Positions 1 through 64,000 of a stretch of 64,000 nucleotides of DNA are shown one piece after another (positions within the stretch are counted from its first letter, which is position 1; each line of letters starts with the position of its first letter). The notes below the pieces were generated by a model. That model was not told where the DNA came from, did no database searches, and saw nothing but the letters and a program-made list of their open reading frames with translations. Source of the DNA: Cycloclasticus pugetii PS-1. Lineage in GTDB: Bacteria; Pseudomonadota; Gammaproteobacteria; Methylococcales; Cycloclasticaceae. The translations under genes were made by a program, and so were the position numbers. The stretch spans positions 1,984,001 through 2,048,000 of the forward strand of contig NZ_ARVU01000001.1 in NCBI RefSeq assembly GCF_000384415.1. The letters are read 5' to 3'.

Positions 1-543
1 GGTAGGGTTGTCTATTTCAAGCAATCGTTGGCGCATAATATTTTCCATTGGAAATACTTCTGTTAGGCGGCAACTCACCCAGTTTGCATCTTTAAACCTC
101 GATTCATCCAATGGGCTATTCGGTTGATGCTTTTTAAGTATTCTTTTTAACATCGTGATTAACTCAGAGCATTCAGCAGGAATCGTTGCGCCCACAGGTT
201 CCTCTAAAATTTTAATACTAGCTGTTCTTAACTGTTGATCAGACACTTGGCTATCTACTATGCTGAATCGCTGACAACCTAATGCCTCAATTTGCAGCAC
301 GCCATCGGCTGACTGATCCCAATTGATGATTTTAGCTAATGTGCCTATTGCATAACACTTGGCTGCATCACCCACCTCATGACCATCTTCAATCATATTA
401 ACGCCAAAAGGCATATTTTGTTTTAAACAACGGCTCACCATATCGAGGTATCGCGTTTCAAAAATTCTTAGCGACAAAACCCCTTCTGGAAAAAGGGCTA
501 CGGATAATGGAAAAATAGGGACATTGTTTGTTGAAATTTGCAT
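1..543 (-). CDS. LON substrate-binding (N-terminal) domain protein, 3' end cut by window
   Basis: The first 181 residues are visible and the frame stays open to the window edge. The start ATG is at 543-541. The N-terminus NVPIFPLSVALFPEGVLSLR followed by IFETRYLDMV is the signature of the stand-alone LON N-terminal domain family: the substrate-recognition part of Lon protease without the ATPase and peptidase. Family members are cytosolic, about 190-220 residues, and of unsettled role, possibly protein quality control. It begins only 7 bases after the mpl stop on the same strand, so the two are probably co-transcribed. Family assignment is strong; function is not established. Confidence 0.85.
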   Translation of the reverse strand, partial: MQISTNNVPIFPLSVALFPEGVLSLRIFETRYLDMVSRCLKQNMPFGVNMIEDGHEVGDAAKCYAIGTLAKIINWDQSADGVLQIEALGCQRFSIVDSQVSDQQLRTASIKILEEPVGATIPAECSELITMLKRILKKHQPNSPLDESRFKDANWVSCRLTEVFPMENIMRQRLLEIDNPT

Positions 544-550
544 GGCCGTG

Positions 551-1906
551 TTACGAATTTAATCTGTCTTCAATTATTTGATGAATACCGCTAAAACTAC
601 CATTGCTCATAAATAACACATGGTCATTTGATTGCACAACACTAACGGTGGCTGCCACTAAATCATCAATGGTTTTAAAAAGCCTAATATTGGGATAATT
701 ACCCATCTCCATTTGCCAGTCCATCTCATCCGGCATAAAAACAAAAGCAAGGTCTGCTTGCTCTAACGAGGGTAACAAGGTCTCTTTATGCACGCCCATT
801 TTCATAGTGTTGGATCGTGGTTCAAGCACCGCTATTATCCGTTGATCTGCAACCTTTCCTCGCAAACCCGCCAAGGTGCTAGCAATGGCCGTTGGGTGAT
901 GGGCAAAATCATCGTACAAGGTAATATTATTTACAACCGCTCGAACTTCCATTCGACGTTTAACGTTTTGGAATCGCGCCAGCGCTTTAATTGCGGTGGC
1001 CGGCTTAACACCCACATGAGCTGCCCCTGCAATAGCAGCTAAGGCATTTGATACATTGTGTTGCCCGCTTAAGCTCCAACACACACGCCCCATAAAATCA
1101 CCTTGATAATACACATCAAACTCGCCTTCACCTGCGTCAAGGTTATCGGCAAACCAAGTCGCTTTAGCTGATGACTGTTTAGCAAATTTTTCTACCGGAG
1201 ACCAGCAACCTTGTATGAGCACCTCGTCTAAGTTTTCATCACCGGAAGGGGAAATCAACAGCCCATTGTTTGGCACCGTTCTTACCAAATGATGAAACTG
1301 GCGTTTTATCGCACCAAGGTCATCAAAAATATCAGCATGGTCAAACTCAAGGTTATTTAAAATACAGGTCTTTGGCCGGTAATGTACAAACTTCGAACGT
1401 TTATCAAAAAAGGCCGTGTCATATTCATCCGCTTCAATCACAAAGTAATCAGATTCTCCCAACTTAGCAGATATAGCAAAATTTAGCGGCACACCACCTA
1501 TTAAAAAACCTGGTTTTAAACCAGCATCCTCTAAGATCCACGCTAACATCGAACTGGTTGTCGTTTTGCCATGCGTGCCAGCGACAGCTAACACCCAATG
1601 ATGTTGCAATACATGTTCGGCCAACCATTGTGCACCTGATGTGTAAGGCAGATTTAGGTTCAACACCGCTTCAACCTCTTCATTGCCTCGCGACAGTGCA
1701 TTACCTATCACAACAATATCTGGCTTTACCCTTAAGTTATCAGCACTATAACCCTGCATCAACTCAATCCCTTCGGCTTCAAGCTGAGTACTCATGGGTG
1801 GGTAAACACCAGCATCTGAACCAGTAACGGTATGGCCTAAACGTTTCGCCATAACGGCAAGCCCGCCCATAAAGGTGCCACAAATACCTAAAATATGTAC
1901 TCTCAA
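551..1906 (-). CDS. mpl: UDP-N-acetylmuramate:L-alanyl-gamma-D-glutamyl-meso-diaminopimelate ligase
   Basis: A peptidoglycan-recycling ligase of 451 residues, the usual length for Mpl. It rejoins the recovered murein tripeptide to UDP-MurNAc in the cytosol, bypassing MurC-MurE. The N-terminus MRVHILGICGTFMGG is the Rossmann-like UDP-binding domain. AGTHGKTTT at residues 109-117 is the Mur-ligase P-loop. EADEYDTAFFDKRSKFVHY and LNNLEFDHADIF are typical of Mpl rather than MurC, and HHPTAI near residue 336 lies in the C-terminal domain. The LON-domain gene follows 7 bases downstream. Divergent from apaG across 127 bases. Confidence 0.96.
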   Translation of the reverse strand: MRVHILGICGTFMGGLAVMAKRLGHTVTGSDAGVYPPMSTQLEAEGIELMQGYSADNLRVKPDIVVIGNALSRGNEEVEAVLNLNLPYTSGAQWLAEHVLQHHWVLAVAGTHGKTTTSSMLAWILEDAGLKPGFLIGGVPLNFAISAKLGESDYFVIEADEYDTAFFDKRSKFVHYRPKTCILNNLEFDHADIFDDLGAIKRQFHHLVRTVPNNGLLISPSGDENLDEVLIQGCWSPVEKFAKQSSAKATWFADNLDAGEGEFDVYYQGDFMGRVCWSLSGQHNVSNALAAIAGAAHVGVKPATAIKALARFQNVKRRMEVRAVVNNITLYDDFAHHPTAIASTLAGLRGKVADQRIIAVLEPRSNTMKMGVHKETLLPSLEQADLAFVFMPDEMDWQMEMGNYPNIRLFKTIDDLVAATVSVVQSNDHVLFMSNGSFSGIHQIIEDRLNS

Positions 1907-2033
1907 TTCACGTTTTCCTAGATAATATCGCTGAAGACCATCTTACTTCAGATACTGTTTATATTTGAAGGTAAAGGCCAATTTATTATGAACAACCACC
2001 CACATTGGGCAAACGCTATTATTTATAAAAACC

Positions 2034-2417
2034 ATGAGTGATATAAAACGTCAAAAGATTCAAGTCGATGTAGACACTACTTACATCGCCTCTTCATCTG
2101 AACCAGAAGCAGCACGTTACGTCTTTGCGTATTCTATAACAATTAAAAATACCGGTAATATTGAGGCACAACTCTTGAGCCGTCATTGGATTATCACTGA
2201 TGCTAATGGCAAAGTTCAAGAAGTGCATGGCGAAGGCGTCGTTGGCGAAAAGCCTCACCTACAACCAGGCGAGTCTTTTCAATATACTAGCGGTGCGGTT
2301 ATTGAAACATCGGTAGGTGCGATGCAAGGCAGTTATCATCTACAAGATGCTGATGGCGAAAAGTTCACCGCTACCATTGCGCCCTTTTCTTTATCCACTC
2401 CAAGAACCTTGCACTAA
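2034..2417 (+). CDS. apaG: ApaG (DUF525) protein
   Basis: 127 residues, full length for the ApaG family, a single immunoglobulin-like beta sandwich. Recognisable strings are YVFAYSITIKNTG, LLSRHWIITDANG, VQEVHGEGVVGEKPHLQPGE and GSYHLQDADG. The biochemical role is unsettled; the family is genetically linked to ApaH and to Co2+/Mg2+ phenotypes in enterics. It sits 9 bases before apaH, the conserved pair, which supports co-transcription. No strong Shine-Dalgarno sequence is visible before the ATG. Confidence 0.95.
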   Translation: MSDIKRQKIQVDVDTTYIASSSEPEAARYVFAYSITIKNTGNIEAQLLSRHWIITDANGKVQEVHGEGVVGEKPHLQPGESFQYTSGAVIETSVGAMQGSYHLQDADGEKFTATIAPFSLSTPRTLH

Positions 2418-2426
2418 GGCGCTGTT

Positions 2427-3254
2427 ATGACAACCTACGCCATCGGTGATGTTCAAGGTTGTTATGATTCTCTTCGCCGGCTATTGGATAAAATTCAATT
2501 CGATCCTAACAAAGATCAACTATGGTTTGCTGGCGACCTCATCAATCGAGGTCCCAAATCATTAGAAACATTACGTTTTATCATCTCGCTAGGCGACAGC
2601 GCCCACAGTGTATTAGGTAATCATGAGTGCCATTTTTTAGCATCCGCACGTGGTCACAAGAAAGCACATCGCACAGATACATTTGCTAATATTTTAGAGG
2701 CTCACGATGCCGACCAGCTTATTCACTGGGTTCGGTCGCTTCCATTCTTACATCACGACAAAACACTCGGCTATACAATGATTCACGCAGGCTTGCCTGC
2801 CCCATGGACACTTGAAGATGCTAAACGATATGCAAAGGAGCTGGAAGCAGCCTTTCAGAGCGACTTATTCGATCCCTTTTTAGCAAGTATGTACGGTAAC
2901 AAGCCTACCCACTGGGATAACAGCTTGTCAGGTCATGCACGTTTGCGCTTTATTATTAATTGTTTTACCCGAATGCGTTTTTGCGATGAACAAGGACATT
3001 TAGAGTTTAAAGAAAAAGGTTCGCCAGCAGATAGTCCGCCTCACTTAATACCTTGGTTTGAAGTACCTAAGCGGCAAACAGCCCAGGAAAAAATAGTGTT
3101 TGGTCACTGGTCAACTTTAGGCCTCAATAAACAAAACAACGCCTTTTGTTTAGACTCTGGCTGTCTTTGGGGTGGCCAATTAAGCGCCATGACACTGGAT
3201 GGAACTGAGCGCATAATCTCGCTAGATTGTGACGCTTCATTAGAACCTTATTAG
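2427..3254 (+). CDS. apaH: Bis(5'-nucleosyl)-tetraphosphatase, symmetrical
   Basis: 275 residues. It hydrolyses Ap4A symmetrically to two ADP in the cytosol. Metallophosphatase motifs are in order: IGDVQGCYDSL at the N-terminus, AGDLINRGPKS, LGNHECHFLA, then a C-terminal IVFGHWSTLGL that carries a metal-ligand His. It is immediately downstream of apaG. The 3' end overlaps that of convergent folA by 4 bases (3251-3254), so there is no room for a conventional terminator between the two. Confidence 0.96.
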   Translation: MTTYAIGDVQGCYDSLRRLLDKIQFDPNKDQLWFAGDLINRGPKSLETLRFIISLGDSAHSVLGNHECHFLASARGHKKAHRTDTFANILEAHDADQLIHWVRSLPFLHHDKTLGYTMIHAGLPAPWTLEDAKRYAKELEAAFQSDLFDPFLASMYGNKPTHWDNSLSGHARLRFIINCFTRMRFCDEQGHLEFKEKGSPADSPPHLIPWFEVPKRQTAQEKIVFGHWSTLGLNKQNNAFCLDSGCLWGGQLSAMTLDGTERIISLDCDASLEPY

Positions 3255-3733
3255 ATTCGTCGATAGGTTATAAATGAATACGAGTAAGCGTGCTTTTCAT
3301 CCGCTTCATGCTTAACCTGCTCAACAACCTCCCAATCTTCGGCTTTGATCTCAGGAAAAAAAGCATCTGCTTCAAAATCTTGATGGACCACCGTTAAATA
3401 TAATGTCTCTGTCACCGGTAACATTTGCTCATAAAAACTTGCGCCACCAATGACCATCACATCATCAAATTCTTCCGTCGCTTCTAACGCTGCTGTAATT
3501 GAATGAACAATGACAATACCCTCAGCCGTAAAGTTATTATCACGGGTAATAACAATGTTTTTTCTGCCCGGTAATGCCTTTCCTATCGATTCAAACGTCT
3601 TACGCCCCATTAAAATAGGCTTCCCCATGGTGACCGACTTAAAATGCTGAAAATCTTTAGGTAAGTGCCAAAGCAGCTCATTATTTTTCCCAATGGCTCT
3701 GTTTTCAGCCATTGCAACAATCATAGAAATCAT
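3251..3733 (-). CDS. folA: Dihydrofolate reductase
   Basis: 160 residues, typical chromosomal DHFR length. It reduces dihydrofolate to tetrahydrofolate with NADPH, regenerating the cofactor that ThyA oxidises. [20 protein letters not shown] aligns with the E. coli start. WHLPKDFQHFK contains the acidic active-site Asp, GRKTFESIGKALPGRKN the NADPH-binding region and VMVIGGASFYEQ the second nucleotide-binding loop. The start ATG overlaps the thyA stop by one base (TAATG), implying translational coupling within lgt-thyA-folA. Confidence 0.97.
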   Translation of the reverse strand: MISMIVAMAENRAIGKNNELLWHLPKDFQHFKSVTMGKPILMGRKTFESIGKALPGRKNIVITRDNNFTAEGIVIVHSITAALEATEEFDDVMVIGGASFYEQMLPVTETLYLTVVHQDFEADAFFPEIKAEDWEVVEQVKHEADEKHAYSYSFITYRRI

Positions 3734-4527
3734 TAAATCGCGACCGGTGCTTTAATCCCGGCATGGGATTGATAACCAATGATCTCAAAATCTTCATACC
3801 GATAATCAAATAATGAGGCGGGCTTTCTTGCTATCTGTAATTGAGGCAACGCTAAAGTATCACGTGATAGCTGTAAATTTGCTTGTTCAAAATGGTTGCT
3901 GTAGAGATGCACATCTCCCCCTGTCCAAACAAAGTCACCAACCTCTAAGTTTGCTTGCTGAGCAACCATATGGGTTAACAAGGCATAGCTGGCTATATTG
4001 AACGGCACCCCTAAAAAGAAATCAGCTGAGCGCTGGTACAACTGACACGACAGTTTCCCATTAGCGACATAAAACTGAAACAATAAATGGCATGGTGGTA
4101 AGGCCATATCCGGTATCTGCCCCACGTTCCATGCACTCACTATCATTCGGCGAGAGTCGGGGGTGTTTTTAATTTGCGCCAACACCTCACTGATTTGGTC
4201 AATATTCTCGCCAGAAGGAGTTGGCCAAGAACGCCACTGGTGACCATAAACTGGGCCTAAATCGCCCTTATCATCTGCCCATTCATCCCAAATACTCACC
4301 CCGTGATCTTTCAAATAGCGTGTATTTGTATCGCCATTTAAAAACCATAACAGTTCATGAATAATAGATCGCAAGTGTAATTTTTTAGTTGTTACCAACG
4401 GAAAACCTTTCGATAAGTCAAAGCGCATCTGCCGACCAAACACTGACCGCGTTCCAGTTCCCGTTCTATCTTCTTTATCTGTCCCGTTATCGAGGATATC
4501 TTGCATTAACTCTAAATATTGTTTCAT
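3733..4527 (-). CDS. thyA: Thymidylate synthase
   Basis: 264 residues, the same length as E. coli ThyA. It methylates dUMP to dTMP with methylene-tetrahydrofolate. The N-terminus [20 protein letters not shown] and [18 protein letters not shown] are diagnostic; [13 protein letters not shown] carries the catalytic Cys and [20 protein letters not shown] the dUMP/folate-binding segment. The 4-base gap to lgt upstream and the 1-base overlap with folA downstream indicate one operon. Confidence 0.98.
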
Positions 4528-4531
4528 TAAC

Positions 4532-5305
4532 TTAGCCTTTTTGTTTTGCTTTCAGCATTAAGACGGCTCCTAACAGCAACATTGGCAAGGTCAAAATTTG
4601 CCCCATGGTTAGCCAACCAAATGCTAAGTAGCCTAAATGCGCATCGGGCAGCCGGACAAACTCAACCGCAAACCTAAAGGCACCGTAACCGATTAAAAAC
4701 AGGCCCGACACGCTCATCCTTGCTCTTGGTTTGCTTGAATAAATCCATAAAATAAAAAATAGCACAAAGCCTTCTAGTACCGACTCATACAATTGTGAAG
4801 GGTGCCTAGGCATATTACCTAACCCTGGCACTAGCATACCTAGCGCAAAATCAGTCGGTTTACCCCACAGCTCACCATTAATAAAATTACCAATTCGTCC
4901 CGCCCCTAAACCAATCGGTACCAAAGGGGCAATAAAGTCAGTCACTTCAAAAAAGTGATGCTGGTATTTTTTGCCAAACAGGTACATGGCAACAAGCACA
5001 CCCAATAACCCCCCGTGAAAAGACATACCGCCTTGCCATATTTTTAACAAAATAACAGGGTTATCGATAAAAGCAGGGAAGTTATAAAATAACACATAGC
5101 CAATACGGCCACCCAATACCACACCCATCGCCGCGTAAAAAATAAGGTCATCAATTTGCTGAACACTCCAGCCCACCTTTTTAGCCCTATACCGACCTAA
5201 CAACCATGCCCCCACAAACCCAACAAGATACATGAGGCCGTACCAGTGAACAGCCAATGGCCCGAGGTTGATCGCAACGGGGTCTATTTGAGGGTATACC
5301 AACAT
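4532..5305 (-). CDS. lgt: Prolipoprotein diacylglyceryl transferase
   Basis: 257 residues with about seven hydrophobic membrane helices. It transfers diacylglyceryl from phosphatidylglycerol to the lipobox Cys of prolipoproteins at the inner membrane. Signatures are [28 protein letters not shown] (essential His), [17 protein letters not shown] (the Lgt signature) and RHPSQLYES. It is the first gene of lgt-thyA-folA, an arrangement common in proteobacteria. Confidence 0.97.
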
Positions 5306-5506
5306 ATTATTTAATCCTTAAAGGGAGTAAATATTTTAGCGTGTGCACGCCAAGACATGCATCTTTTATTTAACGCAACCTGATTAACAAAAGTTATCGA
5401 TATTTTTAACATTTTTCTCATGTTAAATAAGACATGAAATCTAACAACAAAAATAACTATTGTGGCTACTCGAACAACTGACTAATATAAGAAATATAAA
5501 ATAAGC

Positions 5507-5806
5507 ATGATGAAAGGATTTACTGTACAAAGAAATGCCGTTGGTATGGTGATTAGCATCATCATTCGCACGGCTTGTAGTTAAGGACCCTTTGATCATT
5601 TTTAGCTGACAGGATTATACCATCCACAGATGAATTACTTCTTCTCGTCACTATTCAAGAAGCTGTCAGCGAAGTACCTGCTGCGGTCATTAAATACGTT
5701 AGTTTTTATTTAAACGGTGGTCGATTTTATAATTATTGCTTTCACTATTTTCATGGTTGTGAAGGCTATTAACTCAACAAAAATAAACGGTGCTTATCAA
5801 TGTTGA
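5507..5806 (+). pseudogene. mscL: Decayed mscL (large-conductance mechanosensitive channel) remnant
   Basis: Three fragments in shifting frames match the order of MscL. From 5507, MMKGFTVQRNAVGMVISIII resembles the start and first membrane helix, then runs into TAA at 5582. A second frame over about 5609-5716 reads SFLADRIIP and then EVPAAVIKY, resembling the end of helix 1 and the periplasmic loop. A third frame from 5717 reads VVDFIIIAFTIFMVVKAIN, a near-perfect MscL second helix, ending TGA at 5806. Frame changes and an in-frame stop make it non-functional unless sequencing errors are responsible. The tail overlaps the yjgR-like start at 5800. The 200 bases before it (5306-5506) contain the lgt upstream region and nothing else recognised. 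Confidence 0.8.
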
Positions 5807-7269
5807 ATGAATCTAACTTGTTAATTGGCGGCAACCTTACTGATCAAATAAAATTGAACCCTAAAATGGGCAATCGACACGGGTTGATTGCGGGGGCTAC
5901 AGGCACTGGAAAAACCGTGACACTTCAGGTGTTAGCTGAAGGGTTCTCCAAGCTTGGTGTCCCTGTCTTTATGGCTGATATTAAAGGGGACTTATCTGGA
6001 CTTGCTAACGCCGCATCAGCACACCCAAAAATCGAAGAGCGTATTAAGAAAATCAAAATAACAGATTATCAATCGCAAGCTTCACCAGTAGTTTTTTGGG
6101 ATGTTTATGGAAAACTTGGTCACCCATTACGCACAACTGTCAGCGATATGGGCCCGCTACTTCTATCTAACTTACTCGAATTAAATGATACTCAAACGGG
6201 TGTCTTATACGCCTGCTTCAAAATTGCAGATGATAACGGATTATTGTTACTCGATTTCAACGACCTTAGATCAATGCTGACATGGGTGAGCAATAACACC
6301 AAAGAACTAAAAGGCGAGTATGGCAATATCACCTCCTCCAGCATTGGCGCAATACAGCGTGATCTACTCATTTTACAACAACAAGGAGTAGAAAATTTTT
6401 TAGGTGAACCAGCCTTAAGGCTTGAGGATTTAATGCGTATTGACTGGTCAGGTCGAGGATTCATCAATGTGATGGATGTAACGCAACTCATGCACAAGTC
6501 ACCTCGTTTATACGCCACTATTTTATTATGGTTACTGTCTGAATTATTCGAAAACTTACCGGAAGTCGGTGATGCAGATAAACCAAAGTTTGTTATGTTC
6601 TTTGATGAAGCGCATTTGCTCTTTGACGATGCACCGGAAGCACTAACCGACAAAATCGAACAAATTGTAAGACTCATCCGGTCGAAAGGTGTTGGCGTCT
6701 ATTTTATCAGCCAAAGTCCTATGGATATTCCGGAAAATGTCTTAGGGCAATTAGGCTTACGTATACAACATGCCTTACGAGCATTTACACCTAAGGACCA
6801 AAAAGCTATCAAACTGGTGGCTCAAACGTTTCGGCAAAACCCAAACATTAATATTGCAACATGCATTGCTGAGCTAGGTATTGGCGAAGCCTTAGTCTCC
6901 ACACTTGACGAAAACGGTAGCCCTACACAGGTTGAGCGAACGCTCATTCGCCCACCTGAATCACAAATTGGCCCGATAAAGATGAAAGAACGCGCAGAAA
7001 AACTTGACCGTTCTCCTGTATCCGGAAAGTATGACACGCCTATTGATCGAGAATCCGCTCATGAGCTCTTAAAAATAAGAGCAGAAGAAGCAGAAAAACG
7101 TGCGCTCGATATTGAAGAAGAAAAAGCCAGAAAAAAACCCACTCGTAAGAAACCTCAACGCTCTACCAATAACCCAATGGACGCCATGATAAAAAGCGCC
7201 GCCCGAGCCATTGGAACTAAAATTGGCGGTAAACTCATACGCGGTCTCCTAGGTTCATTACTAAAGTAG
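5800..7269 (+). CDS. yjgR: YjgR-type HerA/FtsK-like ATPase (DUF853)
   Basis: 489 residues, close to E. coli YjgR. The family are P-loop ATPases related to HerA and conjugation coupling proteins; no cellular role is settled. GNRHGLIAGATGTGKT (Walker A, residues 32-39 for the core) is followed by LGVPVFMADIKGDLSG, FVMFFDEAHLLF (Walker B) near residue 270, and IRSKGVGVYFISQSP (sensor region). A Lys/Arg-rich tail (EEEKARKKPTRKKPQRS) precedes a hydrophobic C-terminus with IGTKIGGKLIRGLLGSLLK. The start has only a weak ribosome-binding site and overlaps the end of the mscL remnant. Confidence 0.9.
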   Translation: MLNESNLLIGGNLTDQIKLNPKMGNRHGLIAGATGTGKTVTLQVLAEGFSKLGVPVFMADIKGDLSGLANAASAHPKIEERIKKIKITDYQSQASPVVFWDVYGKLGHPLRTTVSDMGPLLLSNLLELNDTQTGVLYACFKIADDNGLLLLDFNDLRSMLTWVSNNTKELKGEYGNITSSSIGAIQRDLLILQQQGVENFLGEPALRLEDLMRIDWSGRGFINVMDVTQLMHKSPRLYATILLWLLSELFENLPEVGDADKPKFVMFFDEAHLLFDDAPEALTDKIEQIVRLIRSKGVGVYFISQSPMDIPENVLGQLGLRIQHALRAFTPKDQKAIKLVAQTFRQNPNINIATCIAELGIGEALVSTLDENGSPTQVERTLIRPPESQIGPIKMKERAEKLDRSPVSGKYDTPIDRESAHELLKIRAEEAEKRALDIEEEKARKKPTRKKPQRSTNNPMDAMIKSAARAIGTKIGGKLIRGLLGSLLK

Positions 7270-7338
7270 TTTTAAACAAGGACAGATGAGTGTAAAGTTT
7301 TTAACGTCGACTCGACAAAACAACATAGGGAGAGAAAG

Positions 7339-7743
7339 ATGACCGCATTATCTGATATAGAAGGAATTGGACCAGCATATGCAGAAAAACTAAGGGACGC
7401 CGGTTTAACATCAATTGAGAATTTATTAGAGGTTTGCTGTACAAAAAAAGGACGCAAAGAAATTGCCGAAAAGTCTGGCTTGAGTGAGAAACTTATCCTA
7501 GGCTGGGCCAACCGCGCAGATTTAACGCGTATTAAAGGTGTCAGCACACAATATGCAGACTTATTGGAATGCGCTGGCGTTGACACGGTACCAGAACTAA
7601 AACAACGAAACGCCGAGAACTTACACGCTAAAATGGCACAGGTGAATGAAGATAAAAATTTAGTCCGTAAAGTTCCCGCCTTATCACAAGTAGAAAGTTG
7701 GGTTGAGCAAGCTAAAGACTTACCTAAAAAAATCACACATTAA
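7339..7743 (+). CDS. Helix-hairpin-helix DUF4332-like protein
   Basis: 134 residues. The N-terminus reads ALSDIEGIGPAYAEKLRDAG and a second copy near residue 66 reads LTRIKGVSTQYADLLECAG; both are helix-hairpin-helix turns of the DUF4332 type, which elsewhere suggest nucleic-acid or protein contacts. A strong Shine-Dalgarno (AGGGAGAG) precedes the ATG. It is 69 bases after the ATPase and is followed by an intrinsic terminator, so the two could form a short operon. Function unknown. Confidence 0.8.
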   Translation: MTALSDIEGIGPAYAEKLRDAGLTSIENLLEVCCTKKGRKEIAEKSGLSEKLILGWANRADLTRIKGVSTQYADLLECAGVDTVPELKQRNAENLHAKMAQVNEDKNLVRKVPALSQVESWVEQAKDLPKKITH

Positions 7744-7763
7744 AAGCTTCCAGCACCCTATAT

Positions 7764-7805
7764 AAAAGCCGTATATATCGTTAATGCTATGTACGGCTTT
7801 TTTTT
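7764..7805 (+). terminator. Intrinsic terminator after DUF4332 gene
   Basis: AAAAGCCGTA pairs with TACGGCTTTT around a loop of about 20 bases and is followed by a run of T. It lies 21 bases past the stop at 7743. Confidence 0.75.
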
Positions 7806-7838
7806 ACCCCAAAACAATCCTTTGTAAACTTTACATCC

Positions 7839-8285
7839 ATGAGAAAGTATCTTGTTCTAATAATAGCGATCATTATTTTTTTCACCTTCTTTAACAAACA
7901 GCATCTACCCCTTGATACACCTCATGACTCAAGCTCTTCTACGTCCACGTATTCAACTGATGCGTTAATAAGCGCTTATAACAATAAACAAAGCGATAAA
8001 ATTATCACAGCCACAGGCACCGTGAGCAAATTATTAGCCGATGATAACAATGGCAGCAGGCATCAAAAATTTATTGTCCGTATTTCACCCGTATTAACAG
8101 TCTTGATTGCGCATAATATTGACCTAGCTCCTCGAGTAAAGGCCTTAAAAAAAGACGACCCTATTACATTTAAGGGAGAATATGAGTGGAATATAAAAGG
8201 TGGTGTTATTCACTGGACCCATCATGACCCTAGAGGCATACACCCAGCCGGATGGATCAAATATCGTGGTAAAGTTTACCAATAA
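7839..8285 (+). CDS. DUF3465 domain protein
   Basis: 148 residues. Residues 1-17 are a hydrophobic signal or anchor segment (YLVLIIAIIIFFTFF). The conserved C-terminal part contains RHQKFIVRI, LIAHNIDLAPRV, GEYEWNIKGGVIHWTHHDP and a final GWIKYRGKVYQ, which I recognise as DUF3465, an OB-fold-like exported domain of unknown function common in gammaproteobacteria. Likely periplasmic. It follows a terminator and so has its own promoter; the next gene starts 21 bases downstream. Confidence 0.82.
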   Translation: MRKYLVLIIAIIIFFTFFNKQHLPLDTPHDSSSSTSTYSTDALISAYNNKQSDKIITATGTVSKLLADDNNGSRHQKFIVRISPVLTVLIAHNIDLAPRVKALKKDDPITFKGEYEWNIKGGVIHWTHHDPRGIHPAGWIKYRGKVYQ

Positions 8286-8306
8286 GATGAAAAATTAGAG
8301 AACATT

Positions 8307-8759
8307 ATGAGCAAACCAACAAAAAGCAAAAAGATTCCAACACAAGCAGAACCCTTACTTGGTTCAAATCTAGTCAACGTAGACATTGGTCAAATTCATT
8401 CTTGCGCCCTTTCAGAGGATGACACGCCTAACTTACAAGAAAGTAATGAGTTTAGAAGTGCCGGTGTGTTAATGAAAGCCATTGCTGATGAAGCCCTATC
8501 TTGGCGACAATCACTTGAAGAAGGCCTACAACCAGCTATTGTGGCCGTTCTACAAGGTGGCATTCAAATTGACGTGTTAAAACTCTCTCAAGTCAGTTTC
8601 CACGGTATTAGAATTGAAGGCAAAATGGGCGGGAATAGCTGCGTGATGTTTGCTCACCAATCCAGTGTACAAATGCTCTGCCACGCGATAGAAATAAAAG
8701 AAGAGGCGCCCCAACGATCCATCGGTTTTATTTGGCCTGATAAAGAAGTTCACATATAA
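8307..8759 (+). CDS. Conserved hypothetical protein
   Basis: 150 residues, not recognised. There is no signal peptide or membrane segment. The N-terminus is Lys-rich; the middle contains [20 protein letters not shown], and the second half looks like alternating beta strands ([20 protein letters not shown]). The TSS-like spacing, 21 bases after the DUF3465 gene and just before a strong terminator, makes it a two-gene unit. Coding is supported by an intact frame, compatible codon use and the terminator directly at its stop. Confidence 0.7.
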
Positions 8760-8789
8760 AAAAAGCGGCATTTAAGCCGCTTTTTTTAT
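8758..8789. terminator. Bidirectional intrinsic terminator
   Basis: AAAAAAGCGGC pairs with GCCGCTTTTTT around ATTTAA. The A and T tracts on both sides let it serve both the gene ending at 8759 (plus) and hppA ending at 8803 (minus). Confidence 0.9.
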
Positions 8790-8802
8790 ACCCTTTTACG
8801 CT

Positions 8803-10809
8803 CTACCCGAGCAACGGCGCAATAACCAAACTTACAATCGCCATTACATTAATCAAGATATTCATTGAAGGGCCTGATGTGTCTTTAAAGGGGTCGCCTA
8901 CCGTATCACCTACCACTACGGCAGTATGGGTATCAGAACCTTTACCGCCTAAATTTCCTTTTTCAACGTACTTTTTAGCATTATCCCAAGCTCCACCGGC
9001 GTTCGCCATCATCAATGCTAACAACACGCAACATAGCAATGCGCCTGATAACATACCGCCTAAGGCTTCAGCGCTTATGAAAAAACCAACTAAAGGAGGC
9101 GCACTCACTGCAATCACACCGGGCACAATCATTTTCTTAAGTGCTGCTGTTGTTGCAATATCAACACAACGAGCGGTGTCTGGCTCGGCTGTTCCTTCTA
9201 ATAAACCATCAATCTCTTTAAATTGGCGACGAATTTCCTTAATCATCTCAAATGCCGCATCACCGACAGCTGTCATCGTCAACGCAGCAATAACAAACGG
9301 AATAACCCCACCAATAAATAAACCAATTAATACTTGCGGGTCATTTAACTGCAAGGAAAAATCTGGCACATGTACCGATACTGTTTCTATAAACGCAGTA
9401 ATAATCGCCAATGCCGCTAATGCTGCTGCACCAATAGCAAAGCCTTTACCTATCGCTGCTGTTGTATTACCCAGTTCATCTAACGAATCTGTGATTTTAC
9501 GAGTTTCCTCGCCCAAGCCCCCCATTTCAGCAATACCACCGGCATTATCAGCAACGGGGCCATAAGCATCTATGGCCATAGTTATGCCAACAGTCGCCAG
9601 CATGCCCACCGCAGCAATACCCACACCGTATAAACCAGCAAAGTGGCTGGAAACTGCAATCACTCCACAAATACTAAATGCTGGGATAGCGACTGATTGC
9701 ATACCAACAGATAAGCCTGTAATCATCACCGTTGCAGGGCCCGTTTCGCCTGATTTAGCGATATGTTTAACCGGTGCTCCTGCAGTGTAATATTCTGTCA
9801 CTAAGCCAATTACCATACCACCTACTGCACCGGCCAAAACCGCTACCCAAACATAATTACTCACATCCATCATCAAAATAAGTAGCAAAGCCACAACAAT
9901 AAATAAAGCAGATGCCCCCATGGTCCCCATACGCAGTGCTTTTTCTGACGACTTGGAAGCGTTGTTTTTAACAATAACAATACCCCCTATTGAGCAAAGT
10001 AATCCAATCGAGGCCAATGCCAAGGGTAAAAACATTAAACTGGACTGTGCACCCAGTTCTGACAACAAAACAGCTGACATCGTTGATGCAATCGCAATGG
10101 TCGCAATCATAGACCCACAATATGATTCAAAAATATCTGAGCCCATGCCAGCAACATCGCCCACGTTGTCGCCAACATTATCAGCTATCACGCCCGGATT
10201 ACGCGGATCATCTTCTGGAATACCCGCTTCAATTTTCCCCACCAAATCCGCACCAACATCTGCACTTTTAGTAAAAATACCGCCACCTACACGAGAAAAC
10301 AGCGCAACAACTGAGGCGCCCATCGCAAAGCCATGTATAGCATGTGAGCTTTCGGGGTCACTGCCAAAAAATAAATACATCAAGCCTAAACCCATTAGGC
10401 CAAGAGAGGCTACCGCTAGCCCCATAATTGAACCACCAAAGAAAGCAACTGAAAGAGCTGCTTCGGCGCCATCTGTATGAGCGGCCGTTGTTGTTCTAAC
10501 ATTCGCTTTGGTGGCTGTATTCATACCAATATAACCAGCCGCACCAGAGGCCAACGCGCCCACTAAGAAGCAAAGTGCTGTTGCCCAACCTAAAAATATA
10601 AATGTTAAAACAAATAAAGCGGCCGCAAAATTAACCAGCATTTTATATTCGCGCTTCATAAAAACCATTGCGCCTAAATGAATTTGCTCAGCAATTTTTG
10701 CGACAACACCCTCACCTTCCGGGTACTTCATTACCAAGCTATATACATATTTCGCTGCATACAAACCAAAACACCCAATAATAGGGGGCAATAAGTGACT
10801 CAACTCCAT
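8803..10809 (-). CDS. hppA: Membrane-bound cation-pumping pyrophosphatase (K+-dependent type)
   Basis: 668 residues with about 16 hydrophobic helices. It couples hydrolysis of pyrophosphate to pumping of H+ or Na+ across the inner membrane. The PPi/Mg site is visible as [19 protein letters not shown] and [19 protein letters not shown], with a second acidic cluster in [18 protein letters not shown] at the C-terminus. [19 protein letters not shown] has Ala where K+-independent enzymes have Lys (GNTTKA), so this is predicted to be the K+-dependent class, which includes both H+ and Na+ pumps; I cannot separate those by eye. Divergent from ppa. Confidence 0.96.
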
Positions 10810-10912
10810 AGTTTTCTCCTGATGATTATTCTATTTCCCGCTGATTAGCTTCATAAAAACATCACGCCCTCTCTTTTTTACTCTGCCTACTGGTATGGTG
10901 CAAGCAGAAAGC

Positions 10913-10941
10913 TTAATTAAATCAAATCCTCCCTGTATAAT
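10913..10941 (+). promoter_or_regulatory. Probable sigma-70 promoter of ppa
   Basis: A perfect -10 box TATAAT at 10936-10941 lies 43 bases before the ppa ATG. The best -35 at 17-base spacing is the weak TTAATT at 10913-10918. Confidence 0.55.
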
Positions 10942-10983
10942 GCGGCACAACATTCAATCCAACATAAAAACATAGGAAAAAAC

Positions 10984-11532
10984 ATGAGCCTTAACCTAGT
11001 CCCTTCTGGGGAAGATCTACCCCATGACGTTAACGTTATTATAGAAATACCCTCTCACTCTGATCCTATTAAATATGAAGTCGACAAAGAATCTGGCGCA
11101 TTATTTGTAGACCGATTTATGGGCACTGCTATGCATTACCCATGTAACTATGGATACGTGCCGCATACACTTTCTGATGATGGTGACCCAGTGGATGTGC
11201 TCGTTATTACACCCATTCCTTTGATGAATGGCTCGGTTATTCGCTGTCGTCCTATTGGTGTTTTAAAGATGACTGATGAAGCAGGTGAAGATGCCAAAGT
11301 ATTGGCTGTGCCTGTATCAAAACTGACACCCTTGTATGATGATGTTAAATCCTATGAAGATATCTCACCGGTTACCTTAAAACAAATCGCTCACTTTTTT
11401 GAACACTATAAAGATTTAGAAGCGAATAAATGGGTAAAAGTTGAAGGATGGGAAGGTGTTGATGGTGCCGCCAAAGAAATTACAGAAAGTGTTGCTCGTT
11501 ACAACGCTATAGAAGAAAAGCCTAACTTCTAA
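10984..11532 (+). CDS. ppa: Inorganic pyrophosphatase, soluble family I
   Basis: 182 residues, usual for bacterial family I enzymes, which split cytosolic pyrophosphate to phosphate. SKMNV-type start is replaced by [40 protein letters not shown] and the signature [13 protein letters not shown] contain the metal-binding Asp residues. It is divergent from hppA with 174 bases between, so both the energy-conserving and the heat-dissipating route of PPi removal lie together. An intrinsic terminator follows. Confidence 0.97.
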
Positions 11533-11546
11533 ACGGCTTGTTCTGA

Positions 11547-12005
11547 TCAATAACCGCTGGTGTTTTTTTCAACCCAGCGGTTTTTTTCTGCCTGCAAAGC
11601 GGTAGAACTAAGGTTCTCTTTTTTCCAAAAAGGTGCCTTACTTTTTAAATCTTCCATAATAAAACGACTCGCCTCAAACGCATCTTTACGATGTACCGAC
11701 CAAGCAGCCACCAAGACTATAGGATCATTTGGCAATAGCGCCCCTACTCGATGAATAACTAATGTTTCCAGCAGGTCCCACTGTTTTTTTGCCGATTGAA
11801 CGATCTTTTCCAAGTGTTTTTCGGTCATTCCAGGATAATGCTCAAGAAACATTCCGTTGACGGCATCTCCCTCGTTCATATCACGCATCGTTCCAATAAA
11901 ATTAGCACAAGCACCAAACTCACCTTCTCGCTTCATTTTTCGCTGAAAAGTTGCTAACTCTTGCCAAGGGTCAAACGCTTTTTGAATAATTTTAATCATT
12001 CTCAA
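11547..12005 (-). CDS. moaE: Molybdopterin synthase catalytic subunit MoaE
   Basis: 152 residues. The large subunit of molybdopterin synthase, converting cyclic pyranopterin monophosphate to molybdopterin using MoaD thiocarboxylate. GACANFIGTMRDMNEGDAV, LEHYPGMTEKHLEKI, VIHRVGALLPNDPIVLVAAW and FIMEDLKSKAPFWKKE (active-site Lys) are classic. The ATG overlaps the moaD stop by 4 bases (ATGA), so the two subunits are translationally coupled. Confidence 0.96.
   Translation of the reverse strand: MRMIKIIQKAFDPWQELATFQRKMKREGEFGACANFIGTMRDMNEGDAVNGMFLEHYPGMTEKHLEKIVQSAKKQWDLLETLVIHRVGALLPNDPIVLVAAWSVHRKDAFEASRFIMEDLKSKAPFWKKENLSSTALQAEKNRWVEKNTSGY
11551..11588 (+). terminator. Intrinsic terminator of ppa, lying inside the moaE 3' end
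   Basis: AACCGCTGG and CCAGCGGTT form a stem followed by a T run at 11579-11587. It begins 18 bases after the ppa stop and overlaps the last codons of convergent moaE. Confidence 0.85.
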
Positions 12006-12235
12006 CCACCCGTAACTGGAGGAAAAAAAGCCACTTCATCGCCAGCATGTACTAACGAGTCCGCTTGAGCATATTCATGATTAACCGAATACAGCACCTG
12101 CTGGGATACATCGTACCCCTTGCTCACATGCTTCCAAACATCTTCGACCGTTTTTAGGCCGTCAATATTAAGCTGTTGCTCGCCACGTCCGAACAGCTCT
12201 TTTAAACTGGCAAAATAAAGTACTTTTACAGACAT
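12002..12235 (-). CDS. moaD: Molybdopterin synthase sulfur carrier subunit MoaD
   Basis: 77 residues from the preferred ATG at 12235-12233, giving MSVKVLYFASLKELFGR, which matches the family start; a GAAGAAG element lies just before it. An upstream in-frame ATG at 12271 would add 12 residues but has no ribosome-binding site. The ubiquitin-like fold ends in PPVTGG, the Gly-Gly tail that is adenylated and thiocarboxylated. Coupled to moaE. Divergent from moaC. Confidence 0.92.
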   Translation of the reverse strand: MSVKVLYFASLKELFGRGEQQLNIDGLKTVEDVWKHVSKGYDVSQQVLYSVNHEYAQADSLVHAGDEVAFFPPVTGG

Positions 12236-12317
12236 CGCTTCTTCATACATCTGACTATTTGATTGTGTCATAATTGATTATATTATCATGTTAACAAACG
12301 AATCGAGCCACTAGATT

Positions 12318-12800
12318 ATGTCTGAACTCACACATTTTAACACCGCCGGTGATGCTCATATGGTCGATATTAGCGCCAAAGCCGATACCGACCGGACAGC
12401 CGTAACTGAAGGCTTTATTGAAATGAGCGCTGCCACCTTACAACGGGTGATGAACGGCGATAATAAAAAAGGCGATGTGCTGGGTATTGCACGGATCGCT
12501 GGCATTATGGCCAGCAAAAAAACAGCTGACCTTGTGCCCTTATGCCACCCCTTACCAATTACCCATGTGGACATTAAACTGGAACCTGATACGCAAAATA
12601 ACTTGATTGCTTGCCAAACCACCGTCACCACATCGGGCAAAACAGGTGTTGAAATGGAAGCCCTTAATGCTACTCAGGTAGCCTTACTGACAATTTACGA
12701 TATGTGCAAAGCGGTTGACCGCGGTATGACTATTCAAGGCGTTCGTTTGCTTGAAAAGAAGGGCGGGAAATCAGGTCATTGGAAACGTGAGGAGCCATAA
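12318..12800 (+). CDS. moaC: Cyclic pyranopterin monophosphate synthase accessory protein MoaC
   Basis: 160 residues. It forms cyclic pyranopterin monophosphate from the MoaA product. [15 protein letters not shown] and [20 protein letters not shown] plus MCKAVDRGM are the signature blocks. No moaA lies beside it. Its stop is 2 bases before the HIT-family gene, suggesting joint transcription. Confidence 0.96.
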
Positions 12801-12802
12801 GC

Positions 12803-13240
12803 ATGGACTTTAAATTACATCCATGGCTTGCTGAAGATTGTTACTACCTAGGCGATTTTCCTTTGTGTGCACTTTTACTGAGCAAAGACGCCAATTACCC
12901 TTGGTACATTCTTGTGCCCCGACAAGCAGGCATTGTCGAAGCATTTCAGCTCAATAAGCAGGACCAACAAACACTACAAGATGAATCCTTACAATTCAGC
13001 CAAGCGTTAAGCGCAGCCTTTTCCGCTGACAAGATGAATATCGCCGCATTAGGAAACATGGTCCCGCAATTGCACCTTCATCATATTGTTCGTTATAAAC
13101 ATGATGCCGCTTGGCCAAATCCTATATGGGGCCATGTGAGCGCTAAACAATACACCCCTTCTGCATTACAAGACCGTATTCAAAAAACACACCAATTGCT
13201 CGGTCAGATGCACTTCACCCCTAACTTACAAACCAGCTAA
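12803..13240 (+). CDS. HIT-family nucleotide hydrolase-like protein
   Basis: 145 residues, a single HIT domain. The active-site strand is MVPQLHLHHIVRY (residues 86-98): the first His of the usual HxHxH motif is Gln, while the central and following His remain. This Q-L-H-x-H form with a downstream AAWPNPIWG block is common in gammaproteobacterial HIT proteins. Substrate is unknown; HIT enzymes act on dinucleoside polyphosphates or AMP conjugates. It lies between moaC and purU with gaps of 2 and 13 bases. Confidence 0.88.
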   Translation: MDFKLHPWLAEDCYYLGDFPLCALLLSKDANYPWYILVPRQAGIVEAFQLNKQDQQTLQDESLQFSQALSAAFSADKMNIAALGNMVPQLHLHHIVRYKHDAAWPNPIWGHVSAKQYTPSALQDRIQKTHQLLGQMHFTPNLQTS

Positions 13241-13253
13241 AACAGGGCTTATT

Positions 13254-14117
13254 TTGAACCAACAAACCACCGCCATCTTATTAGCAGAATGTCCTGATCA
13301 AGCTGGCATTATCGCAAAAGTTACCAATTTTCTTACTAAGAATAATGGCAATATCGTCGATTTAGAACAACATGTCGATACTGCAGATAAGCACTTCTTT
13401 ATGCGTGTTGAATGGCAACTAGAAAACTTTTCTATTGACCGCGAACAGATTCAAAAAACCTTTTCGGAAGAAGTTGGCTCGGCGCTTAATATGAACTGGC
13501 AGATAGCATTTTCTGACATTAAACCTAAGCTTGCACTGTTTGTTTCACAGCATGGGCATTGTTTGTTTGACATTCTTTCTCGCTACCAATCCGGCGAGTG
13601 GGACGTCGAGATCCCCCTGGTCATCAGCAATCACAAAAACCATCAATCACTTGCTGAAAACGCAGGCATTGCTTTTCATCACATACCCATCACTGCCGAC
13701 AACAAGCAGCAGCAAGAACAGACGCAACTTGACTTACTTGCCAAGCATCAAATAGACACTATTGTGCTGGCTCGTTATATGCAAATATTAAGCGCCAACT
13801 TTATAGACCATTACCCGCATCAAATTATTAACATTCACCATTCTTTCTTACCCGCTTTTCCAGGCGCTAGGCCGTATCATTCAGCGCATGAAAGAGGGGT
13901 CAAGATTATTGGTGCCACTAGTCATTATGTCACCACGGAATTAGATGCAGGCCCTATTATTGAACAAGATATTGTACGCATCAGGCATAACGATAATATC
14001 GAAGATTTAAAACGCAAGGGCCAAGACAATGAAAAAATTGTGTTATCTCGCGCTATCCGACATCACCTAATGCACAAAGTATTAGTTTACAAAAACCGTT
14101 GTATCGTCTTTGTGTAA
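13254..14117 (+). CDS. purU: Formyltetrahydrofolate deformylase
   Basis: 287 residues. It releases formate from 10-formyl-tetrahydrofolate, supplying formate for PurT and balancing one-carbon pools. An N-terminal ACT domain (ILLAECPDQAGIIAKVTNFL) is followed by a formyltransferase fold with INIHHSFLPAFPGARPYHSA (catalytic Asn/His) and ATSHYVTTELDAGPIIEQD (catalytic Asp). The start is TTG at 13254 with AGGG about 7 bases upstream; no ATG fits the N-terminal homology. Confidence 0.95.
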   Translation: MNQQTTAILLAECPDQAGIIAKVTNFLTKNNGNIVDLEQHVDTADKHFFMRVEWQLENFSIDREQIQKTFSEEVGSALNMNWQIAFSDIKPKLALFVSQHGHCLFDILSRYQSGEWDVEIPLVISNHKNHQSLAENAGIAFHHIPITADNKQQQEQTQLDLLAKHQIDTIVLARYMQILSANFIDHYPHQIINIHHSFLPAFPGARPYHSAHERGVKIIGATSHYVTTELDAGPIIEQDIVRIRHNDNIEDLKRKGQDNEKIVLSRAIRHHLMHKVLVYKNRCIVFV

Positions 14118-14200
14118 CAACCTAATCAACAGCGGCTTAGTTGCCCAGTTGGTTTTGCGTAAATAAGCAACCGAGTCAAAAAGCCATTCCCAACCACGCT

Positions 14201-14377
14201 CTACTTAGTTGTAACAACAGAGCTACTTAAGCTGGGACGTTTTGCGCCGTCAGATGATGCACCAACCTCATCAAAAACAAACCAATAAAAAACCCCAACA
14301 CCCAACAAGACGGCCACCACACTTAAGACAACCATCATATAAGCAAAGCGGCTTACTGCCTTTTTATTCGCTCTCAC
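14201..14377 (-). CDS. Small single-pass membrane peptide coupled to the thioredoxin-fold gene
   Basis: 58 residues from a GTG at 14377-14375. The start overlaps the TGA of the upstream gene (GTGA) and is preceded by GAAGGAGAG at good spacing, a strong ribosome-binding site. The peptide has a basic N-terminus ([10 protein letters not shown]), one hydrophobic helix (residues 13-35, MMVVLSVVAVLLGVGVFYWF), and a polar Ser-rich tail, so an inner-membrane N-in topology is expected. I do not recognise the family. Support comes from coupling and composition rather than homology. Confidence 0.6.
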   Translation of the reverse strand: MRANKKAVSRFAYMMVVLSVVAVLLGVGVFYWFVFDEVGASSDGAKRPSLSSSVVTTK

Positions 14378-14634
14378 TGCATCTCTCCTTCATCTACAAA
14401 ACAGAGTAAATCTGCATAAGTAAACGGCCAAGCCAACACTTGCTGAACAGCATCTTTCATCACAACGGGTATGCGCGTTCCATACTGTTCAACTAACTCT
14501 TCTGAGTCAATAATATCCACCACTTCGATTTGAAAACGCGTTGGATACTGCACTAATAACTGCTGTAATAACCGCTGTGCATCCTCACATAAATGACATC
14601 CTTCGGTTGTATAAAAGGTTAACTCAATTATCAT
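14374..14634 (-). CDS. Glutaredoxin-like (DUF836) thioredoxin-fold protein
   Basis: 86 residues from the preferred ATG at 14634 ([20 protein letters not shown]); an in-frame ATG 15 bases upstream is possible. The redox motif CHLC and the later RIPVV cis-Pro loop place it in the glutaredoxin-like DUF836 family, whose substrates are mostly unknown. Its 5' end overlaps the 3' end of metH, and its TGA overlaps the start of the following small membrane gene, so the three are a tightly packed unit. Confidence 0.88.
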
Positions 14635-17600
14635 CTGGGTCATACGCAAGACTTGGGGCCAGCCAACGTTCTATATATTCTAACGATTCACCCTTACGCA
14701 CCGCATAGTCTTCAACTTGGTCTTTCTTTAGTTTTCCAACATTAAAATACTGCGCCTGCGGATGCGCAAAGTACCAGCCGCTCACTGCTGCAGTTGGGTA
14801 CATGGCAAAACTTTCTGTTAACTCAATACCTGCTTGCTCGCTAGCATTAAGCAATGAAAACAATGTGGCCTTTTCAGTATGATCAGGACAGGCAGGGTAG
14901 CCTGGAGCAGGACGAATACCCGTATATTTCTCGCCAATAAGCTCGTCATTTACAAGTGATTCATCAGCGGCGTACCCCCAATAATCTTTTCTTACATGCT
15001 GATGTAAGCACTCAGCAAACGCTTCTGCTAAACGATCAGCTAACGCCTTGACCATAATCGATTGATAATCATCATGATCTGCTTCAAATCGCTTAATATG
15101 CTCTTCAATGCCAATACCCGCCGTTACTGCAAATGCGCCAATGTAATCATTAATGCCTGAACCCTTTGGTGCAACCATGTCCGATAAGCAGTAATTTTTA
15201 CGTCCTGGTGGCTTGATATTTTGCTGACGTAAATGATGTAAAACTGCTGCTTCATTAGAACGCGACTCATCTTCATAAACAACAATATCATCCACTTGAC
15301 TATTGGCTGGATAAAAGCCAAAAACCCCACGAGCCGTTAGCCACTTCTCATCGATAATTTTTTGCAGCATGATTTTGGCATCTTTTAACAAGTCCTTTGC
15401 ATGCTGACCGACTATTTCATCTTCTAAAATTTTAGGGTAGCTTCCAACCAGCTCCCAAGTTTGAAAAAAGGGTGACCAATCAATAAACTTTGCAATTTCA
15501 TCCAGTGGAAAATCATTCAACACCTTGGTACCCAAGAAACTCGGCTTTACCGGTGTATACTGACTCCAATCAATCGTGCTTGCATTCTGCCTGGCATCGT
15601 CTAAATTAAGCTGGCGTTTTGTAGACTGACGACCCTTATGACGCTCACGAACTTCAGCATATTCCTCACGAATTTTTTGCTGATAATCATTCGCCGCGCT
15701 TTTATCCATTAAATTACTCAACACACCAACCGACCGAGACGCATCGGTAACGTACACACTTACACCATGATAGTGCGGTTCTATTTTTACCGCTGTATGC
15801 GCACGCGATGTCGTCGCACCGCCAATCATTAACGGTATATCAAACCCTTGGCGTTCCATTTCTTTTGCCATATGCACCATTTCATCCAAAGATGGCGTAA
15901 TCAGGCCGCTTAAGCCAATCACATCAACATTGTGTTTACTGGCTTCTTTCAAAATAGTATCTGCAGGTACCATTACACCCAAATCAACTACTTCAAAACC
16001 GTTGCATTGAAGCACAACAGCAACTATGTTTTTACCGATGTCATGCACATCGCCTTTGACTGTTGCCATTAAGACTTTTCCGTTAGTCTCCACCACATCA
16101 CCCTTTTCTTCTTCCATAAACGGCATTAAATAGGCGACCGCTTTTTTCATAACACGCGCAGACTTTACGACTTGCGGTAAAAACATCTTACCAGCGCCAA
16201 ACAAGTCACCTACTACATTCATACCATCCATCAGCGGCCCCTCGATGACGTGTAAAGGACGCTCAACTTCTTGTCGAACCAATTCGGTATCTTCTTCAAT
16301 AAATTCTGTAATGCCTTTAACCAGCGCATGCTCTAAGCGTTTTTTAACCGGCCAAGATCGCCATTCGGCGGCTTCTTTAACCGCTTCTTCTGAATCACCC
16401 TCAAGGTATTTTTCAGCAATGGCTAATAAGTTCTCTGTCGCAGAGGTACCGCTTTTAGGTGTCCGGTTTAAGATGACATCTTCGACACTCTCGCGTAGCT
16501 CATCAGGAATATCGTCATATACTGCTAGCTGCCCTGCATTGACAATGCCCATATCCATGCCTGCTTGAACCGCATAGTATAAAAATACCGCATGAATCGC
16601 TTCCCTGACTTTGTTATTTCCTCGAAAGGAGAAGGACACATTCGAAACACCACCAGACACCATAGCATGTGGCAAAGTTTGCTTAATAACACGTGTTGCT
16701 TCAATAAAATCAACCGCATAATTATTGTGCTCATCGATGCCTGTGGCAATGGCAAAAATATTAGGGTCAAAAATGATATCTTCGGCTGGGAAGCCAACCT
16801 TTTCAGTTAGCACTTTATAGGCACGTGTACAAATTTCAACTTTACGTTCAAATGTATCTGCTTGCCCGGTTTCATCAAACGCCATCACTATCACTGCCGC
16901 GCCGTAACGCATAATGGTTTTAGCTTGATTGATAAAATTTTCTTCGCCTTCTTTCAGACTAATCGAATTGACGATCGCTTTGCCTTGCACACACTTTAAA
17001 CCGGCTTCTAAAATATCCCATTTAGAAGAATCGATCATCACGGGAACCACCGATATATCTGGCTCTGCCGCTATCAAACTTAAAAAACGTATCATCGCTG
17101 CTTTCGAATCCAACATGCCTTCATCCATGTTGATATCGATCACCTGAGCGCCACTTTCCACCTGCTGACGCGCTACATCGAGTGCTGTTTCGTAATCTTG
17201 CTCTTTAATTAGGCGTTTAAACCGAGCCGAACCGGTCACATTCGTTCGCTCACCCACATTGACATACAGAGAGTCTTTAAAAATATTCATCGGCTCTAAG
17301 CCAGACAATCGACAGGCAACCTCAAGCTTCGGTATTTCCCTTGGTGCACTATCGCTCACTGCTTCTTTCATTGCCGTTATGAATTCAGGTGATGTTCCAC
17401 AACAGCCACCAATAATATTCAAGAAACCACTTTGCGCCCACTCCCGAATATGGCCGGCCATATCGTCTGGTGTTTCGTCATAACCACCAAACTCATTCGG
17501 TAGACCTGCATTGGGGTGTGCACTGATATACGTATCGGCAACACGAGACAACTCTTCTACATATTGGCGCAACTCTTCAGCACCAAGAGCACAGTTAAAG

Positions 17601-18337
17601 CCAATACTAATCGGCTTGATATGTCTTAGCGAATTCCAAAATGCTTCGGTTACTTGACCTGACAACGTTCGACCGGAGGCGTCGGTTATTGTGCCAGAAA
17701 TCATGACTGGGTATTCAACATCATGTGTTTCAAAATACATTTGAATCGCGTACAGCGCCGCTTTCGCATTGAGCGTATCAAAAATGGTTTCTACCAAGAT
17801 AATATCGGCCCCACCTTTTATCAGCGCATCAATTGATTCTGTATAAGCCTCCGCCAATTCATCAAAGCTGATATTTCTAAAAGCAGGGTCGTTTACATCC
17901 GGCGAAATACTGGCCGTACGATTTGTTGGGCCTAAAACACCTGCTACAAAACATACTCTGCCAGGGTATTTTGCCTCAATCTCATCTGCCGCTTTTCTTG
18001 CAATACGAGCCGATTGTTCGTTAATTTCATACGATAACTCTTGCATATCGTAATCAGCCATAGCAACACGTGTTGAGTTAAAAGTATTCGTTTCAACAAT
18101 ATCCGCACCCGCTTCAAAATAAGCCAAATGGATAGCACGGATAGTATCTTCTTGAGTTAACGATAATAAATCATTATTGCCTTTTACATCGCTTGGCCAG
18201 TCAGCAAAACGCTCCCCACGATAATCACTTTCGTTAAAGTCATACGACTGAATCATCGTACCCATAGCGCCATCCAGTAATAAAATGCGTTGCTTTAATA
18301 AATCTAACAGCTGTGTATGTTTTTCTGTTTGTGCCAT
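14624..18337 (-). CDS. metH: Cobalamin-dependent methionine synthase
   Basis: 1237 residues, full length (E. coli 1227). It transfers the methyl group of methyl-tetrahydrofolate to homocysteine through cobalamin. Modules in order: homocysteine domain with [12 protein letters not shown] and the zinc motif [11 protein letters not shown] near residue 310; pterin domain starting [20 protein letters not shown]; cap and B12 domain with [12 protein letters not shown] (axial His) near residue 760; reactivation domain with [15 protein letters not shown]. No B12 riboswitch is visible in the 123 bases upstream. Divergent from thiD. Confidence 0.98.
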
Positions 18338-18460
18338 TGTTTCGGTACGTTTGTTTTTAAATAATCAGCCATTTTACTCGTTTGCTACTGAACAGGCACT
18401 TGTTGTTATAAATTTATTCCTCTACCATCCTTTTTTAAATGTAAAACGCACCCCACTCTT

Positions 18461-19264
18461 TTGTCTCATTCGCCAAAAAATCTAGACATAAAACCTGCCG
18501 TACTAACTATTTCTGGGCATGACCCAACTGGCGGCGCCGGCATTCAAGCGGATATCGAAGTACTCACCCATTTTGGCTGCCACCCTTGTTCAATCATCAG
18601 CTGCTTAACGGTACAAGATTCCAGCACGGTTCATCGTTTAATACCCTTAAAAGCGGACGATATCATTGAGCAAGCTAAGGTGTTGTTTGATGATCTGCCT
18701 ATTGCTGTTATCAAAGTTGGGTTAACTGGGTCAGTCGACGCCGTTAAAGCTATCGTCAAGATCATTCAGTTACACCCTAATATTCCTGTGGTTTTCGACC
18801 CCGTCCTTGCTAGTGGCGATGGCACATCATTGGCCAATATTAAACTGCTCGATGAAATTAAAAATACGCTTCTTCCCCTCACAACCGTGTTGACACCCAA
18901 TACTATCGAAGCGGCTCAACTTTCTGGGTTACAACACGATAACAATGAAGAAAGCCTTGGCAAAGCACTGCTTAACACAGGTACAAATTACGTTTTAATA
19001 ACGGGCGGGCATTCACCAGGGGCGGTACTGCGTAATCACTTATTTTTTAATCATGAAAAACAAATAACTTATGAATGGGAACGCCAAAGCGGCCACTTTC
19101 ATGGTACCGGTTGCACACTGGCCTCAGCCATTGCAGCCTTAGTCGCGCAAGGTCAATCAATACCCAATGCCGTAGCGTTGGCACAAACATATGTTAACCA
19201 AGCCATTAAATTAGCTAACCGAGTTGGTAAAGGGCAACTTTTCCCCAATCGCATTCAGCAATGA
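18461..19264 (+). CDS. thiD: Hydroxymethylpyrimidine/phosphomethylpyrimidine kinase
   Basis: 267 residues. It phosphorylates HMP twice to HMP-PP for thiamin synthesis. AVLTISGHDPTGGAGIQADI, the ribokinase-like N-terminal block, and GHFHGTGCTLASAIAALVA, the anion hole with catalytic Cys, are diagnostic. The start is taken as TTG at 18461 because no ATG lies before the conserved block; no clear ribosome-binding site is seen and no TPP riboswitch upstream. Its TGA overlaps the thiE ATG by 4 bases. Confidence 0.95.
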   Translation: MSHSPKNLDIKPAVLTISGHDPTGGAGIQADIEVLTHFGCHPCSIISCLTVQDSSTVHRLIPLKADDIIEQAKVLFDDLPIAVIKVGLTGSVDAVKAIVKIIQLHPNIPVVFDPVLASGDGTSLANIKLLDEIKNTLLPLTTVLTPNTIEAAQLSGLQHDNNEESLGKALLNTGTNYVLITGGHSPGAVLRNHLFFNHEKQITYEWERQSGHFHGTGCTLASAIAALVAQGQSIPNAVALAQTYVNQAIKLANRVGKGQLFPNRIQQ

Positions 19265-19881
19265 CTCCGTTACCTAAAAATGGCCTATACGCTATTACAC
19301 CAAATATAGCCGAAACAGCTTTATTATTAGAAAAAGTAGAACAAGCACTTCAAGGAGGTGCAAGCCTTCTGCAATACCGAGACAAAATCAGCACGCCTGA
19401 TGAAACACTGCTGCGAGCACAGGCTATTCATCAATTGTGCTTAAATTATAACGTTCCATTGATCATTAACGACAATCCTGCCCTTGCACTAGCCTGTCAG
19501 GCAGAGGGTGTCCACCTTGGTCAATCAGATGGCAGCATTCTTGAAGCGAGACAACGATTAGGCAAGGATGCACTTATCGGGGTGACTTGTCATCACCATT
19601 TATCGCTTGCCTTACAGGCTCAAGAACAGGGTGCAGATTACGTTGCATTTGGTCGATTTTTCAATTCAACCACAAAGCCCGGCACTCCTTTAGCAAACCT
19701 TAAAACCCTACAGGATGCAAAAGCTGCTTTATCTATCCCCATCGTTGCCATTGGCGGCATTCAACACAACAATGCAAAAGCACTGATTAATCAAGGTGCA
19801 GACTTTATCGCCGTTGTAGAGCAAATTTTCAGCGCAGATAACATCAGCGAAAGCTGCCAACACTTCAGCGCTTTATTTTAG
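19261..19881 (+). CDS. thiE: Thiamin phosphate synthase
   Basis: 206 residues, a TIM barrel joining HMP-PP and thiazole phosphate to thiamin phosphate. GGASLLQYRDK, PLIINDNPALA, GVHLGQSDG, YVAFGRFFNSTTKP and IVAIGGIQHNNAKALINQGA are the expected motifs, with the ribosome-site start coupled to thiD by ATGA. The two form a compact thiamin unit; the thiazole branch is not in the window. Confidence 0.96.
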   Translation: MTPLPKNGLYAITPNIAETALLLEKVEQALQGGASLLQYRDKISTPDETLLRAQAIHQLCLNYNVPLIINDNPALALACQAEGVHLGQSDGSILEARQRLGKDALIGVTCHHHLSLALQAQEQGADYVAFGRFFNSTTKPGTPLANLKTLQDAKAALSIPIVAIGGIQHNNAKALINQGADFIAVVEQIFSADNISESCQHFSALF

Positions 19882-19973
19882 TATTGCAGTGCCCACCTAT
19901 CCACGACCTGAAGAGCATTTGCATCAGCTGCCACTAACTCACGCGCGCAAGTCAATAGTATTTGCTGGCTCAC
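19878..19973 (-). CDS. Possible 31-residue peptide downstream of the aryl-alcohol dehydrogenase
   Basis: A GTG at 19973-19971 is preceded by TAAGGGGAATT, a strong ribosome-binding site at 7-8 bases. It encodes MSQQILLTCARELVAADANA and then LQVVDRWALQY, ending TAA inside the thiE stop. It would be the last cistron after the dehydrogenase ending at 20089. The rest of the 19882-20088 gap shows no other gene. No homology is recognised and chance cannot be excluded. Confidence 0.25.
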   Translation of the reverse strand: MSQQILLTCARELVAADANALQVVDRWALQY

Positions 19974-20088
19974 GATAATTCCCCTTAACTATGCTCTGAC
20001 ATTCAAAATGCGCATATTACGCTCTTTCATTTCTAACTAAACCTCGTAAAAACCCGAAGAGTAAGGTTCGGCGTTTGTATTCTAAGTA

Positions 20089-21195
20089 CTACTTGGGAAG
20101 TCGCATCACCGCTTTAAGTGTCACGCCTTTCTCTGAGTCTTCCGCTGCTTGGTTTATTTGATCAAATTCGTAAAATTTTATTAATTTATCAAATGGAAAT
20201 TTACCCTGTTTATACAACTCGATTAAGCGTGGGATAAAAATATCAAAGTTAGATTGGCCTTGTATAATCCCTCGTAGCGTTCGGTTATCCAACATAAAAC
20301 TAACATCTACAGGTATCGTTACACCTAGCGCTGGTGAACCCACGATGCCTATTTCACCCCCTGGTTTTGAACAAGTAATTGCTTGAACCAATACATTTGG
20401 AACCCCGCTTGTTTCAAGTACATAAGCAATACCTGCCCCACCCACTATTTTCTTAATTTCCTCAACAGGGTCTACCTCAGCGGCATTAATAACATGGGTC
20501 GCCCCAAGCTCTTTTGCTAACGCTAAACGGTTTTCCTTTACATCAACCGAAATTATCGTTGTACAGTTTGCAATAACAGCGGCCATAACAGCCGATAGAC
20601 CGACTGCACCCGCACCATAAATAGCAATTGCACTTCCTGCAGGTGGGTTCAAGGCATTGAGCACCGACCCTGCACCTGTTTGCACGCCACAACCCAACGG
20701 CCCCAATAGCTCCAATGGGACGTCTTTAGGCACTTTTATGGTATTTCTTTCATAGGATAGTGAATAGCTAGCAAATGATGATTGGCCAAAAAAACTCGAA
20801 CCGATTGCTGCCCCCGAGTGATCATGAATCGTACAACTACCATCAACTGCTCGACCTAAAAAGTTCGGCTCAAATGCTGCTTCACATCGCGCAGGCTCAC
20901 CATTCAAACAAGCTTCACAGTGGCCGCAGGTATAAAATGTAAGAACAACATGATCGCCCGGTTCAACCTTCGTCACATTTTTACCTACTTTTTCTACAAC
21001 GCCAGCCCCTTCATGACCAAACACCATGGGCAAGGGAACGGGATAAGCTTGATCACGACAGGTTAAATCCGTATGACAAAGCCCTACTGCGACTATTTTT
21101 ACTAAAATCTGATCAGCTGATACTTCTGCTAACTCCAACGATTCAAATTCAAAAGCCCCTTTACTTCCCCTTATTACTGCTGCTTCTATTTCCAT
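20089..21195 (-). CDS. Zinc-dependent aryl-alcohol dehydrogenase, copy 1
   Basis: 368 residues, zinc MDR dehydrogenase of the benzyl-alcohol (XylB) type; oxidises aryl-methanols to aldehydes with NAD+. Catalytic zinc ligands lie in [23 protein letters not shown] and [13 protein letters not shown]; the structural zinc uses [17 protein letters not shown]. The Rossmann motif is [13 protein letters not shown] and VDVKENRL supplies the Asp that selects NAD. It is the third gene of a minus-strand unit after the extradiol dioxygenase and the amidohydrolase. It is by eye about three quarters identical to the copy at 24928-26034. Confidence 0.93.
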
Positions 21196-21267
21196 GGAAT
21201 GATCTCCTTTAGGTGATTATTATTTTTTATAAAATGCTAGTGTTAAAAATATGAATGAATGCTTTGC

Positions 21268-22260
21268 CTACCTAGAGCAAGCTAGAAAACGTTGCGCATT
21301 CACAGACTGAAGGAGCGACATATCATGCTCACTAAGCCCCAAAGATTGTATCCGCTTGCCGGGCGACTTCTCACGAATGACAAAAGGGTAATCAGACCCC
21401 ACCATGAGTTGCTCTATGCCAAATGAGTCAATTAAATACTGAAGTGTTTGATTATCGTACACCAAGGTGTCGTAGTAGAGTCGTTGTGCAATATCTATCG
21501 GCGATTCATCAAATAGATCACGCCCCATTGTTTCCCACCCTTGCATCATTCGCGGCAACATCATGGCAAAACCACCGCCACCATGACTTAACCCAATACG
21601 TAACGCTGGGTACTTGGTTAACATTCCCCCGCTGACTAAAGAGGCTGCCGCGAAAGCTGTTTCATTTGGAAACGCTACCAAAGCTGGCATGGCTGGCGGG
21701 CCTATAACTCTTTCCACCCCAGCTGGGTGTAACGGATGAATAAAAATTGATAATCCATTCTCAACCGCTGCCGCAAAAATGGGCTCAAAGAAAGGGTCGC
21801 CAATGGGCCGTCCATTAATATTTGTACCCACTTCTATACCCAATAAACCATAATCAGCACGTAAACGTGACATTTCACTGGCTGCACGCTCAGGGTCTTG
21901 CAAGGGAACCATTCCTAATCCATAAAAGGATTCAGGAGAACTATTAACCATGTTAGCAATCGTATGATTCATATGCCCACACATACGCACAGCATCATCC
22001 ACATCAAACCAATAGGATAAAAGCTCAGGCATTGGCGACAAGACTTGTCTATCAACCTTTTCCACCTGCATATCAAGCAGACGTTGAGAGGCATCCCAGC
22101 TATGATGACTGACTTCTCGAAATGTTTTGCCAGCAATTAAAACTGACCGATGATGCGGCTGATCACAACAGCCCATTGATGGCCATCGAGTGGCTACATT
22201 ATTACCAGAGTATGCAGGGAAATACTCAGGAACCACATGCGTGTGTACATCAATAATCAC
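21268..22260 (-). CDS. Amidohydrolase-2 / ACMSD-like decarboxylase
   Basis: 330 residues. The metal-dependent amidohydrolase fold of the aminocarboxymuconate-semialdehyde decarboxylase family: MIIDVHTHVVPEYF (HxH metal ligands, H6 and H8), a central FIHPLHPAGVER, LSHGGGGFAMMLPRM and VGSDYPF (metal-binding Asp). Family members decarboxylate carboxylated ring-cleavage products or hydroxybenzoates. It lies 29 bases after an extradiol dioxygenase, so decarboxylation of that enzyme's carboxy-semialdehyde product is a reasonable inference, but hydrolysis or ring decarboxylation cannot be excluded. Confidence 0.88.
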   Translation of the reverse strand: MIIDVHTHVVPEYFPAYSGNNVATRWPSMGCCDQPHHRSVLIAGKTFREVSHHSWDASQRLLDMQVEKVDRQVLSPMPELLSYWFDVDDAVRMCGHMNHTIANMVNSSPESFYGLGMVPLQDPERAASEMSRLRADYGLLGIEVGTNINGRPIGDPFFEPIFAAAVENGLSIFIHPLHPAGVERVIGPPAMPALVAFPNETAFAAASLVSGGMLTKYPALRIGLSHGGGGFAMMLPRMMQGWETMGRDLFDESPIDIAQRLYYDTLVYDNQTLQYLIDSFGIEQLMVGSDYPFVIREKSPGKRIQSLGLSEHDMSLLQSVNAQRFLACSR

Positions 22261-22289
22261 TTTGAACCCCTATAAGGCTAATCTGGTTT

Positions 22290-23216
22290 TTAAAGTAACT
22301 GGCCTATCAATTGTGGTTTAGCCGGTAAAATATCGCCACCCTGAGCCCAATCTTCTTTCGGTACACTTCCCCAATAATCACCAGAATCTGGACGAGGCTC
22401 TAACGACCTTGGTTTCCGTGGGTTTTCTTCAGGAAATTCTTCCATGCCAAAACTGTATTCAACCGTCATTCCATCTGGATCTAAGAAATAATAAAAAATA
22501 CTGCCTGAGGGTGGATGCCGTCCTGGCCCAAATACAATAGGAATATTATTTTCTGGCATTCTATTCAGTGCGCGCCCAATATCATCCATGTCTGTCACCA
22601 TAAAATTAACATGATGCAAGCCTGGTCTATCGCCTCTTAATTTCGCATTACTCACACCCAACGTATGGTGGTAAGGGTTAGGAAAACACCGCATAAAGTT
22701 TATAAAACCATCAATCGAGTCAGAGGTATCAAAGTTCATGACTTCTCTAAAGAATTTAATCGAGGCATCCCAATCAGAAAAACTCACGACCACATGACCC
22801 AAACGGGCAATTTTACTGACGGTTGGCTGATAACTTGTTGCTCTCTTGTATTGCTGGTTATAAAGTTCAAAACATATACCATCATTAGGCTCTATAAAAC
22901 GTAATGTTCGTCCTTGGAAAATCCCCTTACTTTCTTCGGTTGGCAATTCATAAACATCGAGGCCATGCTTTTTAAACGTATCAGCCGCGTTATCTAATTC
23001 GGCATCACTCTCCATTTCCCATGCAATGCGCTTTAACCCCGCAACATCATTTTGGTAAAGCACTAGATTATGATGGTCATCACTGCAAGAGAAATATGCC
23101 ACCCCCTCTTCTTGCAAGTTAAGCTGCAAACCAACTAAATCACGGTAATAAGTAATAGACCTTTCCAGATCGGTGACACCCAACGCAACATAACCTAATT
23201 TTTTATAACGGATCAT
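22290..23216 (-). CDS. Type I extradiol (VOC-fold) ring-cleavage dioxygenase
   Basis: 308 residues with two tandem VOC modules, as in BphC/catechol 2,3-dioxygenase enzymes that open catechols next to the hydroxyls. Predicted Fe(II) ligands are H141 (RLGHVVVSF), H201 or H202 (GLHHVNFMV) and E253 (TVEYSFGME); H183/H184 (NPYHHTLGV) matches the catalytic-base position. The N-terminal module (YVALGVTDLERSITYYRDL) lacks these and is the usual inactive copy. First gene of the unit ending with the dehydrogenase at 20089; 190 bases separate it from divergent xylM. Confidence 0.92.
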   Translation of the reverse strand: MIRYKKLGYVALGVTDLERSITYYRDLVGLQLNLQEEGVAYFSCSDDHHNLVLYQNDVAGLKRIAWEMESDAELDNAADTFKKHGLDVYELPTEESKGIFQGRTLRFIEPNDGICFELYNQQYKRATSYQPTVSKIARLGHVVVSFSDWDASIKFFREVMNFDTSDSIDGFINFMRCFPNPYHHTLGVSNAKLRGDRPGLHHVNFMVTDMDDIGRALNRMPENNIPIVFGPGRHPPSGSIFYYFLDPDGMTVEYSFGMEEFPEENPRKPRSLEPRPDSGDYWGSVPKEDWAQGGDILPAKPQLIGQLL

Positions 23217-23320
23217 TACATTTCCTTTTGTGTTTAAACCTAACGGCTGACTTAATTAAAGCCCTTTCATTGAAATTAAGAATAAAGACCTTAACTCAAG
23301 CTCTTAAAGCAATCAATAAA

Positions 23321-23342
23321 AAATAACATCCGTTAGTTATTT
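23321..23342. promoter_or_regulatory. Inverted repeat between the divergent dioxygenase and xylM genes
   Basis: AAATAAC and GTTATTT, 7 bases each, flank an 8-base centre. It lies 105 bases before the dioxygenase ATG and 64 bases before the xylM ATG, where a shared operator would be expected. No sigma-54 motif was found. The match is short in an AT-rich gap. Confidence 0.3.
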
Positions 23343-23406
23343 ATTTTCTTTTGTGCTAGGGTGTTGATTCCAATAAAAATAAAATCAATCGTTACAGGAG
23401 GGAGTT

Positions 23407-24522
23407 ATGGATTATTTACGATACTACTTCGGAACCATTCTTGTTTGCATTGCTATTTGGGGCTTTGCTCATGGAGGCCACTGGGTTTGGGTCGGCGTCG
23501 GGCTGCTGATACCCATCACTATTCTTGATGTTTTAGCCAAACCCGATCTGAACATGCGCAAGATAAATCACCCGTTTATCGTCAATATCCCTCTGTACCT
23601 TCACCTCTTCTTTATGATTGGTTTATATGCAAGCTTTGTACATTGGGTCAACACGACGGTTCAGGCTACAGGCTCTATCCCTGTTATAGATATGGTCGGC
23701 GCAGTACTTTCTCTTGGATTGTTAGGCGCTATGCCCAACGTACCTGTTACCCATGAGTTACTACACCGCAGAGATTATGGGCGTTATTTTGCCACCTTAT
23801 TAGGTACTTTTTTTCTAGACCCCACTCGTGACGTTGCTCATATCCACAACCACCATGTTAACCTAGCAACACCTCTGGACTCTGATACCGCAAGACGAGG
23901 TGAAAACATTTATAGCTATATGTTTAGGGCCTCTTTTGGCAGCTATAAAGACTTTATTCATGCAGAACGTGAAAAGAGTAAAAAAACTAATAAAAGCATA
24001 TGGTCTCCGAGTGGTCGCTTAGTACGTGCTATCGTCCAAGTGTTTATCCTCATTGGAGTCGTTACTTGGTTCGGCGGCGTTTATGCGATGGTGATAAGCA
24101 TTTTCGGCTTAATGCTAGCTAAACTATTTGCTGAGGGTTTTAACTACTTCCAACACAATGGTTTAGTTAGGGTTGAGGGCCAACCTTATGAATCACGTCA
24201 TATTTGGAATCACTTGTCCTACATTATTCGCCCGCTCGCATATGAAATTTCAAATCATAACGATCATCACCTAGACTCATATATCCCGTTTTATGAACTA
24301 AAACCAACACCTGATGGCCCACAAGGCCCGAGCATGTTTTTATCCTTCAATGCAGCCCTAATCCCGCCCATTTGGTTTAAGTTTCTTGCTCAACCTAAAC
24401 TCAAAGAGTGGGATCTGACTCGCGCTACACCTGAAGAAAGAGTGCTTGCAAGGGAAGCTAATAGAGCAGCTGGTTGGCCTGACTGGCTGGGTGAACCAAC
24501 AGAAGAAACTGTCAGCGCGTAA
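23407..24522 (+). CDS. xylM: XylM-like arene-methyl monooxygenase, hydroxylase component
   Basis: 371 residues, nearly the length of TOL-plasmid XylM. A membrane di-iron hydroxylase of the AlkB/fatty-acid-desaturase fold that hydroxylates aryl methyl groups. His boxes are HELLHRR (116-122), HIHNHH (145-150) and NHNDHH (283-288), with FNYFQHNGLVR (around 246-255). TPLDSDTARRG, RPLAYEIS, FYELKP and IPPIWF strongly resemble XylM and CymAa, more than AlkB. Several hydrophobic helices place it in the inner membrane. A very strong ribosome-binding site (AGGAGG) precedes the ATG. The FAD/[2Fe-2S] reductase partner (XylA type) is not in the window. Confidence 0.94.
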   Translation: MDYLRYYFGTILVCIAIWGFAHGGHWVWVGVGLLIPITILDVLAKPDLNMRKINHPFIVNIPLYLHLFFMIGLYASFVHWVNTTVQATGSIPVIDMVGAVLSLGLLGAMPNVPVTHELLHRRDYGRYFATLLGTFFLDPTRDVAHIHNHHVNLATPLDSDTARRGENIYSYMFRASFGSYKDFIHAEREKSKKTNKSIWSPSGRLVRAIVQVFILIGVVTWFGGVYAMVISIFGLMLAKLFAEGFNYFQHNGLVRVEGQPYESRHIWNHLSYIIRPLAYEISNHNDHHLDSYIPFYELKPTPDGPQGPSMFLSFNAALIPPIWFKFLAQPKLKEWDLTRATPEERVLAREANRAAGWPDWLGEPTEETVSA

Positions 24523-24540
24523 TTTTTCCTCTTACTCAGA

Positions 24541-24574
24541 AAAAAACCGAGTAGCAATCTACTCGGTTTTTTTG
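24541..24574 (+). terminator. Intrinsic terminator of xylM
   Basis: AAAAAACCGAGTAG and CTACTCGGTTTTTTT form a perfect 14-base stem with loop CAAT and T run, 19 bases after the xylM stop. xylM is therefore probably monocistronic. Confidence 0.92.
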
Positions 24575-24877
24575 AATAATAAAGTAGCCTAATTTAGTTT
24601 AGCGGATCAATCACATAACGCCGCTAATTATTCGTAGTAACAATCGCCACACTCTTTTGAAAATGAAGCTCCACTAGACACATGATCAGTTCTTATTGGC
24701 AAACCAAGGCTGGAACGACGTCACTACCTGAGAACATTATATTACTCAATATAATGTCAGCATTAAATAGCTAGCATGCTCTAGGTTAAAACGTCATAGA
24801 AATTAACGCGCAGCATAAAATAAATATGACTAATGCACAGGCAACAATGCCATACCAATACAAAAATATCAGACATA
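24575..24877. other. Intergenic stretch between xylM and the second aryl-alcohol dehydrogenase
   Basis: About 300 bases without an intact gene. It holds a TTAGCGG/CCGCTAA inverted repeat (24599-24627), a short Cys-rich minus-strand reading frame without a credible start (24628-24720; ends SKECGDCYYE), and a 10-base perfect inverted repeat at 24734-24757. It may contain gene debris; nothing is assigned. Confidence 0.5.
24734..24757. repeat. Perfect 10-bp inverted repeat
   Basis: ACATTATATT, four-base loop ACTC, AATATAATGT. There is no T run beyond either arm, so it is not a typical terminator; it could be an operator or a transposition scar. Confidence 0.5.
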
Positions 24878-24910
24878 AAAAAACCGGCACTATATATAAC
24901 GCCGGTTTCT
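24878..24910 (-). terminator. Intrinsic terminator of the second aryl-alcohol dehydrogenase
   Basis: Read on the minus strand, AAACCGGCG and GCCGGTTTTTTT form a stem ending in a T run, beginning 18 bases after the stop at 24928. Confidence 0.85.
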
Positions 24911-24927
24911 TAATACCCTACAGGTGA

Positions 24928-26034
24928 CTACTTAGGAAGACGCATAATCGCTTTTAGCGTTGTTCCTTTTTCTGAGTCTTCCGCTGCCTCGTTAATTTGC
25001 TCAAGATCATAGAACTTAATCAATTTATCAAATGGGAATTTACCTTGTTGATAAAGACTAATTAACCGAGGAATAAAGATATCGGAATTTGATTCCCCTT
25101 CCACAATTCCACGCAATTTACGGTTAAATAACATGTGGTTAATATCTAAAGGAATTGTTGTACCCATCGCTGGCGCTCCAACAATACCAACCTCACCACC
25201 AACACAAGATGACATAATCGCTTGAGATAGCACGGGGCCTACGCCACTGGTTTCAAGCACATAAGCTATACCTGCACCACCGGTTAATTTTTGAATTTCT
25301 TCAACAGGATCAACCTCTAACGCATTAATAGCATGCGTCGCGCCTAATTCTTTAGCTAACTCCAAACGATCAGGGTTAACATCAATTGAAATAATGGTTG
25401 TGCAATTAGCTACCACAGCACCCATCACAGCTGAAAGGCCAACCGCCCCAGCACCGAACACTGCAATCGCACTACCCGCAGGTGGGTTTAACGCATTAAG
25501 CACAGAACCTGCACCCGTTTGTACACCACAACCTAACGGGCCTAATAAATCAAGCGGCGCATCTTTCGTTACCTTAATGGTATTACGCTCGTATGCTAAT
25601 GCATGCGTTGCAAAGGAGGATTGACCAAAGAAACTACAACCAACCTCATCACCAGCATGATCGTGAATAGTACAACTACCATCAACAGCACGCCCCATAA
25701 AGTTAGGACCAAAAGAGTTTATACAACTTGTAGGATCGCCTGTTAAACAGGCATCACATTTACCACAGGTGTAAAAAGTTAAAACAACATGATCGCCTGG
25801 TTCTACTTTAGTAACATTTTTACCTACTTTTTCTACTACACCCGAACCTTCGTGCCCGAATACCATTGGAAGTGGTACTGGATAAAGCTGGTCACGACAG
25901 GTTAAGTCGGTATGACATAAGCCAACACCTACAATTTTAATTAAAATTTGATCATCAGATGGCTCTGCTAACTCAAGTGTTTCAATTTTAAAGTCACCCT
26001 TACCTTCCCGGACCACTGCTGCTTCAATCTTCAT
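24928..26034 (-). CDS. Zinc-dependent aryl-alcohol dehydrogenase, copy 2
   Basis: 368 residues, a close paralogue of the protein at 20089-21195, with identical length and the same zinc motifs ([22 protein letters not shown], structural [17 protein letters not shown]) and Rossmann motif [12 protein letters not shown]. Differences cluster around residues 95-140, lining the structural zinc loop, and near residue 290, so substrate range may differ. It has its own terminator and a promoter gap of about 250 bases from the TonB receptor upstream, so it is likely expressed alone. It would serve the alcohol made by XylM. Confidence 0.93.
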
Positions 26035-26217
26035 ACACGTTCTCCTGAATTATTTTTACGTTATAAAAAAAAACAAAGCCACCTACTTGGTAGCCAATTT
26101 ATCAATGGCACTATAAAAACATCATCTTTTTCTATCGTCAAACAATAATTGAGCTAATCGAGACAATTATCATTCTCTATATACTTTTAGCATTTTATTG
26201 CTTTCCAATACTGCATA

Positions 26218-26247
26218 AAAAAGCCTAGGCGTCACCTAGGCTTTTTA
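26218..26247 (-). terminator. Intrinsic terminator of the TonB-dependent receptor gene
   Basis: AAAAGCCTAGG and CCTAGGCTTTTT form a stem around TGACG/CGTCA, 35 bases after the receptor stop, with T runs readable on both strands. Confidence 0.88.
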
Positions 26248-26281
26248 CTACCATTGTTATGTAAAACTTAGTTCTTACAAC

Positions 26282-28399
26282 TTACCATTTGTAGCTCGCT
26301 GTGACATAAAGATTGCGTCCTTGGCCTGGTATTTTGTCACCCACTGCAACATCTTCATTATTCATTGCCCGATTAACAGCTGAGGTATGATCTTCAAAAT
26401 CTCTATCTAAAATATTTTCTACCCCCAACCCAACTTTAAGGCCTGCAATAGGTGCTATTTCACCACGAACATGCAGCAGCCCATAACCGGCTGATTTTTG
26501 CTCACCATTATAAGCAGCTACGTCATTTTGCGCACTGTACGCTTCGAGCTCTGTGGCTAATGACCAGTTATTTTGTTCGAACGTTAATTGCGTTCTCGTA
26601 TTAAAAGGTGCTATCCGATAAAGATTATCTCCACCTCCATCACGGCGACGACCGCGCACATAACTGACCGTTCCATCCAAACGCCAGTCTGTCGTAAGTT
26701 CATAGCCCCACTCCACATCCACACCATACAGTTCAGCATCTACGTTGCTGAACTGTAACACCGTATCTCCGCCAAAAATACTGTTCGCGCCATCTGCTAC
26801 AATATTTGCAGTTGTGCCAGTGACTTGCTCACCTTGAATATAATCATTCACACGGTGATAAAAAGCACGCGGCGCAAGGTATAACTCGCCAGCAGCATAT
26901 TCTAGACCCAGCTCAAACTGATAGGCCGTTTCAGGCTCTAAATTCACATCGCCGATATACACTCGGTTATCCGCTAAACCACCCGTGGCTTCTAACGGTA
27001 TCCATAAATAACGTTCTTGATAACTGGGAGAACGCATTTTACGTGCAAAACCTACTTCGGCTGTTAATTCGCTTGATATCGACTGCCTTAAAATAACATC
27101 AAAATCCCAGTTATGATCTGTTTGAGAACGATCTCCCTCATTAAAGCTATCAACCAATTCTGTGACTTGAGGCCCGATCATCATCATATTCCCGTACATG
27201 TGGTGCCCCACTTCGTCTGAGTCCATTTTAACTTGGGTATATCGAAGGCCTGTTTCAAGCTCTAAACCCTGCTGGACGTCACCTTTCCATTCTGCAAACC
27301 CACTGTAACGATTGCGTTCAGCGCCGTTAAAATTATCCACGCCAAACATTGGGTTATTCGGATCAGTAATAAAACCGTCATGCGTCGATTGATCGCCTTG
27401 CACACCAAGGCTAAGGTGACCGTTTGAAAAAGGCATTTTATAAACAGCCGATAAGCCACCCCCATCAACTGTTGTTAGGTTTTCACGGGTGCGGCTACTA
27501 CCTGCCATGGCGGTCATGTTCGTACCGTTAGAACGTAAGCTAAAGTTATTCATTAAATGACGCATATCTTGATAATAGTAATCGATTTCTAATGAACGAT
27601 TGTCAGCTAACTGGACACTGTAGTCAGCAGAAAATATACCGCCTCTAACCCAGATGATATCCATCGGTAAAGAAGCGGAGCCAGTATGACCGGTATCATT
27701 ATTACTGTAATTAAACCCTAACTCATGAGCACCAAATTTTGTACCATAACCAACGGTGTAAGCATCACGATCATATTGGCTAGGGTCAACTGTACGACTA
27801 CCGTCAAACTCATAGTCATCGCCTTGTTCTTTGCTAATACTCGCATAAAAACGATGGCTATCATTCGAATATGCACTCAACACACTGCTGGTTAAGCCGT
27901 TATCTACCTCACTAAACCCCAGTGACGCTAAGCCATGAAACTCAAATTCTTCACCATCGGTGAACTCTCCTTTACGAGACTCAGCGATCATTGAACCACC
28001 TATTGTTTCAATCCCGCTACTGATCGGCGCAATACCGCGATACACAGTCAGCTTATCGGTTAATGCTGCTGGTATATGGCTTAATGGAGGATCCATGCTG
28101 TTTGGCCCAACTTCTTTCCAAGACATGCCATCAACCACTGCATTAATACGACCACCAAATTGACCTCGGTATGAGGCTATACCGGTTAGCGGGCCATTAC
28201 GATTAACATTAGCGCCAGGCACTCTTTTTAGAAGCGCAGCAGTATCTTTCAATGCTAACGATTCTGGTGCAATTCCGAATGCGCCCGGACGCATGCTAGC
28301 ACCTTCTACAATGATTGTTTGATTTGTGTAATCAGCCGCCTTAACTGGCAAAGCTGCAATGACAGCTAATGATAATAAACTTAATTTAAACCGTTTCAT
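26282..28399 (-). CDS. TonB-dependent outer-membrane receptor
   Basis: 705 residues. A signal peptide (residues 1-21, ending PVKAA) is followed by a plug domain (LLKRVPGANVNRNG, RGQFGGRINAVVDGMSWKEV, KLTVYRGIAPISSG, GGSMIAE) and a 22-strand-like barrel ending in the aromatic C-terminus TASYKW. The ERARxxxx-like LAPRAFYHRVNDYI and GVDVEWGYEL blocks are typical. Plug sequence MDPPLSHIP and a Met/His-rich barrel segment (HHMYGNMMMIG) recall copper receptors of the OprC/NosA type, but an aromatic or siderophore ligand is also possible. No TonB-ExbBD or periplasmic partner is adjacent. Expression is likely controlled by the palindrome at 28469. Confidence 0.9.
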   Translation of the reverse strand: MKRFKLSLLSLAVIAALPVKAADYTNQTIIVEGASMRPGAFGIAPESLALKDTAALLKRVPGANVNRNGPLTGIASYRGQFGGRINAVVDGMSWKEVGPNSMDPPLSHIPAALTDKLTVYRGIAPISSGIETIGGSMIAESRKGEFTDGEEFEFHGLASLGFSEVDNGLTSSVLSAYSNDSHRFYASISKEQGDDYEFDGSRTVDPSQYDRDAYTVGYGTKFGAHELGFNYSNNDTGHTGSASLPMDIIWVRGGIFSADYSVQLADNRSLEIDYYYQDMRHLMNNFSLRSNGTNMTAMAGSSRTRENLTTVDGGGLSAVYKMPFSNGHLSLGVQGDQSTHDGFITDPNNPMFGVDNFNGAERNRYSGFAEWKGDVQQGLELETGLRYTQVKMDSDEVGHHMYGNMMMIGPQVTELVDSFNEGDRSQTDHNWDFDVILRQSISSELTAEVGFARKMRSPSYQERYLWIPLEATGGLADNRVYIGDVNLEPETAYQFELGLEYAAGELYLAPRAFYHRVNDYIQGEQVTGTTANIVADGANSIFGGDTVLQFSNVDAELYGVDVEWGYELTTDWRLDGTVSYVRGRRRDGGGDNLYRIAPFNTRTQLTFEQNNWSLATELEAYSAQNDVAAYNGEQKSAGYGLLHVRGEIAPIAGLKVGLGVENILDRDFEDHTSAVNRAMNNEDVAVGDKIPGQGRNLYVTASYKW

Positions 28400-28468
28400 A
28401 AACCCTCTAATTAGTTTTTTGTTTTTTTACAACAAAGTGGATTTTACCAATGAATCGGTTTTCAGAAA

Positions 28469-28485
28469 TGTGACAAATTGTCACA
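28469..28485. promoter_or_regulatory. Perfect palindromic operator candidate upstream of the TonB receptor
   Basis: TGTGACAA-A-TTGTCACA, perfect 8+1+8, 70 bases before the receptor ATG. A degenerate second copy TGCGACAA-T-TTGCCACA lies at 28524-28540, exactly 55 bases on. The half-sites look like CRP (TGTGA/TCACA) but the spacer is 7, not 6, in both copies. Confidence 0.55.
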
Positions 28486-28523
28486 CCTCTATAGCGTCAC
28501 ACAAAAATAAACGTTAAAACCTC

Positions 28524-28540
28524 TGCGACAATTTGCCACA
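28524..28540. promoter_or_regulatory. Degenerate second copy of the receptor-upstream operator
   Basis: TGCGACAATTTGCCACA keeps the spacing and 14 of 17 bases of the palindrome at 28469-28485. It overlaps the -35-like TTGCCA (28533-28538) of a possible plus-strand promoter whose -10 would be ATATCT at 28555-28560. Confidence 0.4.
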
Positions 28541-28635
28541 TTCTCAGGACTCACATATCTCGGTAAGCTATCAGCAACTCTTAAAAGCTGATTGAGTAAT
28601 TTTTACTTCAAACATGCTGATGCCCTATGGGCATA

Positions 28636-28671
28636 AAGCAGCCCGAATCTCCCTTCTATGGCTGCTTTTTT
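28636..28671 (+). terminator. Plus-strand intrinsic terminator 1
   Basis: Stem AAGCAGCC (28636-28643) and GGCTGCTT (28660-28667), loop 16 bases, T run to 28671. Confidence 0.65.
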
Positions 28672-28700
28672 GACCTCAAATCTATTAAGAGTTCTTTATC

Positions 28701-28728
28701 GCCCTCTGTATCCCAGAGGGCTTTTTTT
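28701..28728 (+). terminator. Plus-strand intrinsic terminator 2
   Basis: Eight-base GC-rich stem GCCCTCTG/CAGAGGGC with a five-base loop and seven T at 28722-28728. It ends 12 bases before the convergent argG stop and is oriented away from any known plus-strand gene. Confidence 0.85.
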
Positions 28729-28739
28729 GACTATAAAGA

Positions 28740-29957
28740 TTAAGAACGTTTCCTAGCCGCAATTCGCATGCGTAATGCATTTAATTTAATAAACCCTTCT
28801 GCATCTTTTTGATCATATGCGCCGCCATCATCTTCAAACGTGGCAATGTTTTCATCAAATAAACTATTAGAGGCTGATTCACGACCCACAACAATCACAT
28901 TTCCTTTGTAGAGTTTCAAACGAATTCGGCCATTTACGGTAATTTGTGACGCATTAATCATTGTTTGCAACATTTCACGCTCTGGACTCCACCAGTAGCC
29001 GTTGTAAATAAGGCTAGCGTAACGTGGCATCAATTCATCTTTCAGATGGGTCACTTCGCGATCTAATGTTATCGATTCGATGGCACGATGCGCTTTTAGC
29101 ATGATAGTGCCGCCTGGGGTTTCGTAACAACCACGCGCCTTCATACCCACATAACGGTTTTCAACAATATCTGCACGGCCAATACCGTTTGCCCCACCTA
29201 TTTTATTTAATTCCGCTAATACGGTAGCCGGTGACATCGCTTGACCATCAATCGCTATAATATCACCACCTTTATACTCCAGTTCAATATAGGTCGGTTC
29301 ACTGGGGGCTGCTTCTGGAGAAACAGACCAACGCCACATGTCTTCTTCTGGCTCAACCCATGGGTCTTCTAAAATATCCCCTTCATAAGAAATATGTAGC
29401 AAGTTCGCATCCATCGAATAGGGTGACTTTTTACCACGTTTCATTTCAACGGCTATCCCCGCTTTCTCAGCATACGCAAGCAATGAATCACGCGAGGTTA
29501 AATCCCACTCGCGCCAAGGCGCAATAATTTTTACATCTGGCTTTAACGCATAGGCACCGAGCTCAAAACGCACCTGATCATTACCTTTGCCGGTTGCCCC
29601 GTGTGAAATGGCATCCGCTCCTGTCTCATTAGCAATTTCAATTAAGCGTTTTGAAATTAGCGGGCGAGCAATAGATGTCCCGAGAAGGTATTCACCTTCG
29701 TAAATTGTATTCGCTCTAAACATTGGAAAAACAAAATCACGGACGAACTCTTCCTTTAGATCATCAATGTAAATTTCCTTAATGCCGTAGGATCGTGCTT
29801 TTTCACGGGCTGGCTCTACTTCCTCACCTTGACCCAAATCGGCGGTAAACGTAACCACTTCACAATTGTATACATCTTCTAGCCATTTAAGGATAACCGA
29901 CGTATCTAATCCACCAGAATAAGCTAAAACAACTTTATTGACTTCTTGCTTTGACAT
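28740..29957 (-). CDS. argG: Argininosuccinate synthase
   Basis: 405 residues, standard length for the type I enzyme. It condenses citrulline and aspartate with ATP in arginine synthesis. [18 protein letters not shown] is the ATP pyrophosphatase P-loop; [25 protein letters not shown] and [19 protein letters not shown] are the citrulline and aspartate sites. argB lies 9 kb away at 39230; no other arg gene is adjacent, so arg genes are dispersed as in pseudomonads. Confidence 0.98.
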
Positions 29958-30018
29958 GAGATCACTCGCGACTTAAAAATAATCCGCGAATTATACCCGA
30001 TTGCATGACCACTTGGCG

Positions 30019-31170
30019 CTACCCTGAAATTGAAATATCCACTCGTCTGTTTAATTGACGCCCTGCAGGGTACCTATTACTAGATGTAGGGCGACTTTCA
30101 CCATACGCCTTAGTCACTATTTGATCTGACTTAACACCCTTTGATAAGAGGTATTTTTTTATTACCTCAACACGCTTTTTGGAGACTGCCATATTAATCT
30201 GACGAGGACCTTGACTATCACTATATCCTTTAAGCACTATCTTCCCGTCTGGATGTTGTAAACGCCTATATTGTAATAAGTAGTCTAACTTTTTATTATC
30301 ACGCTCATTTAAGCTGACTGAACCGGACCTAAAGTAGATATGCTTAAAAGGCTCAGGGCCAGCCACTTTCATCCGCACACTGGCGGCGGGTGTATCTAAT
30401 GCTTCGGGGTCATCTAAGGCAATAACCTGTTCTTCAGGCATTCCTTCGTTAATTAAGAACTGGCGTAACGCCTGAACCCGCCCATCATAAACGCGCCGAC
30501 CGTCTTTGACAGAAAAATCTTCTGTGCCACTAACTAAGTCAATTCTTTCTGTCTGACCGGCTTCTTTTACATACGTAACCGCTTTGCTTAACAGCTTGCG
30601 GTTTTTATGTGTGATTGTTGTACTTAAATAGTTGAATAACGACAATTGCTGGTGCACATCGTCCCTGCTAAAGGGGAGTAGATTTTGGCGGCATGACTCA
30701 AATTGAGCCATCACATCCAAAAAGTTAACCGATGATATCGCTACGTTAACCTGCCCGCCTTGATTCGCCTTATAACTAAACTGTGGAAAACGGCCATTGG
30801 ATAGTTCTTGTAACATACGTTCTGATACATCACTTTGAACCACCAATTCTTTGGTTTTCGTTTTAACCTTTGCTAATTTAAGTGAGGGCGCATCGTGCAT
30901 CCATACTGGTGGCACAGAGCTCAACATAGCCGTGTGAATTGGTGGCACGTATGACTCTGCTTTTAAAATAAAATTAACACGCTCACCTGACTTTTGCTCA
31001 AAAACACCCACGCCATATTGTGGAATAACATGCGTTATATAACACCCAACTTTGTTACCAGAGAACGTCCATTGTGAATGCGTAACTGGCGCCTGATACT
31101 GCTGAGCCAAGGTGCTCGCACTAAACAGCGTCATTGCCAGTAAGAATATATAGTGTTTAATCGTCTTCAT
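30019..31170 (-). CDS. MotY-like protein with C-terminal OmpA peptidoglycan-binding domain
   Basis: 383 residues. A signal peptide (1-22, ending STLAQ) leads to an N-terminal region of MotY type: SQWTFSGNKVGCYITHVIPQ, then YGVGVFEQKSGERVNFIL. The C-terminal OmpA domain begins near residue 275 (IYFRSGSVSLNERDNKKLDY) and contains LKGYSDSQGPRQINMAVSKK and GESRPTSSNRYPAGRQLNRR, which hold peptidoglycan. In Vibrio and Pseudomonas, MotY forms the T ring of the Na+-type or similar flagellar motor. It is about 90 residues longer than usual MotY. No flagellar genes are near, so a structural or motility role is equally open. Confidence 0.82.
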   Translation of the reverse strand: MKTIKHYIFLLAMTLFSASTLAQQYQAPVTHSQWTFSGNKVGCYITHVIPQYGVGVFEQKSGERVNFILKAESYVPPIHTAMLSSVPPVWMHDAPSLKLAKVKTKTKELVVQSDVSERMLQELSNGRFPQFSYKANQGGQVNVAISSVNFLDVMAQFESCRQNLLPFSRDDVHQQLSLFNYLSTTITHKNRKLLSKAVTYVKEAGQTERIDLVSGTEDFSVKDGRRVYDGRVQALRQFLINEGMPEEQVIALDDPEALDTPAASVRMKVAGPEPFKHIYFRSGSVSLNERDNKKLDYLLQYRRLQHPDGKIVLKGYSDSQGPRQINMAVSKKRVEVIKKYLLSKGVKSDQIVTKAYGESRPTSSNRYPAGRQLNRRVDISISG

Positions 31171-31214
31171 ACCGCCTATATCGGCAGATAAAAATAGAAC
31201 TTTATATTTTTCTT

Positions 31215-31991
31215 CTAACTTAAAAAACTATTAAGCAACGTCATAAATTCCACAGGTGATTCAATATGCGGCCAATGGCCAGACTTAGCTATGGTTTGAA
31301 ATTCGGCGGCTGGAAACATTTCTTTCGTCGGTTCTCGGTAGCGTGACGTCATATAGGTTGATTGACCACCATTAATAAACAACGCACGATTCGCATACTG
31401 CTTCTTAAGGCTATTTGCTGGAAACCCCATAATATCAGGCATGCTTTTTTCAATGCTCGCAAGGTTAACTCTCCACTGATAACCCCTTGATGTATTCGCC
31501 ACCAAGTTTTGTAGTAAAAACTGTCTTAAACTGGGCGTACTTAGTTTTTCAGCTAAGTACTGATCAGCTTCTTTTCTTGAGCCGACGCTGTCAAGTGGTA
31601 CATGATATAGGCCCAACAACACATCATCGAAATTATGCGAATACGTCACAGGTGCCATGTCCACAACAATTAATTGACTCACCTTTTCTGGCTCTGAGAG
31701 GGCCAGTTGCATCGCAACTTTCCCACCCATGCTATGGCCTAGTACCACCGCTTCTTTAATGTCTTCAAGCGTCATAAACGCTAGCACATCAGTCGCCATT
31801 GATTCATACCCCATCTCATCAGCATGTGGAGATGAACCATGATTACGTAAATCTAAGCTGTATACCGTGTCGTGTTCTGCCAATTGCTTTGCAATTCCCT
31901 GCCAATTACGCGCGCTACCAAATAGCCCATGTAAAATAATTATCGGCCTACCCGCTTCACCGTGTCGTACAAAATTCAGTGATACGCTCAT
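31215..31991 (-). CDS. ybfF: Alpha/beta-hydrolase esterase, YbfF family
   Basis: 258 residues from the preferred ATG at 31991, giving MSVSLNFVRHGEAGRPIIIL. LHGLFGSARNWQGIAKQL (oxyanion block), YSLDLRNHGSSPH, VVLGHSMGGKVAMQLAL (nucleophile Ser elbow) and a C-terminal SGHWPHIESP (catalytic His) match YbfF. An upstream in-frame extension would overlap lpd and lacks homology. It starts 13 bases after the lpd stop with AGG spaced correctly, so it is probably the last gene of the pdh operon. Physiological ester unknown. Confidence 0.9.
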   Translation of the reverse strand: MSVSLNFVRHGEAGRPIIILHGLFGSARNWQGIAKQLAEHDTVYSLDLRNHGSSPHADEMGYESMATDVLAFMTLEDIKEAVVLGHSMGGKVAMQLALSEPEKVSQLIVVDMAPVTYSHNFDDVLLGLYHVPLDSVGSRKEADQYLAEKLSTPSLRQFLLQNLVANTSRGYQWRVNLASIEKSMPDIMGFPANSLKKQYANRALFINGGQSTYMTSRYREPTKEMFPAAEFQTIAKSGHWPHIESPVEFMTLLNSFLS

Positions 31992-32004
31992 CGCCTGACC
32001 CGAC

Positions 32005-33750
32005 TTATTTCTTTTTAACGTATAAGTCGGTAATTGAACCCGCCTGCATTTCTGCTGCAAAACACAAGGTCTCAGATAAGGTCGGGTGTGGATGAATGGT
32101 TAACCCCATATCGTCAACATCTGCACCCATTTCCAATGCTAAAACCGCTTCGGCAATTAATTCACCTGCGTTGGTGCCAACAATACCTGCACCTAAAATA
32201 CGTTTTGTTTCAGGATCCCAAAGGATTTTGGTCATCCCTTCATCGCGGCCAATGCTCAAGGCGCGACCACTCGCTGCCCATGGGAAAACAGATTTTTCGT
32301 ACTTAATACCATCCGCTTTTGCTTTTGTTTCGGTCAATCCCATCCATGAAATTTCAGGGTCGGTATATGCTACCGATGGAATCGTCATAGGGTCAAAGGC
32401 TGCTTTTTCACCCGCTATCACTTCAGCGGCTACTTTTGCTTCATGAACTGCCTTATGCGCTAACATAGGGTTACCAACGACATCACCAATCGCAAAAATA
32501 TGTGGTACGTTGGTTCTCATTTGCTTATCGACCGAAATAAAGCCGCGCTCATCTACATTCACACCGGCTTTATCTGCCGAAATTAAACTGCCGTTAGGAC
32601 GACGACCTACAGACATCAACACTCGGTCATATACCGCTGAGTCGGGCACACCTTCGCCTTCAAAGCTTACTTTCAAGCCATCATCTGTTGACTCAATAGC
32701 CGTTACTTTTGCTTTCAAGTAAATATTTTCAAGCTGTTTCGATAATCTTTTATGTAGGGGCTTAACAAGGTCTTTATCACAACCGGCTACCAATTGATCC
32801 ATTAATTCAATCACACTAATTTTTGAACCTAAAGCATGATAGACCGTCGCCATTTCTAAACCAATAATACCGCCACCGATCACCAACATTTTTTCAGGAA
32901 CATCGGCCAGAGCGAGCGCACCTGTTGAGTCCATCAGACGATCATCGTCGTACGGGAAACCAGGGATTTTAACCGGCTGCGAACCGGCTGCAATAATTGC
33001 ATTATCGAAGGATATCGTTTGGCTACTGCCTTCATTTTCAACCACAACAGAATGGCTGGATGCAAAATTCGCATACCCTGTCACAACCGTAACATTCCGT
33101 TGTTTTGCTAAGCCTGCTAAGCCACCTGTTAAGCGCTGAATAATGTTCTCTTTATTGCCACGAATAGCATCGATATCCAACGTCGGAGGTTCAAAAGTAA
33201 CGCCATGTGCTGACATTTCTGCCGCCTCATGAATAACCTGCGCTTGGTGCAATAATGCTTTTGATGGAATACATCCAACATTCAAGCAAACGCCCCCTAA
33301 CGAGGCATGGCGTTCTATAAGCGCCACTTTTTTGCCGAGGTCAGCTGCGCGAAAGGCCGCCGTGTAACCACCAGGACCTGCGCCCATAACCAGTACATCC
33401 ACATGCAGATCAGCACTTTCATTTGCGCTTACAGGCGGCGTGGAAACAGGTTCTGCCACTGGAATATCGTCAGCAGCTGACGAGTCCTGCGTCGCCATAG
33501 CCTCAGATGCTTCAAGCTTTATCAATAAATCACCTTCAACCACTTTATCGCCTAATGCAACCATTATTTCTTTCACAACACCGGCTGAGGTACTTGGAAT
33601 ATCCATCGACGCCTTGTCGCTTTCCAAGGTCAAAAGACTGTCTTCGACCGCAACGCTATCACCCACAGCGACCTGAATATCAATTACCTCTACGCCGTCA
33701 TCAAACTCGCCAATGTCTGGAACTTTTATATCTATTAGATTAGCCATCAT
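32005..33750 (-). CDS. lpdA: Dihydrolipoamide dehydrogenase with N-terminal lipoyl domain
   Basis: 581 residues, E3 of pyruvate dehydrogenase. Residues 1-80 are a lipoyl domain with the lipoylated Lys at position 46 ([12 protein letters not shown]), then a linker of Ala/Val/Pro. The flavoprotein proper starts [38 protein letters not shown] carries the redox disulfide, [19 protein letters not shown] binds NAD, and the C-terminal [12 protein letters not shown] provides the catalytic His-Glu. E3 carrying its own lipoyl domain is known in several proteobacteria. Six bases downstream of aceF. Confidence 0.97.
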
Positions 33751-33756
33751 ATCCTC

Positions 33757-35358
33757 CTACAACAACACACGACGGATGTCATTGAGATAACGTGAAAGCG
33801 CTACCATAAAGGAGGCAGCATCCGCACCATCTATCACGCGATGATCATAAGTGAGATCTAATGGAAGCATTAAGCGGGGGATAAATTCACTACCATTCCA
33901 GACTGGCTGCATCTCTGCACGTGTCGCACCTAAGATCGCCACTTCGGGGGCGTTAACAATTGGTGAAAAAGCAGTACCGCCAATTCCACCTAGGCTTGAG
34001 ATCGTCATACATGCGCCCTGCATTTCCTTTGGAGAAAGCTTACCATCCCTTGCTTTTTTACTGATCACGCCCATTTGTTCAGCCAACTCAAAAATACTGA
34101 CCTTATCAACATCTTTAAAGACAGGTACAACAAGCCCATTTGGTGTCGCAACAGCTATACCAATGTTGTAATATTTTTTATAAATCAAGCTATTACCATC
34201 TGGCGATAACGAGGCATTAAACTGTGGAAACTCTTTTAATGCAGCCACTAAAGCCTTCATCATAAATGCTAAAAACGTGACCTTCACACCCCGTTTTTCA
34301 GCATCTGCTTTTAATGATTTACGGAACGCTTCCATATCAGTAATGTCTGCTAGCTCATGATGTGTCACCATCGGCACATTCAGCCAAGCACGCGTTAAAT
34401 TCGTGCCTGTTAAGCGCTTAATCTTACTGAGCGGTTTTTCCTCTATTTCACCAAATTTTGTAAAATCAACCTCTGGAATAGGTGGAATCCCCGAGCCAAC
34501 TGATGAAGACGTCGCTGATTGGCCGGCAATAATTTGCTTAACGTGTTGTTTAATGTCTTCTTTTAAAAGCCGGCCTTTAGGCCCTGTTGCCTTGGTAACC
34601 GTTGATAAATCAACACCCAACTCTCTTGCAAACTTGCGTACCGTTGGACTTGCATGAATATGTCCCATTGGTTTTGAAGTCACCGGTGCCGCTGCAACAT
34701 TGGTATTGGGATTGGTATTCGTTTGCGATTTCGGCGCTGGCTTTGCTGGCGCTTTTTCTTCTGCTTTTGGCTCAGACTTTGCCGGACTCTCAGCCTTCAC
34801 TGTTGGAGCCGCTTGGCCGGATAAAACTACAATTAAATCACCTTCTGAGACTTGCTCACCGACGGCGACTTTAACCTCTTTAACGGTACCTGCTGAGGTC
34901 GAAGGAATCTCCATACTGGCTTTGTCACTTTCTAAGGTTAACAACGATTGTTCTTCTTCAACCACATCGCCGACAGCGACATTCACTTCAATAACTTCAA
35001 CAGCATCAAAGTCACCAATATCTGGGACATGAATATTAATTTCGCTTTCTGTTACTTCTTCTTGTACTGGTTCAGCTGCTGCTTCTTGAGCTGGTGCCTT
35101 CGCTTGCTCTGACGAGTTAAGCTCTTTTAGGCGAACGACAACAGTGCCTTCTGCCACAGAGTCGCCAACCGTCACTAAAATTTCTTCGACCACCCCTGCT
35201 GCTGATGAAGGGATTTCCATACTTGCCTTATCACTCTCTAACGTCAACAAGGCTTGTTCTACCTCAACTGAATCACCGATAGAAACTAAGACTTCAATAA
35301 CCTCAACAGCATCAAAATCACCAATATCTGGCACCGCTACATCTATTAAATCACTCAT
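33757..35358 (-). CDS. aceF: Dihydrolipoamide acetyltransferase (PDH E2)
   Basis: 533 residues. Two lipoyl domains in tandem (lipoyl Lys at 44 and again around 150, both [12 protein letters not shown]), Ala/Pro-rich linkers, a peripheral-subunit-binding domain (HASPTVRKFARELGVDLSTV, GPKGRLLKEDIKQHV) and a C-terminal acetyltransferase core ending DLTYDHRVIDGADAASFM, where HRxxDG is catalytic. It forms the core of the pyruvate dehydrogenase complex in the cytosol. Located between aceE (21 bases) and lpd (6 bases). Confidence 0.97.
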   Translation of the reverse strand: MSDLIDVAVPDIGDFDAVEVIEVLVSIGDSVEVEQALLTLESDKASMEIPSSAAGVVEEILVTVGDSVAEGTVVVRLKELNSSEQAKAPAQEAAAEPVQEEVTESEINIHVPDIGDFDAVEVIEVNVAVGDVVEEEQSLLTLESDKASMEIPSTSAGTVKEVKVAVGEQVSEGDLIVVLSGQAAPTVKAESPAKSEPKAEEKAPAKPAPKSQTNTNPNTNVAAAPVTSKPMGHIHASPTVRKFARELGVDLSTVTKATGPKGRLLKEDIKQHVKQIIAGQSATSSSVGSGIPPIPEVDFTKFGEIEEKPLSKIKRLTGTNLTRAWLNVPMVTHHELADITDMEAFRKSLKADAEKRGVKVTFLAFMMKALVAALKEFPQFNASLSPDGNSLIYKKYYNIGIAVATPNGLVVPVFKDVDKVSIFELAEQMGVISKKARDGKLSPKEMQGACMTISSLGGIGGTAFSPIVNAPEVAILGATRAEMQPVWNGSEFIPRLMLPLDLTYDHRVIDGADAASFMVALSRYLNDIRRVLL

Positions 35359-35379
35359 TCAATTCTCCTATCGCTCGCT

Positions 35380-38058
35380 CTACACTAACCATGGCGCAGG
35401 TTTTTCAGTGTCTATTTCATATTTTTCTATGGCCTGCTGAACAACCTCAGCCTTAATTTGCCCTAAGTCTACCAGCGCATTTAGTGCGGTAATGGCAACA
35501 TAATAACGATCAACTTCAAAGAAACGACGTAGGTTCTCACGGGTGTCTGATCGACCGAAACCATCTGTACCCAATATTGAACAATGCTTGCGAATAAATG
35601 GGCGAATTGAATCTGCTAATAAACGCACATAGTCTGTCGACACAATAACGGGGCCTTGACGTTCATTTAAACATTCAGACACATAAGGTATCCGTTTTTC
35701 TTGCGTTGGTTTCAAGCGGTTTTCACGCTCACAGGCTTGTCCCTCGCGGGCCAGCTCCGTAAAACTGGTACAACTCCACAAATCAGCTTCAACACCCCAA
35801 TCAGTTTTCAATAGTTCTGCCGCGGCAATCACTTCGTTAAAGATCGTACCAGAACCCAATAACTGCACACGCAGTTTGCTCTTCGAAGCCCCTTCTTTAA
35901 ACAAGTACATGCCTTTAATAATGCCTTCTTCTGCACCGTCTGGCATTGCTGGGTGCGCATAGTTTTCATTCATAACCGTTAGGTAATAGAAAACATCTTC
36001 TTGCTCTTGGAACATGCGTTTTAAACCATCATGCGTGATGACGGCTAATTCATAATTGAACGTTGGATCATATGAAATACAGTTCGGCACAGATGAGGCC
36101 CATAACAAACTATGCCCATCTTCATGCTGAAGCCCTTCACCATTAAGTGTCGTACGCCCGGCTGTTCCGCCTAATAAGAAGCCACGTGCACGCTGATCAG
36201 CCGCAGCCCATATCAAGTCACCAATGCGCTGAAAGCCAAACATTGAGTAAAAAATATAGAACGGGATCATTGGCACATCACTGGTTGAGTAGGACGTACC
36301 TGCTGCAATCCAGTCACACATTCCACCGGCCTCATTGATGCCCTCTTGCAATACTTGACCGTTCTTATCTTCTTTATAAAACATCAGCTGATCTGAGTCT
36401 TGTGGTGTGTACAACTGACCCACGTGCGACCAAATACCTAACTGACGGAATAAGCCTTCCATACCAAACGTACGCGACTCATCTGGCACGATAGGCACGA
36501 TACGTTTACCAATCTCTTTATCTTTCAACAAAATGTTTAATAACCGAACAAAAGCCATCGTGGTGGAAATTTCACGGCCTTCCGATGTCCCTTTCATCAT
36601 CGGCTCAAATACGGCTAAGTCTGGAATCGTTAAAGACTCTGACTTTTCACGACGCGCAGGTAAGTAGCCGCCTAAATCTTCGCGCTTCTTCTTCATGTAC
36701 TCTTGTTCTGCCGAGCCCTCAGGAAAAGTAAGATAGGCAAGATTATCAACATCTTCATCAGAAATCGGCAGCTCAAATTTATCTCTAAAGTGAAGCAATG
36801 AGTTATGACTCATCTTCTTCTGCTGGTGCGTGGTATTTTGCGCCTGACCTGACTCACCCATGCCATAACCTTTGATGGTTTTTGCTAGGATCACAGTCGG
36901 TCTATTTGTTTCTTTGCAAGCTGCATCATACGCAGCATATACTTTAGCGGGATCATGTCCACCACGATTCAAATCCCAAATATCTTTATCGGACCAGTCA
37001 GCCACCATTGCTTTTAGCTCTGGCGTATTAAAGAAGTTCTCACGAACATAAGCCCCATCTTTGGCCTTCATTGTTTGGTAGTCACCATCAACGCACTCCA
37101 TCATACGTTTACGTAGATGACCTTCAGTATCACGTGCTAACAGGGCATCCCAACGATTACCCCAAACAACTTTAATGACATTCCAGCCAGCGCCTCTAAA
37201 CTCTGACTCTAGTTCTTGAATAATTTTCCCATTACCTCGAACCGGCCCATCTAGTCGCTGTAAATTACAGTTGATAACAAATACCAAATTATCAAGATTT
37301 TCACGACCAGCCATACCAATGGCACCTAAGGATTCTGGCTCATCGGTTTCACCATCGCCCAAAAACGCCCAGACTTTTCTCTCTGAGGTTTTAGCAAAAC
37401 CTCGGTCTTCCAAGTATTTCAAAAAGCGCGCTTGGTAAATCGACATGATCGGCCCCAAGCCCATTGAAACCGTTGGGAATTGCCAAAAATCGGGCATTAA
37501 CCAAGGGTGCGGATAAGATGACAAACCACCACCATCAACTTCTTGACGGAAACCGTCCATCTGCTCTTCGCTCAAACGACCCAGCATAAATGCACGTGCA
37601 TAAATCCCAGTTGCTACATGTCCTTGCACATAGACTAAGTCTCCGCCATGCGTTTCACTCGCTGCGTGCCAAAAATGATTATAACCTACATCATATAAAG
37701 TGGCTGATGATGCAAAGCTGGCAATATGCCCACCAACATTAGTATTTTTATTCGCTCGAAGCACCATCACCATGGCATTCCAACGAACATACGAACGAAT
37801 TTTATGCTCTAAGGTTCTATCACCAACATATTGCGCTTGTTCTGCAATCGATATCGAATTGATATACGCCGTTGCAGCGCTAAACGGGATATCCGCTCCT
37901 GCAGATCTGGTTCTCTCTATCAATGTTTCAAGTAAAAAATGGGCGCGATCTTTACCCTCATGTTCAATGACCGCCTCAAGTGCCTCAAGCCACTCGTTGG
38001 TTTCTTGCGGATCCGTATCATTCGCATCGGCGATGAAAGGGAAGTTATCGGTAGGCAT
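35380..38058 (-). CDS. aceE: Pyruvate dehydrogenase E1 component (homodimeric)
   Basis: 892 residues from the ATG at 38058, chosen because TTGGAG lies 5-8 bases upstream and MPTDNFPFIADANDTDPQET resembles the E. coli N-terminus; an in-frame ATG 21 bases earlier is weaker. TPP-dependent decarboxylation of pyruvate. Motifs: YVQGHVATGIYARAFMLGRL, FLGDGETDEPESLGAI with the TPP/Mg GDG...N stretch, and RRFFEVDRYYVAITALNALV near the C-terminus. First gene of aceE-aceF-lpd. Probably regulated through the palindrome at 38153. Confidence 0.97.
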   Translation of the reverse strand: MPTDNFPFIADANDTDPQETNEWLEALEAVIEHEGKDRAHFLLETLIERTRSAGADIPFSAATAYINSISIAEQAQYVGDRTLEHKIRSYVRWNAMVMVLRANKNTNVGGHIASFASSATLYDVGYNHFWHAASETHGGDLVYVQGHVATGIYARAFMLGRLSEEQMDGFRQEVDGGGLSSYPHPWLMPDFWQFPTVSMGLGPIMSIYQARFLKYLEDRGFAKTSERKVWAFLGDGETDEPESLGAIGMAGRENLDNLVFVINCNLQRLDGPVRGNGKIIQELESEFRGAGWNVIKVVWGNRWDALLARDTEGHLRKRMMECVDGDYQTMKAKDGAYVRENFFNTPELKAMVADWSDKDIWDLNRGGHDPAKVYAAYDAACKETNRPTVILAKTIKGYGMGESGQAQNTTHQQKKMSHNSLLHFRDKFELPISDEDVDNLAYLTFPEGSAEQEYMKKKREDLGGYLPARREKSESLTIPDLAVFEPMMKGTSEGREISTTMAFVRLLNILLKDKEIGKRIVPIVPDESRTFGMEGLFRQLGIWSHVGQLYTPQDSDQLMFYKEDKNGQVLQEGINEAGGMCDWIAAGTSYSTSDVPMIPFYIFYSMFGFQRIGDLIWAAADQRARGFLLGGTAGRTTLNGEGLQHEDGHSLLWASSVPNCISYDPTFNYELAVITHDGLKRMFQEQEDVFYYLTVMNENYAHPAMPDGAEEGIIKGMYLFKEGASKSKLRVQLLGSGTIFNEVIAAAELLKTDWGVEADLWSCTSFTELAREGQACERENRLKPTQEKRIPYVSECLNERQGPVIVSTDYVRLLADSIRPFIRKHCSILGTDGFGRSDTRENLRRFFEVDRYYVAITALNALVDLGQIKAEVVQQAIEKYEIDTEKPAPWLV

Positions 38059-38130
38059 ACATACTCCAAAATGAATCAAATATTAAAAAAACCAGCATCT
38101 GTTTACATTCCCACAAATACCACTTTCTAA

Positions 38131-38136
38131 ACTATA
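38131..38136 (-). promoter_or_regulatory. Probable -10 box of the aceE operon
   Basis: Minus-strand TATAGT, 73 bases before the aceE ATG. At 17-base spacing the -35 region (TAACGA, weak) falls in the palindrome at 38153-38168, consistent with repression. Confidence 0.45.
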
Positions 38137-38152
38137 CTCACTAACAGGCACA

Positions 38153-38168
38153 TTCGTTATATAACGAA
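38153..38168. promoter_or_regulatory. Perfect 16-bp palindrome, candidate operator of the pyruvate dehydrogenase operon
   Basis: TTCGTTATATAACGAA is its own reverse complement. It lies 95 bases upstream of aceE and 115 bases upstream of the divergent DUF4124 gene. It does not match the E. coli PdhR site (ATTGGTNNNACCAAT). Confidence 0.5.
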
Positions 38169-38282
38169 AAATGGCATATAACCATAATGAATGTTATTCA
38201 CTCTGATACCTAAGTTTTCAGTCTATGCCTATGATAACCATTAATTGATTTAATCTTCAAAAAAAATAGACCTTTAATTCCC

Positions 38283-40129
<1,847 letters not shown>

Positions 40130-40161
40130 TCATCTACAAATCATATTGATAAATAGTACGG

Positions 40162-42543
40162 TTAAAAAGGTAACGCTATGTCCGCATTAATTTTCAACAT
40201 TTGTTCTCTAAATACATCTTTTATACGCTCTAACGACACCTCATTATCCGCTTCAAAGCGCAATACTAACGAAGGCGTTGTATTCGATGCTCTGACCAGC
40301 CCCCAACCATCTTTAAATTCAACACGGATACCATCAATGGTAATAACCTTAGCTTCGTCAAAGGTTGCCTGAGACTGCAATTTTTCAACAAAACTGAAGT
40401 TTTCACCTTCTGCCAAACTAATATTTAATTCGGGGGTGCTCACACTGTCAGGTAGTTCTGCAAAAATCTCGGCTGTTGACCTAAACTCTGCTGTCACAAT
40501 TTCTAATAGTCGTGCGGCGGTATATAAAGCATCATCAAAACCAAACCAACGCTCTTTGAAAAAGATATGCCCGCTCATCTCACCTGCAAGCTCTGCTTTA
40601 GTCTCTTTCATTTTAGCTTTAATCAGTGAATGCCCTGTTTGCGACATAATGGGCTTCCCGCCATGTTTGGCAATTACTTTGGCAAGGTTCCGTGTACATT
40701 TCACATCATAAATAATGTCCGCGCCTGCTTGTCTAGATAGCACATCAACCGCGTACAACATCATTTGCCTATCCGGCCAGATAATATTGCCATCCGAGTC
40801 AACCACGCCTAAACGATCGCCATCGCCATCAAAAGCTAAACCCAGCTCCGCCTCTTCCTCACGCACCTTGTCGATCAGCGTTTGTAAATTCTCTGGCTTG
40901 CTCGGGTCGGGATGATGGTTTGGGAAATTACCATCAATCTCACAATACAACGGAATCACTTCACAGCCTAACGTCGACAGTAGCATTGGGGCAGCCTCTC
41001 CAGCCACTCCATTACCGCAATCGACCACTACTTTCATCATTCTGCCTAAACGAACATCGCCAGTAATAGCACCAATATATTCAGGTAACATCATTTGCTC
41101 TTGGTAAGCGCCTTCACCAGTTTCCAAGTTATCTTGCTGAATGCGTTGATATAACTGCTGAATTGCCTCGCCTGACAACGTATTACCCGCAATAACAATT
41201 TTCAAGCCATTATAATTTGCTGGGTTGTGGCTACCCGTTATCATTACCCCTGATTGAGTGTCTAGCTGATGGGTTGCAAAATACAAGACGGGGGTTGGGA
41301 CTTGGCCAACATCTATCACATTACACCCCGCAGCTTGTATGCCCTTGGATAGTGACTCGCTAAGCCTTAGACTGTGCAGCCGGCCATCACGAGCAATCGC
41401 TATAGTCTGCTGACCTACACTTAACGCTTCGCTAGCAATCGCACGTCCAATCAAAAACACACCCTGTTCTGTCAATGTCTTATCAACAATCCCTCTAATA
41501 TCATATGCCCTAAAAATAGACTGCGGCACTTCGGCTTGGGTTACCACATCAATTACATCGTCTTTCATAAAAATTGGACCTGATGTTGAGTCACCCGCAT
41601 CAACACTTTCTTCCTTAATGCTATCGACGATTTGTTTATGTTCACGCGCCTCATCTTCTGGTGGGGAAATATCATCATCTTTCAAAACCAGCGGCTTTTT
41701 AGACGCCTTGCTTGTGCTTTGCTTTATCACCTCAACCCATTCTCGACATTTATCTTTATGTTTCACAAGGGCAAGCAACACCCCTGCAAGCAGCACCATT
41801 ACCAATGCTCCAACAAGGTAGGTAAACAACTCTGCTTTAGTAATAGGCGCTGCTAACGCTTGCCTTTTTATACTTATGCGCCAATGCGTTCCTGCTACTG
41901 GCACACTGCCAATACTCTCACCCATCTGATGCATTGAAGCGCCATCACCAACAAGCTTCAACGCACCTTGCTTAAGCGTTAAAAAACCCTCTTTTTCACT
42001 GCCTATGGCCACACTAAATGCCGTCTGTATGGCCGGCACCTCAAATGCGCCGAGCATCACTGCTCGCAGTGTCTCGCCGTCTAATACAGGTAGTGCTATT
42101 ACAACATGTTGATGGTCTGTCTCCATCATATGAACTTCTGGCATTTGAGCTTTCTTTGATGACTCTACTTTTCTAATTAGATCCAGCGTTGCATAGCCCA
42201 AGGGCGGCTTACTCGTCGGATCAACCTGCATCAGGTCCGGCTTAACAACTCGTAACGATACGATGTCATCTATCAACGCTGCTTGTGCTGCCACCCAATT
42301 TGTTGCCGCTGTTTCACCGCCGTCCAAGCCTTCAATCAAAGCTGGTGCTTTCGCCACATCCTCTAGGGCCTGACGCCACGCCCTTACTTTTGCTGATAAA
42401 GTATCACTCGCCTTTTCTGTCCGCTTGGTTAACTGTTCGGCTTGCTCAATATTTTGTTGGTCAATCTGACCGAGGTAAACATAGCCCGCACCACCCAAAG
42501 CAATAACAAGCAACATCAGCACAAGTATTGTTTTATTTATCAT
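40162..42543 (-). CDS. algC: Phosphomannomutase/phosphoglucomutase with N-terminal membrane sensor-like region
   Basis: 793 residues. The C-terminal part (about 335-793) is an AlgC-type alpha-D-phosphohexomutase: FRAYDIRGIVDKTLT, phosphoserine loop TGSHNPANYNG, metal loop FDGDGDRLGVVD, sugar-binding GEMSGHIFF. The N-terminal 270 residues have two membrane helices (about 5-26 and 238-262) flanking a periplasmic region, then a charged linker. Extended AlgC proteins of this kind are annotated in pseudomonads. It makes mannose-1-P/glucose-1-P for envelope polysaccharides. Followed by argB; dut is 3 bases upstream. Confidence 0.94.
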   Translation of the reverse strand: MINKTILVLMLLVIALGGAGYVYLGQIDQQNIEQAEQLTKRTEKASDTLSAKVRAWRQALEDVAKAPALIEGLDGGETAATNWVAAQAALIDDIVSLRVVKPDLMQVDPTSKPPLGYATLDLIRKVESSKKAQMPEVHMMETDHQHVVIALPVLDGETLRAVMLGAFEVPAIQTAFSVAIGSEKEGFLTLKQGALKLVGDGASMHQMGESIGSVPVAGTHWRISIKRQALAAPITKAELFTYLVGALVMVLLAGVLLALVKHKDKCREWVEVIKQSTSKASKKPLVLKDDDISPPEDEAREHKQIVDSIKEESVDAGDSTSGPIFMKDDVIDVVTQAEVPQSIFRAYDIRGIVDKTLTEQGVFLIGRAIASEALSVGQQTIAIARDGRLHSLRLSESLSKGIQAAGCNVIDVGQVPTPVLYFATHQLDTQSGVMITGSHNPANYNGLKIVIAGNTLSGEAIQQLYQRIQQDNLETGEGAYQEQMMLPEYIGAITGDVRLGRMMKVVVDCGNGVAGEAAPMLLSTLGCEVIPLYCEIDGNFPNHHPDPSKPENLQTLIDKVREEEAELGLAFDGDGDRLGVVDSDGNIIWPDRQMMLYAVDVLSRQAGADIIYDVKCTRNLAKVIAKHGGKPIMSQTGHSLIKAKMKETKAELAGEMSGHIFFKERWFGFDDALYTAARLLEIVTAEFRSTAEIFAELPDSVSTPELNISLAEGENFSFVEKLQSQATFDEAKVITIDGIRVEFKDGWGLVRASNTTPSLVLRFEADNEVSLERIKDVFREQMLKINADIALPF

Positions 42544-42546
42544 TTT

Positions 42547-43002
42547 TTACCCTTGTCCTGTATGGCCAAAACCACCTTCGCCACGATGGCTGTTATCAAA
42601 ATGATCTACTTGCTCAAACTCAACTTGTTCCACAGGCACAAAAACCAATTGTGCAATCCGGTCCCCAACCTCAATATTAAAGGCCGTATCACCGCGGTTC
42701 CAACATGAAACAAATAACTGTCCTTGATAATCAGAGTCAATTAAACCAACTAAATTACCCAATACTATGCCATGTTTATGCCCCAAACCTGATCTAGGTA
42801 GGATGACTGCCGCCAAATTAGCATCGCTGATATGAATGGCCATTCCGGTTGGAATTAACGTTGTTTGCCCAGGCTTCACCAATAACGATTCATCCAAACA
42901 TGCACGTAAATCCAACCCCGCAGAACCACTTGTTGCATATTCCGGTAAAGGAATTGATTGACCTAAACGATCATCCAGTAATTTAAGTTGTATTTTTTTC
43001 AT
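42547..43002 (-). CDS. dut: Deoxyuridine 5'-triphosphate nucleotidohydrolase
   Basis: 151 residues, trimeric dUTPase. It hydrolyses dUTP to dUMP, feeding ThyA and keeping uracil out of [57 protein letters not shown] and the C-terminal Gly-rich [12 protein letters not shown] are the five family motifs. The 5' end overlaps coaBC by 20 bases. Confidence 0.98.
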
Positions 43003-44191
43003 GGTACCTTTTTGCTATTAATGTCACTAATTCACGAGCCAATTCAGACTTAGGCATGTAGCCGAGCTCTTGCTCACCACCTTTCCAGTAGACCGATAAG
43101 GCATTATTTTCACTGTTAAAACCAACGTTTTTCCGGCCCACCCAATTTGCCGCAATCATATCCAACGATTTTTTTTCTAACTTGCCTTTAGCATACGCTT
43201 CTAAGTTATCCGTTTCTGCCGCAAAACCAACACAAAACGTTGCGCTGCCTTGTGTTGCGACACTGGTCAAAATGTCTGTTGTTTTAACCAGAGTTAGCTG
43301 CATCTGCGATGCGTTTTTCTTTATCTTATTCTCGGCAATTTCAACTGGGGTGTAATCCACAACTGCAGCTGAGGCAATAAAGATATCGGCTTGCGCCGAC
43401 CTTGAAAGCACAGCATCCGCCATCTCGCGCGCACTCACCACATCAATTCGTTCCACACCAGACGGTGTTGGCATATATACAGGTCCCGCCACTAACGTCA
43501 CGTGCGCACCTGCCTCTACACAGGCTTGCGCCAATGCAAAGCCCATTTTCCCAGAACTGTGATTACTGATATAGCGAACAGGATCAATGTTTTCTCTTGT
43601 TGGCCCTGCGTTTAATAAAACATTTAACCCTGCCAACTCACCTGTTTGGAAATGTTCGACAACGGCTTGCGCCAAATCTTCCGGTTCGAGCATTCGCCCT
43701 AAGCCAACCTCACCACAGGCTTGCACGCCTTCGCCTGGCCCTAAAATAACCACGCCTTGAGACTCAAGCTGACGGAGATTGTTTTGTGTATTTTGATCAT
43801 CAAACATCGCACGATTCATTGCTGGCGCCAACATCACTGGTTTTTCTGTTGCCAGCAAAAGCGTTGTCAACAAATCATTCGCCATACCGGAAGCTAAGCG
43901 AGCAATAAAGTCTGCGCTGGCTGGCGCCACTAAAATCACATCAGCCCAACGAGCCAGGTTAATATGCCCCATACCTGCTTCTTCTTCGACATCCATCAAT
44001 TGAGTATGCACCGGCAAGCCTGACAACGCCTGAAACGTTAACGGGGTAATAAATTCTGTTGCCGCTGGGGTCATCACAACACGCACCTCAGCACCCATAT
44101 TTTGACATTGGCGCAAAATTTCGGCGGCCTTATAAGCGGCTATTCCGCCCGTCACGCCCAATAACACACGCCGATACTGTAATTCATTCAC
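42983..44191 (-). CDS. coaBC: Phosphopantothenoylcysteine decarboxylase / phosphopantothenate-cysteine ligase
   Basis: 402 residues, bifunctional CoA enzyme. The N-terminal flavoprotein CoaC has [37 protein letters not shown] and the substrate-clamp motif [10 protein letters not shown]; the C-terminal CoaB has [20 protein letters not shown] and GKMGFALA. Convertion of phosphopantothenate to phosphopantetheine in the cytosol. It is divergent from radC with 95 bases between, and overlaps dut, as in many gammaproteobacteria. Confidence 0.97.
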
Positions 44192-44286
44192 AATATTTTC
44201 TGCATCTTTATTAAGTAATACCCCATTATGTCACACAACACGATATATTCTATGATCCAAGCCACTATCATTATCAAGGATTGATT

Positions 44287-44961
44287 ATGTCTATTACTGA
44301 CTGGCCTGAATTGGAAAGGCCCCGTGAAAAATTATTAAGTCGAGGCGCCGCCTCACTGTCCGATGCAGAACTTCTCGCCATTTTCTTACGTACAGGCACT
44401 CAAGGCTTGACCGCCGTAGACGTATCTCGCCGCCTTCTAAAGCAATTTGGCTCATTAAACTCGCTGATGCACGCATCGCAACCTGAGTTTTGTCAGGGGC
44501 ATGGGTTGGGTAAGGCTAAATATGCACAATTGCAAGCCGTGCTAGAAATGGCACGTCGATATTTACACGAAAATATCCGCCATAAAAACGCGCTCAACAC
44601 CCCCGATGACACCAAACAGTTCTTAAAAAGCAAACTAGCTCATCAGCAAAGAGAGGTATTTGCTTGTCTCTATTTGGACACCAAGCACCACGTTCTTGCC
44701 TTTGAAGAATTATTCTTTGGCACTATTGATGGTGCTAGTGTACACCCACGAGAAGTTGTTAAAGGCGCACTTGCTAACAATGCCGCAGCAGTTATTTTTG
44801 CTCACAACCACCCATCAGGGAATCCAACACCCAGTCAAGCCGATATACAGATTACCCACCAACTAATCGAGGCATTAAAGTTAATCGATATTCGCGTTTT
44901 AGACCATTTAATCATCGGCAGCGGCGATGCCTCCTCACTCGCTGAACTAGGCCACATCTAA
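44287..44961 (+). CDS. radC: RadC-like JAB/MPN-domain protein
   Basis: 224 residues from the ATG at 44287, preceded by AAGGA at good spacing (an in-frame TTG 6 bases earlier is less likely). An N-terminal UPF0758 helix-hairpin-helix region ([17 protein letters not shown]) is followed by the JAMM metal site [16 protein letters not shown]. RadC is no longer regarded as a DNA-repair enzyme; its role is unclear. Followed by rpmB-rpmG, a conserved neighbour order. Confidence 0.96.
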
Positions 44962-44981
44962 GAATAGAAACGAATTTTTTC

Positions 44982-45010
44982 TTTACTCAATTATCATATT
45001 CTGGTATAAA
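44982..45010 (+). promoter_or_regulatory. Extended -10 promoter of rpmB-rpmG
   Basis: TTTACT (44982-44987), 17 bases, TATAAA (45005-45010) with TGG just before it, forming an extended -10. It lies 56 bases before the rpmB ATG. Confidence 0.75.
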
Positions 45011-45065
45011 TTCGCACCGTTTCGCAGTAAGTTGCCAATCAATTAATTTTAATAGAGGTTTTATC

Positions 45066-45302
45066 ATGTCTAAAGTATGCCAAGTCACTGGCAAGCGCCC
45101 TATGTCGGGAAACAATGTTTCTCACGCGAAAAACAGAACTCGTCGTCGCTTTGAGCCGAATCTTCATCACCACCGTTTTTGGGTAGAAAGCGAAAATCGT
45201 TTTGTTCGCTTACGCGTTTCAGCAAATGGCATGCGTACAATTGACAAAAATGGCATCGACGCTATTTTGGCCGACATTCGCTCACGTGGCGAAAAAGTTT
45301 AA
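45066..45302 (+). CDS. rpmB: 50S ribosomal protein L28
   Basis: 78 residues, same as E. coli L28. [39 protein letters not shown] and a C-terminal DIRSRGEKV are near-identical to known L28 proteins. A good promoter and GAGG-like site (aatagaggttttatc) precede it. Co-transcribed with rpmG, 10 bases downstream. Confidence 0.98.
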
Positions 45303-45312
45303 GGACTGAAAA

Positions 45313-45468
45313 ATGAGAGATAAAATTAAATTAGTTTCAAGCGCTAAAACAGGCCATTACTACACAACAACAAAAAACAAACGTAATATGCCAGAAAAAA
45401 TGGAAATCAAAAAGTTTGATCCAACCATTAGACAGCATGTTATGTATAAGGAAGCTAAAATAAAATAA
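45313..45468 (+). CDS. rpmG: 50S ribosomal protein L33
   Basis: 51 residues, the usual size, too short to be obvious in a length-filtered gene list. [37 protein letters not shown] and VMYKEAKIK match L33. The form lacks the CxxC pairs of the zinc-binding variant, so it is the Cys-free type. AAGGA precedes the ATG by 7 bases. Confidence 0.97.
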
Positions 45469-45526
45469 GTTTGAACCAATCAGCACTTAGCTTTCTGCAC
45501 AGGCCATAGTCTGCGCAAAAATACCT

Positions 45527-45557
45527 TAAAAAGCCCGTCAAATTGACGGGCTTTTTT
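45527..45557. terminator. Bidirectional terminator between rpmG and the Rieske gene
   Basis: AAAAAGCCCGTCAA/TTGACGGGCTTTTTT is a nearly perfect stem with runs of A and T on both flanks. It overlaps the stop codon of the minus-strand Rieske gene at 45538. Confidence 0.92.
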
Positions 45558-45930
45558 CGAGATCAAGTAATGCAATATAAGACATTCCGTCTTTTTCAAT
45601 AAAGCTCAATGCCTTTAACCACTTCCCGTTACATGGCCCAGCAAAACACTCGCCATCTTGTGTTTTAAACATCGCCCCATGAATAGAGCATTGAATATAT
45701 AAACCAGTTCGGCTTAAAAACTGGTCTGGCATCCAGTTCAATGGCGCCCCTGTATGGGGACAGTTATTCTTATACGCTCTCAGCGTCATGTCTTGCTCGC
45801 GCACAAAAAAACCACTGCAAGCACCTTTATCACCCAAGTCGACTTCAAATGCTCTGGAACTTAGGCTTGCTAGCGTTTCAACTTCAACCGCAGCCACATA
45901 TTCAACACCATCTTTTTGTATTATTTCCAC
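45538..45930 (-). CDS. Rieske [2Fe-2S] domain protein
   Basis: 130 residues, essentially one Rieske ferredoxin domain with no signal peptide or membrane helix, so a cytosolic electron carrier or regulatory subunit. Cluster ligands are in NNCPHTGAPLNW and YIQCSIHGAMF (C-x-H ... C-x2-H). Its start overlaps the end of the 1504-residue coiled-coil gene by 10 bases, so translation is likely coupled. Physiological partner unknown; no oxygenase large subunit lies next to it. Confidence 0.88.
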   Translation of the reverse strand: MEIIQKDGVEYVAAVEVETLASLSSRAFEVDLGDKGACSGFFVREQDMTLRAYKNNCPHTGAPLNWMPDQFLSRTGLYIQCSIHGAMFKTQDGECFAGPCNGKWLKALSFIEKDGMSYIALLDLEKSPSI

Positions 45931-48900
45931 CAGCCCTTTTTCTTTTCTTTTTGTGTTTTCTCAGGAAGCACTTCTTGGTTTGCTAACGTTTGCATCGTCA
46001 AGATCTTTTTCTTCAGCGCCAAATTCATTTTTTCACTATTTTCTACTTTTAGCTGCATTGCTTGGATATCTTTTTCTGTTTGCTCCCGAACTAAATCTAG
46101 CTCTGACTGAAGTGCTTTAAGAGCATTTTTCTCTTCTTCACTGGGTTCTTCTACTACATCGCTAGAGGATGTCTCTAGTTTTATCTCAAGATCCAGCAAC
46201 ATAGTTGACGCCTCATCTAACTGTTTTTCCAACTCTTTTATTCGTTTTTCTGCTGGACCACTCTCGATCGCACTAGACGCATTTCTTTCCATCTTTTCAA
46301 GTTGATGCTTCAACTCATTATTGTTGTTATTAATATCCGCCAGCTTCTCTTCCAGGGCCGCTTTTTCGTGCTTATCGGTCTCAAGTGAGCTCATTAGCTG
46401 ATCTAATCTTTTTAATGTTTCTTTCTCTGCATTTTGTGCCGTTAATAGTTGCTCAGTTAACTGAGCAGTTTTTTCATCTGCATCATTATGCGCCTCGATC
46501 AACTGTTCTTTTTCCACTTTAAGGCTTTTTAGCGATTGCTCCAGCTCAGCCATTTTTTGCTGTGATACGTTAACAACCTTATCACCCGATAATTTAAGTT
46601 GCTCTAACTCTGATAAGGCGACGCGCATTTCTTCTTTTTCACCAACCTTGGAAGATAAGTTTGTTTCCGCTTTTTGTAGAGCAATACGCTCTTTTTGGAG
46701 GTCATTTTCTGTCTGCTGAAGCTGGTTTTCTAACGCCTTTAACCGCTCTTCAAACATCCGTTCTTTATCTTGCTGTTTTGACACTTGTAGAGCTAAAGCA
46801 TTGTTCAGTTCCTCACAACGCTGCTCAGCGCTATCCGCTAAAGTGCTCATCGCTTTATGCGCCTTTTTAGACGTCAACAACTCTTCTTCCAGTTCTTTTT
46901 TTAGCGATACAAACTCATCCATCTCAGTTTGTTTTAACTCAACCGTTCGTGTTAATTCCACAGACTCATTGCGCGCTTTTTCTAGCTGCACCAATAATTC
47001 TCGTTGATCACCCGTAGCACTCGATAAAACTGCTTCTGCATCAAATAGTTTCTGTTGCAACTCTTCTTTCTCAGCTTGTACTGACATCAACTGCCCTTCG
47101 CTAAGCTCCTGCTGCTGTTTGACTTTTTTTAGCTCTGTGTCCAACTTGTCAAGTTGTTGAACATGAGCTTCATCGAGCTGTCGCGTCTGTTCGAGCAATG
47201 ACTCTTCTAATGCTTTCAACTGGCCTTTGAGCTGCTCTAACGAGTCTGCTAATTTAGCATTCTTAGCATCCTTTTCTTGGATGATCATTTTCGTTTCTTG
47301 ACGCTCTTGAGACAGCTCTGCGGTGACTTTTTGTTGCTCAATCAACAGACTATCAAGCTGAGATTTAGTGACTAATGACGCTTGCTCTGCAGCTTCTTTT
47401 TCTGACGCTAATTTATTAAGTTCCTGCGCGCTTTCAGCCTCAGCTCTTTGCAGCATGTCCAACTCGGCTTCAAGCATATCGGCCTTTTGTTGTAACTGCC
47501 TAACATCACCCTCTTTTTCCTTAGTCAACGAATTAAACTCTACGTTTCTTTCTTGAAGTTTTGATTCGGCCTGCTGTAGCAACTTCGTTAAACGTAATAC
47601 TTCAGCTTCTCCGCCTTCACGCAGCTCTTCAAGCTTTTCTTGCGATTCATCTAACTGTTTGCTTAATTGTTGCTGCTCACCCTGCCTCTGCGCCAACTGT
47701 TTTTCCAAGGCTATTAGGCTTTTTTGGATAGCTTCCTTTTCACTCACTTCGCGATTCAGTTGCAGCTCAACATCTTGTTGCGTTGTTAGTGCTACTTTGG
47801 CATCATTTTGCGCCTCGGCAAGGCGCTTCTTCAACTCACTCTCTAACGACTCTTTGCCTGAGCTTATTTCACTCAGAGAGCTTTCTAGGGCAATCACCTG
47901 CTGACGTAGTTTTATCGCTTCTTTTTCAAACTGTTCTGTTCGAGCCTCTGATTCATTAAGCGACTCAGCCAACGCCTTTTCTGCTTGCGATTTTTGTTGT
48001 TTAAGACTGTCAACCTCTGTTAAGTAGTTATCTTCGTTACTCTTTAGCTCATCGGTCAATTCTCGCAATTCATTTAACTGTTCAGCTAAAACTGTTTTTT
48101 CAGCCAACACATTCGATAAATGACTGTCCGACTGTGCTAGCTTTTCTTCTAAAGCAGCTTCCTCAGCATTCATTGCAACAGACTGTTCACGCCATTCAGC
48201 CAACAGCGTATCTTTTTCTAACACAGCGGACTCTAGGTCCTCTCGTTCTTGACTAAACGCCTCAAGTTTTTTCTCTGCCGTTTCTAATACCTTCGTCAAA
48301 GCCTCAAGTTTAGTTGTCTTTTCATGCAGGGTTTGGTCGTACCCCCTGCTTTTCTCTTTCAATGATTCACAGGTTTCCGCCAAGACGCCTAACGCCTCTG
48401 TTTGCTTTTCTAACGCTGTATCTTTTTCTTCTACTTGTTGTGTTAACGCGTTTATATCGCTTTCAAGCTCTTGGCGACGCGCATCAGCCTCTGCTTTATT
48501 TTTTTCTATCGCATCGTTTTGCTTTTCTTTTAACTGCTCTAGTTCATGCCTAGTCTGTGAAAGTTGGCTCTCTAATTGTGTTTGCAACTGGCCCGAGCTC
48601 TTTATAGTCGAACGCATTTCAGACAATTGGGAATTTAACTGCTGAATTTGATTATCTTTCTCTAAGTTAGCCGCTTCCTTATCATTAATCCGCTGTTTAT
48701 TTTCTTCTTCCAGTTTAGTTTGAGATTTAAGTAACCCGCCCATTTCGCGCTCAGTCGCCTCTACTTTTTCTTCCAAGGCCTTTTTTTGGTTTCTTAATTC
48801 GATGGCTTCTTGTTTTGCCATCGCCAACGTTTCCTTAAACGTTGTTGTCGTTTCTGCCTCTCGAGTATTAATATCACTGATCGTTCGTTTAAGCTCATCG

Positions 48901-50435
48901 AGCTCCTTATCCTTCGCCTTAATGTCTTCGCCTAACAGGCTAAGCGATTCACGAGAACTCTCCATCGCTTGCTGCGCCTTATCCAGCGCTAGGGCTTTAT
49001 CTTCCAGTTCTTTTGAAAGCTGCAAACCTGCTTCTTTTTCAGCAAGCAGCGCCTGGCTCATTTCCACCTCACGGTCACCATGACCATTGCGCAGCGCTAG
49101 CAGCTCGTCTGACACACGCTTTGATGATAATTGCAGCTCAGCGACTAGGGCTGCTTGTTGCTCATATTGTTGCTGTAAGCCCCTACGCTCTAACTCAAGC
49201 TTATTAGACCTTTCATTTGATTGCGCGCATAATTTTTCAAGCTCTGCTATTTTACGTTGCGCCTCTTCTAACTGCTTAGCATTCAAACTGTCAGCATTAC
49301 TAACCGTCGCACCTTGATTCTCATTTGATGTTGTCGCAACGGCTGATAACGGCACCTCTTTTAAGGACAATTCTGGTGCCTTTTTCTTGCTCTTACTGGT
49401 AGACCTGCTAGCGATTCCTCCTTTCAAAATCAGCGCATTAAAACCAAACTTCAATAGTAGAAATGCTGCGGCCTCACTGGTTCGACCATTGGAGCAGACC
49501 AATACTTGTAATTGATCGTGACGCAATTCAGCGATTTTCATTCGTAACGAAAAGAAGGGGATATTTACACTGCCGTCAATATGATCATCAACATATTCAT
49601 CGACCCCTCTTACATCTAACCAATTAGCACCCGCACTGACTTTTTCCTGCCCTTCTTGAAAGTTTACATATTGTAATACTGGCTCTTTAACCAACTTGAT
49701 GAAGTTAGCTTTTGATAGGCGAAGCATTTGCCCCTTGCCTTTCATTTGAACCGTTACATTCCTTGGGTTGCCTGATAGCAGCGCATCTTCGCCAAAAGCA
49801 TCACAGCTATGTAACTCACCCAACTTGATTAACCGCGCACCTTCAGAAGGCTGACGTATCAATTCACAACTACCTGTTTTAATGATGTAATAAAAATCCG
49901 CCTCATCCCCTTGTTTAACAACAACCTCACCCGGTTCAAAAGCGACCTCTTCCATCTGCATCATTACTTTTTGTAAATTTGATGCGGGCAACCGTTGAAA
50001 GACCGGCGATTGCAACATCGTTGTCATCCAATCGCCACTATGGTCTTCAACGTCATCTACCAAATAGGTTTGCCCATTATCTTCGGGGTTATCCATATCC
50101 AGCATATAAGTAGGAACTCGCACAATCCTCGCTTTAGATTTCGTCACTGCTCGAACTTTACGGGGCAATTGGTGGGCGATTGCAAAACGCGCCACTTCCG
50201 AACCTGTTACGATGGTTTCCATTTCCATCTCACCGGCAAATAAGCTAATCATTCCGCTGATCAAATAGATAAACTCTTTAGCATCATCCCCTTGCTCAAA
50301 TAACACCGTTCCCTTATCGCACTCTTCAATAAGACATTCATTGCAAATAGTCGAAAAGTGGCCGCTTGGTAAGGTGTTTAAAGGAATAAATTTCCTTAAA
50401 ATATGTTGGTTATCTTGATGTGGTCTCACGCTCAT
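45921..50435 (-). CDS. Giant protein: two cNMP-binding folds, rhodanese domain, ~1100-residue coiled coil
   Basis: 1504 residues. Residues 12-110 resemble a cyclic-nucleotide-binding beta barrel (KGTVLFEQGDDAKEFIYLIS) but lack the FGE...R phosphate cassette. Residues 142-255 are a second barrel with EPGEVVVKQGDEADFYYIIK and a good cassette, FGEDALLSGNPRN. Residues 257-345 are a rhodanese fold (WLDVRGVDEYVDDHIDGSVN) with active-site Cys314 in VLVCSNGRTSEAA. About 385-1485 is uninterrupted Glu/Gln/Lys/Leu-rich coiled coil with almost no Pro; the tail is basic (KEKKKGWWK). No signal peptide or TM is seen, so a cytosolic scaffold is likely. The next gene encodes a Rieske protein. I do not know this architecture from a characterised system. 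Confidence 0.9.
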   Translation of the reverse strand: MSVRPHQDNQHILRKFIPLNTLPSGHFSTICNECLIEECDKGTVLFEQGDDAKEFIYLISGMISLFAGEMEMETIVTGSEVARFAIAHQLPRKVRAVTKSKARIVRVPTYMLDMDNPEDNGQTYLVDDVEDHSGDWMTTMLQSPVFQRLPASNLQKVMMQMEEVAFEPGEVVVKQGDEADFYYIIKTGSCELIRQPSEGARLIKLGELHSCDAFGEDALLSGNPRNVTVQMKGKGQMLRLSKANFIKLVKEPVLQYVNFQEGQEKVSAGANWLDVRGVDEYVDDHIDGSVNIPFFSLRMKIAELRHDQLQVLVCSNGRTSEAAAFLLLKFGFNALILKGGIASRSTSKSKKKAPELSLKEVPLSAVATTSNENQGATVSNADSLNAKQLEEAQRKIAELEKLCAQSNERSNKLELERRGLQQQYEQQAALVAELQLSSKRVSDELLALRNGHGDREVEMSQALLAEKEAGLQLSKELEDKALALDKAQQAMESSRESLSLLGEDIKAKDKELDELKRTISDINTREAETTTTFKETLAMAKQEAIELRNQKKALEEKVEATEREMGGLLKSQTKLEEENKQRINDKEAANLEKDNQIQQLNSQLSEMRSTIKSSGQLQTQLESQLSQTRHELEQLKEKQNDAIEKNKAEADARRQELESDINALTQQVEEKDTALEKQTEALGVLAETCESLKEKSRGYDQTLHEKTTKLEALTKVLETAEKKLEAFSQEREDLESAVLEKDTLLAEWREQSVAMNAEEAALEEKLAQSDSHLSNVLAEKTVLAEQLNELRELTDELKSNEDNYLTEVDSLKQQKSQAEKALAESLNESEARTEQFEKEAIKLRQQVIALESSLSEISSGKESLESELKKRLAEAQNDAKVALTTQQDVELQLNREVSEKEAIQKSLIALEKQLAQRQGEQQQLSKQLDESQEKLEELREGGEAEVLRLTKLLQQAESKLQERNVEFNSLTKEKEGDVRQLQQKADMLEAELDMLQRAEAESAQELNKLASEKEAAEQASLVTKSQLDSLLIEQQKVTAELSQERQETKMIIQEKDAKNAKLADSLEQLKGQLKALEESLLEQTRQLDEAHVQQLDKLDTELKKVKQQQELSEGQLMSVQAEKEELQQKLFDAEAVLSSATGDQRELLVQLEKARNESVELTRTVELKQTEMDEFVSLKKELEEELLTSKKAHKAMSTLADSAEQRCEELNNALALQVSKQQDKERMFEERLKALENQLQQTENDLQKERIALQKAETNLSSKVGEKEEMRVALSELEQLKLSGDKVVNVSQQKMAELEQSLKSLKVEKEQLIEAHNDADEKTAQLTEQLLTAQNAEKETLKRLDQLMSSLETDKHEKAALEEKLADINNNNNELKHQLEKMERNASSAIESGPAEKRIKELEKQLDEASTMLLDLEIKLETSSSDVVEEPSEEEKNALKALQSELDLVREQTEKDIQAMQLKVENSEKMNLALKKKILTMQTLANQEVLPEKTQKEKKKGWWK

Positions 50436-50564
50436 TTAATTCGGTTTGATCAATTAATTATCTATATATACAACACAGTGTAGTGCATGCAATAAAAATG
50501 GTCTGATTTCAGCCATAGAAATTAGTGTTTTCCAATTACGTCACACTTGCTACGCTTTTTTCAA

Positions 50565-50581
50565 AACGCTTTTAAAGCGTT
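50565..50581. promoter_or_regulatory. Perfect palindrome between the coiled-coil giant and DUF6524 genes
   Basis: AACGCTTT-T-AAAGCGTT, 8+1+8, lies 130 bases before the minus-strand giant gene and 66 bases before the plus-strand gene; no T run for termination. A shared operator is possible. Confidence 0.4.
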
Positions 50582-50646
50582 CGTAAAGAAGTTAGCATTT
50601 TCAGTTAGAATACGTCTCATCAAGGTGACTCATTAAGGATAATACA

Positions 50647-51066
50647 TTGAAAACAAATCAGTTCTCGGCCACTAATTTTTTCATTCGTTTAGCCATTGCA
50701 ACAGTACTCGTCTTTGCAAGCTACAACCCCGCTGGCTTATCTTATTACCATTGGGTCGTCACAAAAACACCCGATATAACACCCCTTATGGCACTTGCCG
50801 GGCTGATTTTAATAATTGGTTGGGTCATTTATATACGCGCCACTTTACGCTCCCTTGGTGCTATCGGCATTGCCTTGGCAATTGCTTTTTTTGGCACCAT
50901 ATTCTGGATGATTGTTGATTGGGGGCTTGTGCCAGCTGATAACATCGATGCGGTCACTTATATTATTCAATGTATTTTATGTTTTATTATGACAACAGGT
51001 ATGTCTTGGTCACACATACGTCGTCGTATGAGCGGACAAGTTGACGCCGACGATGTAGATCAATAG
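50647..51066 (+). CDS. DUF6524 family membrane protein
   Basis: 139 residues with four hydrophobic segments (around 11-30, 44-64, 70-90 and 100-120), as in the DUF6524 family of small inner-membrane proteins; I assign that name from memory with moderate certainty. The start is TTG at 50647, with AAGGA 7 bases before it. A conserved SYNPAGLSYYHWV string sits in the first loop. It lies 11 bases before the Deg protease gene, so they may be co-expressed. Confidence 0.78.
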   Translation: MKTNQFSATNFFIRLAIATVLVFASYNPAGLSYYHWVVTKTPDITPLMALAGLILIIGWVIYIRATLRSLGAIGIALAIAFFGTIFWMIVDWGLVPADNIDAVTYIIQCILCFIMTTGMSWSHIRRRMSGQVDADDVDQ

Positions 51067-51077
51067 CATAGAGGTTT

Positions 51078-52451
51078 ATGATGTTAAGACTTAAACAATT
51101 TGTACTGATCGGTTTATTAGTCCTTGCTACGAGTTTACCTGCGCACGCTGCACTGCCTGCTTTTATAGGCGAAAAACCTCTGCCTAGCTTAGCGCCCGTT
51201 TTAGAAAAAGTAACACCTGCTGTTGTTAATATTGCCACTAGAAGTATGGTTCAACAGCACGAAAACCCTCTATTACAAGACCCTTTCTTTCGACGTTTTT
51301 TCCAGCTCCCCAACACACCAAGAAAGCGTTCCACGCAAAGCTTAGGTTCAGGCGTCATCGTCGATGCAAATAAAGGACTTATCATTACTAATCACCACGT
51401 TATTGATAAAGCCGACAAAATAACGGTGACTTTGCGCGATGGCCGCTCATTTAACGCCAACGTGGTCGGCAGCGACCCTGATTCTGACGTTGCGGTTATT
51501 CAAATTAAGGCCGATCGGCTCACCGATTTACACATCGCCAACTCTGACCATTTACGGGTTGGCGACTTTGTTATTGCCATAGGCAACCCGTTTGGCCTTG
51601 GGCAAACCGTCACTTCAGGTATTGTTAGTGCGCTTGGCCGCTCTGGCCTTGGGATTGAAGGTTATGAGGATTTTATTCAAACAGATGCGTCTATTAATCC
51701 TGGTAATTCTGGTGGCGCGTTAATTAACTTGAAAGGCGAACTGGTGGGGATTAACACCGCCATCCTGGCACCGAGCGGCGGCAATGTTGGTATTGGTTTT
51801 GCGATCCCTAGTAATATGGCCGTTAGCCTAAAAGACCAATTGGTTAAGTTTGGTAAAGTCAAACGTGGGCAGTTAGGTATTAGTGTTCAAGACTTAACCC
51901 CTGAACTGGCGAAAGCATTTAGTCTTAGGGTCAAACATGGCGTTATTATTAGCCAAGTTGCTGCCAACTCCCCAGCAGAAAAAGCCCGCTTACGCCCCGG
52001 CGATATTGTGTTAAGCATAAATGGCAAACCGATAAAAAATAGTGCCAGTTTACGTAACAGCCTAGGACTGCTAACTATTGGCGACAATGCCAAACTACAA
52101 ATTTTACGTAACGGCAAGCAACTACCTGTCTCTATCACCATCGCTCAACATGAAGTGGTTTCTATCGATGGGGCGCGTATTCATAATCAATTGGTCGGGG
52201 TAACACTGTCTAACTTATCTGATGGTGACCAACTGTACAACATCAAACACGGCGTCAAAATTGCCGACGTCGCAACCAACTCTATTGCTTGGCTAAACGG
52301 TTTACGTAAAGGTGATATCATTAGCCAAGTAAACCGCATTCCCGTTCGTAACATCCTTGAACTAACCAATGCCATCAAACAACGTAGATCCAACTCGCTA
52401 CTACTGAATATTCAACGCGGTAATAGTGCCTTCTTTTTACTTATTCGGTAG
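51078..52451 (+). CDS. degQ: Do-family periplasmic serine protease (DegQ/MucD type)
   Basis: 457 residues. A signal peptide (about 1-25, ending PAHAA) precedes a trypsin-like domain with catalytic His in ITNHHVID, Asp in DPDSDVAVIQI and Ser in NPGNSGGALINL, followed by two PDZ domains (LGISVQDLTPELAKAFSL; GVTLSNLSDGDQLY). Two PDZs and an LGSGVIV block fit DegP/Q-type proteases that degrade or chaperone misfolded envelope proteins. Followed 5 bases later by moaB. Confidence 0.95.
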   Translation: MMLRLKQFVLIGLLVLATSLPAHAALPAFIGEKPLPSLAPVLEKVTPAVVNIATRSMVQQHENPLLQDPFFRRFFQLPNTPRKRSTQSLGSGVIVDANKGLIITNHHVIDKADKITVTLRDGRSFNANVVGSDPDSDVAVIQIKADRLTDLHIANSDHLRVGDFVIAIGNPFGLGQTVTSGIVSALGRSGLGIEGYEDFIQTDASINPGNSGGALINLKGELVGINTAILAPSGGNVGIGFAIPSNMAVSLKDQLVKFGKVKRGQLGISVQDLTPELAKAFSLRVKHGVIISQVAANSPAEKARLRPGDIVLSINGKPIKNSASLRNSLGLLTIGDNAKLQILRNGKQLPVSITIAQHEVVSIDGARIHNQLVGVTLSNLSDGDQLYNIKHGVKIADVATNSIAWLNGLRKGDIISQVNRIPVRNILELTNAIKQRRSNSLLLNIQRGNSAFFLLIR

Positions 52452-52456
52452 CCAAA

Positions 52457-52981
52457 ATGCCCACAAATTCTCGTCAATTTATTCCACTTAATATCGCCAT
52501 TATGGTGGTCTCAGACTCGCGTACAGAAGAAACCGACACTTCTGGAAAAACACTGGTTGATCGACTCGTCGATGCAGGCCACCAGTGTGCAGAAAAAGTT
52601 ATTGTTATTGATGATATCTACCAAATTCGCGCAAAAATATCCGCTTGGATTGCCGACCCAGCTATTAATGCCATCATCACCACTGGCGGCACTGGCGTCA
52701 CTGGCCGTGATGGCACGCCTGAAGCTGTAAAACCTTTACTAGATAAAGAATTGACAGGCTTTGGTGAAGTTTTTCGCACACTTTCATACGATGAAATAGG
52801 TACCTCAACCATGCAATCAAGAGCCATTGCTGGCGTTGCTAATGGACATTATATTTTTTGCGTACCCGGCTCATCAGGTGCTTGTAGAACCGCATGGGAC
52901 AAATTAATTAGTGCACAGCTTGATTACCGCACACGGCCCTGCAATCTGGTTGAAGTAATGCCACGTTTACTAGAAAAGTAA
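52457..52981 (+). CDS. moaB: Molybdenum cofactor biosynthesis protein MoaB
   Basis: 174 residues, MogA/MoaB family. It binds molybdopterin or adenylates it. [39 protein letters not shown] (the MPT-binding loop) and [20 protein letters not shown] are diagnostic of MoaB. It lies about 40 kb from moaC-moaD-moaE, embedded between a Deg protease and a DUF423 gene, with gaps of 5 and 6 bases. Confidence 0.95.
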
Positions 52982-52987
52982 CACCTT

Positions 52988-53362
52988 ATGAAAACCTTAC
53001 CGTTTATCACCTTAGGGGCCTTCTTTGCTTTCTTGGCCGTAGTAATGGGAGCCTTTGGAGCACATGCTGTTAAAGGCAGCTTATCGCCTCATTATTTAGC
53101 CGTTTACCACACCGCTTCGGATTATCAAATGTGGCATGCCATCGGCCTGATTCTCATCGGCGTGTTACACCAAAACAATCCATCTAATTTATTACGCATA
53201 GCGGGTTGGTTTATGCTTGCCGGGATGCTAATTTTTTCTGGCAGCCTATACATCCTCAGCTTAACAGGCATCACCATTCTCGGCGCAATCACACCCATTG
53301 GTGGCGTTGCCTTGCTCATCGCATGGTTACTGTTTGCCTACCACTCCTTTAAATCAAAATAA
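52988..53362 (+). CDS. ygdD: DUF423 small membrane protein (YgdD family)
   Basis: 124 residues with four membrane helices. GAFGAHAVKGSLSPHYLAVY, a YQMWHAIGLILIG block and FSGSLYILSLTGITILGAIT followed by PIGGVALLIAWLL are typical of DUF423. Function unknown. It ends 4 bases before pepN. Confidence 0.93.
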   Translation: MKTLPFITLGAFFAFLAVVMGAFGAHAVKGSLSPHYLAVYHTASDYQMWHAIGLILIGVLHQNNPSNLLRIAGWFMLAGMLIFSGSLYILSLTGITILGAITPIGGVALLIAWLLFAYHSFKSK

Positions 53363-53366
53363 CCTT

Positions 53367-56003
53367 ATGTCTACTTCCGAACAAAAAACTATTTACTTAA
53401 AAGACTATACCGTTCCTGAGTTCCTAATTAGCAAAACTGAGCTTCATTTTGACTTATCGGCTGACAAAACCCTTGTCAATTCTCGCCTCAATATTTACCG
53501 TAACCCTGATTGTAAAAAAACTAACCCTGATTTGGTATTAATGGGTGAAGAGCTAACGCTTATTGACCTTAAAGTTGATGGTGAAAGACTTCACCCTGAA
53601 CACTATACACTCGATGATAAAACACTCACTATTCACAACCCTAGTGCTCGTTTTGTTTTAGAAATCAGCAATCACATCAACCCAAGCACCAATACAGCGC
53701 TTAGTGGTTTATATAAATCAAACACCATGCTCTGTACCCAGTGCGAGGCCGAGGGCTTTAGACGTATTACCTGGTTTTTAGATAGGCCAGACGTCATGTC
53801 TATCTTTAGCGTCACGATGGTGGCCGACAAAGATGAATACCCCGTTTTATTATCCAACGGCAACCGCACTGGTAGCCCAAACATTGCCCTAGCAGATAAT
53901 AAACACGCTGCCCGTTGGCATGACCCTTTCCCCAAACCTAGCTATTTATTTGCGCTTGTCGCTGGAGATTTAGCTTGCTTAAAAGACTCTTTTACAACCT
54001 GTTCGGGGCGAGAGGTTGCGTTAGAAGTGTACGTCGAAGAGCATGATTTAGATAAGACGTCACATGCCATGCAGTCTTTAAAAAATGCCATGCGTTGGGA
54101 TGAACAAGCCTTTGGTCGCGAATACGACCTTGATATCTATATGATTGTTGCTGTGAGCCATTTCAATATGGGGGCAATGGAAAATAAGGGCCTCAATATT
54201 TTCAACACAAAATATGTTTTGGCCAGTGAAAAAACCGCTACTGATGCCGACTTTGAAAATGTCGAAGCTGTCATTGGCCACGAATACTTCCATAACTGGT
54301 CCGGCAATCGCGTTACCTGTAGAGATTGGTTTCAACTGAGTTTAAAAGAAGGCTTTACCGTTTTTCGCGATCAACAGTTTACCGCCCATCAAACTTCTGA
54401 AGCGGTAAAACGTATTAAAGATGTCAATATGCTTCGCACACATCAATTTGCTGAAGATGCGGGGCCATTGTCACACCCTATTCGCCCCAGCTCCTTCGTT
54501 GAGATCAATAACTTTTACACCCTTACTATCTATGAAAAAGGTGCTGAAGTTGTGCGAATGCTTCATACATTGTTAGGTGAAACCGGCTTTAGAAAAGGCT
54601 GTGACTTATATTTCGAACGTTATGATGGACAAGCTGTCACCACCGAAGACTTTGTAACTGCCTTAGAAGATGCGAATAACGCCAACTTTGAGCAATTTAA
54701 ACAGTGGTATAGTCAAGCAGGCACGCCGACGGTTACAGTAACAACAAGCTATAACCAAAACGAAAAAACCTACACCGTAAGTTTCGAACAACACAATAAC
54801 TCCCCCTCAACTCAAGCCAATAAAGAGCCTCTAGCCATCCCCATTCGACTGGGTTTACTCGATGACAACGGCAAAGAATTTAACCTGCATGGCGAGCAAA
54901 CATCAACGGTTCTTGAGTTAACTAAAGCGGAGCAATCATTTACTTTTACTGATATTAATACAGAGCCCACCCCCTCTATACTCCGTGGATTTTCAGCACC
55001 GATAAAACTGCAACAAACACTTAGCATTGAACAGAAAATCCATTTATTTCAACATGATAAAGATGCCTTTAATCGCTGGGAAGCAGGACAAAACTGCCTA
55101 AGCTATTTTATTTTTAAAACCATTGATGCGATACAGAACCATCATAAGGTACCGCCCTTACCCGATGAACTGGTGGGTACATTCCGTGCCATTTTGCAAC
55201 AGCCTTTAGCAGATCTAGCTTATCAATCATTATTATTAAGCCTTCCAAGCAAAGCTTACCTGGCCGAACAAATGAGCACTATTGATATTGATGCCTTATA
55301 CCAAGCACACCGCATTGTTAAGCAAACCTTAGCCTCATCTCTACAAGACCTATGGCTAGCACACTATCACGCTAATCATCACGTAGGCGCTGGCACCGAT
55401 TCACAAAGTATTGCTCAACGGTCATTTAAAAACCTTTGTCTCGATTATTTAATGGCGTTAGAAACCGATGAGGTTCGTTCAATGTGTATTCAACAATTTG
55501 AAACGGCTCGGAACATGACCGATCAAATTGCTGCGCTAGCCGAATTAAGCCACCTCGATACCTCACTCAATGTGAGTTATTTTGATGCTTTTTATCAACA
55601 GTGGAAAAATGAAGACCTGGTCATCGACAAATGGTTCGCCTTGCAAGCTTGTTCAGAAAAAACCGACGCATTACACAGCGTAAAAAAGTTAACTCAGCAC
55701 CCAGACTTCGACATGAAAACACCCAATCGAGTTCGGAGTGTGATTGGCGCTTTTGCCACAGCCAACCCTTTGCACTTTAACGCAATAGACGGCTCTGGGT
55801 ATGAATTTGTAGCCGATAACATTCTTCTGCTGGACAGCATTAATCCTCAAGTGGCGGCTCGATTAGCTAATTCACTAAGCCACTGGAAAAAATTTGATAG
55901 TACGCGACAACAATTGATTAAGGCGCAACTATCGCGCATACAAGCTCATACACCACTGTCAAAAGATGTGTCTGAAATTGTTTCTCGTAGCCTAACCGCT
56001 TAA
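53367..56003 (+). CDS. pepN: Aminopeptidase N
   Basis: 878 residues from the ATG at 53367; a longer reading frame upstream overlaps the DUF423 gene and lacks homology. Zinc-dependent M1 peptidase removing N-terminal residues from cytosolic peptides. The exopeptidase motif HFNMGAMENKGLNIF and the zinc site IGHEYFHNWSGNRVT with the downstream Glu in LKEGFTVFRD are clear. Length and the C-terminal region match the E. coli PepN branch of M1. Last of a compact run starting near 50647. Confidence 0.96.
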   Translation: MSTSEQKTIYLKDYTVPEFLISKTELHFDLSADKTLVNSRLNIYRNPDCKKTNPDLVLMGEELTLIDLKVDGERLHPEHYTLDDKTLTIHNPSARFVLEISNHINPSTNTALSGLYKSNTMLCTQCEAEGFRRITWFLDRPDVMSIFSVTMVADKDEYPVLLSNGNRTGSPNIALADNKHAARWHDPFPKPSYLFALVAGDLACLKDSFTTCSGREVALEVYVEEHDLDKTSHAMQSLKNAMRWDEQAFGREYDLDIYMIVAVSHFNMGAMENKGLNIFNTKYVLASEKTATDADFENVEAVIGHEYFHNWSGNRVTCRDWFQLSLKEGFTVFRDQQFTAHQTSEAVKRIKDVNMLRTHQFAEDAGPLSHPIRPSSFVEINNFYTLTIYEKGAEVVRMLHTLLGETGFRKGCDLYFERYDGQAVTTEDFVTALEDANNANFEQFKQWYSQAGTPTVTVTTSYNQNEKTYTVSFEQHNNSPSTQANKEPLAIPIRLGLLDDNGKEFNLHGEQTSTVLELTKAEQSFTFTDINTEPTPSILRGFSAPIKLQQTLSIEQKIHLFQHDKDAFNRWEAGQNCLSYFIFKTIDAIQNHHKVPPLPDELVGTFRAILQQPLADLAYQSLLLSLPSKAYLAEQMSTIDIDALYQAHRIVKQTLASSLQDLWLAHYHANHHVGAGTDSQSIAQRSFKNLCLDYLMALETDEVRSMCIQQFETARNMTDQIAALAELSHLDTSLNVSYFDAFYQQWKNEDLVIDKWFALQACSEKTDALHSVKKLTQHPDFDMKTPNRVRSVIGAFATANPLHFNAIDGSGYEFVADNILLLDSINPQVAARLANSLSHWKKFDSTRQQLIKAQLSRIQAHTPLSKDVSEIVSRSLTA

Positions 56004-56042
56004 TTCACTGGGCTATCGCTACAAAGGACTAAATCCCATAGC

Positions 56043-56558
56043 ATGCGATCGCTAAATGAAATCCACATCCAATCATACGATAGCCCACTAGGTGAACTAC
56101 TGATTGGCTCCTTTGAGAATCAACTATGCCTATGTGATTGGCAACAGCGGCAAAAACGGGCGAGCATTGACAGACGTCTACAAACGCGCCTAAACGCGCA
56201 TTATGTCAACAAAAAAACAGCTATCATCGACACGGCCTTTAAGCAACTCAATCGCTACTTTCGACAAGAATTAACACAATTCGACTTACCCATTTTAATG
56301 GTAGGCACTGATTTCCAACAACGCGTATGGCGTAGCCTACAAACCATCCCATACGCTTCAACTACTTCTTACCAAACAATCGCTAGCACTATTCATAATA
56401 AAACGGCTGTTCGTGCTGTTGCTAATGCCATAGGCGCTAATGCTGTCAGTTTAATCATTCCTTGTCACCGAATCATTGGCAGCCATGGCAGCCTGACCGG
56501 TTATGCGGGAGGCTTAGCGGCCAAAAAACAGTTATTGGCCTTAGAACAAAGTCAATAA
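56043..56558 (+). CDS. ogt: Methylated-DNA-protein cysteine methyltransferase
   Basis: 171 residues. Suicide repair enzyme for O6-methylguanine. FQQRVWRSLQTIPYASTTSY is the DNA-binding helix-turn-helix and SLIIPCHRIIGSHGSLTGYA holds the methyl-accepting Cys (PCHR). The N-terminal ribonuclease-like domain is short but present. 39 bases downstream of pepN. Confidence 0.95.
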   Translation: MRSLNEIHIQSYDSPLGELLIGSFENQLCLCDWQQRQKRASIDRRLQTRLNAHYVNKKTAIIDTAFKQLNRYFRQELTQFDLPILMVGTDFQQRVWRSLQTIPYASTTSYQTIASTIHNKTAVRAVANAIGANAVSLIIPCHRIIGSHGSLTGYAGGLAAKKQLLALEQSQ

Positions 56559-56685
56559 GGCTTCGTCACTGTAAAACACCTATTATTCGGTTTACTTTTT
56601 CAGCGCATACAAAAAATGAACTACAGGCGCCCACGAAGCTGTAAAATACTCTCACCAACCAGACCAAACCATTCTAGGAACCTTT

Positions 56686-57159
56686 GTGACCAATAACGAT
56701 ATTTTACGCCGCCTTCGCTACACCTTCGATTTCAATGATGCAAAAATGATCGATATTTTTAAACAGGCAGATCACGAGGTGACACGCGAGCAAATAAGCA
56801 ACTGGTTAAAAAAAGATGACGACGAAGCTTATGTAAGCTGTGGAGACACCTCATTTTCAATATTTTTAAATGGGTTGATTATCGACCGACGAGGAAAACA
56901 GGATAGGCCCACACCTGAGCCCGATAAAAAAATCACTAATAATATCGTGTTACGTAAACTTAAAATCGCCTTCGACATGAAAAATGAAGACGTTTTAGCG
57001 CTGTTATCAAACAATGGCGTTTCCATTAGTAAACATGAGCTAAGCGCATTTTTTCGTCGCACAGACCATAAACATTATCGTCCTTGTAAAGACCAAGTCC
57101 TACGAAATTTCTTGCAAGGCTTACAAAACAAGTACCGGCCCAGCTCAGCCAAAAACTAG
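56686..57159 (+). CDS. yehS: DUF1456 protein (YehS family)
   Basis: 157 residues made of two repeated DUF1456 units, each beginning ILRRLRYTFDFND or VLRKLKIAFDMKN, followed by QISNWLKKDDD or ELSAFFRRTDH and an F.NGL-type end. Begins with GTG at 56686 preceded by AGGAA. Function unknown; YehS is a small soluble protein in E. coli. Convergent with nudL with only 4 bases between. Confidence 0.93.
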   Translation: MTNNDILRRLRYTFDFNDAKMIDIFKQADHEVTREQISNWLKKDDDEAYVSCGDTSFSIFLNGLIIDRRGKQDRPTPEPDKKITNNIVLRKLKIAFDMKNEDVLALLSNNGVSISKHELSAFFRRTDHKHYRPCKDQVLRNFLQGLQNKYRPSSAKN

Positions 57160-57163
57160 CAAA

Positions 57164-57745
57164 TTAGGTGTTTTTCGCCACCCTTAAACGGCCAGCAAAT
57201 GCATACAGCATAGCGGCTGTTGCACCCCAGATTTGAAAGCCGTCGTACATCAACTCCCAATACATCCTATTTTGACCCTTCCAGACAACTTCTTTTTTTT
57301 CATAACAAGACTGGTCTGCCAAGATTGATAGTGGCACCTCAAACACATCAGCCACTTCAAACTCATCAATATTGAGAGTAAACGAAGGTTCCACAAAACC
57401 CACAATGGGAACGACTTTAAAATTAGTTACCGTTAAAAAGGGCTCGATAATTCCGGCCACTTCTATTAAGTCCTGTTGAATCCCCACTTCTTCCTCGGTT
57501 TCTCGTAACGCCGTATGTAGTGGCGAAAGATCAATGCTGTCAGCACGTCCTCCAGGAAAACTAACCTGTCCAGCATGATTATTAAGATGTTCGGTACGCT
57601 TAGTTAGCAAAACTTGCCATTGATCACGTTCAACCAAAGGAATCAGAACAGCTGCATTACGTAAACCATCTTTACGCTGTTGCTGCGACCAACCTTGAAG
57701 GCTGCTTGCCGGCTCTAGGCATTGAATAATCTGTTCTCGTTTCAT
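57164..57745 (-). CDS. nudL: CoA pyrophosphatase-like Nudix hydrolase
   Basis: 193 residues. The Nudix box GGRADSIDLSPLHTALRETE...EVGI has the DxxD-like variation typical of YeaB/NudL, preceded by FPGG and a CoA-like QWQVLLTKRTEHLNNHAGQV motif. The family cleaves CoA to phosphopantetheine and 3',5'-ADP. A second Nudix gene lies 21 bases upstream on the same strand. Confidence 0.93.
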   Translation of the reverse strand: MKREQIIQCLEPASSLQGWSQQQRKDGLRNAAVLIPLVERDQWQVLLTKRTEHLNNHAGQVSFPGGRADSIDLSPLHTALRETEEEVGIQQDLIEVAGIIEPFLTVTNFKVVPIVGFVEPSFTLNIDEFEVADVFEVPLSILADQSCYEKKEVVWKGQNRMYWELMYDGFQIWGATAAMLYAFAGRLRVAKNT

Positions 57746-57766
57746 TTCACACCCATGGCTAAATGG

Positions 57767-58324
57767 TTAACGAGATAACGGCCTTGTAATATCTGCAGAC
57801 CTAAACTTAAAACAACCGGACTGTCTATCCTGAAAATAAAACTCTAGCGATTTACGCATGGTTTCAAAAGCCAGCTCATCCCAAGGAATTTCATGCTCCG
57901 CAAATAAACGCACCTCTAAACTTTCTTCACCACTTGAAAACTCTGGCTTTAATAATACTGAACGATACATCACATACACTTGGTCAATGTGTGGCAAGTT
58001 AAAAACCGCGTATAGCTCTTCAGTTTGGACAACCGCCTCGGCTTCTTCCAAAGTTTCTCGTACAGCCGCCTGCTCGGTCGTTTCACCCAGCTCCATAAAA
58101 CCTGCTGGCAATGTCCAGAATCCTTTTCTAGGATCAATAGCGCGCTTACATAACAAAATTTTATCTTCCCAAACAGGAATACAGCCGGCAATAATTCGTG
58201 GGTTTTGATAATGCACAAGGTCGCAGGCGTCACAAACATCCCGAATCTGGTTATCCCCCTCGGGCGTTTTTGACTCCGTCTTATTACCACATTCAGGGCA
58301 ATACTTTATCTGTGGTCTAGGCAA
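57767..58324 (-). CDS. Nudix hydrolase with N-terminal zinc ribbon
   Basis: 185 residues. Two Cys pairs (YCPECGNK; VCDACDLV) form a zinc ribbon followed by YQNPRIIAGCIPVWEDKILL, as in NudC-like proteins. The Nudix box is canonical: GFMELGETTEQAAVRETLEE with A-E-A-E-A. The substrate is not known; NADH or ADP-ribose derivatives are typical. Its start overlaps the rsd stop by 8 bases, so rsd and the two Nudix genes form one unit. Confidence 0.92.
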   Translation of the reverse strand: MPRPQIKYCPECGNKTESKTPEGDNQIRDVCDACDLVHYQNPRIIAGCIPVWEDKILLCKRAIDPRKGFWTLPAGFMELGETTEQAAVRETLEEAEAVVQTEELYAVFNLPHIDQVYVMYRSVLLKPEFSSGEESLEVRLFAEHEIPWDELAFETMRKSLEFYFQDRQSGCFKFRSADITRPLSR

Positions 58325-58778
58325 GCATTTCGCCTATTAATTGATCTTCTAACTCAATTCGGTTTGCCAGATTTTCACCGACTGAGGATAAGTCGCTAGC
58401 CAATTCATTTAAAATCATTGCTGGCGTTAACGTCTGGTACTTGTCATTAAAGTCTAAAACAGTTTCAGTAGCTTTAGAGATACTTGGGTAGATGCGCTCA
58501 GCGGCGGCCAGTACAGACTTACGTCTTTCATTACCCGCTAAAATGCGTTGATACACGCCAAAATGTCCTAATGAAATATAATCAACCGTCAACTGACAAA
58601 AATCTTGAAGCAGCTCCTCGATTGGTTTTTGGCCTTTATGTTCCTCAATGCCCGATACTGCACAGTAAGAAGACCAGACTTGTTTTCGTTCTTCGAGTAA
58701 CTCACGGATCAAACCACTTGTTTGGGTTCGTTCCTTCTTTTGAGCCATACTTTCGTTAGACATATCCCTATCCATCAT
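58317..58778 (-). CDS. rsd: Regulator of sigma-70, Rsd/AlgQ family
   Basis: 153 residues, all-helical. Resembles E. coli Rsd and Pseudomonas AlgQ: LLEERKQVWSSYCAVSG, LLQDFCQLTVDYISLGHFGV and a later ERIYPSISKATETVLDFNDK. It sequesters sigma-70 region 4 when growth slows. Several Met codons in the first 11 residues make the exact start uncertain. First of the unit with two Nudix genes. Confidence 0.88.
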   Translation of the reverse strand: MMDRDMSNESMAQKKERTQTSGLIRELLEERKQVWSSYCAVSGIEEHKGQKPIEELLQDFCQLTVDYISLGHFGVYQRILAGNERRKSVLAAAERIYPSISKATETVLDFNDKYQTLTPAMILNELASDLSSVGENLANRIELEDQLIGEMLA

Positions 58779-59007
58779 GTTTTTTTTGTAAAGAATACTC
58801 TATGCCATTGTTTACTTTTCGACAATATATAATTCCAGTATTTAGCGTTACCAGTTTATTCTTTAAAAACCCTATCTGAACTGCTCAGCGTCAGCGTTTT
58901 AGTGGCTTGTTATGGCCAATGGTTCTCATAATAGCTAGCCATAACAGCGCTAGAAACGACTACAATGGCATGCGCCTTAATCATTATTTTTCGTTAACCT
59001 TAACACT

Positions 59008-60162
59008 ATGAATATTAAATTTCTCTCTAGCATATCTAAGGTATCAGACACACACTGGAACAGTGTATTTGAAACTGATTATCCGTTTATTCAACATGCT
59101 TTTTTATCTGCACTTGAACAAAGCGGCTGTACCCAAGCTTCTACCGGCTGGACCCCTCATCATATAATTGTCACCGATAGAGATGACATTATCGCTGCCA
59201 TGCCTTGTTACCTTAAGACCCACTCGTACGGCGAATACGTTTTTGATTGGGCTTGGGCCAATGCCTATCAGCAACACCAATTACACTATTACCCTAAATT
59301 ATTATCAGCCATCCCTTTCACACCATCCACAGGCCCTCGTTTAGCTTTTCACAACCGCATTCAACTGACACAAGAAAAACAGACCATCATTAAAAATATC
59401 CGACAGGCTGCTCTCGATTCAGTTTCTTCAGTGGGGTTATCGAGTTGGCATGTGCTTTTCCCTGACACCGAAATGTCTTCCTTACTGGAGGACTCCGAGT
59501 ATAAACAACGCAGTGGTATTCAATACCATTGGTTCAACCATCACTACACGTCTTTCGACGATTTCCTACAAACATTCAAATCACGTAAACGCAAAACATT
59601 ACGTAAAGAACGGCTGTCAATTACTCAACAAGGTATTGAAATGACGGTGGTCGATGGTCGTGATATTAGCAAACAATTAATGGCTGAATTTTATCGTTTT
59701 TATCATTTCACATACTTAAAGCGTAGCGGGCAACAAGGCTATTTAAATTTAGAATTTTTTAACTTATTACTGTCAACCATGGCTGAGAACTTGGTGATGT
59801 TTTGCGCCCATAAAGACAATAGGCTCATTGGTGCTGCACTGTGTTTTAAAGATCATCAAACACTGTATGGTCGCTATTGGGGCTGTGAGCAAGAATATGA
59901 GTTTTTACATTTCGAAGCTTGTTATTACCAAGGCATTGAATACTGTATTAATCATAAACTCATGCGCTTTGACCCGGGCGCTCAAGGCGAACATAAAATC
60001 TCGCGTGGTTTTAAGCCCGTCAAAACCTTGTCAAACCACATGATATTACATGCCGAATTTCGTCAAGCCATTGAACAGTTTATTGACGATGAAAAAATAC
60101 AGGTTAACGCACAGATAGACCACCTCACTAGTTTCCTACCTTTTAAATCGGCGTCGTTATAA
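59008..60162 (+). CDS. FemAB/GNAT-like acyltransferase (peptidogalycan family DUF482)
   Basis: 384 residues. The N-terminal segment ends PCYLKTHSYGEYVFDWAWA; the middle FKSRKRKTLRKERLSITQQG and GAALCFKDHQTLYGRYWGCE, then LHFEACYYQGIEYCINHKLM and RFDPGAQGEHKISRGF match the DUF482 GNAT family. The family was named for a supposed peptidoglycan role that remains unproven; activity unknown. It is divergent from rsd by 229 bases, which contain a GTTATGGC/GCCATAAC inverted repeat. Confidence 0.9.
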   Translation: MNIKFLSSISKVSDTHWNSVFETDYPFIQHAFLSALEQSGCTQASTGWTPHHIIVTDRDDIIAAMPCYLKTHSYGEYVFDWAWANAYQQHQLHYYPKLLSAIPFTPSTGPRLAFHNRIQLTQEKQTIIKNIRQAALDSVSSVGLSSWHVLFPDTEMSSLLEDSEYKQRSGIQYHWFNHHYTSFDDFLQTFKSRKRKTLRKERLSITQQGIEMTVVDGRDISKQLMAEFYRFYHFTYLKRSGQQGYLNLEFFNLLLSTMAENLVMFCAHKDNRLIGAALCFKDHQTLYGRYWGCEQEYEFLHFEACYYQGIEYCINHKLMRFDPGAQGEHKISRGFKPVKTLSNHMILHAEFRQAIEQFIDDEKIQVNAQIDHLTSFLPFKSASL

Positions 60163-60238
60163 ACAAAACATCAAGCATTATCAATAAAATACGCGCTTTT
60201 AAAGAAGGGCTTAAACGTTTATAGCCAACCAATACTAA

Positions 60239-60259
60239 CCTTCAAGACAAACTTGAAGG
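60239..60259. repeat. Short perfect hairpin
   Basis: CCTTCAAG, ACAAA, CTTGAAGG, an 8-base stem in the 198-base gap after the DUF482 gene. No T run follows, so a terminator is doubtful. The rest of the gap holds no gene seen. Confidence 0.4.
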
Positions 60260-60360
60260 CACAAATACTGCCAACTACTTATAAATTGTGGAGATAACGA
60301 AAACCTTCACGAAAAAATAAACATTCGAGCAGATCTGACAAGCCAACATTACAAAGAAAC

Positions 60361-60771
60361 TTAATCTATTCTAAAGTCCGGCATATCGCTGTCTAAAAAC
60401 CACTGTTTTGACTCCTCATCGAACCACCAAACTTGAGTATGTTTTACTTGATAGACACGCCCTGTTTCATTTTGAATATAACCAAATAATGCCTGCGCTA
60501 TGATGGTGTCATCCTCCGCGTTGGGCACAGAACCTATCAAATCATAAGAAGTCACCGTAATTTTATTAAGCCCATCAATTGGAGCTAATTTGCGCGCTGG
60601 GTTTCTATAACGAATAACACTTGCCGCCGTTTCATACGACTTCCAGCGTAACGCTTTCATAAACAGTTTTTGTTTAGCATCTAGATGCTCTAACTTTTTT
60701 TGCTCTGTTATATGCGCGCAAGCCGACAGCATCAGTATTAGGCCAACACAAACCCATTTTATATTTTTCAT
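60361..60771 (-). CDS. Hypothetical lipoprotein
   Basis: 136 residues. A signal peptide with lipobox LSAC (cleavage before Cys18) leads to HITEQKKLEHLDAKQKLFMK and a later GYIQNETGRVYQVKHTQVWW. No named family is recognised; small beta-strands with several Trp suggest a periplasmic or inner-leaflet lipid-anchored domain. It stands alone between the DUF482 and RND genes. Confidence 0.82.
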   Translation of the reverse strand: MKNIKWVCVGLILMLSACAHITEQKKLEHLDAKQKLFMKALRWKSYETAASVIRYRNPARKLAPIDGLNKITVTSYDLIGSVPNAEDDTIIAQALFGYIQNETGRVYQVKHTQVWWFDEESKQWFLDSDMPDFRID

Positions 60772-60967
60772 TCAACGCCTTACTCTATATCTACCGTCAG
60801 TCTATTATGCCTAAATTATCCTTTTCCTGTTGCAGTCTTAGTCTATTTTTAACGGATAAACAATGTTTTTACATTAAAGAATGCTAATATTCAGTTTGAG
60901 AAGCCTTCTTTGACGGCGTATACTTAGGCCGCTAGCAATCAATTCAAGCATCATTACGGAGACCCCC

Positions 60968-62038
60968 TTGAGTAAAAAAATACTTTTACTAGCCATTATT
61001 ATTATCGTGATATTTGGTGGCTTATTCGGTTCGAAATTCCTTCAAATCAACAAAGCAATGTCATCCCGCAAAGCACCACCGCCGCCTACAGTAACAACGG
61101 TCGAGGTGATTAAAGAGCAGTGGGAAAACACCTTGTCATCAGTCGGCACCATTAACCCTGTACGAGGCATTGTTTTAAGCAATGAAATTGCAGGCATCAT
61201 TTCCGTTCTGCACGTAGACTCAGGCGCCACTGTGAAAAAAGGCGATTTGATTCTCGAGCTTGATACCTCAACAGATAGAGCAAACCTTGATGGTTTAGTC
61301 GCAGCTGAAAAGCTTGCGACAATAAAATTTAAACGTCAGGTCACTTTGTTAAAAAACAAAGCAACCTCCCTATCTAGTCATGATGAGGCCCGTGCTGAAT
61401 TAGACATCGCAAAAGCGGCCGTTATTTCGCAACAAAGCATTATTAACAAAAAGAAAATACGTGCTCCATTCTCTGGTGAAATAGGTATTCGACTTGTCAG
61501 CCTTGGACAATACTTAGACAAAGGCGCTCAAATTGCCCAACTCGTGTCCTTATCGCCCATCATCGCCGATTTTTCATTTCCTGAACGCCACTTTGCACAA
61601 CTTAAAACAGGGCAATTGGTAAAGATTAAGGTTCAAGCCTACCCCGACGAAGTCTTTACAGGTAATATCCAAGCGATAAACCCAAGCCTACATCAAGAAA
61701 CCCGTTCTATTGGCGTTAGAGCCACTATCGACAATCCTGATGAAAAGCTTAGAGCAGGAATGTTTGCTGAAGTAACCGCTATTACCTCAAAAGCCAGTCC
61801 CGTTTTAACATTGCCTGAAACCGCTGTTTTATTTAATACCTATGGTGAGAGCGTTTATGTCGTAAAACAACAGGACGGCCAACATAGTGTTGAGCTACGT
61901 AATATTGAAACCGGCGCCCATCAAGAAGGCCGCGTTGAAATAGTTAAAGGACTCCAACTAAACGATATAGTCGTTAATGAGGGTCACGTAAAACTCAGAA
62001 ACGGTCAGGTAGTTACCCTTTCCAATAACCAACAATAG
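60968..62038 (+). CDS. RND efflux periplasmic adaptor (membrane-fusion protein)
   Basis: 356 residues. A membrane-anchor signal (residues 5-24) precedes a hybrid: lipoyl/barrel-sandwich segments around NEIAGIISVLHVDSGATVKK and KIRAPFSGEIGIRL, a short hairpin (residues 105-150), and a beta-barrel plus MP domain (VKIKVQAYPDEVFTGNIQAI, AGMFAEVTAI). It links the inner-membrane permease to an outer-membrane channel not seen here. The start is TTG at 60968 with ACGGAG 6 bases before it. The permease starts 8 bases after its stop. Confidence 0.93.
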   Translation: MSKKILLLAIIIIVIFGGLFGSKFLQINKAMSSRKAPPPPTVTTVEVIKEQWENTLSSVGTINPVRGIVLSNEIAGIISVLHVDSGATVKKGDLILELDTSTDRANLDGLVAAEKLATIKFKRQVTLLKNKATSLSSHDEARAELDIAKAAVISQQSIINKKKIRAPFSGEIGIRLVSLGQYLDKGAQIAQLVSLSPIIADFSFPERHFAQLKTGQLVKIKVQAYPDEVFTGNIQAINPSLHQETRSIGVRATIDNPDEKLRAGMFAEVTAITSKASPVLTLPETAVLFNTYGESVYVVKQQDGQHSVELRNIETGAHQEGRVEIVKGLQLNDIVVNEGHVKLRNGQVVTLSNNQQ

Positions 62039-62046
62039 GCATTGCT

Positions 62047-64000
62047 TTGAACTTTACCAGCATCTTCGTTAAGCGACCTGTATTAGCCAGCGTTGTTAGT
62101 TTAATTATTTTGGTGTTGGGCTTGCGCTCAATAGCTTCACTAGAAATACGTGAGTACCCAGAAACCAAAGATACCGTCATCTCTATTACTACGTCTTACC
62201 CTGGCGCTAGTAGTGAGCTTATAAAAGGTTTTATTACCACTCCCTTACAGCAGGCCATTGCCCAAGCTGAGGGAATAGACTACCTTTTTTCTTCCAGCAC
62301 ACAAGGTCTCTCATCCATTGAGGCTCATATGCGCCTCAATTATGACGCTAATGCCGCAATAGCAGAAATACAAGCCAAGGTGGCTAGTCAAAGTAGTGTA
62401 TTACCTCAAGAAGCACTAGACCCTATCATCACCTCCAAAACAGGGTCTACCACTTCGCTGATTTATATCGCTTTTGTTAGTGACACCATGAAAGATATTC
62501 AAATCGCCGATTATCTATTGCGTGTCGTTCAACCACGATTACAATCCATTGAAGGTGTTGGCCAAGCAAGCCTCTTAGGCAATAGCACATACGCAATGCG
62601 TATTTGGCTAAAGCCAAAAAGGATGGCTGCTTTAGGTGTGAGCGCTGAAGATGTCTCTGCCGCCTTACGCAGAAACAACTACCTTTCCAGTGTTGGTAAA
62701 ACAAAAGGCACACTGGTCAGTGTTGAGATGGGCGCTACAACCGATGTCGCTAAAGAAGAAGATTTCTTAACACTGGTCGTTGGCAAACAAAACGACACCC
62801 TAATTCGTTTATCTGATATAGCCGATGTTGAACTTGGCGCCGAAGGTTACGAAAGCGAAAACCTCTACAGTGGAAAGCCTGCTGTTTTTATGACGGTAGA
62901 TCAATCGCCCGACGCAAACCCGCTTGATGTAGCTAAACGGGTTAACCTTGCCATGGTAGACATTAATAATAACTTGCCCGAGGGACTTGTGTCTCACATG
63001 CCCTATGATGCGAGTAAATTTATCAGCGACTCCATCAACGAGGTAGGAAGAACCTTACTTGAAGCCATCAGCATTGTTATTGTTGTTATTTTCCTATCGC
63101 TAGGCACCATGCGTGCTGCGTTTATACCGGCAGTCACCGTTCCTTTATCACTCATTGGTGCAACTTTCATTATGCTAGCGTTTGGTTTTTCATTAAACCT
63201 ACTGACCTTGCTGGCGATGATCTTAGCAATTGGCTTAGTGGTGGATGATGCTATCGTCATGGTTGAAAATATTCACCGCCATATCGACATGGGAAAACCA
63301 CGTATTCAAGCAGCCATAGATGCCGCAAAAGAACTCAGCTTGCCTATCATCGCAATGACAACTACCCTTATTGCCGTCTATTTCCCTATAGGCTTTATGG
63401 GTGGATTAGTTGGTACATTGTTTACTGAATTTGCTTTTTCTTTAGCTGCTGCTGTCCTTATTTCTGGCATTGTTGCGCTAACACTCGCTCCTATGCTGAG
63501 TGCTCGCATTCTAAAAAGCTCTGAAAGTGCCGGCCGATTTGAAAAGTACGCTGAACACTTTTTTGAAAAATTAGCCAGTGGCTACAAAAAAACTGTTTCG
63601 CCTTTATTATCAACCCCTTCTATTCCCGTTATATTTGGTTTGGTTGTGTTATTAAGCCTTTACCCGATGTACCTGTTATCAAAATCAGAATTAGCTCCCA
63701 TTGAAGACAGGAATTTGCTTATCGCGATGGGTACGGCACCGCAGACATCTACTCTTGACTTTTTACAACAACAAGGCAAAAAGCTATCAGATATTTTTGA
63801 AGCCATGCCTGAGTATGATCATAGCTTCATCTTGCTGGGACTAGGGAATGATACGACTAAATTACTCGGCGGCCTAAAAATGGGCCATCAATCCACCCGC
63901 GAACGTACTCAGATGGAGATACAGCCCGAGCTCCAACAAAAAGTGGCCTCGCTTACAGGTGTGAGAACAGCTGTTGTACAGCGACCGGGGCTTCCAGGCG
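62047..64000 (+). CDS. RND efflux permease (HAE-1 type), 3' end cut by window
   Basis: 651 codons visible from the TTG at 62047 to the right edge. The N-terminus NFTSIFVKRPVLASVVSLII and GLRSIASLEIREYPETKDTV match AcrB/MexB-type proton-driven multidrug pumps. Porter-domain strings (TSYPGASSELIKGFITTPLQ, GVGQASLLGNSTYAMRIWLK) and the proton-relay Asp pair in IGLVVDDAIVMVENIHRH are in place. The ribosome-binding site is weak; an alternative start is possible. It forms one operon with the upstream adaptor. Substrate not predictable; aromatic solvents are plausible given the gene content. Confidence 0.93.
   Translation, partial: MNFTSIFVKRPVLASVVSLIILVLGLRSIASLEIREYPETKDTVISITTSYPGASSELIKGFITTPLQQAIAQAEGIDYLFSSSTQGLSSIEAHMRLNYDANAAIAEIQAKVASQSSVLPQEALDPIITSKTGSTTSLIYIAFVSDTMKDIQIADYLLRVVQPRLQSIEGVGQASLLGNSTYAMRIWLKPKRMAALGVSAEDVSAALRRNNYLSSVGKTKGTLVSVEMGATTDVAKEEDFLTLVVGKQNDTLIRLSDIADVELGAEGYESENLYSGKPAVFMTVDQSPDANPLDVAKRVNLAMVDINNNLPEGLVSHMPYDASKFISDSINEVGRTLLEAISIVIVVIFLSLGTMRAAFIPAVTVPLSLIGATFIMLAFGFSLNLLTLLAMILAIGLVVDDAIVMVENIHRHIDMGKPRIQAAIDAAKELSLPIIAMTTTLIAVYFPIGFMGGLVGTLFTEFAFSLAAAVLISGIVALTLAPMLSARILKSSESAGRFEKYAEHFFEKLASGYKKTVSPLLSTPSIPVIFGLVVLLSLYPMYLLSKSELAPIEDRNLLIAMGTAPQTSTLDFLQQQGKKLSDIFEAMPEYDHSFILLGLGNDTTKLLGGLKMGHQSTRERTQMEIQPELQQKVASLTGVRTAVVQRPGLPG

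Follow-up and report, generated by a model that had tools for sequence, protein, structure and literature searches.

In Pseudomonas aeruginosa, CbpA (PA4704) acts as a cAMP effector without being a transcription factor and carries two cyclic-nucleotide-binding (CNB) folds, a degenerate N-terminal one and a functional C-terminal one. According to a 2024 review (PMC11139211), global regulation by cAMP proceeds via CRP only in most bacteria and CbpA is another effector in P. aeruginosa. The locus described here lies in the single-contig genome (2.38 Mb) of the marine oil degrader Cycloclasticus pugetii PS-1, within a stretch of 64 kb with a GC content of ~43% (contig positions 1,984,001–2,048,000; hereafter the window). 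It comprises the gene of a very large protein (hereafter the giant) and a small Rieske gene (Table 1). Like CbpA, the giant has two CNB folds with the canonical cassette in the second one only; it differs by the addition of a rhodanese and a coiled-coil rod, as judged through a proxy, the CbpA-like protein encoded next to PrrF in genome G221 (L206, a counterpart by position only), which has neither. This proxy matches the head of the giant with an E-value of 2e-5 over CNB-B only, and orthology to CbpA was not supported by this PrrF neighbourhood test.

The other described systems resemble single parts of the locus. The regulatory subunit RI-alpha of PKA shares the tandem CNB folds and the CNB-B cassette, but the CNB-A cassette of the giant differs, its head is fused to a rhodanese and a rod, and no kinase partner was found. 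The active-site Cys loop is common to GlpE/PspE-type rhodaneses (PspE, E 1e-9, 38.6 bits versus a cut-off of 102), whereas the rhodanese of the giant is embedded in a receptor head. The Rieske protein has the cluster motif and fold (TMt ~0.7–0.8) of the ferredoxins T4moC, NDO and CarAc of aromatic oxygenases; it differs from them by an identity of ~20%, an extra Cys pair (C95/C100) and a gene that adjoins no oxygenase. Family 2 encapsulins combine a cNMP domain with a rhodanese as accessory gene (PMC8346489). Membership of that family was rejected despite the similar theme, as Pfam identified no capsid domain in the giant or in the Rieske protein. Giants of the type CNB-CNB-rhodanese-coiled coil-transmembrane helix-FGE, found in other genomes, have the same head, the rod and often a downstream Rieske gene, but are additionally equipped with a helix, an FGE-fold domain and, in many cases, a PfkB gene, all three of which the window protein lacks. 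No description of the CNB-CNB-rhodanese-coiled coil architecture was found in the literature searched, which lay mostly outside subscription journals. The component domains are known already while their combined architecture is apparently new, and the window giant, which has neither helix nor FGE domain, represents one branch of a family that is widespread and apparently undescribed.

Table 1. Features of the giant-Rieske gene pair, in window positions
Feature	Position	Strand	Basis
Gene of the giant (1504 aa), encoding in order CNB-A, CNB-B, the rhodanese, the coiled-coil rod, the conserved foot and the tail KKKGWWK	45921..50435	(-)	
CNB-A, the first of the cNMP folds, with ARFAIAHQLPRK as a variant cassette that lacks the cassette Glu	50112..50324	(-)	Pfam PF00027 match (contig positions 2034112-2034324) and conservation
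CNB-B, second cNMP fold	49686..49946	(-)	Pfam PF00027 match (contig positions 2033686-2033946); PKA R-subunit matches
Intact phosphate-binding cassette of CNB-B, FGEDALLSGNPRNVTV, residues 214-229, E216 and R225	49749..49796	(-)	
Rhodanese domain, ~residues 263-343, Cys314 in loop CSNGRTS	49407..49649	(-)	PF00581 at residues 268-342
Coiled-coil rod, ~residues 386-1490, period ~3.525	45966..49280	(-)	Hydrophobic periodicity
Conserved foot of the giant, residues 1386-1504	45924..46280	(-)	Identity within genus; motif ELxxVREQ
Basic/aromatic C-terminal tail KKKGWWK of the giant	45924..45944	(-)	
Single-domain Rieske gene, 130 aa, GTG start; CPH...CSIH cluster motif and Cys pair C95/C100	45538..45930	(-)	
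Overlap of 10 nt, GTGGAAATAA, containing the stop of the giant gene and the start of the Rieske gene	45921..45930	(-)	
Intrinsic terminator-like hairpin spanning the end of the Rieske gene	45528..45556	(-)	

Predicted receptor head and coiled-coil rod

The original prediction of a giant protein joining two cNMP folds and a rhodanese was confirmed by the reading frame and by Pfam. All matches lie above the curated cut-offs: cNMP_binding in two stretches (E 7e-24) and Rhodanese (E 7e-12; PF00581 with 46.1 bits versus a cut-off of 22.2) in the giant, as well as Rieske (E 1e-10) in the product of the downstream gene. The two CNB folds and the rhodanese are all contained in the first ~345 residues, which form the head. 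The intact cassette proposed for one of the folds was found in CNB-B, which has both the Glu and the Arg that mark cassettes of the PKA type. The other fold had been considered cassette-less; CNB-A indeed misses the cassette Glu but has a conserved cassette of its own and is therefore a conserved variant rather than merely a fold without cassette. Judged by its sequence, the giant is a candidate cyclic-nucleotide receptor of the PKA type, a class recognised by a CNB fold whose cassette contains Glu and Arg. The rhodanese loop with Cys314 is likewise present as proposed; 91 of 100 heads retain this Cys, and the other nine have lost it. A PF00581 match above cut-off together with this Cys loop identifies the domain as a rhodanese by sequence, for which sulfur transfer is a prediction; we consider it rather probable that the domain is catalytic. 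A phmmer search with the head retrieved first a Toxoplasma multi-CNB protein (9ya0, E 8e-31) and then PKA RI-alpha (E 6e-21). The AF2 model of the head (mean pLDDT 81, pTM 0.66) also found PKA RI-alpha as best match in the PDB (E 4e-19), with TM-scores of 0.3–0.5; the individual domains therefore match while their relative arrangement is unsure.

The long coiled coil almost free of Pro that had been predicted downstream of the head was borne out by periodicity analysis. Residues 346–1504 have a hydrophobic period of 3.53 with a windowed power of 1.20, versus 0.34 ± 0.05 in 300 shuffles, and contain five Pro in 1159 residues; a single continuous helix would measure ~164 nm. The best hydrophobic period is 3.51–3.54 in all 11 genus members compared. 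When the ten other members were each compared with the window protein, mean identity was 68–83% in the CNB folds and the rhodanese, 42% in the first 100 rod residues and 25–34%, with many gaps, in the following 900; overall it was ~29% for the rod versus ~65% for the foot (last ~120 residues). Since the period is constant despite low identity and variable length, what is conserved here is the rod form, with sequence and length free. It is a spacer between a conserved head and a conserved foot. The foot motif ELxxVREQ, or near-forms of it, recurs in eight Methylococcales orthologues (L075, L086, L088, L089, L090, L097, L117, L184) and is followed there by a transmembrane-like helix. Tandem repeats were rejected as the source of rod length, a single weak 33-bp row being the only internal repeat found. 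An SMC/Rad50-like protein was also rejected: similarity is confined to the coiled coil, scores are far under the cut-offs (52 bits for SMC_prok_B versus 567) and Pfam identified no ATPase domain in the giant.

Distribution of the head, predicted membrane attachment and cyclases

The head profile A1, used with a threshold of our choice (E ≤ 1e-33), was matched in 170 of 369 sampled Gammaproteobacteria, by proteins that are solitary heads or carry tails of up to ~1600 residues. Three types recur: solitary heads of ~345–420 aa, Methylococcales orthologues (many adjoining degP) with tails ranging from 91 to 1425 residues, and long giants, 26 of which were examined and end in an FGE-sulfatase fold (three verified with Pfam). 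The methanotroph Methylotuvimicrobium buryatense encodes an orthologue of 456 aa (L119). As long-tailed loci were chosen deliberately, the proportions of tail lengths given below are not frequencies. Fusion of the head to a long coiled coil, originally regarded as unusual, is widespread, with at least 41 open frames of at least 1000 aa among the matches listed. A tree of 105 head rows separates with strong support a Methylococcales clade including Cycloclasticus from the rest, two short Methylococcales heads (L092, L093) branching outside it; some trees carry two rows for one genome. Catalytic cysteines of FGE formylglycine-generating oxidases are expected near the RGG motif. None of the 26 FGE tails has a Cys within ~8 residues after this motif, so the FGE domain is more likely a binding fold; its assignment as a formylglycine-generating oxidase in these relatives was rejected.

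Transmembrane-like helices were defined by hydropathy as the sole criterion (19-residue mean above 1.6). Such a helix separates the coiled coil from the FGE domain in 26/26 FGE giants and is present in 25 of 35 other relatives examined outside the genus with tails longer than 150 residues (51/61 altogether). It is found in 25 of 104 non-FGE proteins with tails of at least 60 residues after removal of near-copies, most of the others having tails shorter than 150. In Methylococcales the helix occurs in 12 of 13 proteins with tails of 150–500 residues, in none of nine with 60–150 and in one of 13 with more than 500, 11 of the latter 13 proteins being from Cycloclasticus. The tail of the window giant, in which Pfam identified no FGE domain, reaches a best hydropathy of 0.53 and has no transmembrane-like helix. 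The term cytosolic in the original prediction thus suits the helix-less Cycloclasticus branch but not most long-tailed relatives outside the genus; ancestors of the Cycloclasticus giant seem to have lost the helix. Part of the conservation of the KKKGWWK tail is explained by the overlapping Rieske start, which partly dictates those codons. Basic/aromatic ends are also found in three helix-less giants without Rieske overlap (L186, GRLFRRK; L185, GRLFRKK; L179, GGLFKKKKDS), which favours a membrane-surface role of the tail. Against this role, the long proteins L183, L201, L204 and L205 also lack the helix but have C-terminal ends of another kind. Membrane attachment of the window giant is predicted from these features with about even confidence.

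Heads and cyclases co-occur. A class I or III cyclase is found in 167 of the 170 head-bearing genomes versus 89 of 199 head-less ones (Fisher p 6e-34, kinship ignored); conversely, the head is present in three of 113 genomes without such a cyclase (G144, G267, G300) and in 167 of 256 with one. Weak PF01295 matches in G375 and G402 were left out of these counts. When only genomes of at least 2.5 Mb are considered, with sizes read by hand and 37 smaller head-bearing genomes set aside, the figures are 130/133 versus 53/83. Head-bearing genomes that lack class I have class III in 69 of 72 cases, and the cassette Glu/Arg is kept in 24 of 28 heads from genomes without class I cyclase. Head and CyaA are found together in 37 of 61 Methylococcales genomes; ten have the head only (five of them at least 90% complete), two CyaA only and 12 neither. 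The cassette Glu/Arg pair is present in 30/30 Methylococcales heads of CyaA-bearing genomes versus 4/8 in those without CyaA. In L203, the head of a CyaA-bearing genome, the cassette Arg is replaced by Lys. Three Methylococcales heads come from genomes in which no cyclase was found (G003, G011, G029; 80–87% complete). Two of these genomes belong to the genus: G003 (80% complete), where the head is partial, and G011 (83%), where the cassette Arg is lost, CyaA being found in neither. In another family, G025 and G031 have no head and neither cyclase class, and their sister G018 has a head and class III.

No class III cyclase was identified in the genus (0/18 members), CyaA thus being the likely source of cAMP. 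Three head-less members also lack CyaA (G015, 99% complete; G016, 98%; G002, a 73% complete MAG). G006 (58% complete) has CyaA without a head, an absence that may be due to missing sequence. The PS-1 genome also has what we take to be a Crp/Vfr-like gene, adjoining an apparent trpC. The proposed nucleotide sensor on a long scaffold is supported by fold, cassette and cyclase co-occurrence, and binding of cAMP or cGMP by the head is predicted with good confidence.

The Rieske protein and its linkage to the giant

The expected overlap of the giant stop with the start of a single-domain Rieske gene was found, and a Shine-Dalgarno-like run of purines lies within the KKKGWWK codons together with the GTG start. 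A GTG within the last codons of the giant able to start Rieske is present in all 11 genus members that have both genes on the locus contig, four of which also have an in-frame TTG upstream of it. In G018, the Rieske start follows directly the giant stop. Terminator-like hairpins number 11 in the region versus 6.2 expected from shuffles. RadC is encoded near the giant in Cycloclasticus and near three giants of another family (L190–L192). A PADLOC search gave no match to defence systems for either the giant or the Rieske protein, and a defence reading of the gene pair was rejected.

The Rieske gene product was modelled with a ferredoxin-type fold (pLDDT 87). Its CxH...CxxH motif, PF00355 match and predicted Rieske fold identify it, at the level of sequence and model, as a Rieske ferredoxin. 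Almost every untruncated sequence of this small Rieske family in the tree has the C95/C100 pair; row L206_lnk of that tree repeats the unlinked L206 under a wrong label. Linkage to a head gene was defined by the same strand and a distance of -300 to +1500 bp, and its counts are a lower bound because some contigs end shortly past the giant. Among 100 complete proteins with the head it is found for 31, namely 30 of the 51 whose tails have at least 600 residues versus one of the 49 with shorter ones (L118; Fisher p 1e-10, kinship ignored), and it requires 12 changes on the head tree. The independent-pairs test gave four pairs on supported branches, none in the opposite direction, and was not significant. 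Within the FGE giants, 16/26 have a same-strand Rieske gene within ~1.1 kb downstream. In other families, PfkB and YjbQ-like genes are frequently located next to the giant and Rieske genes or separate the two, so that a broader conserved gene neighbourhood may account for the linkage.

Several genomes keep the Rieske gene after loss or in absence of the giant. G015 has an intact order degP-DUF6524-Rieske-rpmB-radC (rpmB identified by eye) without the giant, a foot remnant upstream of the kept Rieske gene is all that remains of the giant in G002, and Rieske is kept in G025 and G031, where the head is absent. G015 and G002 indicate that Rieske has its own role and make an obligate giant-Rieske assembly unlikely; obligate partnership was rejected on this basis. 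The Rieske linkage of the original prediction is therefore real and deep, extending to FGE giants of other families, but not obligate: the relatives without linkage that would speak against it exist for part of the family, as solitary heads (0/19 with a Rieske nearby) and as nearly all tails shorter than 600 residues. A functional contact between the two proteins is a tentative suggestion.

Proposed mechanism, rival explanations and significance

The explanation that we favour, with a confidence balanced between yes and no, is that of a membrane-tethered, cAMP-regulated and non-transcriptional rod effector with a sulfurtransferase at its tip. The giant would be a coiled-coil rod, probably a parallel dimer, exposing the cAMP-binding and rhodanese-bearing head at its N-terminal tip, while the conserved foot would fix its C-terminal end to the inner membrane. 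Attachment in most examined longer-tailed relatives would be achieved by the transmembrane-like helix; in many of them an FGE-fold domain comes after it, which the predicted topology places in the periplasm. In Cycloclasticus, where the helix is missing, the foot and the basic/aromatic tail may associate with the surface of the membrane or with a partner in it. Cyclic AMP made by the class I cyclase CyaA would bind CNB-B and alter the head as in PKA R-subunits, possibly changing how accessible Cys314 is and/or how heads contact one another at the tip of a rod of up to ~160 nm. We infer the direction of signalling. The Rieske protein would most simply be an electron-transfer ferredoxin acting with or near the giant and able to exist without it.

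A different role of the Rieske protein was envisaged originally, that of a partner of the giant in a large redox/sulfur signalling assembly. In the form considered here, electrons would pass between its cluster and the persulfide of the rhodanese, with the nucleotide as regulator. The gene overlap in 11/11 genus members, the Rieske gene downstream of 16/26 FGE giants and the strong association with tails of at least 600 residues all point in this direction. Yet Rieske occurs without a full giant in G015 and G002 and without any head in G025 and G031, it is not found near the 19 solitary heads, the independent-pairs test is not significant, and the small Rieske family also occurs at other sites such as next to PrrF. 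Redox/sulfur coupling of the two proteins is a hypothesis, and we regard this single assembly as unlikely.

The head itself could be read otherwise. The rod might serve solely as a spacer with a cytoskeletal or polar-organising function, the head might offer no more than regulated docking, and the rhodanese domain might bind without catalysing, an organisation with which the diverged and length-variable rod flanked by conserved ends, the 91- to 1425-residue tails of degP-adjacent orthologues and the loss of the rhodanese Cys in 9/100 heads are consistent. The cAMP-dependent localisation of P. aeruginosa CbpA to the pole also speaks for it. Retention of this Cys in the 91 other heads argues against a pure spacer, which we hold to be distinctly improbable. 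Even less credit is given to c-di-GMP, or another nucleotide different from cAMP, as the ligand: the CRP-type proteins DPR-1 and DPR-2 of Cycloclasticus P1 bind c-di-GMP and not cAMP (PMC8547461), but the giant has the PKA-type Glu/Arg that most other CNB proteins of the PS-1 genome lack (judged by eye), and its head strongly co-occurs with adenylate/guanylate cyclases and is co-absent with CyaA.

The favoured rod effector may, as a more speculative proposal, be a new kind of second-messenger effector, namely a membrane-rooted rod of 100–230 nm if fully helical that would place a cAMP-switched sulfurtransferase deep in the cytoplasm. Many long relatives would add a periplasmic FGE-fold domain, allowing inside-out or outside-in signalling, and the helix-less Cycloclasticus version would be translationally coupled to a Rieske electron carrier. 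Provided that its members bind cAMP, the family would represent a type of cAMP effector that acts outside transcription and is widespread among Gammaproteobacteria. Its design is that of a rod, with tails that differ more than tenfold in length among orthologues adjoining one gene, degP. Questions that thereby become testable concern the distance bridged by the rod, the process under cAMP control and the involvement of sulfur transfer or of a Rieske carrier.

Extra cysteine pair of the Rieske protein, a PrrF locus and another window protein

The window Rieske protein carries an additional Cys pair, C95 and C100, of the GxCxxGPC type. It is kept in the linked members and in most of the unlinked members of its small family; in the Rieske proteins of loci L060 and L061, C95 is missing or cut off. 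In another genome (G221, locus L206), a PrrF RNA gene is flanked on one side by a two-CNB, rhodanese-less, CbpA-like protein, and a Rieske gene (43% identity to the window Rieske) lies on its other side, farther off. Elsewhere in the window, a 793-aa protein has an N-terminal membrane-like region fused to a presumably phosphomannomutase/AlgC-like domain.

CNB and FGE-sulfatase folds in other proteins

The C. pugetii genome encodes a CNB fold (L254) whose cassette, EARFPIDNTSPHQATA, resembles that of CNB-A, the first cNMP fold of the giant; the part fused to it we take to be HDOD-like. Matches of 415-495 aa turn up repeatedly in the CNB-A search. The sole FGE-sulfatase match of this genome (L257) belongs to a protein that resembles an OvoA-kind sulfoxide synthase-methyltransferase fusion.

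Coordinates of the features discussed
Feature	Location	Strand	Protein length
Window Rieske	window 45541-45930	-	130 aa
Membrane-like region/AlgC-like fusion	window 40162-42543	-	793 aa
CNB fold, L254	C1:1641272-1641514		412 aa
FGE-sulfatase match, L257	C1:191929-192687		~711 aa
Short head and class I adenylate cyclase genes, L200	G192:C1:3069000-3078000, 2937-6973		383 aa (short head)

Orthologue C-termini and a short head

In one Methylococcales group (L086-L090 and L175), the transmembrane-like helix is followed by an acidic C-terminal tail with a DLF/ELF motif (EEDLFAE, GDLFDSE, GELFAQ). Genome G192 has both a long FGE giant (L199) and a short head, whose gene is convergent with that of the adenylate cyclase, 102 bp apart.
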